The notes below the pieces were generated by a model that saw nothing but the letters and a program-made list of their open reading frames with translations, did not search any database and was not told the DNA's origin. Of a stretch of DNA of 64,000 nt, positions 1-64,000 are shown in pieces; the first letter of the stretch is position 1, and every line of letters begins with the position of its first letter. A program made the translations under genes and the position numbers. The stretch is taken from contig CM065646.1 in assembly GCA_033220425.1 (NCBI GenBank), positions 5,773,501 through 5,837,500 on the forward strand, in the 5' to 3' direction. This DNA is from Lepraria neglecta. Lineage: Eukaryota; Ascomycota; Lecanoromycetes; Lecanorales; Stereocaulaceae.

Positions 1-783
1 GCTGCACTATACCATCCAGACAAAATCTCCACCGAAGACGCAGTCGCACACTCAGCAGCAGAAGCCTATTTCGTGAACCTCAAGAGCGCACAAGACACTC
101 TCTCGGATCCTGTCAAACGCTTCGCATATGAACGCTTCGGCCCCGATGTATTGAAATGGCAGCACTGTAAAACGATCCGCGATTACTTGGTCACAGGCGT
201 ACAAACTTCCTCTCTTCCTCTCTACGCAGGCTCGGGATTTTTCTTGGGAATTTTGAGCTTCACGAGTTACTTGCAATGGGGACGGTTCTGGCGATATCTG
301 GCCCTGGCTTCTCTCTTCATACTCGAATACCATACCATCACTCGACCCTACTACCCTCCGATCCTCACCAAAGTTTTCAACCCGTTCCTTAGGACATTCA
401 CTGGGCATGCGCCTCTCGTACCTTTTCAACTTGTTGTCCTCGCCCGGAAAGCTACATTCACTCTCTTTATCGCGTTCTCTCAGCTTGGAGGTCTTTTCCC
501 TCAACCACCGCCTACATCGACTACAACCAGCACTCCACACGACCTACAGCAATTAGCGAGACTAGAGGGTATTGCAAAAACGACCGAAGTAGAAGCAAGC
601 AGGTTGATAGCGCTGGATATGGCGCCATTCTCTGGCGACGGAGGAGGGCAGAAGGAACTTAGAGGACGGGTGAAAGAGTGGTTGGTCAACAATACTATCC
701 GGAATGATCCAGAAGTCAGAGACGCGATGGGCCGAGCAATGGGAAAGAGAAGGCTTGGGACGCCGGCAGGTGCGAGGCAATGA
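1..783 (+). CDS. J-domain (DnaJ/Hsp40) membrane protein, 5' truncated
   Basis: The reading frame is already open at base 1, so the N-terminus lies outside the window. The first residues visible contain the J-domain signature His-Pro-Asp followed by Lys (residues 5-8 of the fragment), then the helix that normally closes the J domain (residues about 22-45, with an SDPVKRFAYERFG segment). Hydrophobic stretches at about residues 72-110 and 135-165 suggest membrane insertion, as in ER or inner-membrane J proteins. The C-terminal part after about residue 170 is soluble and ends with a basic tail. J domains stimulate ATP hydrolysis by Hsp70 partners; that role is family knowledge, and the compartment is inference. 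The frame ends at TGA at 781-783. No intron is seen in this fragment. Confidence 0.85.
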   Translation, partial: AALYHPDKISTEDAVAHSAAEAYFVNLKSAQDTLSDPVKRFAYERFGPDVLKWQHCKTIRDYLVTGVQTSSLPLYAGSGFFLGILSFTSYLQWGRFWRYLALASLFILEYHTITRPYYPPILTKVFNPFLRTFTGHAPLVPFQLVVLARKATFTLFIAFSQLGGLFPQPPPTSTTTSTPHDLQQLARLEGIAKTTEVEASRLIALDMAPFSGDGGGQKELRGRVKEWLVNNTIRNDPEVRDAMGRAMGKRRLGTPAGARQ

Positions 784-1395
784 TCGACTGACTGCATAGC
801 ATTTATGTACGGTTACATTTGCGGGCGCAAAATGGGGATATGCAGCGTCTTAAAGACTAACCATCTAGTTGGATCAAGGATTGTCGTGTCTGAATAGACT
901 AGGTACTAAATGTGTCAAGATAGAAAGTACTAGACTTGTAATCATGAGCTGGACATGTGACTTTCATTCCAAGCAAGTGAACAAAGTATCGCTCGTCGTC
1001 CTGTTCAGACGACAAGGTTCTCTCTATGAATATTTGCCCTGATTTCAGCTCTCCACCACAGCTTTGTTGCAGAACATCAATTCCTCGCTTTAACCAAATC
1101 ACCAGAATCCAACTCCTCGCTCTGGTGAAGCGCCAAAATCTCAGCTCCATACCCCTGACGAGTACCATGCTTTCAGCTCTGCCCCTGAGTCTCATTGCGA
1201 AGTGCCCACTCCATACTCCTCGACCCAACAGAGATCTCATCCGCTTGTTGATTTCAAATACCGCTGTTCCAGCTCCTCAGCCATGCCTCCTTGCAATTTC
1301 TGACTCCTTATCCCACCCGACAGCCAGAATCCGCCAGGTTCTGGAGCAGCGCAGCACAAGCCATTGCTTCTGCTTCTCTCGAAACGTGTCATAAT
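784..1395. other. intergenic stretch, no supported gene
   Basis: About 610 bases between the convergent ends of the J-domain gene and the HET relic. Open frames on both strands here have no recognisable domain or start context. It presumably holds the two 3' untranslated regions. Confidence 0.6.
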
Positions 1396-3261
1396 TCATA
1401 TCAAGAAAACATCATGAACGCCATTCTCAGGCTTGTTCCCTTCGCTGCATGTATCATCAGCATCGAGGTGTGCAACGCCTTCTCCGTCCATCAGACCATG
1501 CACATAGCTAGCACCGACTAGCTCAAACGTGCAGCGCCGTTCTGCAGCGTCTATAGGCCGTAGGACGTAAGGATAGTTTCCTCCTGCTAGGACGTAGATG
1601 TAGTCGCCTACTTCCAGCTCTGGCGGATCGACGCCTAAGAAGCCTTTCTCTGTGGCAAAGAGGCGACGACCGGTGCAAGCGTTGATTATCGCATGATTGA
1701 AGTCTATTGCAGTTTGATCTTTCCCAAATAATCTTGTTGGGGTTTTCGTCTCTTTCGTCCATGCGTGGTAAGCTCCTACATCTTCTGGATTGCATCTTCG
1801 CCATCTGTCATCTGGCGAATAGTAGATATCATTTGTGAGTATCCTCCAGAATAGATCTTCTTCCGTGATGTCGTACGAAGAACGTGTCATACAGAAATTC
1901 TGCCACGCCTGTAAACGTTCAAGTAGCTCTTCTCTGCTTATTAGCAGTCTTTTGAGGTACAAAATGTCCACACTCTTGTCCGCAACACGATCAACATACA
2001 ATCCGCTACATTGAGCCGTCAAATCGTTGACTACCTTAAACACTAGAGGGCGCTTTCCACAAGCAGAGAATAGTTCAGCCTGCGCAAGACGATTGACAGT
2101 GGCACTCCAGGTGGCTTCCTCGGACACCTCTTGCGCCGGCTTGCTCAAACTGGGGACCCAGCTTGGTCTGGGACGATGACCTCTTCAATCGTTTACAAGA
2201 CCAGCCAAACTGAAAGGCAACTGTGATCCTGCACTTAGGATGATCTCAATTGTACTGTCTATGAACGCCTTGAGCAGCGAGTCACTGTAATTAGGTTTGA
2301 TCTTACTAGCAATCTCATCATTAGCCAAGCCCAGGAAGCCATACACGGCATCACGAGGATCAGAAGACGTGTAGTATCGTTCCAGTGCAAGGATCGTCAC
2401 AAAGTCGCCTATTCTTGTTGTGGTTGGCTCTTTAAAATTCTGCTTTAGGATTCTGATACGGTTCAAGCCATCAAGGCTATTCATGAGCTTCTCATATTCG
2501 GATCCAAATTCGGATGTGTTCCACCCCACCAGAGCGCTATCGGCATGCTCTGGGACTCCAAAGATGCTTCCCTGGCTCAGCGAGCTGCGTCCACAGTACA
2601 AAAAAGCCTCTCGAGCAAGCGTAAATCCCTGCTGGACCCAGACCCGCTTCCACCATTGCCAATAGATCTATTACATGCTCCAAATGCTGTCCATCCAATG
2701 GCTTTCCACAGATCCTGACATCTTTGAATGGCGTCCCGCGGCCCAGTTCCTCAAGGACTTCTACGGCTTCATCGCTTCCCTTGGCAGCTTCTCCAAGCCA
2801 GACTTGCACAAGCGTCGCGTTGCGATATGTGTCTCATGAGCAAGACCGATGGAAGATTGGTCGATACAGATTGCATCGATCCATATGACCTTTTCTACAG
2901 AAGCATCTCTCAGATATCGTAGAGCGGCCTCCAGGTTGACGGTCACAGGCCATTGGATGCCTTGCAGTGAAATTGGCTTGGTGATATCAGGGTCGCCTCA
3001 GGTGTAGGAAAGCGCTTCATATTGGGGATCGTCGTCGAGAGAAACTATCTCGAGAAAACAAACCGCTTGGGCGCCAAGTCACTTTTGTGGAGCCAGTCGT
3101 GCAAGACGACTTTCCCGCTTAGCTGGATCGAGGGGTGCCCATATGTGATCCTTTTCGTGGGGTAACAACGCTGTAGGAGCGAGTTTGAATCTTCTTTTCA
3201 AGGAAGCTTGAAGCTCATGTAACGACATGATACTATGTCTCAGACCACACACATGACTCAA
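1396..3261 (-). pseudogene. heterokaryon-incompatibility (HET) domain gene, broken
   Basis: Conserved HET-domain pieces occur in order on the minus strand: a YEALSYT block near 3005, VIWIDAICIDQSS near 2890, a VQVWLGEA block near 2800, WWKRVWVQQ near 2665, RDAVYGFLGLA near 2360 and the C-terminal YVHGLMDGE near 1480. They are in different frames. An in-frame TGA at 3081-3079 precedes the domain. A second TGA at 3000-2998 replaces the Trp of the canonical SYTWGDP motif. Further frame changes are needed near 2840, where about ten residues also appear lost, near 2670, and near 2170. The last could be read as a GT-AG interval of only about 29 nt, too short for an intron. HET proteins trigger vegetative incompatibility cell death after fusion of unlike hyphae. 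This copy looks inactive. The start is uncertain because the N-terminus is poorly conserved. Confidence 0.88.
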
Positions 3262-3509
3262 GACTGATAGTAATGCTTGTTCTTTGCGCTCGCTGAATCC
3301 ATCTGGTGTCAGGTCCTTGGGAGGTAGTGATGTGTCAAGTTTGTTTTTAAGGGAAAGAACCCCGCTATTGATCGCGTTGGCTAGGTGAGGTAAGGCTACA
3401 ACACATCTTACAGCGCTAAAGGCTGCTATCTATAAGTACTAGGAACAGGCACTCAAAATAATGCAAGTCTCGAACGTCTCTATAGATATCGAACTTCGAC
3501 CCACCTCCT
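3262..3509. other. intergenic, upstream of HET relic and downstream of GNAT gene
   Basis: A 250-base AT-leaning spacer. No gene or structure is recognised. Confidence 0.5.
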
Positions 3510-4251
3510 CTATTTAGGTACTTCTCTCATCATGCAAGTAGTCATCTGCACATGGCTTTCAAACCCATACTTTTTCAGGTCAAATGCCATCTCATCAACA
3601 TCTCTCCAGCCAAACTTGAGATATAGAGGATGTCCTTGTGGCGTAGCTTCTAAGAAAGCCTTCCTGCCCTCTGCATTAACTTTCTCGAGGCCCGCTTTCA
3701 GCAAGACGGAAGCGCAGCCTCTGCCTTGATACTCTGGTAGCGTGGCAATCGCCCTCAAGACTTCATTCTTCCGTCAATCATCTGTTGCTTTGTGATGCGT
3801 GGGAGGTGGTGGCGAAGCATCACGCACCGTAGTCCTCCTCGCTATTAACGTATTTGTTCCTCATTCTCTGCGTCTCTGCTTCGAAATCATGCATGAGTGT
3901 ACTATTCGTGCCCTCTGGCATTAATGCATCTTGATCCCCTTCCTCTTTCTTATTCTGCTCTTCCTTGGCTTTATCCTCTTCGGCTTTAGGTGGGTGCGGG
4001 CTTTCCCAGAGCGCAAAAGCCACAATTTTTCCCGTTCCATTGTCAACGCATTTGATGTACGAGCATGTAGGATTGTTGTAGAAAATGTTCTCAATGCCAC
4101 GCAATCGCCACTTATAAATGCCTTCTTCATTCTCTTGTGGGAAAATCCAGTAAGACATTGTGTGAGGGGAGTCCTTGAAAGCTGCTCGGGAGATGGCCGC
4201 GAGGCTCTTGAGGTCCGCAGCAGTAGCGGGGGAGACGGCGAACGGAGGCAT
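3510..4251 (-). CDS. GNAT-family N-acetyltransferase, one intron
   Basis: The ATG at 4251 opens a frame read to 3828. A 67-nt intron (3827-3761, GTGCGT at the donor, GATTGAC branch-like site, AAG acceptor) joins it to 3760-3510, giving 224 residues. The splice restores the acetyl-CoA binding motif of the GNAT fold: a beta strand (VLRAIATLPEYQ) followed by QGRGCA, then a helix and a PLYLKFGW segment typical of motif B. A Lys/Glu-rich insertion sits at about residues 82-105. GNAT enzymes move an acetyl group from acetyl-CoA to an amine; the substrate cannot be told from sequence. The gene looks intact, unlike its neighbours on both sides. Confidence 0.87.
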
Positions 4252-4545
4252 GATTGCGGTGTGTTGGGTTTGTGTGAGAGAAGGAGCAGGTGAGGCTTCG
4301 ATAGGAGCAATGGCATACTAGGCAATCAGCTTAACGACTCGGCCGAACATTTGTGCCGATTGATCATGGTGTTCTGGATTTCACAAAGCGACCTTGTATC
4401 ATTGCGATGAATCTAGCAACAACTATACATTAGAACACCAATCTGAGGATCGAAAGCGTATTTGTACAGTATGATCGGTTGTGAGAGACGCTGAAGAGTG
4501 CGTCTTGATACTATTGATTATAGGGTTTCGAAAGGCAAACCCTTA

Positions 4546-4729
4546 GAAGGGTTCACCCCCCTGAGTTGTCAGTTGGGGCCTAAAGCCGCTCCTCCGGGGA
4601 CGCGAATTGAGCCCCGAGACGGACTAAATCCGAAGTCTCCGGGGGGCACTTGCTATCCCTTAGACGACCAGCTTTAGGCCCAGTTCAAGGGCTACCCGGG
4701 CGGGTGACAACTCCGGGGGTGAACCCTTC
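4546..4729. mobile_element. Stowaway-like MITE (184 bp) with TA target duplication
   Basis: The two ends are inverted repeats of about 25 bp: GAAGGGTTCACCCCC at 4546 continuing to TTGTCA, and its reverse complement ending at 4729. Each end is directly flanked by TA (4544-4545 and 4730-4731), the duplication made by Tc1/mariner-type transposases. An inner inverted repeat (GGGCCTAAAGC near 4575 and GCTTTAGGCCC near 4671) lets the whole element fold back. It is GC-rich compared with its surroundings and encodes no protein. Confidence 0.8.
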
Positions 4730-4811
4730 TAGCGGGTTTTGAAACGAAGCTAACATAATTTTCTACCCCTGCGAGCCCTTCACTCCAAGCCCTACAACAG
4801 CATTATCTTCA

Positions 4812-6391
4812 TCAGGATACTTTTCCTTCCGCCATACGAGATTCATAAAACGCATTCCACTCAGCCAACAATTATTCGGCTTCCTGGACATCCGTTTGCG
4901 AACCCGTACCATACAAGGCAAAGCGAAACATCTCCCTAGCTAGTCGGAACTCTTCCTGGTACGCAAAATACAAAAAGTCAAACCCGACAGTCTCTTCAAA
5001 TATGCGTTTGAGCTCTTGTTGTTCAGGAGTCGGCGGTATATCTTCCGCATGTCTTTCGTCCTCGTCTTCTTCAGAATTCCACGCCCAGATCCACATAGGC
5101 GGTGCACATCCAACGAACCTAGGAGCGAATGTAGTACTATCCCAATCCAGGATGCCTGTGATCTCCAAATCATCAGGGTTGTCCTTGTCAAAGTCCGCCA
5201 TGATATTGCGAGGAGCCGTGTTGAAATCTAGATGATATAAATAGGTTTCATAACCTAAGCCGCTCATCTGATCCGTGGCCTTCGCCAGGCGGTCATGATG
5301 ATCTCGAAAGGCTATGAGGAAGGGATCGCTCAGCAACTCGAGCGCTCTCCATCGGCCAAACTGTGCACACATGAAATAATATGCGCCCTGTTCGATTGGC
5401 TTTGCCGCAGGTGGTTCCCAATCGGGATCAAATGGACGGACTTGAAGGAACTCCCGATCCCTATATAAGTCCGTTTCAGACTGACGGCCAAAGATCGTCT
5501 CTAGCTCGAAAGGCCGGACAATAAACTTTTGGATACCGTCGTCGACGCTGGCAGCTTCTATACGGCCCGGATAAGGGTGTCTCACGGATTGGAGCTCGAG
5601 CAGAAGCTCTGCGAACTCTTTAGTCATCGTACACTTCTGGCCATGGCTCAAGTTGGGATACCACATGGGTTTCGAATCAGTCTGAAGGTCGCATCCTGAT
5701 ATTCGGCTTTGGATAGCATACCGCTGCTTCAACGGATTATTGCTTGTAAAATCGACAAATTTGACCTCAGGTACTGGTATAGAGGTGTGCTGGCGAACAA
5801 AACGCAGCACGGCAACTTCAAGTTCATGCTGAGAGTCGGCGAAGCGTGGGACTCTAAGGATAAGTTTGGCTGGATCTTTATTCTCTGATTGCGGGACTGT
5901 TATTCCAATAACTCGGTTATAGCCTCCACCGCGCAGACGTTCAATGACGAAATCCCTTGGTGGTGGCGGAAGAAGCTTTGCCCTCGAGCGAGTGCTCTTG
6001 CTTCGATTTAACACGCCGGCAATTCGATTGCGAGGCCCACCCAAAAGACGTTCTGTACGGGATCGGGAGAGGCTTGGGCCTGATGAGGGGGTGGGCGGCC
6101 ACAAGAGGCTGCGCAGTTCTTTGACTTGAAGGCTGAATTGGTCGAAAGGCGTGTGGCTGTACTCCTCCGTCGAGGTACGAGAGGGAATAGTACAGCCAGA
6201 GCAATTGATCTCGTCTCGCTGTCCACAATATCTGCTTCGAGTGAATCACCATTTGACTGGCTAAGAGGCCTTTCCGGGGCATCTACGAATTGAGGTGATG
6301 GAGTCACCGATCCCGCTGAGTGCACACTCAGTGTACTTAGGCCATCCGTTGCATACGCAGTCATGCTTCCTTCCATGTCGTCTGAATCCAT
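4812..6391 (-). pseudogene. APH-family phosphotransferase-like gene, array copy 1 (damaged)
   Basis: The kinase-like fold of the aminoglycoside-phosphotransferase/choline-kinase family is clear: glycine-rich GGGYNRV, a P.PVPEV loop, the catalytic HLDFNTAPRN motif and the metal-binding GILDWD motif. The domain reads without a stop from about 6250 to a TAA at 4874-4872. A Ser-rich N-terminus starting at the ATG at 6391 is in another frame; the shift falls near 6200 and no consensus intron explains it. No in-frame ATG lies before the domain. After the TAA, about 20 more codons (LLAEWNAFYES...) continue to a TGA at 4812 and look like the normal tail. It is the best preserved of three minus-strand copies. 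Family members phosphorylate small molecules or have unknown substrates. It may be partly functional if the frame change is spliced. Confidence 0.75.
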
Positions 6392-7867
6392 GGCTCAGGA
6401 TTTTCGGAAAAGACCGAAAGTGTCCAGCTGACCAAGCCGAACCTTGCTAATCAACTATAGGAAATCAAAAACCCAATACAATTGGAGAGGGATGGTAAAG
6501 GCAACAACAATGAAAATACTGGTGTAGTAAGGAGCAAAAGCAGAGATTCTGAACCGTTTTCGTCTCTGCAGGTTGCCTGCGTCAAAGAAAATGAATGATC
6601 CGAAATGGAAGAAAGAGAGGTACAACTTGGTAAGTGAGTGCAAGGTTCTACATCAAATAGACGACTGATGTACGTTTTCGGTTATGGAAGGTGCGAGTTC
6701 AAGCAGAGGAAAATTCTTCAAGCGAATCTGAGGCCACGTCCAGAAGTTTCGGGCGAGATACTCCAAAAATCCAACACAGGGAGGATGAAGAACTCAGACT
6801 CTTGCGGTCGAACTTGGATTTATTCTCGTTGGAGTACATTTAAGGATGCCGTTCGGACTGGCAGAACATTTCCGATTTCCCTTACTGCGGAGCAACCAAA
6901 TCAAGGCATATCTACCTCACTAACTTATTTGTTCCGGATCTTTTCGTTTGCTCGCAAACACAGGCTCCGGAAATCCTCCCCACTCCATCACTTCCTCTGT
7001 ACTCTTCCGACATTGCTCATGCTAGAGATCACATTAGCAATGTATTTCGTATTTCTTACGCTCATAGGGGCAGGCTTACATCCGTCCTGAATGTGCACTG
7101 CGCACAAGGTTCAGTTTTGAGATGCTTCCATCCGCTGCCACAGGTCTTGCATAAGATTGGGTGATTGGTGCAGTATCCGTGTTGCTCTTCATCTGCGCAG
7201 TTGCTTTTGAGTGATGGGTCCTTGTTTTTTTGGTGCTTGTGGCGGCATTGCGGCGATTTTTGGCTTTTGAGCTGATTACTGTAAGCTGTCGCTGTGAAGA
7301 TCTGTTGCAGCGGAAAGGGTAGTGGTTCTTCAAGGTGTTAGAGGACTCCGAGCCGGAACAGATTCCCTAAAGCCACACTGAGTCAGTGAGATTTCCTTTG
7401 TTTCCGAAAGCATCTACACTCGGAGGGGAATCCCTTGGTGTTCTCATGCACTAGACCTTATCCTTCGTATTGCGAAGCAAATACCATAAGAATTTTCAAT
7501 GCTTTCGCCAGTCCTAACTTTCCTGGATGCAACGGCGCTACTGTTAATGTGGTATATACTGTTCTAACATACAATTGCTGTTCGATCAGCCGATTTGAAC
7601 AAGATCATACCAAAGTGAGGTCACCTGGCAAAGCTGGACTGGACGAAAACTAGTATAGCCCCACAGTGTAAAAGGTCCAGGACCAACGGAGACAGCGGTC
7701 CAATCCAACAAGACTATTCTGACAATATATACGCGTTACATCCTGATCCCGTGCATTCGCCAAACAGATTCCCAAGAATCAACCAAGCATGACAGATCTG
7801 ACTCCTTATAATCAAGCAAATGCCTTCGAAAAATCCAAGAACAGAGCAAGTCTCGACTTATGCAGAT
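6392..7867. other. intergenic stretch between array members, no supported gene
   Basis: About 1.5 kb separating APH copy 1 from the small Cys gene. Open frames here (for example 6638-7090 on the plus strand) show no domain, no codon pattern and no splice support. It probably holds the APH copy 1 promoter and the 3' end of the next gene. Confidence 0.5.
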
Positions 7868-8225
7868 CTACCCTTTCCCTCCCCTCTTACCGCCCTTGTT
7901 ATCGAGTCGATTCTGAACTTTAGCTTCGATCTCTTTCCTATGCGCGTCAAGTGCTGGCGCTTCAGCCCTCTATCGAGGACTTCTTAGTAGAGATCAGACT
8001 CCAAAAGCTGCAAAGACCAACCTCTCTTCGCTTTTTGCACTGCTCACACGGTTTGTGCTTCAGGTGAGCCCAATTATCTTTCACGCATTCTGGATGTGTA
8101 CATTAGACTTGATGTGTCACACAATGTCCGTTACGTTTCTTGCAGGGACCTATCCGGGCATAATGCCTGATTTTTGGACCTGGACAACGGTGGGCTGTCC
8201 CCACCGTTGCTGCGGTATGTTGCAT
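7868..8225 (-). pseudogene. small Cys/His protein with intron, array copy B (in-frame TAA)
   Basis: ATG at 8225 reads 68 codons to 8022, and a 52-nt intron (8021-7970, GTTGGT donor, TACTAAG branch site, GATAG acceptor) leads to a 34-codon exon ending in TAG at 7868. The product would have pairs of Cys and His (a CPGP start, GPCKKRNGHCVTHQ, THPEC, KPCEQCKKRRE) like a small zinc-binding protein, then a helix ending in a GGKRGGKG tail. Codon 41 is TAA (8105-8103), just after CVTHQV. The layout matches the gene at 11,276-11,606: Cys/His exon, intron after the CxxCK block, basic helical exon, Gly/Arg/Lys end. I do not recognise the family. Function is unknown. Confidence 0.6.
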
Positions 8226-8705
8226 CTTGTAGAGGGTTTGGCTGGAAGCGAATTGAAGGGCGCAAGGCTAACAAAAGTGGTCAATGGTGAGGAGCGTATT
8301 GAGAGAAGCAGGTTCGAGAGCCGTAACGACGTGACTGATCGTTGAGCATTGAGTACATGGCTGCCCTTTTGTGAAGTCGTCGTGCTGTCTGGCATAACAA
8401 AGGAGAAGGTGTCTTTGTCTCCTCATGCACTGTATCAGGAAACTATCCTCATCATACCCCGGAGAGCTGCTTTCGAGACGCCATGGCGTAAAAAGGTTTG
8501 ACTGCAACCACTGCCATTGATTATGTCGACAAGACAATCAAAGTGTCTCTTTCTGCCTTTGAGACTGCAAACAGACCCATATTGCACCGATAGCAGAATT
8601 CGAAATGAACGCGGTCTAAATTAAGGCTGTGAGAACTCTATGTCGACTCCGTCACAATGTTACCTCCCTGAGCTTCAGATCCTTCACCAGCCTGTGAGTG
8701 CGATG

Positions 8706-10125
8706 TTAAAGAGCTTTCTCGCTATTGGATACTGTATGATAGGCATAGCGACAAAATTCATCTCCAACAGTATCTTCGAATACTTGCTTGACTTCCTGCA
8801 ATTCAGCATCGGGTGGTTCGTCATCAGCTTTACTTTCGTCTTCTATGGTATCGATATCACCATAGCTCTCGTCTTGCCAAAGCCACCAAGGTGGTGCGCA
8901 AGAGACTTATCTTGGAGCGGAGCAAGCTCTATCCCAGTTTAGGATTCCAGTCACAGACAATGAATCGTCCGATGAAATTTCCACCGTGATGTTCCGGGCC
9001 GCAAGATCGCGATGGCTCAAGCAGTTCTTATTATGTCCTAGACGGTAGAGTCTGTCCATTGCAGATGCAGCATCGGTAAGTCGGTGCATGTGGTCCCTCC
9101 ACAGTATACTTGTTGGTTCAATACGTAGTTCCTTAGCCCTCCAGCGTCCAAGTTGGGCGGCGATAAACCATAGTGTGCTTTTCTCATAATCTTTCCGCAG
9201 GGAATCCTTGGTTGCGGCATCCAGTTTCTTTTGTTTCCATTCCATATCGTAAGGGGATCTGATGTCAAATGGTTCGACAGTAAAGCTCTGAACGCCGTCA
9301 TCATCGGTAGAAGATTCTATGATCCTAGGATGAGGGTGGCTGAGCTTTTGCATCTCCAGGATGATTTGGCCGATCTCTTTGGCGGCAGTGCACCACCCTT
9401 CATGGCTCAAGCCGCTCCGAGCTGCGGTAGAAAGGGGCATCCCTGGAATTCTGCTTTGGATAACATCTGGGCTCTTGAGAGGATTTTTGACCGTATAGTC
9501 GAATGCTTTTACTTCTGGCACGGGGATTTTGGAATGCTGACGGAGATATTGCAGAATAGCAACGTCGCGCTCTAGGCTGGCGTCCCAGATAATACGTGGC
9601 ATCCTGAGCACAAGTCGAACAGGATCCTCGCCATCAGCACTAATGATTGTAATGCCGGTTACTCTATTGTAAGTGCCTCCCGACATACGCTCTATCAGAA
9701 ACTCTTTGGGAGGGCACCTTGCCGCTCGATAGCGACTCAACTTCCTGGAGCTTAAAACGCCCAGGATTCGACTGTTGGAGCCACCTTGGGGTTCCTTGGG
9801 AGATTCGGGCCACAATATGTGGCACAGTTCTTTTACCTGTAGCTTGAATTCTTCGAATGGTGTCTGGTCATGAGCAATAATAGATGTTTCAGATTTCGCG
9901 CGGAAAAAGGAGCTCCTAGATGTAGATGATGACGTTTTCTGGGCATCTGGAACGTGCGTCGAATTGTTTGTCGTGTTGTCCTCCAGATTCTCGTCTTCTA
10001 TAGTACCGTTTGGTGAGGCTGATGCTATGTCTGGGTTGCTGGGAGATGGTTTTTGTTCGTCTGTAGATTGAGGTAATGCGTTGACCGGGTTTTTGGTAGA
10101 GATTGTCTTTATCTCTGAATCTCAT
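8706..10125 (-). pseudogene. APH-family phosphotransferase-like gene, array copy 2 (damaged)
   Basis: The domain reads openly from about 10,120 down to a TAA at 8909-8907. It contains FEEFKLQVKELC, GGTYNRV, IPVPEVKAFDY, HRDLAARN (the catalytic loop) and GILNWD, where the usual metal-binding Asp of GILDWD is Asn. The TAA sits where the sister copies have Phe, before the conserved GCAPP block. Reading on in the same frame gives SCAPPWWLW and a further 65 codons of family-like sequence to 8706. The start is also lost: the ATG at 10,125 is in another frame and the domain frame has a stop immediately upstream. The N-terminal region is Ser/Thr/Asn-rich as in the other copies. Confidence 0.82.
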
Positions 10126-10829
10126 GAGGTTGGAATGTTACTGTAGCTTTATCACAAAATTTTGACAATTTTCGGGGTGACTTCTAAAACAATCGGTCAA
10201 AACAAAGGTCTGTGTCTCGTTTCTGCGCGCGGCTGCAGGAGCCTGGAACAAAGAAGGAGGTAAGATAGTTGACAGGACAAAGAAGTCGTCGGTGTGGAAT
10301 TTACGCTTGCTGAGAAACCGCCAGCGCGGCTTCCAAAAAGGGAAGGAACTTCTAGTACCGACGGCTCTTCATTCCAAGCCCACTTCTTTTTCTATTGCTC
10401 TATCATGATTAGCGAGAAATTTACTTCTACGCCATAACGCGCATAGCTCGTCCTAGCATGCGTATGACAAAACAGACTGCAATTACACCGCAATTTTGGC
10501 ACTCTCGAAAATCCTCTGAACGATTGGGATCCACGTTTCCAACTCCTTGCCACCTATAAGAAGCATACCCCCCACTCAGGAAATCTGTATAACTCTGAGG
10601 ATCTGACTGGCCAAGTTCTTATCCTTGCGAGTGCTAGGTATTTGCTTGTCATCTTCAAATTTCGGCCTCAGCGTACCCCACAAAGGAAGTACATTGGAGT
10701 CAAAACACAAAGCCCGTGCCAAACAACATGTCCACCTGCAGGTTTCAGAGTCAGCATGACTCTTCGCAGAAGGCATAAGAACCAGAACAGAAGCCTTGGG
10801 AGTCAGAGATAGGGTACCAAACGCTATCT
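10126..10829. other. intergenic stretch, no supported gene
   Basis: About 700 bases upstream of APH copy 2. No domain, RNA gene or clear repeat was recognised. Confidence 0.45.
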
Positions 10830-11180
10830 AAGAGCTAGACATCCACCCAAAGACGATTCTTAGATATGGTATTCGGCGAATAAAGGGCTGTCTTGGAGTA
10901 GGATGAAGTGAACGAGAAGCTCCCCTGGAGTAGAGCCCGTGCTAGAAGACCATGTCATAAGCGCCGCGGATGGACAGATTGGGAGGTTTTATAAGTCAGG
11001 CAAAGGGCATCAAGTGCTTTTTGAGAGCGTACCTTTCCCCAAAAGACAAGTCTCAGGTGTGGGATCTGGCGAATCAAAGGAGTGCCTTGGAGCAGAATGT
11101 GGTAAAGGAGAAGCTCCCTGAGAGTCATCTGCGCGCCAAAAATCACGTCTCACACGGAGCGAATGGACAGATGGTAAGGC
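10830..11180. repeat. diverged tandem duplication, period about 192 bp
   Basis: Two neighbouring stretches match along most of their length. The first runs from about 10,830 to 10,990 and the second from about 11,022 to 11,180. Shared words include GGCGAAT then AAAGG, CTTGGAG followed by GAGAAGCTCC, and near the end GGATGGACAGAT / GAATGGACAGAT. The spacing is about 192 bases throughout. The copies differ by many substitutions, so the duplication is old. It lies between two array genes and no product is evident. Confidence 0.65.
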
Positions 11181-11275
11181 TCTGACCCCGAACCGAGTGT
11201 CAGAAAGCAGCTACTCAAAGCAAATGATCATCCACTTTCCCAGCGTAGATCCCCTCCCCCAGTGATTTTGCATGT

Positions 11276-11606
11276 TCACTTCCTCCTACCACCACCCCTC
11301 TTCTCCATCAACGCCGCAACTTCAGCAGCACGTTTCTTGCTGTAAGCAAGATCTATTTCTCTCTGCTTAGCCTGAAGGGATATCAATCAGTAATGTTCCG
11401 CGAATTTGTTTACTCGGATGGCTTACATCTTGATCCGCTTTGCATTTGGGACAAGGCTTCTCGTTCATGTGGGATTCGTTGTATTTCTAGCACTTGGTTT
11501 GATGGACGCAGCAGTAGACGTCGTTGGGAGCTTTGCGGCAGTTACCCTCGGATCTCCGGGGGCAGTGGTGCTTGGTCGTCCCCTTTTTTTCCTTCGTGCC
11601 TGTCAT
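11276..11606 (-). pseudogene. small Cys/His protein with intron, array copy A (in-frame TAG)
   Basis: ATG at 11,606 reads 60 codons to 11,427. A 55-nt intron (11,426-11,372, GTAAGC donor, CTGAT branch-like site, CAG acceptor) joins it to a 32-codon exon ending in TGA at 11,276. The exon 1 product has Cys and His pairs (KHHCPRR, GNCRK, YCCVHQTKC, KPCPKCKAD) suggesting a small zinc-binding fold. Exon 2 is a charged helix ending in RGGGRRK. Codon 40 is TAG (11,489-11,487), within the Cys/His region. The splice keeps the frame, so the gene was real. It is a paralogue of the gene at 7,868-8,225; both have one stop at nearly the same place. The family is not one I can name. Confidence 0.6.
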
Positions 11607-12038
11607 TTTGATGATGGAAGATGTAACGAACGAAGCGAAGAGAGTAGTATACGAGGGAGATGTTGACAGGTTTGGTTGGTAAGCTGTGGGTTGTGAGCCG
11701 TCAATTGTGAGTTGTGAGTAGGATTTGAGCTGGGAATTGTGAGTTGCAAAGGACAGGGTCGAGGAACGGAAAGGAAGAAATATAAAGCTTTTCTCTTGTT
11801 GTACAGTAGAAGCAAAGAGCCAACAAGGACGATCAGAAGACGCACTGCGTTTCGGGGTTGCATTCAGAGGTCAGTTGATACCTGTTGGCGCTTTACGTGA
11901 ACAAGATTCCATCCATACAAAGAGCCTGAGACCCAGAGGTTTCACGAACTTCGAAACAAGTAGAGCGACACAAGACCTCAGGTTCGAATTCTAGCAGAAC
12001 ATCATGCTCCATCATTGTACACAGTAATGAAGGCCTAC

Positions 12039-13646
12039 CTATTTGTCCTCCGGAGTACCTCCACTCTCTTGCGCATCTTCATCCTCTTGCCAGTCTTCGT
12101 AGTCCGTAACATCATCATCGTCGATACCCTCAGCTCTCCGGCTTTCCATATAATCTACATAGAGCAATTTCCTTTCAATTTCTTAATCCTGAGCAGCCAG
12201 TTCCTTGTAAAAAGCCTCATTCTCATCATGCTCAATCTCTCTCGGATCTTTGATCAAAGGCATCTCAGGAGCGCGCATCATTGCCCACTCACGTACAATA
12301 TCGTCAATTTCATTCATTTCGTAGTTCGAATTCTTTCCGCGGAGTGCTAAATCAAACATAGTCCTGCCCAGTCGATACTGTGGTCCATACGAGCCCCACA
12401 GCCTCCTCGAACAAGCGTTTCAGTTCCTATTGCTCCAGCGTTGGTGACGTGTTGTCAGCTTCTCGTTCGTCTTCATCCCCTTCACTATTCCAAGCCCATA
12501 GCCACATAGGCGGAGCGCACCCCACAAACTTGGGACCGAAGACAGCGCTATCCCAATCAAGGATGCCCGAAATCGCAGCCGACCCTTCTGGTTGGATGTC
12601 GACCATAACATTGCGAGGAGCTGAATGTAGATCAAGATGACAAAGCCAATATCCATCATCGCCAAGAAAGCCCATGTCATCCATCTGACGTGCCACATTG
12701 GAAATACAATCAAGGTACTTGTCGCCAAGGTCGCCGGGCTCTTCTGAAACCCTCCAGCGGTCGAATTGTGAGACAAAAAAGCCAAGCGTATCGTCGTATT
12801 TGGGTGCAGTCTTGGCAGAACTCTCCCCGTCTAAATCCAACTTGGTGCTGTCTCCGTCTTTCGACCGTTGGCCTACTTCGAAAGGCTTCACAGCAAATAC
12901 TTGGGGAGTATCATCGCTGGCGGAAACATCGATCCGACCTGGAGTTGGACTTTGGATGTATTGCAACGAACGCAAGATTTCCCCAAAATCTCTTGCAACG
13001 GAGCACTTTTGTTGATGCGTAAGAGTCGGCCGGGAATACTCTAATGACTGTAGATCATGTCCTGGTATGCGACTTGGAATGACGTATGGTCTGTTCAGTA
13101 GATTATCTTCGGCGCAGTCAAAAGCCTTGATCTCTGGTACCGGGATTGAGGGGTATTGACGAACGAAGTTGACGATGGCAACTTCACGATCTGCATGGCT
13201 ATCATCATCTCTCGGTACACTTAGCAGAAGTTGTTCCGTTGAATGACTGCTTAGTTTGATCGTTATGCCAATAATCCGGTGGAAAGTGCCGCCTTTAAGA
13301 CGTTCAATGTGGAACTCATTGGGGGAAGATGTCTTGCTGGAATTAGTCCATAACAAATGACACAACTCTTTGACACGAATGCTATACAGCTCTCTTGTTC
13401 ATATCGAATGGTAGAAGTCTGTGATACCAACGAGCTGCAGGATGAGGAAGACCCGCTTGCTGGCTCACCAGCGGAATCTGAGGGTTGATTCGGTGCTGAG
13501 GTATAGTTTTCATCTTTTGGGTCTGGTGCGCTGGCATCCAGCTCTGATAATTGAGCACCGCTAAGGGGATGGCTATCTGACATGATCGGGAATTCTTGAC
13601 GTGGATATTTGTGGTGAAGGGCAGGAACTGAGGACGAGGAGTTCAT
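12039..13646 (-). pseudogene. APH-family phosphotransferase-like gene, array copy 3 (damaged)
   Basis: An N-terminal Ser-rich part opens at ATG 13,646 (or 13,583). Near 13,385 the frame shifts into the domain, which then reads VKELCHLLW, GGTFHRI, the P.IPVPEIKAFD loop, the catalytic CHLDLHSAPRN and GILDWD motifs, and FVGCAPPMWLWAWNSE. A TAG at 12,429-12,427 follows SPTLEQ, where copy 1 has a Gln (EQQELKR). The sequence after it still reads ELKRLFEEAVG. A second shift near 12,390 leads to a tail with YRLGRTMFDLALRG, an acidic region with a TAA at 12,185-12,183, and a final TAG at 12,041-12,039. The full-length family member therefore had a longer acidic C-terminus than copy 1 retains. It is clearly inactive. 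Confidence 0.85.
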
Positions 13647-14709
13647 GTGAAGAAGTTATGGCAAAAATCAGGGAGAGGAAAGCCAACTTGTGGCAGTAGG
13701 GTGCACAAGCCAAAAGACACGAATAGAAACAGAGAGTTGCACAATGAGATGTTTGCACCCATAGTTACCGGAGCTTCGAAATGTTCGCTTGCACAACGTG
13801 CAAGGGCGCTACGAGAAATACAAAATGGAACACAAGGCCGTACTTAATATCAGGAGGCCCTCATGATGCAGAATGAAAGGAGATCGAAGACAAACTGTCC
13901 ACCGTGGCGAACGAGTGCGGGTGTAGTAAGCGCGACTAACGATCTGGTAGGGCTGAGCTAGTGTGATCTGCTTTGAGCCTTGGACAAGTCATGATTGAGT
14001 CACTGGGAGATATCTTTATCGATCTGGGGATCAGATGATGATATATTTAGGTGTGACGAAAGCTAATATACATGAAGCAGATCTCAAGGTCCGGTTATCG
14101 CCTCCATTCCCTTCTTCAGCATTCCAGGGGTGATTGCTGCCTGCAGCTAGACAGCCTTGCGGCCTTGAAACGGTGTAGGTGGTATCAAAAGCACATAAAA
14201 TGACTCAATTGATGATAAGAAACGCTCAGATGAATCCTTCCTGCTGTCCAATGCTAATGCCAGTGCGAAATCCTCCTTGTCTATACGTCAGTCATGCCTG
14301 CATAACCGTCATTTCCTTCATCAGATGCGTAGCATATAAGCATAACTCCTAGGAAACCAGTCCCAAAAAATCCTCCCCAGTCGTACTCTCGGTGTAGTCG
14401 TCTGACGCAGTCAGTGACGTCTCCGTTCAATCGTGAGATGAGAGTGAAAGTCGCGTGAATCGGCCATGAAGCGCTGCTGCGTGGTCATTCGAAATCCGTA
14501 GGAAAAAAGAAGGCGCAGGAACTCCGTAACGGACGCTTCGTAAATGATATTGATATTCTTACAGTCCTTACAGGGCGCACCGCGCCCCGAATGCGCTTGC
14601 CGATGTCCTCATGGCAAATTGCCATCTTCTTTCCTCACTGCGAGCTTGGTGGGCAGCTCCACTTTGCGTGGTCCTCCAGAACTTCCATGCGGTCCAGAAA
14701 TTGCTTCCA
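13647..14709. other. intergenic stretch, no supported gene
   Basis: About 1.06 kb upstream of APH copy 3 and downstream of the next minus-strand gene. No domain-bearing frame, RNA gene or repeat was recognised. Confidence 0.5.
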
Positions 14710-14967
14710 TTATCGACGAAAACTTCCGTCGGCGTTGCGGCCTGAAGAGCCTTGTCTGCTGCCACTTGCATAGCCCGAGTCGGGGTAATCGTAGTATTGT
14801 GAGGATTGGGAGCCGTTGGTCGAATGCTTGTTGCACGTGTAGCCGACTAGGATCTCTCTTGTTTGCACATCGTGACCACGGCGGCGGTAGTTGGAGCAGG
14901 CGTCCACTTGGTGTTTGTAGTAGAGGCAGCGACAGACGGCGTAGCGTTCGATGACTTGGATGCACAT
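14710..14967 (-). CDS. small Cys-rich conserved fungal protein, 85 aa
   Basis: ATG at 14,967 opens an 85-codon frame. The N-terminal half (MCIQVIERYAVCRCLYYKH, then DACSNYRRRGH and a VGYTCNKH end) resembles a small protein found widely in Pezizomycotina, in which Cys and His residues are spaced as in a metal site. The C-terminal part is rich in Ser, Gly, Tyr and Asp and probably disordered. Function is unknown. Unlike the two small Cys genes in the array to its left it has no intron and no stop codon inside. Confidence 0.65.
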   Translation of the reverse strand: MCIQVIERYAVCRCLYYKHQVDACSNYRRRGHDVQTREILVGYTCNKHSTNGSQSSQYYDYPDSGYASGSRQGSSGRNADGSFRR

Positions 14968-17137
14968 GATGGAGGCGGCAATGGCTAATCTGAGTAAGTG
15001 TGAAGATTATGTAGATTGCGGAGGCGTGCGATGTTATCTTCTTTGACTAGGATCAAGGTATGAAAGATGTTGTAAATATGATGTGGCAAGAATTGAAAGG
15101 AGCACTGATATTATTAAATTGAACGGGGGTGAAGGTGGAAGCCTGCGATGACACACAAAGAATGACACAGAGGAAGGCACGTGCAAATAGGAGACAGGTC
15201 TGTATATAAAGTCCCTGTCTCTTCAATACGGATTCGAGATATGCACCAAACAAATCGGGCACGCCAGGCACCGAAGGTAGCTAGGCATCCTTTTTGAAAT
15301 CCCTCGCGACGTCCGAAGGAGGGACAGGCAACGCTTGGGGATTCAATGGCTCAGTATGAGTTCTAAGAGTAACATATGAAGTCAGAGACGTATAGCCTAG
15401 AGGCTCTAATAGAAATGTGACTTAGTGTTTCTTGGGATGACTCTAGCCACTCAGCTCCGACGAGGAACGCCTGGCATTGGCTACTATAGGATGAGGAAGT
15501 AGTGAATCCGTGCCTTTTTGGGGCTGGAGTATTGCGCAATTCGCTGAAGAATAATCCGTGGGAGAGAACGGCTAAGCATGATCCTCGACCATCCCGAAAC
15601 TGCGCTGAAGACGGATAGACGGGGAAGATGTATAGGATTGACCGTATCTACGCCATAGTATAGCATTAGTGGTCGACTGGGTCTGACAGTGGGTAGCTTT
15701 GCGAGTGAGGCTGCATAATAATAGTAATTTGGCGAGTGGTGCCTGGTAAAGTGGTTCCTTAGGTAATGCTCAGCCATGCCTCTAAAGTGAGAACTAGTCC
15801 CGTATCAGCTAGACTCGTATGACCCCTGTGATGAGCTCATCGAAGGACTCAAAATAACACAACAGACAAAGGTTGATTCTAATCCATACAGGCCTAATTG
15901 GCAAGGGGGAGAATGCGCTGATGAATCCACGGCCATAGCACTGATTCCTCATCTAGTTCTACGTTAGCACCAAAGCACCCAAACTTACAGAGGAACTTCT
16001 AGTGCGTTATCAATTACCATTAAAATACTAAAGACATTAATAGCAGTGCCGGAAGGGGGGCAGGCGGGAAAAATTAGCCAAACAGGCACGAATATTTGGC
16101 ATGCGTCAGTCACAGCAAGTGTGACACAGGATGCGTTTCTAAAAATCGGGGTGCCCGTCAGGGCTCTCTGAGGACGCGGGAAATAGAACAAAGAACGTTT
16201 TCAGAAGGAAGGGATCCAAATGCTTGTCGTTGCGAACTGCTTTGGCAGCCTTAGGGCTGCGACTTCAGCAAGGCAGATTTTTCCGCCTTTCCGCCAATCA
16301 CGTTGCACAGCCCCCTTGCTGACAGAACCGACCGAGCGGAAGGAGCCATTCGGTCAACTTTCGATGGTCAATTGACGCATGATGGCATGATTGCGCACAT
16401 GTGATAAAGATCATGTGCTGAGGCTTTCTGGTTCCCATTGCGCACTGATTGGAGGGCGCTTTAAAGCGTCTCAGGATACGACCTGCAAAGAGGCATTTTA
16501 GACTGCATATCCGGGCGGCAGACACGAAACACAGATCCGGCGTCTCCGCAGGGTGACCTTTCGACGCACCAGAGGTCTCCAGTGCTCTTCTCCCGGATCG
16601 TGTTCTCGACTTCTTAAGTCTGTCGAGTCTTCAGACACAAAATTTTGACAAAGGTGCCGAGACAGTGCTGTCGACTCAGGCTGGTTTTTGATGTTCGGAC
16701 ACCCGAGATTTACGATTTTCGGAAACACAAGACGTACCTCGTCAACTACAACTCTATCGACTAATTTACCAGTTGTAGAGCTGTCAATTCTCTGGATTTT
16801 TGTCCGCAAGATGTTATGCTCACATCCCTTCACTACGGATTTATTCACAATACATGAAGGTCCCTCAGTTTTTAGTGTCCGAACATTGAAGACGGCCGTT
16901 TCAGTAGCCGATTCCATGCGCTCGTTGCTATGTCTGTGGAATTGTATGTCATCGCTAAGAACTTGCGCTTGTTCGCATCTGATTGTGACCATAGACGTGA
17001 TTTCTCAATCAGAAACTATCTTGTGCGCACATACAAAATCACAAATCTACTTGTTTTCTTTTCCCCGTAGGATAAATTATCGAGATCCATCAAGCCACCT
17101 AGGTAGTGAGCCTCGCAACTTTGGTTGATTACGGACT
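14968..17137. other. 2.2-kb gene-poor stretch
   Basis: Divergent promoters of the small Cys gene and the secreted-protein gene would lie at its two ends. Frames found here (for example 16,498-16,992 minus and 16,688-17,128 plus) overlap as mirror images and have no domain. No tRNA, TIR or tandem repeat was found. Confidence 0.5.
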
Positions 17138-18247
17138 ATGCGTACTCTTCTTGCAAGATGCTCTTTAGCCGCCAATCTTCGTCTCATATTCCTTCTACTA
17201 TTCCTTCTACTATGCCCCATATCACTCCTGACGTCTCCAACTAACCCTGCCAACAAATCCACCCTCTCTACGCAAAACTATGATATCGACTGTTACCCCT
17301 GGACCAGTCATTCCCCCACCCAAACATTACTCCCATGGCACTGTCAAGATGCACTGCTCAAGTTCTTCATCAGCATACCCTCTAGTACGAACGGGCCCAC
17401 CTTCACCAGAGACCCAGGCAAGAGCAACCTACCGGACCACTACCTCGTCCCAAGACAGACAACCTATCAAGAGTGCACAGTGAAATTGGATCTATACCAA
17501 CCCAGAGACGCGGAAATCAATCTGGGATCTTTCTACTACGAGGGGAACAGGATAATAGAGAATTGCGTTGTTAGAGGGGCTGACTTTAACGGCGGCGAGG
17601 TCGTCATGAAGGGGGCAGGGGCGGGACAAGCTATCAACATATATATTGAAAATCCCGGGCCCGAGTCTATTGCGCAAGGCCCCAGGAATATGACTGACTC
17701 AATACATATCAAACATCCGGAGCCTGCAGTCGTTGTGCAAGATCTTGTCAATACGACCGACGCATCGGCCCTCGCTCGCCGAACCTCCCCTGAGGAAAAC
17801 TACTCGCCCCAGTGTTACCTCCGCAGCAGCCACCCACACCTCCTACCTCTAATCCCTTCTCATTGCGAAGCAGCCCTGTACAACTTCAGGGCAAACATAC
17901 CGCCCTCTATCAATCCTATCTTCACCCGCGACGAAAGCAAAGCGAGGCAACTGCCGAACTATTTTCTCGTCCCCATGAAATCGAAAGACGAAGAGTGCAC
18001 GTTAATGGTGGACCTAGCTGCAGGGTCCACACGCATTGATGCGGTGATCGATATTAATGAATTTGTCTCGGTGGGGCATAGGATTATTGATCAGTGCGTG
18101 GGTAAAGGGCCGTTTGACGGTGGGCGGATTGCTATGAATGGTGAAGGACCGAACCAGGTTATTATTATACGTTTCCAAAATTCAGGCCTTCGAGATGTTG
18201 GGCAGGATTTTGGAGGTTGGAATGGGTCTTTTGTCGAGTCGCTCTAA
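17138..18247 (+). CDS. secreted protein with two copies of one Cys-containing domain, 369 aa
   Basis: A single uninterrupted frame. Residues about 14-31 are strongly hydrophobic (LRLIFLLLFLLLCPISLL), fitting a signal peptide or anchor. The rest is an internal duplication. Domain 1 (about 50-180) and domain 2 (about 225-355) share, in order, a Cys near the start (DCYPW / QCYLR), an HC..AL.. block (WHCQDALLKF / SHCEAALYNF), F(T)RD, LP(D/N)(H/Y)(Y/F)LVP, an EECTL/QECTV segment before VDL/LDL, RII(E/D)(N/Q)CV, a GG segment followed by MKG or MNG, and a final strand ending in (I/F)(E/Q)N(P/S)G. Four Cys per domain could form two disulfides. The linker holds several possible N-glycosylation sites. 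The family appears in secreted fungal proteins of unknown role; an effector-like function is only a guess. Confidence 0.75.
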   Translation: MRTLLARCSLAANLRLIFLLLFLLLCPISLLTSPTNPANKSTLSTQNYDIDCYPWTSHSPTQTLLPWHCQDALLKFFISIPSSTNGPTFTRDPGKSNLPDHYLVPRQTTYQECTVKLDLYQPRDAEINLGSFYYEGNRIIENCVVRGADFNGGEVVMKGAGAGQAINIYIENPGPESIAQGPRNMTDSIHIKHPEPAVVVQDLVNTTDASALARRTSPEENYSPQCYLRSSHPHLLPLIPSHCEAALYNFRANIPPSINPIFTRDESKARQLPNYFLVPMKSKDEECTLMVDLAAGSTRIDAVIDINEFVSVGHRIIDQCVGKGPFDGGRIAMNGEGPNQVIIIRFQNSGLRDVGQDFGGWNGSFVESL

Positions 18248-18433
18248 GTGGCTCGTGTTCTTGATGCGGTCTGCTGCAAGAATATCGAACTCTGCCACAA
18301 AACATCATATCACTGGAAAGAATCTACTGTCTGTAGAACGTCCTCTTAAAGCCCCTTGCTCATTACCGTGTTGGTCTTTTGGAAAGCGCCAAGAATTTCA
18401 ACTTTTTGGATAGGAGAAGTGAGGAGCACTCGA

Positions 18434-19834
18434 GTAAAAATTTCTTTGCCGATCTGGGGCGTGTACCATTCAAAACACCAAAAATCCATTATTATCGACC
18501 CTACAGCAAGCTGTACAGCCCCCAGAGGCCCTACAAGCACGACCAAACGAAAGCGCCGAAGCACAGCCAACATCGAGCCCCACGAGCCTAATCACAAGTA
18601 CTCAACCCCTACTAAAGCCAAAGCTCACGGCGCAGTCGAATTTCTAAGCGCCAAAGATCTCCTTAAGAGAAACCGCAATATTAAGCTCCCTATAGAGCTC
18701 CCAACACAGCACGACATCTTCAACTTTTTCGATATCCGGGACTCCGGACGGAACGCCAAGCAGGCAGAGAATCCTACAGATCAGGGCGGTAATACAGCCC
18801 GCCGGACCCACCACCAAAGTACTAAAGAAATATAGAGTCCAAAGGGCAAAGTTAGCCCCCGGGAGATCAAAAAAATAGAGGACATTATGAACGACGGTAA
18901 TATTAGGCACCGGCGCTACCCTGGGCGGAGCTTGCTGCGAAAGCAGGGCTTATTAGGCACAAATAGGTCTATTTTTATATAGTACGTAAAGTAAGCATCA
19001 GAGGTACTATACTTCTATTACCACCGATTTCTTATACTAATTATACATAGTTAATATAGGATCGCGAGTACTATAAATACATTGCTTGCACCAAGAATTG
19101 GCTTACCGGGAATATTATACTGGAGCGCCGTATATTCGGCAGGGATAAGCTCTCCTATAAATGGCTGGACTAGAAAATAGTATACTGGAGCGACAAGATC
19201 TATTTCGGACTAGGCCCGGAAAAGAAGCTATATATTATTCAATACCCCGGCGACCGCCTCTACTCTAACTGTATATAGGAATACGGAGAGTCGCCGGAGT
19301 ACGTTGAAGACCGGAAACTACTATACGCCTAGGCGGCCGTTAGGTAGACTTTTAAAACGCCGCTGATTTAGTATATAACGTCTAATAAGAACAGGAAAAT
19401 ATTTCAGCAGGTCTATATTAACCAATTCCTTAACCCGCACGTTAGGAAATAGATTAAACACGGCGATAAATTCGAACTGGACGAGGACCGGGACTTATGC
19501 CACGGCCCGGAGGAGAATAATAATAAGATACGGCGCTGGAAAGCCCAACATGAGCTTAGATCTTGGTTTAACGCCCCGAAATCACCAGATTTAAGGGTAA
19601 TTAAGACCTGCTTTGGGCCTAAAGAGACGTTACGGGCGCGCGCTGAGGAGGGTTAGCGCGACTATATACCCCAGGAATTTATAAATAAGCAGGTTTTAAC
19701 TATGAAAGACCGGCTGCACGCCTTTTTAGACGGTAACGGGCGAACGACTGGTTATTAATACCGTAAATAGCTGAATGAATGGTGTTTTTGGCGGTGTTGA
19801 GGCTTGCGCCCCAGATCGGCAAAGAAATTTTTAC
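18434..19834 (+). mobile_element. Tc1/mariner-IS630-type DNA transposon, inactivated
   Basis: A 1.4-kb unit bounded by 28-bp perfect inverted repeats: GTAAAAATTTCTTTGCCGAT followed by CTGGGGCG at 18,434-18,461, and its reverse complement at 19,807-19,834. The TA dinucleotides at 18,435-18,436 and 19,832-19,833 fit a TA target duplication. The inside is AT-rich and contains a decayed transposase (separate entry) ending about 50 bases before the right repeat. Both termini are intact while the coding part is heavily mutated, as expected for a RIP-treated copy. Confidence 0.85.
18500..19758 (+). pseudogene. DDE transposase (Tc1/mariner, IS630-like), RIP-type stops
   Basis: In one frame from about 19,080 to the TAA at 19,756-19,758 the sequence reads as an IS630-like DDE transposase: YIACTKNWLTG, VYWSDKIYFG (first catalytic Asp), FELDEDRDLCHG (second), SPDLRVIKTCF (third site), and an end EFINKQ...DGNGRTTGY. 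Seven in-frame stops interrupt it and all are TAG, at places such as WLD-stop-K and HVRK-stop-I where related proteins commonly carry Trp. TGG to TAG is the change expected from CpA to TpA on the other strand. At the third catalytic site the family Glu is Lys. The N-terminal DNA-binding part (about 18,600-18,900, FLSAKDLLKR and SPREIKKIED) is recognisable but more decayed. The start is approximate. Confidence 0.83.
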
Positions 19835-20087
19835 CTCGCGAGGAGCAATCCCGAATTTCAACCGACGAAGCACGAGGCATTTTAACCGCCATGTCTGGTG
19901 CTTACGTTGTGGCAAGTCGCACTTGACGTGCAATTCTTTTCTTTTACGAACCTTTGATCACTCTTCGATACGAAAGCGATAGAATATATAAAGTGGCAGA
20001 TTTGAGGATACAATCCGCAAGAATCCTGCAAGAAAGATCGGATTTACTCGGTCGACTATCTACTATCCACTCTTTACCAACGACAGC

Positions 20088-21457
20088 ATGATGAACAGCA
20101 TTCCAGAAGCCCTGATGTGGCTCACCCATCCATTGGTAATCGCAATCGCGCAGTATCTGATTTTCACTTTGGCAGCTGGCTTCACATCGCCTCGCTCCCC
20201 AACACGACTCCTTGCATTCGCGCTCTTATCTTTCTGCACTTGGCTGGGTATCTATAATTTCCCAAGGAACATTCAGAGCACAAGCGTCCTAGCTGCTATC
20301 CTTGCAGGAGCGATCGCCGGTTCTCCATTAGGATACCTTGACCGAGTGATACTACGGGCATGGGCTTATGAAGATCGCAAGGCGATCTTTGGGCCACCTC
20401 CAAAGGGGAAAGAGAAGACCGATGACCAAAGGCCAATTTCAGGACCCGGCGTGATTGACGATGAGGACACTTTTGGCTCACGCTACTCGTTTGGATCAGA
20501 AGTCTCTGGCGTCGTGCGAGGCATCGGTACATCGTTCGAAATCAAATATATCCCGCCTTTCTCCTCCAGCGATCCTGGGTACGTCCCTTCGCCGGCAGCG
20601 TTCATAGCATCGAAATTCATGATAATAATTGCATGTCATTACATCGTTGAGTATACGATGGATTGGCGAGTGGCGTTTGATAAGAGCCTGTTCTTGCCGT
20701 CCAAAGTACCTTTCTTCGCCCGGTTAGACGATGTCACATTGGACGACGTCCTGGCACGACTGATCATCGGATTGACCACTTGGATTTACAATTATGCCAT
20801 CCTTCAAGTCTTCTTCGGTATCCCCGCCGCAATTGCGGTGGCTTTCAAGCCTAGCTCAGTAGGCGAGTGGCGCCCTCCGTTTGGCTCTATTCAGGATGCG
20901 TATACGATGCGCGGATTTTGGGGGTAAGTTTCTGTGCCTATCATGATTGACTGGATATATGCTGATTATCAATTAGGAAGTTCTGGCACCAGAATCTGAA
21001 GATAAATATTGATGGGCCTTCTCGTTTCATCACTTACAAAACCCTGCGTAATCCTGGAACCCTCATAGCGCGCTATGTCTTCCTTTTTTCCTGCTTTCTT
21101 GTGTCTGGATGCTTGCATGTTGGAACAGATGTTGGTGCGGGTGTTATGCCGAGCCAGTCAGGTGCACTCCGCTTCTTTTTAACGCAGGCTTTTGGTATCA
21201 TGTTTGAAGACGCGGTGCAAGAAGTCTACCGGCGTACCCGCGGGCAGCAAAAAGTTTCTAAAATGCAAAGGTTCTGGGCGAAGGCTGTAGGGTATGTTTG
21301 GGTGTTGTTGTTCCTGTCCTGGTCGACGGCCGCCTGGCAGTATCCGGCCATGAGGGTCGTGAAGAGGGAAGACAACGTGTTTGCATTGAGTGCGCTCCGT
21401 TCGTTAGGACCGCCGGCGAGATGGGATGGATTGCGTGATGGCTTTAGATCGATCTGA
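20088..21457 (+). CDS. wax-synthase-type membrane-bound O-acyltransferase
   Basis: Exon 1 is 20,088-20,923 and exon 2 is 20,977-21,457, joined over a 53-nt intron (GTAAGT donor, CTGAT branch-like site, TTAG acceptor), giving 438 residues. The splice sits inside the most conserved block of the wax-synthase-like acyltransferases: WRPPFGS..DAYTMRGFWGKFWHQN, where the His is the presumed catalytic residue. At least seven hydrophobic segments are visible (for example residues 12-32, 36-54, 62-80, 180-200, 225-250 and in exon 2). The family transfers acyl groups to hydroxyls of lipids or secondary metabolites. The substrate is unknown and no biosynthetic cluster surrounds it. The reading frame is undamaged. 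Confidence 0.85.
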
Positions 21458-21652
21458 CTGTGGTGTTTATCAAGCAACACCCAGAGGAGGTTCTAAAAAT
21501 GACGTTGACTCCCCTCATTCGATATCAAACTACCAAAAACTAATAAATCCCAGACATCTCACATACTGTCGCGGAAAACTTCCTCGTGAGACCGCTTCTT
21601 ACACTTCCTCAGGCTCTTTACTCGCACTATTATCCCAGCCATAGCAAGAAAC

Positions 21653-21961
21653 ATGTACCGCAAACACTTCATCGAATACGAATCCAGACACATGGTCCAC
21701 CTCGAAAATTGCTTCCAGCCCTGTAAACGCTTCCGCAAGATTGGGGACTGGCATATGGATCATGTTAGACTGCCATGCAAAGACCTCTGTCCTGACTGTG
21801 CTCAGAGGTTTTCTCAAATGATAAGTCCGACTTTATCAGCAATGACAGGAGCCGAGAGAAGGCATTACCGAGTATGGCAAAGAATGGTGAGCAGAGACGA
21901 GGCGCTTCAGATATTGGGTGAGGAGGGGGCTTGTGATTGGTTGAGGGCAGATCCCGACTAG
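21653..21961 (+). CDS. small Cys-containing hypothetical protein, 102 aa
   Basis: A plus-strand frame with an ATG at 21,653 and Cys residues clustered as CFQPC and CKDLCPDC between residues about 21 and 47, which could bind a metal ion. The remainder is helical and charged, with two Trp and an acidic end. No known domain is recognised. It starts about 195 bases after the acyltransferase stop on the same strand. The spacing of Cys and the absence of a strong antisense gene favour a real product, but there is no independent proof. Confidence 0.5.
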   Translation: MYRKHFIEYESRHMVHLENCFQPCKRFRKIGDWHMDHVRLPCKDLCPDCAQRFSQMISPTLSAMTGAERRHYRVWQRMVSRDEALQILGEEGACDWLRADPD

Positions 21962-22428
21962 GATGGGTGACTTGTGACTTGGTCAATTTCGAGAGTTCTG
22001 TATGTTGATATTATACGTTTCGAAGGGTATTGGGCCCATCTTTTGGCAATCTTGAGCTGTCAGTATTAATGGTATTGTCGTATTTTACAAAGTAGTGGGC
22101 CAGATTCTCATGCAATATGCGCTCTCCCAGAGTCCAGAATGTACCATCGTTGGCTCCGATCGCAGTTTATACAGAATTGTGACTGGGACCTTCAAACATG
22201 GAATCCAATGGGGACTTTTATTCATGAGATCAGAACGACAACTTTCGGAAGTTTGGCAGTTTTGGGTTCAAAGGGGACAGCCAGGGAGACTGGCCCCTAT
22301 CACCTCGTACAGCAAGGACGGTACAATATTGACTACGCGCAGGAAGCAGCTGTGCATTAAAGCGAGGACGTGACAGGACGGGTAAATAAGCAAGTTGCTG
22401 TGGATTGAAAATATTCAAGCAATCTTGT
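21962..22428. other. intergenic stretch, no supported gene
   Basis: About 470 bases between convergent genes. Short frames here lack any domain. Confidence 0.45.
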
Positions 22429-24215
22429 TTAAAAAGTCCCCATCAAGCCCTCCAGTTCCTCCGGACTTAGTGTACTTCTTCTCCTGCTTCCTTTCAATTT
22501 CTTCGTGACCCCACTCTTGACTGTACTTTTCCTCCGTGGTCTGTTCTGTTCTCGTTTCCGCGCCTCTTCTGCTTCGGATTGTGCGCGTTCTAGTTTCTGC
22601 TGGACGGTACGAGCTTGCGAGGAGGGTCTGGGCTGCGTCTATAGAATTGTGTAAGCCTGTAATTCTATGCGTGGACAAATGTCATGTTGCTTACCTGGAG
22701 CGGTATACGTGATTTAGTCTTCGAAGGGCTCCATTGAAGGGCTTTGTAGTTGGAAAATTCCAGCAGAGAAAGGTCGTCTTCTCCATCCACGGGCTTGACG
22801 TTTTCTTCTGCTATGGACTGGAAGACAACTTTCTTCGGTAAAGGAGCTGGTCTGGCATTTGCGTCCCTGTCGCCAAGTGCTCTGCCTGTTGCAAGCACAT
22901 CGAGGTCGACCTCCGCAACAGGGGGATCAGTCTTAAGATCCTCGTTGGAAAGTTCATTGAGATTGTCTTGTAGGTCGCTCAGGATGTCCGAGGTGTTTGC
23001 GTCTGCTTCTTCAGATTGCTTCAACAGCAGTGAGTTCTCATGGGCTTCTTGTGCTGTCGGCATTCCTTGGCCAAGATCGATTCCCCTTCTCAAGTCGTCT
23101 AGATTGATCGTGTCCCCTGTGTCCACCATTCTTTTCTTCCATCCGTCCATCAGTGCGACCGCTTCTTTCCATCGAGCCGTCATCTTCTCCCAGCCTTCTC
23201 TCAACCTGTGGATCTCTTCTTCCCTGATCTCTACCTCTTCTAGTGGAACAAATGAGGGATTTGTGAGCAGGCCTCGCAAGTGCTCGAGGACTTCATTGGT
23301 GCTGGTGGCCAAAGCCTCGTATGATGGAGGTCCTCCCATAAATCCATTACCATATTCCATCCCTTCTGCACTGACGCCTATCTCAATGCTCTGCGCCGAG
23401 TCCGCCGGTAGGCCTTGGAGACTTCTCAACGTTTCTAGAGTGCCTCTTACAAGGCCGATCAGTGCATCATTCTCGTCGCTCAACCCTTGGCTCAACTGTG
23501 TCAAGAATTCGGTCGTCTCTTGTTTCAAGGAATATGTAGGATCTTCGAGGTCCGTTCCGAGTTCGCCATTCCTGTTCCCTTGCGCACCTTTGTTCAAGCC
23601 TGGCGTCACGACGACGACGCCCACCTGGCCACCATTACCATCTCTTCCCCGTCGTCCTTCTAGGTGTCGCTTCAGTCGCTGTATCTCACCGTCCCGCCGC
23701 CGAACATCCGTAGCACACAGTGCTCTGATTTGCGCAACGGTCTCTTTCAGACGGGCCATCTCTTCTCTGAGTGCCCTATTCCTAGTCTCAGCACTCCTAA
23801 GCGTCGCACGAGCAGCACGTTCTTGTGCGCCGGTAAGTGCTAGCTGTCTGTCCAGATCTACATTTCTGTTTTCGAGGCGTGTGATGGTTTGTGTTTGTTG
23901 CGTCGTTGAGGTCCGGAGGGCCTGTAGATTTTGGGATAGGCTCGCAAGGGTGTCGGACTCGCGCTGAGAGTAGGAAATGGTCAATGTTTAAGCATTAAAG
24001 AGGCCAGCAAAGGGTCCTTGCAATTTTTGACTTACATCTCGTCTCAGAATCAGATCGTGTACTAGATTCATAACTTGGGACATGGCCGCATCTACTCCTC
24101 CCTCCGTCTCCTTCGGTGTCGCAAAATCAATTGGCGTGCCATTTCGTAGAAGACCACGGGATAGGAGAAGATTGTTAATGTAAGCAGATGCTGTCTTGCG
24201 GCTTTCGGGGTCCAT
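22429..24215 (-). CDS. ADIP-type (afadin/alpha-actinin-binding-like) coiled-coil protein
   Basis: Three exons on the minus strand: 24,215-24,036, 23,963-22,695 and 22,638-22,429, with introns of 72 nt (GTAAGT...CTCAG) and 56 nt (GTAAGC...ATAG). Together they give 552 residues. Exon 1 encodes the N-terminal helix typical of the family (SAYINNLLLSRGLLRNG, then a VMNLVHDLILRRD segment). Exon 2 starts with a long coiled coil at about residues 60-160 and continues with mostly disordered and helical sequence. Exon 3 is basic and closes with STLSPEELEGLMG, a motif usual at the end of the fungal homologues. Relatives are linked to spindle-pole/microtubule or septum-related structures; the role here is inferred from that. 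The start was chosen because the ATG precedes the conserved helix. Confidence 0.85.
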
Positions 24216-24541
24216 TGTGCAATGTGACTGCGTTCTCAGTAGATGGTAGACTCTGCTTGGTAGCGGACCAAAAAGTAAACAAAGCAGGGGAAATAAGGCT
24301 GACTCGCCGAAGTTTTCCCGCGCGTTTCCTGGCTCGCCTGGCTTCAACATTTGTCTGCTCATTGGCAATAGTCCTGTGCCACAACACAGGAAACGCCCAC
24401 AGTTTTCCTGTCACTTCAAATGGTTAAAATTTCCAGTGTGTTGTCACCGCCCACCCGTCCGCCTTGCAATTCATGGCTTGAACATGCTGGAACGGCTCCC
24501 CCAATACAAAATATCCCATTGAATATCACCCCCAACTCATC

Positions 24542-27500
24542 ATGTCCTGGACTGTGCCCCTCTCTTCCAGCCCGCTGGCACCATCTACACCAGGATCTGG
24601 TCAACGAGCCACCAACATCTTCGCAAACTCACCAAGCGGCCTCCCCTCGAACCCTTCTACGACGCCCGCTGGTCCTCCACCATCCTCAGTTGGATCCTTC
24701 ACACCTGCAGACCCTCCTCCCTCCTCGATCCTTGGCAGCTCTCAGCTGGGCTCTGGAAAGACTTTGTTCAAGGCGAACCCCTCCGCTAGTGCAAATACCG
24801 GCTCACGACGAAGCGTCAACCCCTTCTCTCAGAGTATAGACGAAGACAAGCTTGCTCGATTTCTGGATAAAAGCGGTGGTTTTGATTTCGGAGACAGCAA
24901 TGGAGCTTCGACGAAGCAAACCTTTGGCTTGCCCAGTGGTAAACATAATCTAAAACCTACACGCGACAGTGATGAGGAAGACTATGAAGATGAAGAGGAG
25001 GACTACGACCACGAAGAGGAGGATTACGATGAGGATGAGGATGAGGATGAGGAAGATGAAGGCGCGGAGGATGGAGCTACCATGGACCCAGCGTCAGGCA
25101 AAGCTTTGGTTGATGCAGGCTCTACGACCCAGTCAGCACTCACCAAGTCCCCGGCAAATGGATCTACATCTGAGTATGGATCGTCTATCATGGAGGGCAA
25201 ATCTAGAGGTGTGAAGAGGTCACGAGGCGGAGCTATGATCCCCCCAGCTTCGACACGCATCGCGAAGGAACTCACAGAGCCAGGGCAGGAATCAGAAATC
25301 CCCAGCATCGTCACGAACATGGCTTCACGCTCTCGCGTCGCCAGGCTTGAGGGGTCAGACGATTTAATCATTGGAACCGAAAGCATTCTTCTCAAAGAGC
25401 TTTATAGAACTAAGATAATGGGTGAAGTCCCCGAAACAGTTCTCGATGCCGGCCTTCCAAACGCAACTGAGAGCTTGTGTAACTTCTGGCGAGCCTCTCG
25501 CGATCGAGGTCTTGCGAACATACCACCAAGGCCAGAAGCGGTTCTCGGCATAGGACCAGATCAGAAGGCGCCTCCTTTACACAAAGCCATCTTCGTTAGC
25601 ACCCTGCTCTTACAGCTCCACCACCCGCCTACAGCGAAAGGAAAGCAAGCCCTAGCTGTTGCGCGTCTGAATCGATTATCCACCTCCGCAAAGTTTCCTC
25701 AAGACATTCAACTACCGTCAAACCCCACTGCACTTCCAAAAGTCCTTCTCAATTGGTTGGACGATAACCACAATCACTACAGACACACCGTGGACGAAGT
25801 ACAGCAGTACGGCCCCAGCCCAACCGGCCACGGATCCTTCTGGGATATCGTTATGCACTTGACCTTACGTGGAAAACTCGCCGAGGTGGGGCGCTTGTTG
25901 AAGAGATCGAATTTTCAGCATACAAGGACGGCTAGAGATGATGGTCACGGAACTGGGGGATACCATGGCGTTCAGATCAAGAACATCGGGCGTGTTGTGA
26001 ACAGGGCCGTCCAAGTGTTGGAGCATTGTCCATCGTGGCAAGAAGACAATTGGAATATCGCTGGGAATGAATGGTTCCTGTTCAGGAAACGTACCGAACA
26101 GGCGATGGATGATCTTACCACCTTCGCTGAGGGCCGTGATCGAGACATGGATGAATCAGAGTCCGCGTTCGAAGCTTCGAATTTCGGGCTTCGACGGACC
26201 AATATGGGACTTAGCAAATCTGCTCGGAAGGCTGAAAGCAAAGTACCATGGACCATCTACCAGAACCTGAAGACCATGTATGGCATTCTGCTTGGAGGAA
26301 CCACTGAGATAGTTTCTTGTTCACAAGATTGGGTGGAGGCTACTGTGGGCTTGACAGCTTGGTGGGATGGTGACAGCGCCGAAGACGTGGCCGTCGGAAG
26401 TCTAACCATGAGTCGAAGTTCCCTTAGACACTCGGAAGCACGAGGCAGACGTCTGGTGGACGTCAATGCCGCTGCTGCATACATTCAACGTCTAGCATCT
26501 GCTTTCAAACACGTGACAAATGACGCCAACGAAGGATCGTTCCAGGTAGAGTCAATCAATCAAGTCGAGCTTGCATTGGCATCTGTCTTTCAAGGCAACG
26601 TCGAGGGTGTGATTGGCATCCTCAGAGGATGGTCTCTCCCTATCACCTCAGCAGTTGCAGAGATATCGAGCGCGGGCGGATGGTTCGGGCCCGGAAGTGG
26701 TGAAATGGCAGACTTGCATGATGACTTAATCTCGATGAGTACCTTCCAGCAGCGGCAGCCAACAAAGCTGGTGACGAGGGACTCGATATCCGTGGAATAT
26801 GCGGAAGCTCTATCTGCGAGGGAAAGACTTCAGCCAAGTCAGGGAGCGACAATCTATGAGGGTTGGGAACTTTCCATGTCGGTGCTCAATCGCCTGGACG
26901 ACAAGGGCATAGCCGCCCAGAGAATTGGTGAGATGCTCGAACGACTTCCTGTGTATTCCGATGAACGAATGGACAAAGTCTTGCGTATTTGTCAAATTTA
27001 TGGAAAGGCTGGGGAAGCCCGCAACATCACCGAGGTAAGCTGTCAACTTCTTCCTAAATGTAGATACTAACGTTAACAGAGATACGCCGATCACGTCACG
27101 GAGACTACTGACAACTATGGCACAGCTCTGACATACTACGCCCGGGCTCATTGCAAGAAGAAAGTCAAGGACGTCCTCGATCTCCTTATATCTCTGTCCC
27201 TGGTCCAATCCATTGCATTTCCTGCACTAAAATTGCTTGACCCTAACCTCCATGCCCTCGTATTTACACCGGAAAGAAGCCTTGGCCAACTCGCCTTAGT
27301 TGACCCAGAGGCCGCAGAAATGTTGCACGCTCATCTGACGGGCTACGCAACCTTGCGCAAATTCTATGACCTGCGAGACGCGGAAGTTGTTCTTGGAGAA
27401 GGCGAGAAGCCAAGGCTGAGGCCCATTGCCCGGAAGAACGCTGCTGCAACGGCATTGCTGGCTGTCATCAGCAGCGCTGCTGACAGCATCCATGGTGGCC

Positions 27501-28052
27501 TCTATGACGAAAACCGAGATTCCATCGTGCAAGTAGACGGACTGCTAGCGCTACTTGGGGAGGCCATGGTGTTTGTCAATCGTAAGTCTTCATTGTCTCC
27601 CTGCCAACTTATTGCTGTAATTGACTGTTCTTGCAGAGCCCAAGAGTCTTCTATCTCTTCCCCAGTGCTTCACTCTCCTGAGAGCAATTGAGGATCTTCA
27701 AACCGTCACTTCCGGCGTCTACGCCCAATGCGAAGAATTTTTCCGCTCCACGCTCTCAGCATTCGACGGACAAGGTGCCCCAGCATCACCACGAGAGCTA
27801 TTGAAGAAGACGATGAGTAGTATGACTTCAGCCGGCAGCTTCTCGTTAGTAGGCAGCTCGATGCTGGACTCTGCGTCAAGTGCTGCGTCTGGTAGCAGAG
27901 CACTCATCAAGCCTGGGAAAGAAGAAAGGAGAGGGTGGGACTGGAGGAGAGGGTTGGAGAAGGACGCGAAGGGGGAGGATGTGCTCAGGATTTTGCGTTT
28001 AGGTTTGGCGAAAGATATTGCTAGACATTGGGTTATGGATGAGGGAGCTTGA
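24542..28052 (+). CDS. NUP85: nucleoporin NUP85 (Nup84/Nup107 complex)
   Basis: Three exons: 24,542-27,034, 27,080-27,581 and 27,637-28,052. Introns are 45 nt (GTAAGC...ACAG) and 55 nt (GTAAGT...GCAG), giving 1,136 residues. The N-terminus is Ser/Pro-rich with an acidic run at about residues 139-178. The remainder is the alpha-helical stack of the Nup85 family, with conserved blocks such as ATESLCNFWRASRDRG, HGSFWDIVMHLTLRGKL and ERLPVYSDERMDKVLRICQIYG. In the Y-shaped complex Nup85 joins Seh1 and Nup145C/Nup120 as a scaffold of the nuclear pore ring. The gene is intact. The ATG is the first in frame and precedes the low-complexity N-terminus usual in filamentous fungi. Confidence 0.92.
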
Positions 28053-28891
28053 TACCCTGAAGTATTTGGAACGCACTGCTTGCATAATCAGTGGATAAAT
28101 TTTACAAAAGCATAGCGCAGGAGCCATGGATAGAGAGGGCACTTGCCCAAGAATTCAGCATGCTCATTGCTCCATTGCGTCGATTCTCGTACATCTACAT
28201 CAGAAAATATTACGAAGACAGCCATCTTGTGTGCAATAGCTCTCGGCCAGGGGTTTCTAAAGAGAGCTCTAGCATGATTGTGCAAACATTTACCATGGCA
28301 GCTCCGAAAACTGGTCTGCCTGTTGCTCAAGTCATGTTCGAATTAAGTAATATCACCAAGCTATCAAGCTACAGTGTACTACTTTCCGGCTCAGCTGACC
28401 CTCGTGTTGGCATAGTTCTCACACAGTCTTCCGATGGAGCATTGCTGAGAAGCCTTCAAGCGTGAATATGCCAGCTGCAAGCTAGACTGTCCCTGATATT
28501 GACCTGTAAGGTGCTCAAGGAGACTTTGAGTTAGACCCTCTGGATCAGGATTGAAGCTTGGATATGCCAATACTGGATTAGCTGCTGTTCAATTTGACAT
28601 GTCCACTGCTCGTAATCTGCCCATCCAACACTTTATTGTCCTTTACGAACCCGGCTTGTGGCAAACTCTCCTCTGCCTGAGCAGGATTGGTATGGTTTGA
28701 GGACCACTCGCACAGAATTTCATCTTTATTCGTGGCTCATATCCCGAGACTTCTAAATTCAATAGTGTCCAGTCACTTCACCCACAACAGTTCTCCTCCT
28801 GTCCAACCCATCGTTCACATGGCTCCTCCTGTCACTTCTATAACTCGCCCTACTCCCTTCCGTCATATAGCCCTGGCTCCTCCCATCATAT
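28053..28891. other. intergenic stretch between convergent genes
   Basis: About 840 bases. A plus-strand frame at 28,091-28,465 has no ATG at its start and no domain. Nothing else is supported. Confidence 0.45.
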
Positions 28892-29218
28892 TCACTTCCC
28901 CTCTTCCCCCACTTCCGCTTCTTCTACCACCTTCTCATCAAAGACCAAACTCTTCGGTCCACTAGGATATTTCCCCTTCCGCACTTTATCCTTCCTGTGG
29001 AAATACGTGCAGTAGATGTAAAAGCCGTGTAGATGCGAAGGTATGATAGCACGTATGAAGAGGCAGCAGTTCACCAGCGTGTCGGTGTAGGGGCCTGTTA
29101 TGAGGAAGACGGCGAGGGGTGGGAAGAAGATGTTTACGATTGTTAAGAGGAGACGGTCGATTATGTTGGTGGTTGGCTAGGTTGGAGGACAGGTATAGAG
29201 AGTCAGATGGAGAGTCAT
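28892..29218 (-). pseudogene. PMP3/RCI2-like small membrane protein gene with in-frame TAG
   Basis: From ATG 29,218 the frame has TAG as codon 14 (29,179-29,177), then reads on without a stop to 28,892. The downstream part has the two-helix layout of the PMP3 (UPF0057) family: LLLTIVNIFFPPLAVFLITG, a short loop, NCCLFIRAIIPSHLHGFYIYCTYF, then a basic segment with KVRKGKYP and an acidic tail. The PPLAVF and HGFY motifs are diagnostic. PMP3 proteins sit in the plasma membrane and influence membrane potential and salt tolerance. The TAG could derive from CAG. No later ATG exists before the first helix and no plausible intron removes the stop, so the gene is probably dead; an unrecognised upstream exon is the alternative. 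Confidence 0.7.
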
Positions 29219-29390
29219 TGGATTTCGGAGCTTGACGGGAGAAGTTGGCTGTCATTGCATGCCATCAGGTGTATGATAGACCACTGGTAATGGTCGTTGC
29301 CATTGGAGTTCCATTGCTCCTTCCAAGGTTTGTGAGGCTTGCAGCAGCTACTGGTGCCAAGACGTCAACGGGAAGAGTCGCTCTCCCGGG

Positions 29391-29604
29391 GTAAATATTA
29401 GTTTGCCGTTCTGGGAACTGCTTCAGCATACGATAATCTCTTCGACAATCTATTCAATCAACTAATGTTTCGTAAAAAAGTTGTAGCCTATTTAATTCTG
29501 TACAATTCTCTCCGGAATTGTAAATTCGAAAGTGCATTGTTTGTGGTGTTATTCAAGTACGAAACTTACTACTCGCCCTTCCCTGATCGGCAAACTTTTT
29601 TTAC
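29391..29604. mobile_element. MITE (214 bp) sharing ends with the 18.4-19.8 kb transposon
   Basis: Inverted ends GTAAATATTAGTTTGCCG at 29,391 and, on the other strand, GTAAAAAAAGTTTGCCGATC ending at 29,604. Each matches the transposon terminus (GTAAAAATTTCTTTGCCGAT then CTGGGG) at about 20 of 26 positions or better. A TA pair lies at the same offset in both ends (29,392-29,393 and 29,602-29,603). The interior is AT-rich and has no coding frame, so it is best read as a non-autonomous derivative mobilised by that transposase type. Confidence 0.72.
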
Positions 29605-32600
29605 CCGGCGAGTCGCTTATTTCTAGCGGAAGAACCCCGGCTATATCTCAAGGAAATAACAGGGCATTGGATATTATTTCTTGTTTCTAATCTCTACGTG
29701 ATATACACTCTGGAAACCATTGAATTCCTTTACCCTTATCACTCGCTTCATAAAGTCTTCCATCACAGTCTCAGCTCACCCAAAAGCCGGAGAAGCTCTC
29801 AACGTTCACTCGACCAATCATTTGTTGAGAGATAACGAAGAGCAACATCCCTGCCTCTTTGCTATGGATTGTGCAGAGAAGAGAGATTCGAACGTGACCG
29901 AGAACTTCTGTGTTATGGCCAGCGAGTGTCTGTGGCAGCACAAGTATGAACGATAGAGGATAAAAAAGTGCAGTGGACGCTCGACCAGCGGTTGAATGGA
30001 CTTGGATCGTCTGACAGCACAAGAGCCGGGTATCAGACCAATTGTGGAATGGGGTTTCAAAGCAGCAATGGGCATGGATGACAGGAGTAGCAGAAAGCAA
30101 CGCTTCGCCAGCCATTGAAAGGACCAGAAGACTGTTTGACAGTGGAAGAGCATGGACCAGAGCAATGGACATTGAAATCGGCCTGATCGAGACCGGCGGT
30201 AGACACTCGAGGATCACCTTTTCTCCCTCACCACCTCCCCGTCCCTTCGAACAAGAGAAGACCGAGTTCGTCATCTCAAACATGGAATGGTCGCTTCGCT
30301 AGTCGTTCAACCACTAGGAGGATCATTAACCATCACAAGAACACAGATAGCGAGCTAGACGTGACAGAGATCTCCGAAACACGATTCAAATGCCTCAATC
30401 GTTCGTTCACATTCTCTCGAGCAAGCGTCTCGAGCATCCAGCGGGAGGAGACGGATATCTCCAGCATATACAAGTCAACTGGCAATTGGGAGGATCATAC
30501 TGTCCCAGCGGTGACGGCCTCTCAATTTATCGAATTGTATCTTTAATTTCCTGACTATGTAGTCTCCAGGGTTCTAATCGTCGACTGGTGGCCTAGCTTG
30601 CGAGGCTTCTTCAAGGCTTTCCGGCGTTGAAGCATCCAATTGAACCGTCGAGCTGGGATTGTACCAGTCCAAGGGGATAGCGAAACAGGAGGCGTACATT
30701 GAGTACGCATGTGATGAGTAAGGTCACTCGAAGGTAGAGGTCACCACCTCCATTCTTCTCTAACATAAGGCCTTCTGGCACTCGGATCGATCTCCTCCCG
30801 ACTGGGTCTGAGGCTTGCTTGTATGGGGCGGCATTCACTCCAAATTTCGGGCGTCATGTCTATGAATCATGCATTGATGAGGCAGGTCAACTCTAACGGC
30901 CTTCAACGGGTGTCAGAGTATTGTGTGTTCGCTGGAGTCGTAAGCTAGGAACGGAAAAGCTCGCAACATTCTCTATTACTCTGAGTCGAGGGCAATCTTG
31001 TATAGCCTTGAATTCTGCCCGAGCGCCTCGGTGGGGAAACTTGTGTTGGTGCAAATAGCGAAATACGATCCACACTTTCCCTCGACGTTCCTCGCTCGGA
31101 GGTACTGGAAGACGGAACATATCCCAAAGGCTGAGCTGGTCACGCGATACGATCCATGGCTCGGGTATGACTCTTTATGCAATTTCAGACGCGAGAAGGC
31201 GCTGCTCAGTACCGGCCGTCAAGATCTTCCTTGACTCGTGTATACCTGAATTCAAATCATGTCGATCAGCACTCGATCTACTGCCGAGCCACTTTGGGGA
31301 GAGATCACCCGGAACTTCCCTTTGGCAAGACATCTCGAGGCAGTGCCGCAGTGGTGATGAAAGTACGACAATTTTTCGGGTTCTTCGGTGCCATACCCTC
31401 AGGAAGCACCGGTGAGGCTGCAGATGCAGTCTGATGCCTCTAAGCAGCCGTTTCTCCATGGTCTAGAAGGATGGAGAAGGTTTCCCGTCCTACAGGGTGC
31501 ACAATCTTTCCAGAAAGCTGCAAGATCTGATGCCATCCCTGTTTGGCACGCAGTTGATGCGTCCTTCCCGTGTGAAAACCTGGTAGACGGATGCCGTCCC
31601 GTGGCGCGATCCGGCCTGGCGCAGCGAGGAGGGCCGCAGGACCATACAATTTTCCCTTTCCCCACACGGAGGACTCGAGGGCTGCTGCGATCATCGTTGA
31701 GCTAGTGAATTACAATTTATCGTTAATGGTCTAACGGCTTCTTCAGCAATCGATGTACCTTGTGGGACTCCTGAACCCGCTCTGAACGGATCAAATGCAA
31801 CTACTTTCCCTCCTCGCTTGGTTCATACCGAGCCAACACGGCTTTCTCTTTACTATTGGTTGCGTTTGCAAGGCTTTAGTGTAGGTGGCTGCAGCATATT
31901 TGGCCAACCCACTTTCCATGAGGGGAAGACATAGCCAATACCCTGTAAGTCAAAGAAATCAGCATACGCCATCACGCATATAATTCAGATCCTCTAGAAC
32001 CAGAGCGAGCACGCCATTGGCGCTTCGAAATTCACACCCGCTATACGATGTCGTGCATCGGGTGCAGTAGGGCATATTTGGGTTTTTGTCAGCAAAGCAA
32101 TTTATCTGGATTACCGAAAGCTTCAGGTAATTAGATCTTTAAAGTAAAAGACTTGTTAGACGCGATATCACGTCACTGCATGCATTGCAGATGCGGGACA
32201 GATAGCCTCCAACTCAAAACCTGGTCGTGGGGCGAACTTAGGGCAGCCTAAGAAATCTGGGTCCTGCTTGCTGCAGGAATGCGAGGTTGCAGATTCTAGC
32301 TTTCTAAGATCTCCTCATGGGTGGCTCGGCGACTTGGCTGGTACACACGGGATGGAACATCCACTCGCCTCCACAGCCTTCCGTCTAAAGCAGGAAAGCT
32401 TTGCTAATGCCCGTAATCATGGACCCTTGGGAAAGTGAGAGGGTGTGCGACTGCCTCAAGCTTCCTATCGCGGAGGAGTTGTCAAAACCGTATGTGGAGT
32501 TTGATCCCAAGGAATTCGGAACCAAAATTATTCCGGTACGCATGATTAAGCCACAAAGGCACCCTTGGGGGGCAAAACAAAGAACAGGTCCAGCTGAGAT

Positions 32601-33250
32601 CGCGGGTTGGTGGCAGCGCCCTCGAAGTTAAATATGAGATCTTACACGCGATCATCCTCTCAATAGCTTTCATCATCCTGCCGTTTAGTGGCTTCGACTT
32701 TGACAGTGCTATTTATGATGGCGCGACGTCAGTGATGAGATAGAACACGGTCTGGACTCTTTGAGACGAGTGGTGGCTTGCAAGCCATAGCAAAGTGTGT
32801 GCCGTGTGAGGCGTCGACGCCAAAATATCCCATTCCAGTATTTCGCGAGGCCTTTGGATCGCAAAAGGGAATAGGTGACAGGACACAGAAGCAAATGCAG
32901 TATGAGACGTTGTCTGGCATGTAGCGCTGTACCGCAAGAGGAAGCGCGCCTTGAGACTTACAAATACTGAAGGATTTTAGTACGATTTGATGGCGCTCAG
33001 AAATAACTCTTTCGCTTAATCCGAGGAAGCGTGAACTTCTAGATCGGAAAGGGTTACAAGTTGTGTTGCACGGGCACAGCTGTGAGTTCAATTATTATTG
33101 CCTTTACACGCGAGGCTTTATATTGTGATCAGCATTTGCCATTGAGGTGTCAGCGGCTCTACAATTCGAACTGCCCGCTGATCTTCGAAGGGGGTGGACA
33201 TTTAGGGTGTTTGGGTGGAGGGAATGGTCAATTCGATGCGGAGTGCGCTG
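29605..33250. other. gene-poor stretch, no supported gene
   Basis: About 3.6 kb. Frames on both strands overlap as mirror images (for example 29,771-30,283 minus against 30,042-30,302 plus, and 31,388-31,705 plus against 31,399-31,665 minus) and carry no domain. The frame at 32,407-32,631 starting with ATG has no recognisable similarity. It may hold gene relics too decayed to identify. Confidence 0.5.
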
Positions 33251-33432
33251 ATCCTTGGGGCTAACCGGGGGCGAGTTTGCCCCTAAAGGGGCCCTAAGCT
33301 TTGCAGCTGAGCCAATCCCGGAGTTTAGCTCCGACGGGTCATCACGGGATCTGCACGGCCGCTAGCGGGATACGATTCGTTACCAAAATTGCTTTCCCTA
33401 GCGATCGGTCTACTGAGCTATGATCCTTGTCC
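33251..33432 (-). repeat. possible tRNA-derived SINE-like or foldback sequence
   Basis: Read on the minus strand from 33,430, the sequence GATCATAGCTCAGTAGA resembles the internal A box of tRNA genes and is followed by CGCTAGGGAAAGCAATTTTG. Further on are two hairpins, GGAGCTAAACTCC near 33,320 and GCCCCTTTAGGGGC near 33,275. A related opening (GATCATCACTTAGTTGG then CGCTCGGGTGAATAGACAAT) occurs on the minus strand near 54,075. No complete tRNA cloverleaf forms. The assignment is tentative. Confidence 0.35.
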
Positions 33433-34389
33433 ACCTGATTGATCTACGGACGCACCACTCATTATCCACTTATCCTTCTGATGCTAGGGCAACCAGCTCC
33501 AACAAATCTCAAAGCATCAAGCCTCCACGGGGGTGGCAATGACGGCGGCTTTCCACTCCCAGCTGAACTGCATCACATGCTTCGCTTCGGAGATGGCCTA
33601 TGCGAAAAGGAAATGTTCTTTTTCGTTGGAGGCTCCCACATTCGCCGTGAATGGTCGATAATCTCCCGCACAGTCCTCAAAGGGGCCCAATGACAACTTT
33701 CAATTCGACTAGCAGACTAAAACTGCTATTGATCCGCTATCACACTTCCTAAGGCTTGAACAAGCGCTGCAACCTCTCGACTTTTTATTGCGCTTTCTTT
33801 GTTCGACGTGGATGAGCTCAAGCCTAATGCTCGGCGGCGGGTCGACCTTTAGATTGCTAGCCTGTAATGCTTCGTATATCGACATGGGTCATTGACTTAG
33901 GTGACTAAAGCTCAAACCAATGCAAGCCACCAAAATCCTTAACCAGGCATATTCTCATGTCATTGCCCGAACTATGGTAAGCCTCATGCATTCAGCAGCG
34001 CTAAAACTATGCCGACCAATCACTAGTCTCCATTGTGGGGCATAATGCGATTGTGGAATGGCAAGATCGAGGCGAAACCAGCTCGGCAATCTACAAAGTA
34101 AGTACTATTAGTACTTTTCCATACTTGTCCCTTTCCCCTCTGCCTGCACGACGTCAAGTACCCTCATCATCCCCCCCGGTAGCTGCATGAGTGGCCCTTC
34201 GACCAAAGGTCTAGATCTGCCACTTACCCACTGTCGCATAACGGAAAAGCCCTAATCTGTTTGGGATTGGTGTACTATTTGATATCAAGACTTGGCTTCA
34301 GATGATCAGAACTATGCGAGAACAAAGACCAGGTATCATGGACCACCATCCTGCCCTATTCGTCCATCCTCCTCACCCCATCTTAGGCT
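33433..34389. other. intergenic, upstream of the Zn2Cys6 gene
   Basis: About 950 bases without a supported gene, presumably including the promoter of the regulator gene. Confidence 0.45.
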
Positions 34390-37317
34390 ATGGAAGTTAC
34401 CAACATCAACTTCCCCTCTAACGATAATCACATCATCAACATGCACCAAATTCCTGTACAACAGGCTATTCGGCCACGAGAGAAGTCGAAACGGCCTCAA
34501 CTGTCGTGTAATCCTTGCAGAGCTCGTAAAGTCAAGGTTCGTACCGCTCGCGTGACAGATTTTGTACCGTCTCTCATCAACATGGTTGCCAGTGTGATCG
34601 GATTCAACCGTGTACAGCATGTTCTTTACACCAGATTGCTGAGCTCTGCCAATTCGACCTTTCTGAGGCAGAGCGGCAGCCGATACTTCAGGCAGAGGCT
34701 CTAAAGGATAGAGATAAGACCATTACTCAACTTCGTAATGAGGTGGCTATCTTGAGAGGGGAACCCATCAAGCTGGAGCCGATGGAGGATGCTCCATTTC
34801 AAAGCGGACAGAAGATAAAATTGCCCCCCAGAGTGCCCCGCAAAGCAACCAATCTAGCTCAGAAGCGAACCTACACTGGAGAGATTAACGACAACATTTA
34901 CTTTGGAAGTCCTGGAATGACAAGCATCGTTGAAGAGGTACGCGAGAATTCATTTCCTGAGTTATCCAATCATCTGACCAGGGCGCCTCAGTTCGCACAT
35001 TTGGCATTTGACCGCAAAAGTGCGAACCTCACCCACACACTACCTCGTGGGACTGATATTTTTGCGTTTCAACTGGCAACATCTCACCCATTTCCCACTC
35101 TTTGGTCTGCTAAAGATGATACTTCGACTTTGATAAAGTTGTTGCCGCCCGAGCCAGACCTCTTCTTCTATCTTGATGTCTTCCAGCGACGAGTGCAAAC
35201 CTGTTCGTTTCCTCACGTTCCTGACGAATGTACGAGCAATGAAGTCCGACGTTTCCTTGAAAACGTCGAGCACAATGCTGCACTTCATCCTGACATGCTA
35301 GCTTTACTCTTTACTACGCTTGCCCAGGGCTCACAGGATGGTGTTTATGACAAGTATGGCGGGAAGTGGGTAGCCGGAAGCGTTGAAGCAGAGTCGAAGA
35401 ATGGCGATGTTTACAGTAAGTCCTTGAATGCTATGCGCAACCCTCCATCGCTAAACGTAGCAGTCGCCGCTGCAATGCAATGTTTGAGGCTTGCTTCTTT
35501 CATGAATCGTCCCACTTTGCTAGTCATCGAGGCGTTGGTCATGATGGGTCCGTATCTCACCAACAGCGGCAAGTTCCTCGATGCATCAGCTCTCTTTGGT
35601 GGGACTGTCAGGCTTGCTCAAAGCATCGGATGTAAGTCTAGAGAACATCTAACCGCTCATTGCTTCCAACCTAACACTTGTAGTGCACCGGGATCCACGT
35701 CTGCTGAACCCTCCCGCACCCTTTAAAGAGGTCAAGATTCGGAAGAATCTCTGGTGGTGGATGCTACACATGGATCAGCAGTACTCAATGACGCTGGGCA
35801 GACCCTTAGCGATATCAAGCATGGGTGACTGCCCGGCTGCTGATCCTATTGTTTCTGATCCAGTCACTCAGAGTCTCTCGAATTACATTGCTCAATTCAG
35901 CATTCTAGGACGACAAATTCTATCTACTGCGTACCTAAACAACGAGCAGATCGATAGGTTCTCGGACGACTTACTAGCGTTACAGAAGACGCTACCTACG
36001 ATGATTCAATTCGATGCAACGTGGCTGGAGAAGGACAAGCCGCTCCCACCTTGGCCGTTGGAGGCTCAAGCAGGAGTCTTACATGCAAAGACGCATAACT
36101 TTCTTATCCTCCTCAACAGACAACGAATTGAGAACGTCCGGAGGAACTCCGACCCCCCATCAATCGACATCAGGACCTTCTCATCCCACAACGATCCCAA
36201 CGGCGTACCACGCGGTCGAGATCGGGTCCTCGCATCCTCCAGAGCACTGCTTGTTGCATTCGAGTATTTCCATATCCGCGTACGTCCGGCGTTGATCTGT
36301 TGGACAATGGGCCAGATGGGTTTCAATGCTGCTATGATTCTGCTTCTGTCGATGCTTGAGACGGGTGACACCCAGGACCTTGCCGCAGTGCAGCATACCT
36401 ACAGCACGTTCCTTGAGATGAATAAGCTTGGCATTCACAAACTTGCAGGCGTGGCGGTCGAGCGGCTTGGTATCATAATGAAAGAATTTCGGACAGGAGA
36501 TCCCGAGAACGAGACGGTTATGGGATCACAAGGAATGATGCTACTGGAAGACCCGGGACTGCAGGGGTCACTACCTGAAACCTACTCACCGCTCAGCTTC
36601 GAGATGGCTGGCGGTGCAAATACCCCTGGCATGCAAAGGTCATCTACTGGGTCGGGACGTGGTGCACAACTTGCAAGAAAGAAAGCTGCACGCAGGCCAA
36701 TGTCTGGTCGTGACATAAAGGGACGGCCCATAAAGAAGGTCATGTCGGGAGCTCATCGCCCAGTGACTGATCGTCGCTTCTCAGACGGCGCACCGCCGCG
36801 ACCTCACAAAAAACAGCGAGCTAATAACCGAAGCACACCAACTCTCTCCCTGCTTACTGCGCTTCCGGGACAGCACCAATTCTCAGTAACACCACAGCCT
36901 ACGGTGAAGCCCGAAACACTTTTCTCCCCCATAGAGTCGACCTTCCAGGCCTTCCACCCCATCAATTCACCCGCACCTCCACCGTTAGACCGCAACCGCG
37001 ACTTAGAAACCACGCCTCGGCCTCAATTCCCCCAACCCCACGAGCACATCCCAGGCCTAACCCAACAACAGCACCACCACGCGGCCTCCGACCCAGGCCA
37101 CGACACCTTCAACTTTAGCAACGCAACCAGCCCGGGCGCCGCAACCGACTTCTTCGACGAAAGCTTCCAAGACGAAAGCTTCCAAAACGCCAGCCAGCAT
37201 TTCGCCGACTTCGATCTCAGTGCGCAAAACCATGCGTCCTACGACCATCCGCCGTATTCGGCGCCTCCCTTCAGCTTGCCGGACGAGCCTAGTTCCGCAT
37301 ATCATCGTCACTTTTAG
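34390..37317 (+). CDS. Zn2Cys6 fungal transcription factor, 939 aa
   Basis: Exons 34,390-34,536, 34,593-35,631 and 35,684-37,317, with introns of 56 nt (GTTCGT...CCAG) and 52 nt (GTAAGT...GTAG). The first splice completes the Zn2Cys6 binuclear cluster: Cys at residues 40, 43, 50, 56, 59 and 68, with Arg/Lys-rich RARKVK between. This binds DNA half-sites, usually CGG. A short coiled coil follows (about 80-105). The middle homology region runs from about residue 170 to 560, with the WWWMLHMDQQYSMTLGRP block typical of fungal-specific regulators. The C-terminus is basic, then Pro/Gln/His-rich and acidic, as in activation domains. The target pathway cannot be told. The intron between the third-Cys half-sites is common in this family. 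Confidence 0.9.
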
Positions 37318-38544
37318 CGTGAGATCATGAGCTATACCCTGCCAGTATACGAAGGGCTATCATTTGATTAATTACTTGATTTGATCAACGACGATTTATG
37401 ACTGCATCAGATGGAGATATGTATAGAGGGGATGAAACTTGTCATTCTCTTCAAAAAAAAGCGAGAGCATAGTCTGGCGTTGTTGCTCAGCATTGCGAAG
37501 CGCTCGATACTTTACTTTTATTTGTTCACCTTCTACAAAATTTGTCGAAATTGTCACGATACGAGAATGGGTTGTGGATACCACCGTGTACCACCATCAC
37601 CCCCGACAAGTACTCAACTTGGAAAATTGGGGCTTTTGGCATGGGCGGATTCCTCATTGCCTTCTCTGATGTTTTCCTTTTTCCTATTTTTCTCGGCGCT
37701 ATTACAAGACTAGACTGAATCTAGGCATCAAGCTTTGCATGCTTGCTTGTATGCGGCATGGCGAAGCGGGGTTCGCCAGAGGACTAGCATAGAATGAATT
37801 CAATGGGCTTCAATGACACGAGCGGGTATCCTGAAAGTTTATTTGAGATGATGGAGGAGAGATCCTGCAAGGTATTGACAATTTAGGTTCAGATCATGCA
37901 CGCTCGAATTCGAGAGATCAGATCATGCACGCGATTACTCGGAGATTCGAAGGTTGTGGATTCATGCAAGATTGCAGGACGTCAGACTTCTTAGTCGGAT
38001 CTATCGTGTAGTGGAAAGTCTGATCCATGCAGAAGAAGATGCCGCGAGGCAAACAGGGCTTTGACCCTTGCGGAGGAAAGTGCCGCTAAACAGGACTGAC
38101 TTTGGCTCTTCGATCTTAGCGGAGGAAAGTGCCGCTGTAGGACTAAGGGCCCTGAAAACTCGCTTCCGACATTGAGGGTTGATCGCCGATGCGAATAGGT
38201 ATGTATGTACATTTTGCCCTTGCCCATGCGCCCCGGAGATCTATCCCTTATCCTTATCTCTAGCTCTAGCTCTAGTACACAATTGCCTCCCTCCTTGCGC
38301 ATAGTCGGTCTCGCTCTCTGCCGAGTTGTATTCGTAGTGGTTGTGGTTGCGGAGTGGCGATGTGAGGTGGTAATAAATTGGTGTGGAGGGGAGAGTTTAT
38401 ACTCTGTGCAGTTGCACGCGAGGATTAGCATAGTGGTCCTTGCTTGAAGTAAGGAGTTGTGGATTGGTGGAGGATGGGCTTGGGTTATGGACAAGCCGAG
38501 AGAGGTGGGAATGATGGGGGTGGTGGGGGAGGATGAAGGGTGAC
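37318..38544. other. intergenic stretch with short direct repeats
   Basis: Holds the 3' regions of two convergent genes. Two small direct repeats stand out: GATCATGCACGC at 37,892 and 37,921, and GCGGAGGAAAGTGCCGCT at 38,070 and 38,119. No gene is supported. Confidence 0.5.
38070..38136. repeat. 18-bp direct repeat, period 49 bp
   Basis: GCGGAGGAAAGTGCCGCT occurs at 38,070-38,087 and again, identical, at 38,119-38,136. Each copy itself begins with GCGG and ends with CCGC(T), so it can form a small hairpin. A partial third copy (GAAGATGCCGCGAGG) lies just upstream near 38,034. Confidence 0.7.
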
Positions 38545-39060
38545 TCACGGAACCATGGATGGTAGGATGTCGCTGTAGCTGGAGGCGAAGAAGGCGACTG
38601 CGGCCTGCAATGAACAAACATCAATCAGCATTCTTGTTCAGTAAGACTTGACGCAAGTCCAATCGCGCAAAGCTCCTCGAGCATCATAGTAGACCCCTGG
38701 TAGATTCGATAGTCTCCCATCTCGTCTCGATCCTCCAAAAGCCCACAATTATGTTTCCTTGCCGTTCAAATCCTCCCTCCATCCCAATCTCTCGTATACC
38801 TCCTCCGCTCTTGTGTTTGCCCCCCTTCCTCATTGCGCAGCCCCCTCCTCATACAAAATGAAGTTCTCTCAACTCACCCCAAACATCCCCACAGCTCTAA
38901 TAACGCTCTGATTCTCCTTCGCCGTCAACGCATCATACGTATTCCTAAGCGCATTCCCTACTGAGCTCGTCGACTCGTCCCCTCGAGGTCGTTTATTGAC
39001 TGCGGAGGATCTGGATGTCGAGGACGTTGGTGTAGCGGTTGGGGCGCGTTTGGGAGGCAT
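38545..39060 (-). CDS. TOM6: TOM6-like mitochondrial import receptor subunit
   Basis: Exon 1 39,060-38,878 and exon 2 38,604-38,545, split by a 273-nt intron (GTGAGT donor, CAG acceptor), much longer than the others here. The product has 80 residues: a basic, Ser/Thr/Pro-rich N-terminus (MPPKRAPTATPTSS), then YDALTAKENQSVIRAVGMFG joined to AAVAFFASSYSDIL, ending SMVP. This order (an LT..EN motif, then one helix with MFGAAV) is that of fungal Tom6, a single-helix tail-anchored protein that stabilises the TOM complex in the outer mitochondrial membrane. The splice is phase 0 and rebuilds the transmembrane helix, which is the main support for it. The identification rests on a short sequence. Confidence 0.72.
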
Positions 39061-39899
39061 ATTGCTAGGCTGTGGATTGCGGAGACTGTGAGGGTAGAAG
39101 GGGAAGAGAGAGGATATGCTGGTGTTGGGTGTGTTGGATTTGGTTGCGATGGGTTTGGGAGACGAAGGAGAGCGCTAACAAAGGACTTGGTTGTCATGTC
39201 CAAATTGGACTTGTTACGATGAGGACTGGACAAATATTCTACAATGCAAGATTTACTTTGTAGTGGATGTATGTCATGCTTGTGCCAATGAACATGGGCC
39301 TTCTAAGCCCAGAGGTTCAATTTGTAGGTTCATAGTGGCGATCGAAAGAAGCTGTATGCACAAAGATGCGCACATGTAAGCTGGCTTATAAGGACAAGGT
39401 CATCAGATACGGTGGTATCAACTTCACTTCCACCCGATCATCACCGGTTAGCGTCGCTTTTCATTTACGCAAAGGCTGCGCTATGTATTACGCTGCTCGG
39501 CCACCATGTTCATCTTGAATTCGGCTCATGCGGAGGAGGTTTATGCGAAGGTGCCTAAGATACTGAGGGTACTCGAGACGAAAAGACAAGCCCATTGATC
39601 TTGCCATTGGCTACAGGCCGCATCCTCGTCCTATGTAGGCCAGACTTAATGGAAAAGGCATCATATCCTACTGATTATGTGTGGGTCCAGATATTGCGCT
39701 TTTTGACGGCTTTCCTGTCCCAGTGGAGGTAGAGGAAATCGTGGTAAGGGGCTAACGCATGTTCGTTATATGGAATAGAAACCCTTTGCACCTTTGCGAA
39801 AGAGGCAAGTCAATCAAAGCATCGGTATTGTTGTGGCCCGCATGAGATATAAGCACCCTGACGAATGACAGTGAGCCGAACGCAAAATGACGGGGCAGG
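39061..39899. other. intergenic stretch, no supported gene
   Basis: About 840 bases containing the TOM6-like promoter on its left side. Nothing else was recognised. Confidence 0.45.
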
Positions 39900-42335
39900 C
39901 TAAAATTCAGGATTTTTCTGAGACGGTAGCTCGAAGACCTCAGACGCTAGCTCGCAGATCTCAGACGCTCTTCGCACCCCACCGCCAAATACTTGTTGGC
40001 GGTGGGGTGCGAATAGCTCCTGCAACCCGATCATATCTTCGCGAGCATCTTCGTTTTGGCCTTCAATCTCATGAACATTATGTTTAAGCCAGTCGTCGTA
40101 GCTTTTCTGTCGAGGCCACCAACTATCGTTCTTCAGAAAGTCTCTGTAATCCATACTTCCATACCAATCATTCCGCACGTGTGTCTTGAGTGTTGTCATG
40201 TCCAGTACAGGAAATTGAAGCAAACCATCGACAACTCCAACTTGCATGCGCATCCCTAGTGATTCCAAGACATCGACAACGTAATTGTGAGGAGCTCCAT
40301 CATAAATACGGATGTATAAACGCTTGTCGTGGAAAAGCACATTTTTGGACCAAACTAGAAGCGTCATTGATGGCCATTGACCCTTGTAGGGAACAAATTG
40401 GACATTCCAAGGCGGAGGCTGCGCGAGCAGACCTAGCAGTACCAGTGTGTGATGCATAGTGCTGGAGTTCTCGGCATTGTTGATTTTCATATTTGTTACA
40501 GCTTCCTGCAGACCGGCTACACAGGCTAGATGAGACCACAGGGTGATGTCATGTACCAATCGTTGACCTATCGCGCAGTCGAGACCGTACCGAGGCCTCT
40601 GAAGCTTCATGTACGGACTATCTTCGGCGAATAATTGATCCACAGAAGTCGGTATACCTGGTAAAGGATGGTGTATGCATACTGCTGAGCAAGATGGCGA
40701 GCAGGGCGAGGACCACTTCGCAGGTAGAATGCATCGTGGGTCATACCGAGTGCTGAAAACCGTAATCATTACACGCGTGACCATTTCGTCCGACATAGTG
40801 GAGCTTAAGCATGCTACAATGCTGGCGAGGGTCCAAACCAATTGATCTCCATTTCGAGCCAAGTCCAGGACTGCAAGAGCATCTGGCGAGGTGCCAGCAT
40901 CACCGTCAGTCAATTCATTTAGTTTTCGAATCCATTGTTGCATTTTGGATGGTAAGAACATTTCCGGCTTCGTATCTCCGCGATGATTACTCTGGAACAG
41001 CGGCTTGTAGTAGAAAGCGTAGTACATGGGCAGCGAGAAGTTGGCTTGATCATCCGACGTCACTGGCTGCGAGGATTGAGACATGCGCTCTAATTGAATT
41101 GTATTGCTATACAATTTTGGTACCGTGGTTCCAAATAATGATTTTGCCTGCTGTAGCAACGGCGTCAAAAGCTCCTGTTGTAGCGTTAATCCAATTGATG
41201 CTTCGACAAAAGTTAACCAAGGCGAAACACCTTTAAACTATTGTAGAGTTCATGCAATGACATCAGGACCACAGTGGCAGAATTCCCCTTAGCTTTGAGC
41301 AGCCGTCGGTCTGATCCCTCGCGAGTGGTGTTTATCATGATCACGAGGCTCTTCAATTCTTCAACTTTTCGACCAATTTCCAGCTCAAGTTGACGTAGTC
41401 CCCGCTTTAGTCCTGTGATCTCCTGCGTCATGAGTTCCTGGTTCATGTCCAGCCTCTCTGCAATTTCAGCCCGAGTGTGCTGATGTTCTTCCCCAACTTT
41501 AGTAGATACGTTTTGTCCCTCTGCAGATATAGCACGATCTTGTTCGCAGACTGCACCAGCGATTGCGTTCAGTACCTCCGTACGTGACTTTCGATCTTCG
41601 TTGGCGGCGATGGTACGGTTTCGCTCGTTCTGTTCTTCCAAGAGCACGGTCGTCGATTCGATCTCCTGCCTCAGCACACCTTGGGTTTGCGTATGTAATG
41701 TCCGGAGCTCTCTGCTCTGCGCTTCGCTGGCTGTGATCACTTGATCCCTTGACTCTTGCACCGCCTCTAATATCTGTGTAGCTCCCCGCTTTGTAGCATC
41801 GTCAAGCTTTTGGAATGCCTCCGTTTGTTGGACACTTGATACATCGACACGAGCTCTAAGCGTGACACGATTAGCCGTCGATACTGGCATCCAATCTCCT
41901 GGTCTTGGGATGGTACCTCAAGTCAAATGTGGCATGGAGGATCAACTCCTGTCGGAACGCTGCTACTCGGCTCTCAAGACGCTGGAGCTTCTCCTTGCCC
42001 CACAAAGCTTTCAACGCCTTTCTCAGACTTTGAGATCTGGAGTGTTTCCCTTTGGCTGCCATCCCTTGCAGAGCCTTGAGCAGCTCCTCTGCTACCTCGC
42101 TGCAGCGCGAACACAGCTTCTCTAGCACAGGATCCGAAGGCCCATCTGCAGCCTTTATGTTGCCCGTCAAGGTCTTCAAGTGACTAGCAGCATTCTCCTG
42201 ATCATCATGTTCCTCGAGTGTGCCCGAGGCAGAGTCATAAATTTGGCCGGTCTTGGAGACCACGCCCCCTGCGAAGTCGAGGAATTGGAGGATGTTGCCA
42301 GCTAAGCTGACGGCGGCGATGGTTTCCATGGCCAT
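39900..42335 (-). CDS. protein with fungal STAND/NLR-type N-terminal domain, 772 aa
   Basis: Exons 42,335-41,917, 41,855-41,231 and 41,174-39,900; introns of 61 nt (GTACCA donor, CTAAT branch, TTAG acceptor) and 56 nt (GTGTTT donor, AACAG acceptor). Both splices keep the frame. Residues about 1-150 (METIAAVSLAGNILQFLDF, IYDSASGTLEEH, then a LWGKEKLQRLE helix) match the helical domain found at the N-terminus of many fungal NACHT/NB-ARC proteins. A coiled region rich in Glu, Gln and Arg follows to about 340. The last 430 residues show no known fold and no Walker A motif, so the nucleotide-binding part usual in NLRs is missing. The extreme C-terminus is encoded by tandem repeats and a palindrome and may be recently acquired. 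A role in non-self recognition is inference only. Confidence 0.75.
39927..40013. repeat. tandem 21-bp repeat and perfect 18-bp palindrome inside the 3' coding end
   Basis: Two 21-bp units starting TAGCTCG and ending TCAGACGC lie at 39,927-39,947 and 39,948-39,968, differing at two positions. Directly after them TTCGCACCCCACCGCCAA (39,971-39,988) is repeated exactly in inverted form at 39,996-40,013, leaving a 7-base loop. On the minus strand it encodes FAPHRQQ..FGGGVRR. Confidence 0.85.
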
Positions 42336-42933
42336 CCATCACCCCAACAGTGAAAAATGTCTGGAAAGCCGCATCCCCGACAGGAATGGGAAGAGATTGA
42401 GACATCGTCGTGGCACAGCTGATGTACTTAAGAAGTAGCCTTACTGAAGGGAAGGTGGGTGGATAGACGGCTAACCTGTATTTAGCTGGCGTGAAATGAA
42501 GTCTTGGCGCTGGATTCTCGTTTGTCACCTCTTGAACTTGTCAACACATTTCCTCACCTGTTACTACTATGAGCTCAACATCCTACGAGACTTACAGCAT
42601 CCATAGCGTTCCATATTACAATGTCTAATGTAGGACTCGTCAATTTGTTTGTATCGATGTCAAATTAGCAAAGGGTGACTGCATGTCCTGCTAGCGAGCT
42701 TTCAACTTCATTTCTATTAACCTGCATGTTTTATCAAAGAAGGAGGGCCTCGACACCCCGAACCAGATGCCTTGTACCCATCTATGTCTCCTGTTCTCCA
42801 GCCAAGTCCAACGCATGCAAGCTGGGAATTCTCCCAGAAAAAGGTATCAAAAAATCATCACGCCGGTCTCATGCCTCCTTTCCTCCGCAAAAAGCAACTC
42901 TGCCGCATGGGAGGGTCGAGCGGAGGCATATCC
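42336..42933. other. intergenic, no supported gene
   Basis: About 600 bases upstream of the STAND-type gene. Plus-strand frames in the second half run into the next minus-strand gene and look like its mirror. Confidence 0.45.
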
Positions 42934-43116
42934 TTAGTGCATATGTGGCGGCTTGCATTGTCCGTCCTTGATGGCCTGCTTCATTTGCTCTTCGGTAAAG
43001 AAGCCGGATTTGTAGACAGCCAGCATTGGAAAGAAGTGGGCGCCGAATAGGATGGGTGTCCATGCAACGACTTTGCCGGTAGTCTTGGCAGCGCTGAGGA
43101 TTCGTGAGAACGCCAT
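42934..43116 (-). CDS. tiny single-helix protein, tandem family member A (60 aa)
   Basis: ATG at 43,116 was preferred over an in-frame ATG at 43,209 because the sisters start at the same point (M-x-F-x-R). The sequence is MAFSRILSAAKTTGK, a hydrophobic helix VVAWTPILFGAHFFPMLAVY, then KSGFFTEEQMKQA and a short tail. Together with the genes at 43,610-43,837 and 44,425-44,586 it forms a tandem set sharing M-x-F-x-R-(I/L), a basic residue, one membrane helix containing Pro and ending in A..K, then a G(F/L) and an acidic helix. Size and layout resemble small mitochondrial inner-membrane proteins, but I do not recognise the family. About 170-300 bases upstream lies a block conserved with the sisters. 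Confidence 0.68.
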   Translation of the reverse strand: MAFSRILSAAKTTGKVVAWTPILFGAHFFPMLAVYKSGFFTEEQMKQAIKDGQCKPPHMH

Positions 43117-43283
43117 GCTGGAGTTGTTTGAAGACTGGTGAATGTTTGGTTGAATGTATGCGTTTCTGGTAGATCGAGGATCGAGGATTGGAGGAGGTTT
43201 GGTGATCATTCAACAGAAAGAAGCAAGAAGAATTGGAAACTTATACCTTTGCCTGCCCATGTGATGGGTGTTGTGTCGGCAAT

Positions 43284-43412
43284 TTGTGTTATGTGAAGAG
43301 TGTTGCACGGCGGCTATCTACGTGCTGTGTGATGGCTTCATTGCCCGACTTTGTTAGCCGCCTAAAAAAGTGTTGAAACGGAGCTTTGATACGTTTCAAG
43401 TGGAAAGTATGT
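43284..43412 (-). promoter_or_regulatory. conserved upstream block of tandem member A
   Basis: Plus-strand words GCTATCT, GTGCTGTGT, CTTCATTGCCCGACTTTGTT and TTCAAGTGG..AGTATGTG recur in the same order upstream of member B (44,012-44,143). A part (ACTGTGTCATAACTTCATTG, then TCCGACTT) lies upstream of member C. It is too far from the start codon to be coding and is better conserved than the rest of the spacer. Confidence 0.6.
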
Positions 43413-43609
43413 GAATTTTATGCGAGAGTGGCGGATTTCAATGGCATTCAATGCCGCCACACTATTGAAGATAAGGTATTATCATGGGACCTGGTTTGTT
43501 GACGATTTGGCTAACGTGCTATGGGTTGTATTTTTCACCTGATAAAGGCAGCAAGACTCAAACGCACTAAATCAGGAACTCTAAACTTCCCTGCTGATAC
43601 TTGATATGA

Positions 43610-43837
43610 TCAGAACACGAACCCCAAATCCCATCCACGTGGCTCTGGTTGACCGTCCTTGCCGCGCTGCAGCTCCTCTTCGCGAAGGTTACCTGCATAT
43701 TTGGAGTCCTCATCTTTCAGGAGGCCTGTCTTCTGAAGCGCCACGACGCTTCCGACGTTCGCGGCAAAGACAGAGGGCATGAAAATGACGGCTTTGCTGA
43801 TGTGTTTGGCGGCGCCGATGAGACGTGGGAACCACAT
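43610..43837 (-). CDS. tiny single-helix protein, tandem family member B (75 aa)
   Basis: ATG at 43,837: MWFPRLIGAAKHISK, then a hydrophobic helix AVIFMPSVFAANVGSVVAL, QKTGLLKDEDSKYAG and a charged tail ending in WDLGFVF. The tail is about 20 residues longer than in the sisters. It aligns with member A over the first 45 residues and with member C even better (FPRL, then IANVG/AANVG, then VALQK.GL / MALRKIGL). No intron or stop is present, so at least this copy is likely expressed. Function unknown; membrane location is inferred from the helix. Confidence 0.68.
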   Translation of the reverse strand: MWFPRLIGAAKHISKAVIFMPSVFAANVGSVVALQKTGLLKDEDSKYAGNLREEELQRGKDGQPEPRGWDLGFVF

Positions 43838-44011
43838 GGTACTGTTCTGATCTTCTGGTGGAGTTTCTGTTTCTTTAGTTGACAGAGCTCGAATGTGGTG
43901 GATTGAAGATTGAGGGGGTGATCGGTGATGGATAATGATGAAAGAGGAAGGGTAGGTAGAGGGTGTGTGGGTATATCCAAGTCTTTGCAGTGTTGACGGT
44001 TGTTTAGGACC

Positions 44012-44143
44012 ATGTGTTAAGTAGAGAGTGTTGAGATATTGCTATCTTTGTGCTGTGTTGTGGATTTATTGTCTGGCTCTGTTGTATAACAAGAGAGTAT
44101 TGGCTTTGGACATTGTTACTTTTACTTCAAGTGGTAAGCATGT
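44012..44143 (-). promoter_or_regulatory. conserved upstream block of tandem member B
   Basis: Plus-strand sequence GTGTTAAGTAGAGAGTGTTG, then GCTATCTTTGTGCTGTGTTG, TTTATTGTCTGGCTCTGTTG and TTCAAGTGGTAAGCATGTGA parallels the block at 43,284-43,412 at equal distance from the start codon. It is probably a shared promoter duplicated with the genes. Confidence 0.6.
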
Positions 44144-44424
44144 GAGATGCTCTGTTGCCTCACCATTACATGGACAGTCTATTGAGAGAAGTGTGTTGAG
44201 CATTTTGCAAGCATCTTTGATTTCATTATTGACTGCATAATGCTAATAGAAGAGCAAGGACTAGAGCACTGTATTAAAGTCCTATTACTGCCACGCTTGT
44301 GCATACACCCTCCGAGCCAGCCATCGTATGCTTCTTGAAAGACCAAAAGGAGACAACCACAGCCTCCAATCCTCCAACATCCTGACCGAGGGCTGTGAAT
44401 CTTGTGTGTTGGGGAGGCACGTGC

Positions 44425-44586
44425 TTAGTGCTTGCGAGGTGACTTATGGAACTTCTCAAGATCCTTGTCGCTCATAAGACCTATCTTGCGGAGGGCCATG
44501 ACAGTTCCAACATTTGCAATGACGATGAGGGGTATAATAGCGACTCCTTTGAGGATTGAAACACCGGAAAGACGTGGGAACGGCAT
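44425..44586 (-). CDS. tiny single-helix protein, tandem family member C (53 aa)
   Basis: ATG at 44,586 gives MPFPRLSGVSILKG, a helix VAIIPLIVIANVGTVMAL, then RKIGLMSDKDLEKFHKS and a basic end. An in-frame ATG much further up (44,847) exists, but the sequence before 44,586 has no likeness to the sisters and is low in coding character, so the short start was chosen. The match to member B around the helix (ANVG.V.AL.K.GL) is the clearest in the set. Confidence 0.66.
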   Translation of the reverse strand: MPFPRLSGVSILKGVAIIPLIVIANVGTVMALRKIGLMSDKDLEKFHKSPRKH

Positions 44587-44790
44587 TTTGTTCGTGTATC
44601 TGTGTCGTTGAAGGTTTTTGGATTGGTGGTACTCGTATGAAGTGGATTGAAGGTTGGAGATATTTTTTTTGGGTGACCCAATGTGTTGGCCGTGGTGGTG
44701 GTCTGAGGTTGATGTGGAGATTGCGAAGATGAAGAAATTTGAAAGACAAAAGGTATATTTATAGTTTTTCCGTCGCTGTATCAACTGTTG

Positions 44791-44900
44791 TGTAACAGAA
44801 AAAGTGTTGTGCCAAAAGTGTCCAAACGTTATTCTACACTGTGTCATAACTTCATTGTCCGACTTGTCACTGTGTTATCCTCAGAGTGACAAGCACGTTA
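44791..44900 (-). promoter_or_regulatory. upstream block of tandem member C, partly conserved
   Basis: The plus-strand words GTGTAACAGAAAAAGTGTTG, CACTGTGTCATAACTTCATT, GTCCGACTTGTCACTG and GTGACAAGCACGT correspond in order to parts of the blocks upstream of members A and B, with more divergence. It also lies close to the 3' end of the proline dehydrogenase gene. Confidence 0.5.
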
Positions 44901-44953
44901 TGCGGTACCCGCGCTGACTTTTATCTCAGGGATAGATTTCTCATAGACGACAT

Positions 44954-46408
44954 TCAACCCCAGATTCTTCGACCAAGCTCTGCCCCCAGAGCTGCCCTTG
45001 TGCCCTTTGCTCTGGTCACAGCATCCCGATTCTCTTCCGCTCTCCTGACGAGATACTTCAAACACTCCCCAACAGAGCCCCACACAGCATACTTATATAC
45101 CTTAGGCCCCACGCACTCTCTCTTCTCAGACTGGGCAAGTCCTCTCTCAGCCTTTGCGGCCATCACCAACTCGCAGCTCACCTCATCAGCCATACCCATC
45201 AGCTGGCCGTACGCCATATCGATCTTTGGTTTTCCCTTGTCATCCTGCTCCTTTCGTAGGGCGGTAGCCTTCCTCACCGTTTCTTGATTATGGCTCGCCA
45301 GCACGAAAGCAACCTCCGGGATCTTTGCTTCCGATGGTTTGAGGACGCTGTTCCATTCTCTCCGGATCAAAGCGGCTGCGATTCCATCATAGGCCTTGTC
45401 TGTATCCTCTTTGGTGCTCCAGAATAGATGTCGTGGATCGCTGGCCATATAGGCACCCCTCACAAGCTTTACACCGAGTGTGAAGCCTTCTTGCTGGGCG
45501 ATAGCTAGATGCCGTGACAATTTTGCTGGGGTGGAGCGTAGGTAAGCCTGGTAAGTACCGTACACCGTTGCTTGTCCGGCGGTCGTTTTGTTATACCGGC
45601 TCTGGAATTTAATCGTCCATATATCAATACCGCTCTGGACGACATCTTGCTCGGCGTCAAAAAGCAACCGAACACCTCTCGCCTTCGCGAGCTGGCAAAT
45701 TTCGGTTGTTGCTTCTTCAATGGCTTTGCTTGGTGGTAGATTAGTAGCGAGTTGCCGCATAGCATCACAGCCAGCGCCGGAGAACTTCAATGCAATAAAG
45801 CCGCCATCTTCAGCCATCTCGACGGTCTGTAAGTTGCCTTCTTTCCATAATTGTACCAAAATCTCTGCACCTTGTACTTCAGAATCCGTTGAAGGCGCCG
45901 AATAGGATTCAATTTTAGTATCTTTCTCAAGCACAATTTCTTTCCCGTGCCCTAGGATGACTCCTTTATATCCCATATCCTTGAGTCCCTTCACTGTCTT
46001 CTTTACTTCCTCCATGGTCTCCCCAGCGCAGAATTGTGCATAGAATGTTTTCTTCAGGAGATAGTGGAAGATTGGGTTGCGGTCTGGGTTCAAGAACGCA
46101 GATGACGACTTGGCGACGTATGATAGGATGCGAAGCGATGGCGATAAGAGTAGTGGATATGTTGACAATGCCGTAATGGCATAAGATCGGAGGAGGCTGG
46201 GGAAGGGAAGCAGTGAGAGTGGTCGCTGATGCCCGGAGTGGGCTGATGGTGATGGCGTGGCCTCAGGGGTGAGCGTAGCGTCGTGCGCCGAGGCGGTGCT
46301 GCTGACTTTCCGCAGCGATTGGGTATGCAATTGTCGATATTGAGAGACAATGGGCGTAGGAGATTTAACCCGATGGAGCAGGCACATGAAGTCCTGTGAT
46401 TTCAACAT
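44954..46408 (-). CDS. PUT1: proline dehydrogenase, mitochondrial
   Basis: ATG at 46,408 gives 484 residues in one exon. Upstream in-frame sequence lacks ATG, so this start was chosen. The N-terminus is basic and Ser/Arg-rich without acids (MLKSQDFMCLLHRVKS), fitting a mitochondrial presequence. The catalytic barrel shows LFDAEQ, the VKLVRGAYM block, ASHNQ, YGQLMGMADE and the C-terminal YAVWGSVGECLKYLVRRAEEN, which carries the substrate-binding RRAxEN motif of this family. The enzyme oxidises proline to pyrroline-5-carboxylate with FAD, passing electrons to the respiratory chain, as the first step of proline use. In many fungi the gene is induced by proline; no regulatory site was identified here. 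No P5C dehydrogenase gene lies in the window. Confidence 0.93.
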   Translation of the reverse strand: MLKSQDFMCLLHRVKSPTPIVSQYRQLHTQSLRKVSSTASAHDATLTPEATPSPSAHSGHQRPLSLLPFPSLLRSYAITALSTYPLLLSPSLRILSYVAKSSSAFLNPDRNPIFHYLLKKTFYAQFCAGETMEEVKKTVKGLKDMGYKGVILGHGKEIVLEKDTKIESYSAPSTDSEVQGAEILVQLWKEGNLQTVEMAEDGGFIALKFSGAGCDAMRQLATNLPPSKAIEEATTEICQLAKARGVRLLFDAEQDVVQSGIDIWTIKFQSRYNKTTAGQATVYGTYQAYLRSTPAKLSRHLAIAQQEGFTLGVKLVRGAYMASDPRHLFWSTKEDTDKAYDGIAAALIRREWNSVLKPSEAKIPEVAFVLASHNQETVRKATALRKEQDDKGKPKIDMAYGQLMGMADEVSCELVMAAKAERGLAQSEKRECVGPKVYKYAVWGSVGECLKYLVRRAEENRDAVTRAKGTRAALGAELGRRIWG

Positions 46409-48040
46409 TCTAGTGGTGATAAGTTGATCAATGTGGAATGCGTTTGAGAGACGAAGTTGAGATGAAAGCCCCAATTCAGTATTTGAGAAGGAAACAGGGG
46501 AAGGGAATTAATTGGTGTGCTGTAATATATAATCAATGTATTCAAGAAGTTTAGCATGTGCTTTTTACGAGAAAAGCAGGCAGTCAAATCTGACAATCAG
46601 CGGGGCATATATGGCAAGCTGTTGCATTATCGTAGAGCAGATCCGTATGGGAGGCGGTTAGCATCGGAAGTACTACGTACAAAATGATCTGGTAGTGCTT
46701 GGTGGGGGCGATAGCCCCACATTCTAGCAATTGACTTTTTGGCCTTTGCCGTCCCTTGTTCTTCCTTCCCGTCTCCATGCCTCCTTCATCCATCCTGCTA
46801 CCGTGGAATCATGCATGATAATTATTATGGTGCCTTTCGTAGCACTCGGTAGCGTCTTCAAGTCGCAGCACAGAATCTTCACCGAGGAGCCGCCGTTCTC
46901 AAGTCCTTGAACAGGAGAACCCCATCTTTTGTTAATTCAGCCTCAGGCGTTACCCCAATCCCAGGCGACACCCCCCATGCAGGAAGGCCACATAGCTGTG
47001 TAGCTGCATTAGACCTTGACTCAGGGACAGTTACGTAGTCGAGGAGCGTACCTCCGTGTAGCCAAGCATGGTATATGTGTTCGCACCATACCTATCACCC
47101 TCCACTTCCGCCGTCTTCTCCCACGCAAATTAGCTGGTGAGAAGAAACAGTACAGACAGGTGATGACCGACCAAATAGATCATCCCTATAGCCCTTGCGT
47201 GCTCTTCCAGCTGTCTCGTCAAATCTATCATATCATCCAGGGATTCATTGTTGCGTTCGGGGGTGACCAACAGATACTCGATTTCTCCTCTGAAGTTCGA
47301 TAATTCGCGGAGCATGGCTATTCCACTGATTTTTGGGGGTGTCTTTCAGTTGCGTATGTTAAAGATTTTACGGACGCTTGAGACGATGTGTGTGCGCTAG
47401 AAGATGTTGAGGGTGTCTGTATCCACCGGAAATTTGACTTCTGTGATCACGTTGTTGATATGTTCCACTTCAAAAAGTCAATTACACGCACAGCTTCTAA
47501 GGTAGTCAGTCTACTGCCGAACCATGCTTACCTTCAAGGCAATTACGACAGTATTCAGAGCAGCACCTAGGTCTTTCATTAGTCAAGTCAATTGAAGGCG
47601 ACATGGCAAAGAATCAAGACACTCATCTGCTACAATTTCGAGTCTGAGGTCCAATATTGTGAGCTTCGTTAATAGGACAAATCCCTCGGCTCTTTGCTTC
47701 GCGTCACAATCATGCCGCATCCGGTTCACCAACAAAGAACAATCCATTGCCTTCTTCTCCCTTGATGAACTTGTCGAGCACCTCGCTCTCGTGGCAACGA
47801 AAATGCTTTGTTCGCAATGAACCTCAATGGCAAGAGTCATGAACGGAAACGGAAATAGAAACAAAGACACCGAGTCAATGCCTCGCCTCCTGCTCACCAG
47901 CAATAAGGAGAGCATGCTTCTTCGAGTCCTCCCAAAACCCTATTGGCATTTCAAACCCTGTTCCTCCCATTACCAGTACCAGCACCACAGCCAAACAACC
48001 AACCCCTCCAGCAACAACAACAACAGCAGCAACCACCACA
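46409..48040. other. intergenic stretch, no supported gene
   Basis: About 1.6 kb between divergent genes. Its right end (47,990-48,040) is a CAA/CAG-rich run that is probably 5' untranslated sequence of the next gene. Confidence 0.45.
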
Positions 48041-48442
48041 ATGGGCGCCGCAGACCGCTCCATTCGCTCCAAAAGAGCACCAGACCACTACTCCCCCGAG
48101 CCCGACTCACTCCGCGCGCAACGCACAAACCGCAAGCGAAAATCCGGCAAATCCGCCTCCAAACCCTCCAAAGCCTCCAAGTTTACCAAAAACACCCGCA
48201 AGACCATCGCCAAATCCAAAAAGCCACCCAAAGCCCCCGCAGTCGCAGCCACAACACCGTCTAAACCCAAGCGCGGACCCCCTAAGCCCAGAGCTTTTAC
48301 GCCGCCTCCTGCCAAAAAGCGCAGGAATGTTTCTTTCAAGCCGGCTGGGCATAGGCCGAAGAAGTATTCGACGCCTGAGGCTGGGTCGGTGTCGCCGATT
48401 AGTCCTCCTCTGAGGGTGAAGGTGAAGAGGGGGAGTAAGTGA
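48041..48442 (+). CDS. small basic, probably nuclear, protein (133 aa)
   Basis: ATG at 48,041 opens a frame rich in Lys, Arg, Pro and Ser: MGAADRSIRSKRAPDHYSPE, then repeated SKPSK/KSKKPPK units, PPPAKKRR (a likely nuclear localisation signal) and a C-terminal block ending KVKRGSK. No folded domain is visible. A competing frame (47,943-48,413) over the same DNA is Gln/Pro-rich; the basic frame was preferred because it begins with ATG after a CAA-rich leader and keeps a consistent composition. Its role is unknown; such proteins are often chromatin-associated. Confidence 0.5.
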   Translation: MGAADRSIRSKRAPDHYSPEPDSLRAQRTNRKRKSGKSASKPSKASKFTKNTRKTIAKSKKPPKAPAVAATTPSKPKRGPPKPRAFTPPPAKKRRNVSFKPAGHRPKKYSTPEAGSVSPISPPLRVKVKRGSK

Positions 48443-49178
48443 GTTTGATAGTGGTGGTGGTGATGGAAGGGGTATGGGTGGGGATTTTTGGGTGGTAGGG
48501 GAGTATCATCCATTGTCAGGGCGTTGCGGGTGCTTGTCGTTACTTCAGGCTGTCCCTCTAAAAGCATAAGCCCATGGGAGGATTGTTAGTCTATTCGGCT
48601 GCGAGACATTAGCAAAGCATAATCCAGTCATGCATCGCATCAATGACGAGCACATCGTGGTTTTAAACACTTTTCCGTCTATGAACTAGCTAAGGAAAGC
48701 CCGAGCCATTGACAGTCAACAAGTGATTCGTCGTGTATCTGCATTTATGTAGTGGAAGCCATTGACAAGCATTGACAACCAGTAATCCGAACTGCCATGT
48801 ATATGCAACCACTCTTGCGAGCCCATTGACAGCCATCTACTGCACCGTCGTGTATTTGCGTCTGCAATTATGTGTAGAGCTCCGTATGAACGATCATCCC
48901 TCCTCCTGTCGAAAAGAGCAATAGTAATGCTATGTTTTGCTCCCTGTAAGAGCTCCGTGCCGTGAGCCGTAACGTCATCATTTCGTGAAAAGTCATACGC
49001 CATGCTCGCTTTTGTCTAATTCGATTTATTGTGTATGTAGCAATGTACTGTCGGTAAGGCTGAAGTACTGTAGTATGAACCGAAGGGGAGTTGTAAGTAC
49101 CGAAACACAGCCGTATGAACCAAAAAGTCGTCGTAAGCATCGAGGGTCTGTCGTAAGAATTGCCAAGTGTTCTGAGAA
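48443..49178. other. intergenic stretch with degenerate short repeats
   Basis: Words CCATTGACA (from 48,710 to 48,830) and CGTCGTGTAT(T/C)TG (48,728 and 48,849) recur. Further right there is a loose run of GTCGTAAG-type words (49,090-49,165). No gene is supported. Confidence 0.45.
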
Positions 49179-52102
49179 TCAAGGATGACCAGGAGGCAGA
49201 GGACGAGAGGATTCCTCGTCCAGAGCACCTTTCACCAAAGCCTCAGGAGCACGCCCGCGTTGATTGCCAGCGTTCCTGTCATCCTCGCTCTGGCTGGCGC
49301 TGTCATCGCCACGAACCTCGTTGCGTAATCGCTCTGCCTTGTCGGAAAGCTGCTGCACTTTGATTTGCCTGCGCCACATGCTAGCATAACGTCCCTTCAT
49401 GGCCAGTAATTCTTCGTGAGCCCCCTTCTCTGCAACCTTCCCCTTGTGCATAACCAGGATTTGATCCGCAGTGGTGATGGTTGATAGGCGGTGAGCAATC
49501 ACCAACGTCGTACGGCCTTGAGCGAGCTTGTCGAGGGCTAATTGGATATGCTGTTCCGTCTCGGTGTCCAAGGCTGCTGTGGCTTCGTCGAGGAGAATGA
49601 TGCGGGGATTCTTTAGTATCGTCCTAGCAATTGCAACTCGCTGCTTCTCTCCTCCAGACAGTTTCAGACCGCGCTCTCCCACACGAGAGGCGTATCCGTC
49701 GGGAAAGTCCAAAATCTTCTCATGAATGCTAGCCGCACGGCAGGCATCGTAGACCTCTTCATCGGTAGCATCCGGTTTAGCGTATTTGAGGTTGTACATG
49801 ATATCCTCGTTGAAGAGCACCGTGTCTTGAGGCACGACTCCAATGTGACGACGTAGCGAATCGATGGTGACATCTTTGACATCGTGTCCATCAACCTGTA
49901 TGCTCCCGCCCGTCAGGTTGTAGAAGCGGAAAAGCAATCGGAACACGGTTGATTTCCCTCCACCCGATTCTCCGACGAGCGCTGTTGTAGTTCCTGGCGC
50001 GCACTGGAAATTCAAACCATCTAATGCAGGCTTTCGAGGATCATACGCGAAACTGACATCGTTGAATCGAATCGCTCCTTGGCAGGAAGGAAGTTCCTTT
50101 ATATTTGGATCGTCGACGACAGTTGGCTGTTCTTTGAACAGTTCCAACAAACGCTCTGAATTAATCATCGCAGATTGGATGGAACGATAGAAGGTGCCGA
50201 AGAAATTCAGTGGTTGCTGAAGTTGTGCCATGTACGTCAGGAGGACAACAAAATCTCCAACCCTACGTTGACCAGTAGTGACCTGGTAGGCAGCGATAAA
50301 GCAGGTAATCATGAGTCCTATGGTGAACACCATATTCTGGGCAACGTTCATGACGTTGAGCGATAGGAGCACCTTGTACTCCGCTACCTGGTAGTCAACA
50401 ACCGCGCCCCTGAAACGCTTAAACTCGTATTTCTCTGCATTAAAGTACTTCACAGTTTCGTAGGACATCATGGAATCGTTCCTGACCATGTTGTCAGTAA
50501 TACCTTTTTGGACTTCATCTTAAATAATCTTACTTGACAGCATCCGATCGTCGATCCAGGTTTGTCATGTGCCTTCGTTGGTTTGCTCGCCACTGTGCTA
50601 GGCGTATGGTGAGGTATAGGTAGGCACACGTGACAACGGCCACCACAAGAGCGTAGTAGGCATCGAAAACGATAAGGAAATACCCCATTGCAACGACCAG
50701 ATCAATGAGCATAGGGACGACCTGGAAGGTGACTTGTTCCAGGAAGGTGTTGATTGAACTGCCTTTGCTCATGGCTGAAAGCACTTCTCCAGTCTTCTTG
50801 CCCAGATGGAAGTCCAAGCTAAGACCATGGACATGCTCGAATGCTGCCGTGGAGAGCTCCTTGTAAGAATACTGGCCGATGGGTAGCCACAGTGTTGAGC
50901 GGACAGCACCTAGAAGTCCATTGCCTCCTTGCAGTAGCCGATAGAGAATGAATAGACAGATTTGGCCCCAGACGGCTGATTTCCTGGCCCCTCCTTCGCC
51001 GGAAAGGGTGTTTGTGATAGCTCCAGCTTGCATCGGGACCAAGACATTGATCGCTCTCTGGACCATGACAAGGGCAAAACATATAAGCACAACGAGCTGC
51101 AACCTGACTGATTTGGCGGGCCATAGGTAGGGAAAGAAAAGACTGTAGCCACGGATGTATTCCCACCAACTCTTGGACTCGACTTTGTCAGGTCTCACCC
51201 AACCTGGGACCTCTTCCTCTACCTTATCCGGATTTGTGCTACCATAGTCGTTGCCATTAGCATTGCCATTCTCATTTGCATTGCCGTTGAGAAGACCTGA
51301 AGTCTCCTCTGTGGTTCCATTCTCCCCACGGTGCGCTGATCTCGCTTTGGACCATCGGAGCAGTACGAATAGTGCATAGAAGGCAATCAAGGCACAGATC
51401 AAGATTATTCGGACCAGATCAACAAAAATCTCAATGGCTTCCCATGTGGTAACTCCGTGTCTGACTTTACCTTCGCCATGTCCTGCCGTGGGCTCACGGT
51501 GCTCGGATGAATAAATAGCCAAAGAAGCTCCGAGGAGAATACACTCCATTATAAGTCCCACAATCCATGTAGAGTAATGAGCCGCTGTGGGGGATGGCTT
51601 AGTGTCGATGATTGAGATCAGGAAAAGCGTGTAGAGGAAGAATGAGGCGACGATGTAGATCTGAAGCTCACACGTCAGTCTGAGCACACTCATATGTGAA
51701 AGGACGTAAAAGCACTCATACCACGGTAGATTGCCCACACCACCATTCATGCTTTTTGTCCACCAGAGCATGTACTATGACGATTACGGAATTGGCCAAA
51801 TAGGTGAGGACAACACCAATTGAAAGCCAATCGAACACCAGCTTCCTGGCTGGGCTGAAGTCCAGTTCTTTCTGCTTCCCCTTCTTTGCGGATGGGGATG
51901 TATTCCTAGGTAATGGCTTGCCTCCTGGTCCTGTCCGGTCTGGAACGGCTTGAACGATCTCATCCTTGGGTGCAGTCAGGATGCTGTGGACGGTGAAAGC
52001 CGAGAGGAAGAAGACAAGGAGAATTATGGGATATGCATAATGGACGTAGGTCAGAATTGCCTGAGCCGTGTTATTGGAGACCCATGGCTCTGATGCAGTC
52101 AT
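49179..52102 (-). CDS. HMT1-type half ABC transporter (ABCB6/heavy-metal tolerance family)
   Basis: Exons 52,102-51,722, 51,660-50,534 and 50,481-49,179, with introns of 61 nt (GTATGA...TCAG) and 52 nt (GTAAGA...GTCAG), giving 936 residues. The N-terminal part holds several extra membrane helices (about residues 20-40, 85-110, 130-230), the mark of the HMT1 subfamily. A six-helix ABC transmembrane domain follows from about 290 to 590. The nucleotide-binding domain has Walker A GESGGGKST (about 672), signature LSGGEKQR (about 772) and Walker B IILLDEATAALD (about 796), followed by the H-loop AHRLST. Relatives in the vacuolar membrane move phytochelatin or glutathione conjugates and help cadmium tolerance. 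The short Asn/Gly-rich segment near 190 is low complexity. All motifs needed for ATP use are intact. Confidence 0.92.
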
Positions 52103-54458
52103 GGTGGAGGACTAGGAAGTGATTTTGATGTGGGATAGCGACTGAAGGAAAGCACCCAAACGCCCCTCCGAAGCAGTAGGAGACTCGACAAGGGACTCAA
52201 GAGAAGTGTGCGGGGCGTTATGTATTTGTGGGGATGGGCATGAACGTGGCGAAGAGATGAAAGGAAGGAAGTTTTCTAGTCTCGTGAGGTACTTTGCCCA
52301 AGGTACTGAGTGTCACTAGCACCCGAGGGGGCTTGGGTCTTCACAGTCTGGAGAAGTGGGACTGAGAGTCTGTCCACGAGATCTCCCGTGGATAGTAAAT
52401 CAACTTGGCATAAGAAGCTTAACTTTCTGAGGCGTAAATAAGCCCAGGGATCCCGGTATTCCCGATATTTGCTCTTCCAATAATCGCTTTTGGCTTCCGC
52501 CATGCGCACCTTAGGGCAGCCTCTAAGCAGAATAGTCGCCCACAAGCAGTTAAACACCCAACGTCCAGGCGTCTCGACTTCTCGATAACCTGCAAAGCTG
52601 TTGATACGCGATCGGGCTACTGCAGCTTGGGCACTCTGCATGTAAGTGACAGCCGTGCATCAGCCTCTCAAACTTCCCCTCTTCGATGACGGGAAGATGG
52701 AATCTTGACTCATGCAAGCCCATTATCTGACCATGCAATGCGTCCCAATTGTGGCTGACAGTGTCTTAGATTCTTGTGTTCCAAGAGGCTCGCTCCCATG
52801 TCCCAACCTCTGAGGGAGCGTTACCATACCTCGCCGCAAACTGCATCGGACTAATAGAATCGGAAGCACGAATGTGTTTATCGTGAGTTACTCCTGGTGC
52901 CCTACCGGCTCCCAGCTCCTCCATCTAACGCATCACAACAGTGTGGCTGGTCATCACTACTTGAGCACCTGCGATAAGGATTACATCGTCTCTCTGGTAA
53001 CCGTGGTCAGCCTTCGGGGTGCTATGGTTGGACCCAGCCTGATGGGCATCAACTAAAGCCGGCAATTCCATGGGGGATAAGCATGCACCAGACGACGAAG
53101 CAGCGACGTACGCATCTCCGCAAATTCTACGTCAGCCTGATGGATCTACAATTCTACGCTCCAGTCAGCCTAACACGACGGCAAAATCAAGTAGGGGGAG
53201 TCGCCTGTCAATCCCGCTTGCTACAGCCATCACAAGTCCTGGGTGATTTAGCTCAAGGTTGTATAGACCGCTGTCTCCTTTGTCGTATCTAAGCCAACGG
53301 GTTCACACACCCCGCATACACCCTGTATCATCGTGATCCTAAAGCCACCCTCTCAGCGCTACGTCGATCCCAACTCCACACGGCAAGAAGAGCTGCCTCC
53401 GAGCGTCTGCGGCAGCAGCCCGTACAACATTCAACATTACGCCTTGCTGGGCGTCAAGCTCAACCTCCAGCAAACAGACGAGGCAGAGCCGTCCAATAAG
53501 GGCACCGTGCGGAGGAGCATGCGGAAGGCTTGACAGTAATGGCGGATAACCCTCTTACTATCAATGCTGAGACGAGGCGTATTTGGAAAAGTAGGTTAGT
53601 GGAACCGGTCTGGCTAACTTCAGAAGATATAATGGGTGTGGAGGAGAGCACTATAATTTACTTCCCTACACCTGGACCCTTCATTGGGAGGGAGCCTGAG
53701 CAACTCTCTAGGTGGTGTATACTCCTCAGGAATGGTTGGCTTGCTCAGCTTTCTGTTTTTGGGGAGTCTGCAGGGATTTGTGAAGCATTGGGGATAGATT
53801 GAATAAAGAAAATGTATACTAAGTAATCACTGTAAGCGGTGAAGTAACCAGCAGATTTCAGGAATAAAGTACTCTGAGTCCGCTCAGACAAGTGCGATCA
53901 AAGGTGCTAAACTATCTCGTTTTGATTGAGCTCTTATAAATAGCCAGAATTAAAAAAAATAGATCGCGTTGCGAATAGCATCCTTTATGGTTTAGCATCT
54001 ACTATCGGTAGTAGATAAGGAAGTACTACGGATTGTCTATTCACCCGAGCGTCTACCTTACCAACTAAGTGATGATCAACTATGACCTCGTTGGATCACG
54101 TGACAATTGTGCTTGGATCCTTCTTGTAAATTATAGTTCTTTATTGCTTGTCTTCTAGACTTTCCGAAAGGCCGCTCCAGAGATGCGTGTGGAATTATCT
54201 GGAGGTTCGGTCCAAAATGTCTTCTACAAGAAATGCCTCTGCGGTTCAAATATCGTTTGGCTCAGAGAAATCGTTTCAACTTATTTGTACTCTTTGCGAA
54301 AATGAACAGCAGGGGTTTGCCTCAAAAGACGCTTAGGTGTGTCCTCTACGGTTATGATATCAAAGGAAATCCGACGCGTTACCGTCCACTCCCGGGTCAC
54401 ATGCCTGTACTTCCACCTTGCTACATGGAATACCAGGATCAGGGGTAGTTCTGCCTAA
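52103..54458. other. 2.3-kb repeat-prone stretch, no firm gene
   Basis: Frames at 52,276-52,641 (minus), 53,333-53,533 (plus) and 53,530-53,802 (plus) have ATG or near-ATG starts but no domain. Near 53,950-54,085 is a possible SINE-like sequence. It may consist of degraded mobile DNA. Confidence 0.4.
53950..54085 (-). repeat. possible SINE-like sequence with T-run end
   Basis: On the minus strand the sequence opens GATCATCACTTAGTTGGTAA, has CGCTCGGGTGAATAGACAAT, and ends near a run of eight T (53,952-53,959 region), as expected of an RNA polymerase III transcript end. The first part resembles the minus-strand sequence at 33,430. There is no complete tRNA fold. Confidence 0.3.
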
Positions 54459-54741
54459 AAAGGCGGTACTGACGAAGCCATTAAAGACAATACAGATCTG
54501 CTCGATAGCTATAAAGAGCTTCTCGAGGATCTACAAGACAAAATCAAGAGAGCATTGGCAGAGGGTCATGCTCACGATAATGCCTGGAGTGGAGATGTTG
54601 AAATCAATGGTCCTGGCATGAATGGATATCGTACTCCCGTATCTGAGAAGGCCAGACTGAGCCTCTCAAGAAGGCTCGTAAGCACCATCAACTCAGCCCT
54701 ATTTGGATTGTTGATACAGTTGATGTTCGGAGCCGCAACGA
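54459..54741 (+). CDS. possible exon of an unrecognised protein
   Basis: An open stretch with coding-like composition: a helical segment LLDSYKELLEDLQDKIKRAL, then a hydrophobic segment ALFGLLIQLMFGAAT, followed at 54,742 by a GTAAGT donor-like site. No ATG lies at its start, so an upstream exon would be needed, and no convincing acceptor gives a long continuation. It could be one exon of a small membrane protein or a gene fragment. Confidence 0.25.
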
Positions 54742-55569
54742 GTAAGTCCATCCTTAGCAGTGCTCTCTCCGCTCAAATCCGAAGCCCAACTAACAACTCT
54801 AGATATCCTCTGCAAAACCTAGAAGACTTGCCTACAACTACAGCTCCTCTCTCATGGCTCGTATACGATTGCCTCAAACTAAGCAATCGAGGTCGAAACT
54901 ACACAAGGGAAGCGGTCGACGTCATGGATAAAGAAGAGATAGTCAAGATAGGTGAAAAGGAGGAACTCAAAATTAGCACTCAAAGAACAGAACACTTATT
55001 CACTAGTGGGTCTCCAAAATACCTGGGCTCAATATCGTTGTATCTTTCAAGCCAAGGACTATCGTTGCCTTCAACGGCTTGTTGACGTTGGAAACCTCAA
55101 GATTAGAGCCTGATCGAATGTCAACTTTTTTTTGGAGCATTGGAGCTGTGCAACTGGGAGTCATTGCTCAAAAGGCTTGATCTTCAATCTCACCTCGCTT
55201 TAAGATCCGAGGCTATCAGGCCTCTTCCAAAGCCGAAATAATATCACAAGCGTACAGCTTTTGCGACTGGCTTTCCAAGAGGGTGATTATAATCAGTAAG
55301 AGGCCTCGGCTTGCGTGTTCTCAGCGCCTTAATCTATCCGATACATCAATTTCGAAAAGATCTCCTGAGACCTATCTCCCAAAGAGGCCTTTGGTCTTAC
55401 TAGGCCTTTCTGTGTGGCTATGATCAGCCTAGCTCCGCCGGCTATTCTGCTACCTAATCCGGTATCCACTTCATGTAATACCAAAAGACCAACCCCAATA
55501 ACTCCAAATTCGCCGCCTCGGCCGCGAATTACCATCTTGACGTGACTATCAAAGACTCGAACGAGAGAT

Positions 55570-55740
55570 TATAGAGATTATGGAGGCCGTTATGAAGGTC
55601 ATAAACATCGTCATGGAGGTCATGGAGACCGTCATGGAGGCCATGGAGATTGTCATAGAGGTCGTGGAGATGGTCATGGAGATGGTCATGGAGATGGTCA
55701 TGGAGATGGTCATGGAGATGGTCATGGAGGTTATAGAGGT
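55570..55740. repeat. 12-bp minisatellite
   Basis: About a dozen units related to GGTCATGGAGAT lie head to tail. The central units from about 55,670 to 55,725 are identical and the outer ones are diverged. The unit is a multiple of three, so both strands remain open; the minus strand would read (His-Asp-His-Leu) repeats. There is no other evidence for a protein. Confidence 0.88.
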
Positions 55741-56561
55741 GGCATCTCGTAGCGTCGTTCGCGCTATTGCTTCGTGCCGAATGAAGTTGAGAGGGTTCAA
55801 AGGAGGAGAGACGAGATCTCAGGGCTCGATGCAAGGATAGCAGTTAATTTACAACAGGGAGAACCTTGGTATAGCGAATTCTCGCCTACTATTGGGTGAT
55901 GAAGTGGCAATAAGTATTGCAAGATGCTCGCAAAGTATGCTGTCTACTTCCTCTTTCAGCGTCCAGGCGAGCTGGCCTCCGCTCAATTGGAGTTTACGGG
56001 CCGAGACCGTGTTACTCTATTGCTTGTTGACAAAGAGAAGCCTTACGCGCTAAGTGTAAGGTCCTATTACCTAAGTAAAGCTCGAGAGAGGTAAAGGCTA
56101 AGACTGACAGGGAAGCGCAAAGTTCGTGCTCCTCTTTCTGGCTTAATATAGGAACGTCAAAATTGGAGGGAAACTACTGACGAAGCGCGTCGAGCTCCCT
56201 GCTAGAACGAGCGGGGAGTTGAAGAGCGTGATGTCGAACGGTTGCAGCTCAAAGGCCTTTGTGAAGTGTATTTTCGCCACATGACCTAGTACTGTTCTTG
56301 TGATTTGGGCCTGGGGTGGTCACTGGAGACGAGTGGTTCGAGACGGCCGGGGATGGGCTGGGGGCTGCTGGTAGAACAGGTTTTGAAGATTTGGGCTTGA
56401 TTGGGCTTGCGAGGGCGACGTGTCTGCTCGGGAGGCGGTATCGCGTTGAGTTGAAGTCCAAAGACGCTTCTTCGCTTAATTCACGCAGCGACATCCCATT
56501 CCAGCTGACACCGGCATACCGAGCAGACGTGAATTGGCAAGAAGATGGGCACACCTAGGGT

Positions 56562-56690
56562 TTCCTCATGAACGACGTCGATTTTTCTGGCATAATGAAG
56601 CGAGAAGAGCTGGAGCAGCTTGTACAACCACTGCTGAGGACGGTACCATTGGAGCAAGCTCTTCTTGAAGCCAAGATAAAAGTAGAAGCG
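56562..56690 (+). pseudogene. fragment of an Hsp110/SSE1-type chaperone gene
   Basis: About 40 codons read LMNDVDFSG then MKREELEQLVQPLL and PLEQALLEAKIKVE. This matches the conserved region at the end of the Hsp110 ATPase domain (MNDVD, EELE.LV.PLL and the AL..AK motif). The expected upstream ATPase domain and the downstream GG.TR.P motif are absent; beyond 56,690 the frame turns into unrelated Ser/Phe-rich sequence. It is therefore a displaced piece of a housekeeping gene. Two residues appear deleted before PLEQA. Confidence 0.7.
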
Positions 56691-56849
56691 GCATCAAAGG
56701 CGATCACCACTTTTTCCAAATCCTTCTCTTCCAACTTCTTCCCTTCCAGTTTTTGTCTTCCAACTTCTTCTTTCTACCTGCTTGCCTTCCAACGTTGCCT
56801 AATTCTTGTCATGGTCGAGTCCGCCAGAGAGGGTTTGGGGTGGTAGATG

Positions 56850-57786
56850 ATCACATTTCCTTGGATCAAGCTACTAATGAAGGCATGATTGATGCTTGAT
56901 ATTGAACCTGGATTAGTAGAGTTGAACGAGAAGCTCTATCTTATGCTCTCTATCCCATTGACCGGCAGAAGGTTGGACCCGACCCCGGAAGAGCGCTTGT
57001 GAACACTCGTAAACAGATCTGCAGCCACCCCACTGCTGCCCCAGAGCATCCAACTCAAAAACTCACAGATGATGGAGCGTGGCAGGCCGCAGGCGTTGCG
57101 TGGGAGGAAAACGATGGAGCCTAAAGCAGGGAATGCTTCCTCTTGACATCCGGCTCTAGAACCAGCTGGTCATTTGGCCAATTTGCGCATTCGCAATGCA
57201 TTTCTTTCTAGTCTGAGCAGCCAGCTACATCTTTTGTAGAAATTTCAAGCAGCGTCTGCACCGAATCTCATCTCTGGGAGCACTGGAATCGCATGTCGTT
57301 ACTCGGAGAGGAGGTGGTTCTTTCTTGCTCAAACTTCTGATACAAATGTTTCTTATTTCCATTCTTTTAACAATTTTTCTTCTCCATATCTATCTGTCTT
57401 TGGAGTCAAGAAGTCTATCAAGAGGCGCAAGGATCTAGGCAAAGGGAAGAATGTATTGGTCGGACCTCTCCTCGTATCATCCAACTTTTCCCAGCAGTAT
57501 CGCATTATTTCTCAACAAGCACACAGGGTATCTCATATGTTACATACGCCATTCGCGCTACGCTATGCTATGCTAGCCGTACACAAAAGAGAAACGAGCT
57601 GAGATCTGGCCAAAATATCCCCTCAGTGAAGTATCCTTTTTCCACCTGACTCCGTCCGCATACAGCTTGCCACCATCATGTGTCAATATCAAGGTATTGG
57701 GAGCCATTCCATCTCCACCTATTAATCCTGTCATGGTTTCCTGCCAATGTTCGAGCCCGCCTGCGTGAAGACTAGATACAGTGGGG
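56850..57786. other. intergenic stretch, no supported gene
   Basis: About 940 bases, partly AT-rich, at the 3' side of the kinase-like gene. Nothing recognised. Confidence 0.45.
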
Positions 57787-58573
57787 CTAGGTTACCGCGT
57801 TCCCAAGGTCAATGAGCCGGCCGCCCTTGTAGTTCTGCGGTGAAGAGTCCTCGATCATGATGCCCATCTTATCGGATACGTCGAGGCCAGAGTGGATACT
57901 TGGTAGATGCTCAGGTCTCGGGAGCGTGCTAATGAATTCTTTGACAATTGCGTAGTTGCTGAGATCGTAACAAGTCCTGAGTCCGAAGGCTTTTTGTAGT
58001 GTTGCTAGAGACAATTTCATCCATCCGTAACACCGACAACTGTAGACACTATCTTGACCGCGATTATGAATGCGAGCATATGCTCGGGCCTCGTAGGCAA
58101 GAGATGCAAAGTATTTGAATTGGTCTTCGACAGGTCGCTGTTTGTGATTGTAAGGGTCAAATGCTTTGAACTGAGAACGTGTTAGTAATGTACTTGGCCT
58201 TGGGAGGAAGTCCGACACTTACCACTTTAACGGTAAACGTCTCCCCTTTGATTGTTGCGGAGAAGACGACACCTTCGTTCCCTTCCCCAAGAATACCTTT
58301 GTAGATGACTTTTGCGTTGTAATGCTCAAATCGAGGCAGCCGCAGCTCGCTGTATTTCTTATCTTTGTCTGAACTTGTAGAGAAGAAGCCCGGCAGCGGC
58401 GCCTTGAAAAGAAAAGCTGCCTGCATATGTTTGATCGATGGGTCGGGCATTACTGACAGTGTTGCTAGAAGGCTTGGCAATGATTCTTTTACCCAATGTA
58501 TAAAGCTCATTCCCCTCGCCGACACCGCCTCCAGTAATGTCTTCCTCCCCACTATCGAAATCGTTGTTCCCAT
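57787..58573 (-). CDS. short fungal protein-kinase-like protein, 244 aa
   Basis: Exon 1 58,573-58,223 and exon 2 58,170-57,787, joined over a 52-nt intron (GTAAGT...TCAG). The splice links ATIKGETFTVKV to FKAFDPYNHKQRP, as in other fungal kinase-like proteins. A glycine loop (GEGNEGVVFSA, about residue 97) and the strand Lys (VKV) are present. There is no HRD loop; instead the end reads MIEDSSPQNYKGGRLIDLGNAVT, where Asn and DLG may stand in for the catalytic-loop Asn and DFG. Activity is doubtful. These short proteins are numerous in ascomycetes and their role is unknown. The ATG at 58,573 may not be the first exon if more sequence lies upstream. Confidence 0.75.
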
Positions 58574-59922
58574 TGGCACAGTCCTGGTATCAGCTGTGTC
58601 TGGTCCGGCAACTCTTGCTGTTCATGCATCCTCCCCCTTTCACAACCCCAGTGCAGCGTCCATGCCTTTTCCATAAGCGTTCAAAGGCTTATCTAGTTGT
58701 GTTCTCGTCTTGGTGAAGATTGCTAAGATGCTGCGCGGTGGAAGGTAATGCTGATACGGCGTTTCTCCCCCAGCGGTGAAATATTTTGCCCCAGGCGCGG
58801 GGCGGAGGAAGGTTGAGAGCGGCCCATGTGTATATGAACTCTGGGGCTGAAGTTCATGGATAAGGGAGGCATATTCAATTCCGTGCTGTGGTTGTAGGGG
58901 TGGCGTTGGGAAGGGTGTTGAACAACGATTGCTCAGCTGGAGATGTTCAGTCCGTGTTTGGAAAGGCGCGGCCGGGGGGTGCGCTGATTATCTGTCACCG
59001 TACAGCTTTTTCGACCATCAGCATAGTAAAATCATTCCGCTTGAGCCATAGACCTGGCCCATGCGAATTGCCGTGGTTGGGTCGGGCTTGCTGCTAATCC
59101 CTCCATGTTGCCCATGACTAAGTGTGGGCATCCTGCATGTTCTTTGTCTGTTGTTACGACTACAGTACGTAGTCGCCCTGCATATCCTCTAAAGGCCGCC
59201 ATAACTGACGTGGGCGTCTTGTGTGTCCACTGTGTACTGCCTGTCTCTGGTGTTTTTTACAACGATTAAGTAAGCAGATCGTCCCTTACCTCGAACCATG
59301 TGTTGATATTAGCTTATACCTGGATACACGGTAGGCACCTCAATGGAGATTCCTGGGCGATAAGCTTGCAGGCACTGCGGTTTCATTCATACTGGCAAAT
59401 CTGCTTTCTTGCATGTGACCCTAGTGTTATCTATCTCGGTCGAACCGAATTTCTACTGGAGGCCATGCGGGAACAGACGGATAGGGGGCCTGCAAGCAGC
59501 AGATTTGGTTGAGGGAGAGGTGGAAGGTAGTCTATGGAGCAGCGGGTACTGAAGGCAAAAGAGGTGATGACCCCGATGGTTCGGGCATCCAAAGCTATTG
59601 CGTTCGTCTGAGTGACAAGGTAGAGTGCGGCGAGCGGAGGACAAGTCTCTTGCGATAGAAAATCCTCTGTAGATATTATTTGGTTCTATTCACTTCTGGA
59701 ACTATCTATCTCTCTACCTGTAGTGTTGTTAAATCAGTGACTCTTTGTTTAACACGAAGACACTGCCTTGGGTATTTAAATTTGGGGTACTTTAGGTGTT
59801 AACAACGTCTCACTGTCAAGTGTCCCACCCGCAAGGTACGATTTCTCAAGTGCACACCCACCACCTGACTAGAACTAGCGGACGTGCTCTGAGATCGTGG
59901 AGTCAGCAATGATAGACTCCCC
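58574..59922. other. intergenic region between divergent genes
   Basis: About 1.35 kb with the kinase-like promoter on its left and the RTC1 promoter and leader on its right. No supported gene. Confidence 0.45.
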
Positions 59923-60111
59923 ATGAACATCTTGGGCAACGATAGTGAAAGAGCAATCATCCTTCCAGAAACAGGACACCACTATCTCTGGGTCAACCAA
60001 GAGCGCCAGCTATCACCAACCATTGAAGGCCGCGCCATGACTCCCCTCAGCACCCGCCCCAACGTACCACGTTTGGCCAGTCCCATTACTCCAGTACGCG
60101 ACTTCCTCTAA
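59923..60111 (+). other. upstream open reading frame (62 codons) before RTC1
   Basis: ATG at 59,923 opens a frame ending with TAA at 60,109-60,111, only six bases before the RTC1 start at 60,118. The predicted peptide shows no domain. If it lies in the mature leader it would reduce translation of the main frame. It could alternatively be an extra 5' exon joined by splicing, but no donor-acceptor pair in frame was found. Confidence 0.4.
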
Positions 60112-60117
60112 CGTCCA

Positions 60118-63100
60118 ATGTCGAATTATTCCCTTGAGGATGCAAGAGCACCTTCTTCTCCTCCTCCTGCTCCTCCTCTTCCCCCTGAAAAATACGGTGG
60201 CTTTGCAGCGACTGCTCTCGCACGCCTAGCTCAGCCATTTGGCTATGGCTATCGTCCTCCGAGTGCCAACGGGCACAGACCTCCCGATCCCAGACAATCC
60301 CGGTTGAACGTGCAGAGAAGCTCAAGGTGGGCACCCATGCCTCTTTTGCGTTCGGTATTCCAGGTCCCCCAGGTCCCCGATGGAAGTGACATAAGCCTTA
60401 GTGACCTTACTAACAATTGTGGCAGCCCAGTATCCTCCAGAAGTGCCACCCATCGAACAGACATCCATATCGCTTCTCTTGACATCTCCCCGGACCGGAC
60501 CCACGCAGTCTTGGCAGGGCGCGACGTTCTCAAGACCATTCAAGTGTCAGACACTGCTTGCGCTGAAGACTTCAACCTTCGAACCAATATTATCGCCTAC
60601 GCAGCGACCCATGAGACCTCCGGAGGTGCAATATCAGCAAAGCATAAAGAACAGTTGGTAGCAAACGATGTGAAGTGGTCCCACGGGGCATTCAGTACCA
60701 CCATAGCCACTGCAGGCGCGAATGGTCAAATCGTGGTGTACGACATCAATCGGGCAGGAGTGGAAATAGCACGTCTACACGAGCATGCGCGGCAGGTGCA
60801 TAGACTGGGGTTCAATCCCCATCAAGGCGCTTACATGCTCTCAGGGAGCCAGGATGGTACAGTCAGAATGTGGGATTTGCGAGCTCTTGCTGGAGACAGA
60901 AGCGTGATGACTTGCCAGAGCCACAAGAAATACACAGGCAATAGCGAGAGCATTCGTGACCTGAAATGGTCTCCCACAGATGGAACTGAGTTTGCTGTAG
61001 GGACTGACAATGGAACTGTACAATGTTGGGACACGCAAAAGCCAAATGCTCCACGTCTCAAAATCGCAGCGCATGAAAAATCCTGTCATTCAGTAGATTG
61101 GCACCCCGATGGCAAATATATTGTGAGTGGAGGCGGAGATAAGAATATCAGGGTCTGGGATTCCTCCTCGTCAAACCGGAGAATGAAACCATCTTGGGAA
61201 ATCCGGGCTCCTCAATCGGTTGTCCATGTGCGTTGGCGTCCGGCTTGCTATTCCTCTGACAAACAAGGTCATGCAGGTTGGAGATGCACCCAACTAGCAG
61301 CATCATATGATCAACATGATCCGAGGATACACGTGTGGGATTTCTGCAGTCCTTACATACCGTTTCGGGTACTGGACAAGTATGATACGCCGGCAACAGC
61401 ACTGCTTTGGCATTCGGAGAGTCTTCTTTGGTCAGTTGGTTCGGCTGGTATGTTCACACAAACAGACATGAAATTCGTAGCAAAGACAAGGGATCAAAGA
61501 AGCCCTAATACGTTGGACATTGCACCAGACGGCAAGATTCTAATCTTCTCGCAAGAGAGGGAGAGAAGGCGAACATCTATAGAAGATGTACTTGAAAATT
61601 TGAGTCAGCAAAATCAGAGGCGGAGCAGTAATGGTGAAAGACTTAGTGTCAGCCATAGTACTGCACAGGGTAGCTTTGAGAGTTTGTCATTCAAGCCCCG
61701 TCAAGGGAAAAATCCAAGCTCGTTGCGGTCAACAAAGTCTTTAGCCGGGACGCCTCCATCTGCCGGGTCTGGAGGACCAGTACTTGGGCTGGACCTAAGC
61801 CTCGAAAAAGGCATGCAAAGATTGTCTCAAGTTGCTCAAATCGGGTATATTCAAGGGGTTTTTGATGCTGATGCTTTCAAATTTCTCGCACGATACTACA
61901 AAGCTCCATCGCCTCCACCAGCAGACCATATGACGTGCGATTTGCACCTCATGTTGAGCGAGGCTTTTCGATCAAATTCCACTCTTGCAGCACGCACCAG
62001 TCAATACCGGCTAGCACAGAGTTGGCAAATTTTGGCACAGGCTGTGGAGAACGAACTACGTTCTAGAGCAGAATACATTTATCAACAACGTACAATGGCT
62101 AAATCGCCGCAGTCCTTAGTCAAGCAAGCATCATTACATTCTACAAACAAGGAGATACACGACCCTGCTGAAGATCACGAAACCAAAATGTCTCTATCAG
62201 AACACGGTCAGCTCCCAGCTAAGGTTACAATGTCCCATAATTTCGAGACCGCATCCAATATGACAACACCGCTTGCTAGGCCAGTGCCGGATTCCCTCCC
62301 AGGATATAGTGCCCCGCTAGCTGTGGATTCTCTCCAGCTACCTGATTCGACCTGGACCAAGAAGCCACCAAGACCCTTGACCGCTGCCTCAGGATTGGCT
62401 AAGATAGCTAGTCCAGAGTCTCCTGACATGAACAAAGATTCTGAGCCAGACGATGACGAACACTCTAGATCAAAGCTTAAGAGTGAGTATCAGCCTTACC
62501 AGAGCAAGCGTAAATTGCCTTCAGATGCGGCTCTGGTCGACATGGATCGTCAATTGGCCGAACGTCGAGCTGCGATGGGAAACTATAGAGCAACACCACG
62601 ACCGTTGCTCAGACTTGATGACCCGACACAGCTAGCTGGCTCGGGATTGAACATTCCGATTTTTGAGCGCCATGATTCAAATGAGAGCTTTCAGCTGTTC
62701 TCGGCTTCTACAGATAGTTCACATCGTGAGCGGTCAGTGATAGGATCTTTCGAGAGCAACCCGGAATCTCAAAAGACTACATCTACGCCAGAACGGGAAG
62801 CAGCACCGAGCGATGGAGAAGATTATGGCAATGGCGATCAGGAAGATGCGTTAGTTTTCGATGACGAAGCACAAATGCGCTCTCCCGGATCTCCTCCAGC
62901 TTCGCCCCCTAAGTTCTTTCACGCTCAGCGGGAAAATAAAGACGTTGAACATGCCGCCTCTGCTGCTCCAGCGGCAAGCCACCGTCCTACCGATATTGAA
63001 GAACCCATAGTCCACTATGAAGACATGGAAGACTCGCTCAAGGCTCCTGGAACTCCTATCAACAAGCCATCTATCGAGTCTCACAAGTACATTCTCTCCG

Positions 63101-64000
63101 ATTTTCTACCACCCGAACAAGAGCCAGACTTTCTTTCTCCGTGCACCGCAACAGCTATGTTCATGCCACTGATCGACTTCCATACCTATAAGCTACATGA
63201 CGCTCAACTACCGGCCTATCTTCTACTGCACCTAGCACCATACATCAATCACATCATCCCCTACTATCGTGCCATGACGATTCTCCAACATTACCACACT
63301 CAGCTCGTTTCGTTACAGCTTCATGCTGAGGCGGCTGAGCTGCGGAAACTTGCTCACCCCCGTTATCCAGAAGTCGCTGAGAATGGACTCTACGACATCG
63401 CTCCAGGAGGACCATGGTGCACTGCATGTCAGAAGCCGAATAATGAACGTACCAGCAACGCTAAATACTGTGAACGTTGCAAGCAGCCATGGGCCGATTG
63501 TCCTATCTGTATCGGGCATAGGCCCGCCTCACTCGGTCGTTCTCTGCAGACTGGCAATGCCTCTTCCGGTACGGAGAAGCGAAGCTCTGGTGACGTTCTA
63601 TGGGGCTGGTGTCAAGAGTGTGGACACGGCGGCCACATGGGATGTCTACGTATTTGGTGGGACTTTGATGAGAGCGAAGGGGCTTGTCCGACTGTTGGGT
63701 GCTTGTGTGATTGCATGCCCGGCACAAGAAGAGACGAGATCGTCAAGGAACTTGAAGAAGGAAGGAAGCCAAAGGTTGTGAGCAAGGACGAATGGAAAGT
63801 CAGGCCAAGCCCAGCTGTGCAGAAGGTTAGAGGACTCGTAGGCGGTCCAGGCGCTGGTAAGGGCCCTGCGCAAGGACTTGGAGGCGGTAGAGGGGCAATG
63901 AGCTTGGGGGCTGCGGGCAGGAGTGGAAGTGGTGGGAAGAAGGTTAGAATTGTGGCTCCGGAGGAGGAGGAACGGAAAGCTGGTGGAGGTGAGGGCAAGG
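60118..64000 (+). CDS. RTC1: RTC1/WDR24-type subunit of the SEA (GATOR2) complex, 3' truncated
   Basis: ATG at 60,118 opens a frame of 1,294 codons that is still open at the right edge, with no intron. The N-terminus is Pro-rich. WD40 repeats run from about residue 110 to 460, with clear SGSQDGTVRMWD, VGTDNGTVQCWD and SGGGDKNIRVWD blades. A long, mainly disordered middle is rich in Ser, Glu and Asp. From about residue 1,100 lies a zinc-binding C-terminus: WCTACQK, YCERCKQPWADCPIC, then WCQECGHGGHMGC and CLCDC, the RING-like module of Rtc1/WDR24. Rtc1 is part of the vacuole-bound SEA complex that signals amino-acid state to TORC1. Only the last few dozen residues should be missing. Confidence 0.93.
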   Translation, partial: MSNYSLEDARAPSSPPPAPPLPPEKYGGFAATALARLAQPFGYGYRPPSANGHRPPDPRQSRLNVQRSSRWAPMPLLRSVFQVPQVPDGSDISLSDLTNNCGSPVSSRSATHRTDIHIASLDISPDRTHAVLAGRDVLKTIQVSDTACAEDFNLRTNIIAYAATHETSGGAISAKHKEQLVANDVKWSHGAFSTTIATAGANGQIVVYDINRAGVEIARLHEHARQVHRLGFNPHQGAYMLSGSQDGTVRMWDLRALAGDRSVMTCQSHKKYTGNSESIRDLKWSPTDGTEFAVGTDNGTVQCWDTQKPNAPRLKIAAHEKSCHSVDWHPDGKYIVSGGGDKNIRVWDSSSSNRRMKPSWEIRAPQSVVHVRWRPACYSSDKQGHAGWRCTQLAASYDQHDPRIHVWDFCSPYIPFRVLDKYDTPATALLWHSESLLWSVGSAGMFTQTDMKFVAKTRDQRSPNTLDIAPDGKILIFSQERERRRTSIEDVLENLSQQNQRRSSNGERLSVSHSTAQGSFESLSFKPRQGKNPSSLRSTKSLAGTPPSAGSGGPVLGLDLSLEKGMQRLSQVAQIGYIQGVFDADAFKFLARYYKAPSPPPADHMTCDLHLMLSEAFRSNSTLAARTSQYRLAQSWQILAQAVENELRSRAEYIYQQRTMAKSPQSLVKQASLHSTNKEIHDPAEDHETKMSLSEHGQLPAKVTMSHNFETASNMTTPLARPVPDSLPGYSAPLAVDSLQLPDSTWTKKPPRPLTAASGLAKIASPESPDMNKDSEPDDDEHSRSKLKSEYQPYQSKRKLPSDAALVDMDRQLAERRAAMGNYRATPRPLLRLDDPTQLAGSGLNIPIFERHDSNESFQLFSASTDSSHRERSVIGSFESNPESQKTTSTPEREAAPSDGEDYGNGDQEDALVFDDEAQMRSPGSPPASPPKFFHAQRENKDVEHAASAAPAASHRPTDIEEPIVHYEDMEDSLKAPGTPINKPSIESHKYILSDFLPPEQEPDFLSPCTATAMFMPLIDFHTYKLHDAQLPAYLLLHLAPYINHIIPYYRAMTILQHYHTQLVSLQLHAEAAELRKLAHPRYPEVAENGLYDIAPGGPWCTACQKPNNERTSNAKYCERCKQPWADCPICIGHRPASLGRSLQTGNASSGTEKRSSGDVLWGWCQECGHGGHMGCLRIWWDFDESEGACPTVGCLCDCMPGTRRDEIVKELEEGRKPKVVSKDEWKVRPSPAVQKVRGLVGGPGAGKGPAQGLGGGRGAMSLGAAGRSGSGGKKVRIVAPEEEERKAGGGEGK

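Follow-up and report, generated by a model that had tools for sequence, protein, structure and literature searches.

A damaged array of interleaved APH-like and small Cys/His genes in Lepraria neglecta, probably the remains of an old duplicated cluster

Two unrelated gene families lie interleaved on one strand of the Lepraria neglecta genome (42.0 Mb, 11 contigs), and every member of the array that they form is damaged. Within the window, by which we mean the whole 64,000-nucleotide stretch analysed (bases 5,773,501-5,837,500 of contig C1), the array occupies 4.8-13.65 kb and holds three diverged, disabled copies of an APH-like (PF01636) gene on the minus strand together with three small Cys/His genes, A, B and C; along the direction of transcription the order is APH3-A-APH2-B-C-APH1. 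We think it likely that this array is what remains of an ancient duplicated cluster of kinase and zinc-protein genes, functional over a long period and decayed only late. Such a local cluster of two unrelated families would have been duplicated and maintained by selection for most of its history, before ordinary point mutations and indels destroyed its genes. We do not expect it to have a function today.

An earlier note on this DNA had described APH-like and small Cys genes alternating in a tandem array, all on one strand, about 3.5 kb apart and all damaged. Much of that description agrees with our results: APH copies and small genes are all on the minus strand, the 5' ends of the APH copies (an ATG at 6391 and at 13646, and an open-frame edge at ~10121 where no ATG was found) are spaced at 3.5-3.7 kb, and stops or frame changes interrupt APH1, APH2, APH3, A, B and C. 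Both families are real and interleaved, the one by its PF01636 matches and the other by leave-one-out profile detection, and the repeated splice pattern is seen in A and B, which share their splice donor position. The interleaving stands but a strict alternation does not; A and B are real, but the small genes number three rather than two, C having been missed between APH2 and APH1.

The least damaged of the three array pseudogenes is APH1 (4812-6391), which is open from 4875 to 6245 and carries an N-terminal frame change at ~6190-6245 and a TAA at 4872-4874, 19 codons upstream of its presumed end. APH2 (8638-10121) lacks an in-frame ATG, has a TAA at 8907-8909 and shows two frame changes near its C-terminus, past ~8740. 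APH3 (12039-13646) is interrupted by frame changes at ~13390 and ~12395 and by two stops, a TAG at 12427-12429 and, further on, a TAA; its presumed end is at 12039-12041. Among the small genes, in-frame stops occur in A, B and a fourth member, D, found on another contig, and a frame change in C. Frame changes were called by eye, from three-frame views set against the other copies.

Several of these lesions are frame changes, which leaves some room for the idea that the genes are intact and only look broken through faults of sequencing or assembly. We nevertheless hold error to be an unlikely cause, and assign it a very small probability: the same window contains long open genes (a Pro_dh frame of 516 aa, a Nup85 frame of 862 aa and an ABC transporter of 445 aa; a fungal transcription factor domain match also occurs, with a score under its cut-off), each array APH copy bears both nonsense and frame lesions, and copies of the subfamily on other contigs are damaged too. 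An enolase elsewhere in the genome has 7rhv as its best match among solved structures; with the spliced genes and the transcription factor domain, it points to a filamentous ascomycete.

The three array copies score 33.4, 42.7 and 42.9 bits against PF01636, whose curated cut-off is 23.2, and they match one another at E 4e-81 to 2e-52 in a six-frame blastp self-comparison of the whole window. We take them to encode an APH-fold kinase-like protein with a low-complexity N-terminus, the fold being predicted from the Pfam match. The APH catalytic motif is H-x-D-x4-N plus a metal-binding Asp. Its spacing is kept in APH2 and in APH4, a copy on another contig, and widened by two extra residues in APH1 and APH3; the second, metal-binding Asp, which lies in I-L-D-W of the other copies, is an Asn in APH2, and in APH5 it is the catalytic Asp that is replaced by Asn. 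With APH1 as query, a search of solved structures yielded a single match, 9fsg, which was weak (E 0.019), and AlphaFold returned no usable fold for either APH1 (with six pieces; pLDDT 36.9) or the small finger (pLDDT 50.2). Aminoglycoside and macrolide phosphotransferases share the broad family with the array genes, but signs of a resistance enzyme are absent from the array: the best scores against their NCBIfam models were 15.7, 12.9 and 10.5 bits, with cut-offs of 600, 620 and 500. A padloc search gave no match.

Searching the genome with APH1 returned nine matches, namely seven subfamily copies (the one on C7 as two matches) and one distant relative. An APH4 piece returned 13, comprising the identical seven copies, of which APH5 and APH6 were each hit in one further piece, plus four lower-scoring matches to other genes, and a C-terminal APH5 piece returned seven, representing six of the seven copies; the missing one was APH6, for which no C-terminal part was found. 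All seven copies are broken or truncated. Outside the array, a TAG interrupts APH4 and a TGA the partial copy APH6, APH5 has a frame change in addition to its catalytic substitution, while only the C-terminal half of APH7 was found. Among the remaining 27 of 32 PF01636 matches in the genome, the matched stretch is stop-free in 21 and stop-bearing in six, a count in which introns were read through and frame changes went uncounted. In compared fungi, the number of PF01636 family members per genome ranges from 33 to 258 (PMC4751544). The APH part of the array is thus ordinary for fungi, where, as that study describes, the large size of the family is already known, and the present subfamily resembles the reported expansions in its above-cut-off Pfam match and its multiple copies (PMC4751544). 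It differs from them in that its seven members are all broken or truncated and in part interleaved with a small Cys/His gene.

The small genes share the ligand order (C)...C...[YHC]C-x2-H...C...H-x5-C-x2-C. Gene A (11276-11606, minus) starts at an ATG at 11606, has an in-frame TAG at 11487-11489 and an intron with a GTAAGC donor, and its second exon has a basic, Gly/Arg-rich end (stop 11276-11278). The second exon of gene B (7868-8225, minus; ATG at 8225, in-frame TAA at 8103-8105) likewise has a basic end, here rich in Gly, Lys and Arg (stop 7868-7870). Gene C (7074-7248, minus) has its ATG at 7248, an open finger domain at 7074-7226, a frame change separating the two and a terminal splice donor, and it is without the first Cys in its ATG frame. 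The donor falls at an equal position in all three, reading GTAAGC in A and C and GTTGGT in B. The pattern C...C...C-x2-H followed by C...H...C-x2-C suggests that the product, a small basic protein, is probably a ligand of two zinc ions.

Membership of this family was examined with profiles built from three of the four members and scanned over 242,206 bases in 19 stretches, with eight shuffled copies as control. In each case the missing fourth member was the best new match (A 15.0, B 14.2, C 17.9 and D 10.8 bits), against a background in which the next real match reached at most 5.1 bits and the best shuffled match 9.0; the margin was narrowest for D. None of the small-family pieces reached the cut-off of any Pfam family; gene C came closest, scoring 18.5 bits with Ribosomal_L37e (E 0.0022, cut-off 27.6). 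WRC and zf-C3Hc3H are C-C-C-H zinc motifs. The C...C...C-x2-H ligand spacing of A and B is similar to that of such motifs, whereas C retains only the last part and D carries Arg in place of His, and neither WRC nor zf-C3Hc3H matched any of five pieces at E up to 10. Genome-wide, queries A and D found only themselves, whereas B also recovered C, C also recovered B, and each of these two gave one additional, unconfirmed match. Two weak matches of small-gene queries, on C6 (E 0.155) and C4 (E 0.18), were rejected, the former with a profile score of -2.1 bits and the latter being absent among the profile matches listed down to 1.2 bits. Unlinked copies may exist, the genome-wide search being weak. 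When viral contigs were scanned with the alignment of the small genes, there were 30 pattern matches, none of them a relative.

The divergence of the APH copies bears on the age of the cluster. In 20 of the 21 copy pairs (APH6-APH7 was left out for having too few codons), the proportion of synonymous differences, pS, is 0.70-0.88 and that of nonsynonymous differences, pN, 0.27-0.44; pS lies beyond correction in 17 pairs and gives a dS of 2.0-2.2 in three. Synonymous sites are therefore saturated, or nearly so, between all compared copy pairs. Third codon positions are the most divergent in every pair compared. Because pS is high, pN lower and third positions most divergent, the APH copies must have separated long ago and under constraint; the codon pattern records long selection on the APH family, and we assume the same for the small family. 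The few lesions in each copy suggest that the APH copies broke late. In a query-anchored tree on APH1 the three array copies are not recovered as a clade, backbone support being 36-61, and the tree groups APH4 with APH6 and APH7 at a support of 95.

If the array was treated as a tandem repeat, repeat-induced point mutation (RIP) would be another route to the stops, and one of them has the appearance expected: the TAG of APH3 aligns with a Gln of APH1, as a C-to-T change would give, a correspondence seen for that stop only. The array otherwise looks unlike a RIP-damaged repeat, for which a positive composite index would be expected. The index is negative in 11 of 11 array parts (-0.25 to -1.53) and stands at -0.68 for the whole array as against -0.60 for the window from 14 to 64 kb; moreover, DNA identity between copies is mostly 58-60% (reaching 71-75% in local pieces), and frame changes are not a product of RIP. 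We regard RIP as a highly improbable source of the stops. Across the window the index is positive in 11 of 254 half-kilobase windows, and the best six of these 11 lie within 18501-19750 and 55751-56500, none of them in the array.

An equally slight probability attaches to the proposal that these are live genes whose stops are read through by A-to-I RNA editing, in the manner of the PUK1-like edited 'pseudogenes' described in Fusarium and Neurospora (PMC4817773). Some of the stops are indeed TAG, but a gene of the PUK1 type would be interrupted by UAG only, reading as Trp, and here TAA, TGA and frame changes are present as well; moreover, where APH3 and APH4 have their TAG, APH1 has Gln and Asp respectively, neither of them Trp. 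Late decay of a formerly constrained cluster remains our preferred account of the lesions.

Whether the two families form a real pair is a separate question. The earlier note had proposed that one APH-like gene plus one small gene was duplicated as a block, and the distances from the APH3 end to the start of A (432 bp) and from the APH2 end to the start of B (412 bp) speak for a repeated unit, with C standing as an extra. The array is not a simple repeated pair, because the interval from APH2 to APH1 holds two small genes, B and C. The pairing is further favoured by D, a decayed fourth small gene on contig C3, which lies ~0.7 kb before APH4, on the opposite strand and head to head with it; APH4 belongs to the same APH subfamily on another contig than the array. 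The profile score of D is 11.6 bits, a value reached by none of 300 shuffles (best 7.5). Against the note's reading stand the extra gene C, the head-to-head arrangement of D, unlike spacers, a tree that leaves the array copies unresolved as a clade, and the lack of a small gene at three of the four other subfamily loci. The spacer comparison put forward in the earlier note was carried out by self-comparison, and the spacers between array genes have no clear mutual similarity: apart from APH-to-APH matches it gave an 18-base match between B and C (E 0.49) and two gene-spacer matches at chance level (E 0.57 and 0.84). This comparison cannot separate block duplication from independent insertion, because with sites saturated any likeness between duplicated spacers would have vanished. 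Duplication of an APH gene and a small gene as a block is plausible.

The association could also reflect history alone, a shared decaying neighbourhood produced by duplication of ancestral neighbours or by chance and with no common function, and we give this reading a probability somewhat short of one half. It accords with the absence of a small gene at three of the four other subfamily loci (C7, a second one on C3, and C2, with ~30 kb covered around each and no small gene within ~15 kb), with the head-to-head order and unlike spacers already described, and with a modest position test, in which the chance of D falling near one of the four APH loci is ~5% (4 x ~3.2 kb / ~233 kb) in DNA that was chosen around APH loci and is non-random. 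On the other side, the APH copy next to D is deeply diverged and lies on a contig other than that of the array, so that any link would be old, and genome-wide the chance would be far below 5% if small genes are as rare as protein searches suggest, although that rarity is poorly measured. No intact pair of APH-like and small gene was found at the loci examined in this genome. A functional link between the families, which the earlier note also proposed, is to our minds an evenly balanced proposition.

A MITE-like short element of ~0.2 kb, with 24-base inverted ends that are 88% complementary, lies at 4537-4738, 73 bp past the APH1 end. It occurs in at least 20 other places in the genome, one of which is 0.5 kb past the APH4 end (C3:364713-364900), so that both pair-bearing loci carry it; the chance of this, calculated post hoc, is 20 x 4 x 3.5 kb / 42 Mb = 0.007. 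The two copies are 85% alike, far above the likeness of the APH genes, and they were therefore probably inserted later and independently.

Other features of the window are recorded here in their own right. The spacer between APH2 and gene A contains a 50-base direct repeat (76%) at 10882-10931 and 11076-11125, 194 bases apart. On the minus strand at 42937-44874, the frame 43613-44041 resembles its two neighbours, with 50% likeness across 44 residues to one and 33% across 72 to the other, and may mark a second small paralogous cluster; a scan of two of the three frames at E up to 0.01 gave nothing in Pfam. A plus-strand frame of 369 residues at 17138-18247 has a secreted-looking module that appears by eye to be repeated twice; Pfam gave nothing for it at E up to 1. 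ARAGORN on the whole window and Rfam on 4-16 kb gave no matches.

How the old cluster might have worked is a matter for more cautious suggestion. As the likeliest former mechanism, the kinase may have modified the small nucleic-acid-binding-like protein encoded beside it or worked jointly with that protein, a proposal that we offer tentatively and consider rather doubtful. More speculative still would be an undescribed fungal two-gene system of an APH-fold kinase and a dedicated two-zinc small protein, for example one in which the kinase modifies the small protein, or a selfish Spok-like pair built on a kinase, which multiplied, spread to several chromosomes and became extinct in this lineage; we think it improbable. 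Resistance conferred by the Spok spore killers requires a kinase domain and a cysteine-rich domain together (PMC6660213), and this pairing in Podospora resembles the two families of the array. Spok, however, is one gene whose single protein unites nuclease, cysteine-rich and kinase domains, whereas here the genes are separate and the kinase pieces scanned show APH and no nuclease match in Pfam. Among the titles and abstract openings listed in literature searches, none concerned an APH-like gene paired with such a small Cys/His gene.

If the pairing were a matter of shared history alone, the array would be no more than an unremarkable collection of dead tandem duplicates. The loss of a whole family from one genome would point to a dispensable or contested function, as for genes of genomic conflict. 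Should an intact pairing prove to be conserved elsewhere, it would provide a genetic partner and a testable function for one branch of the large fungal APH-like family.
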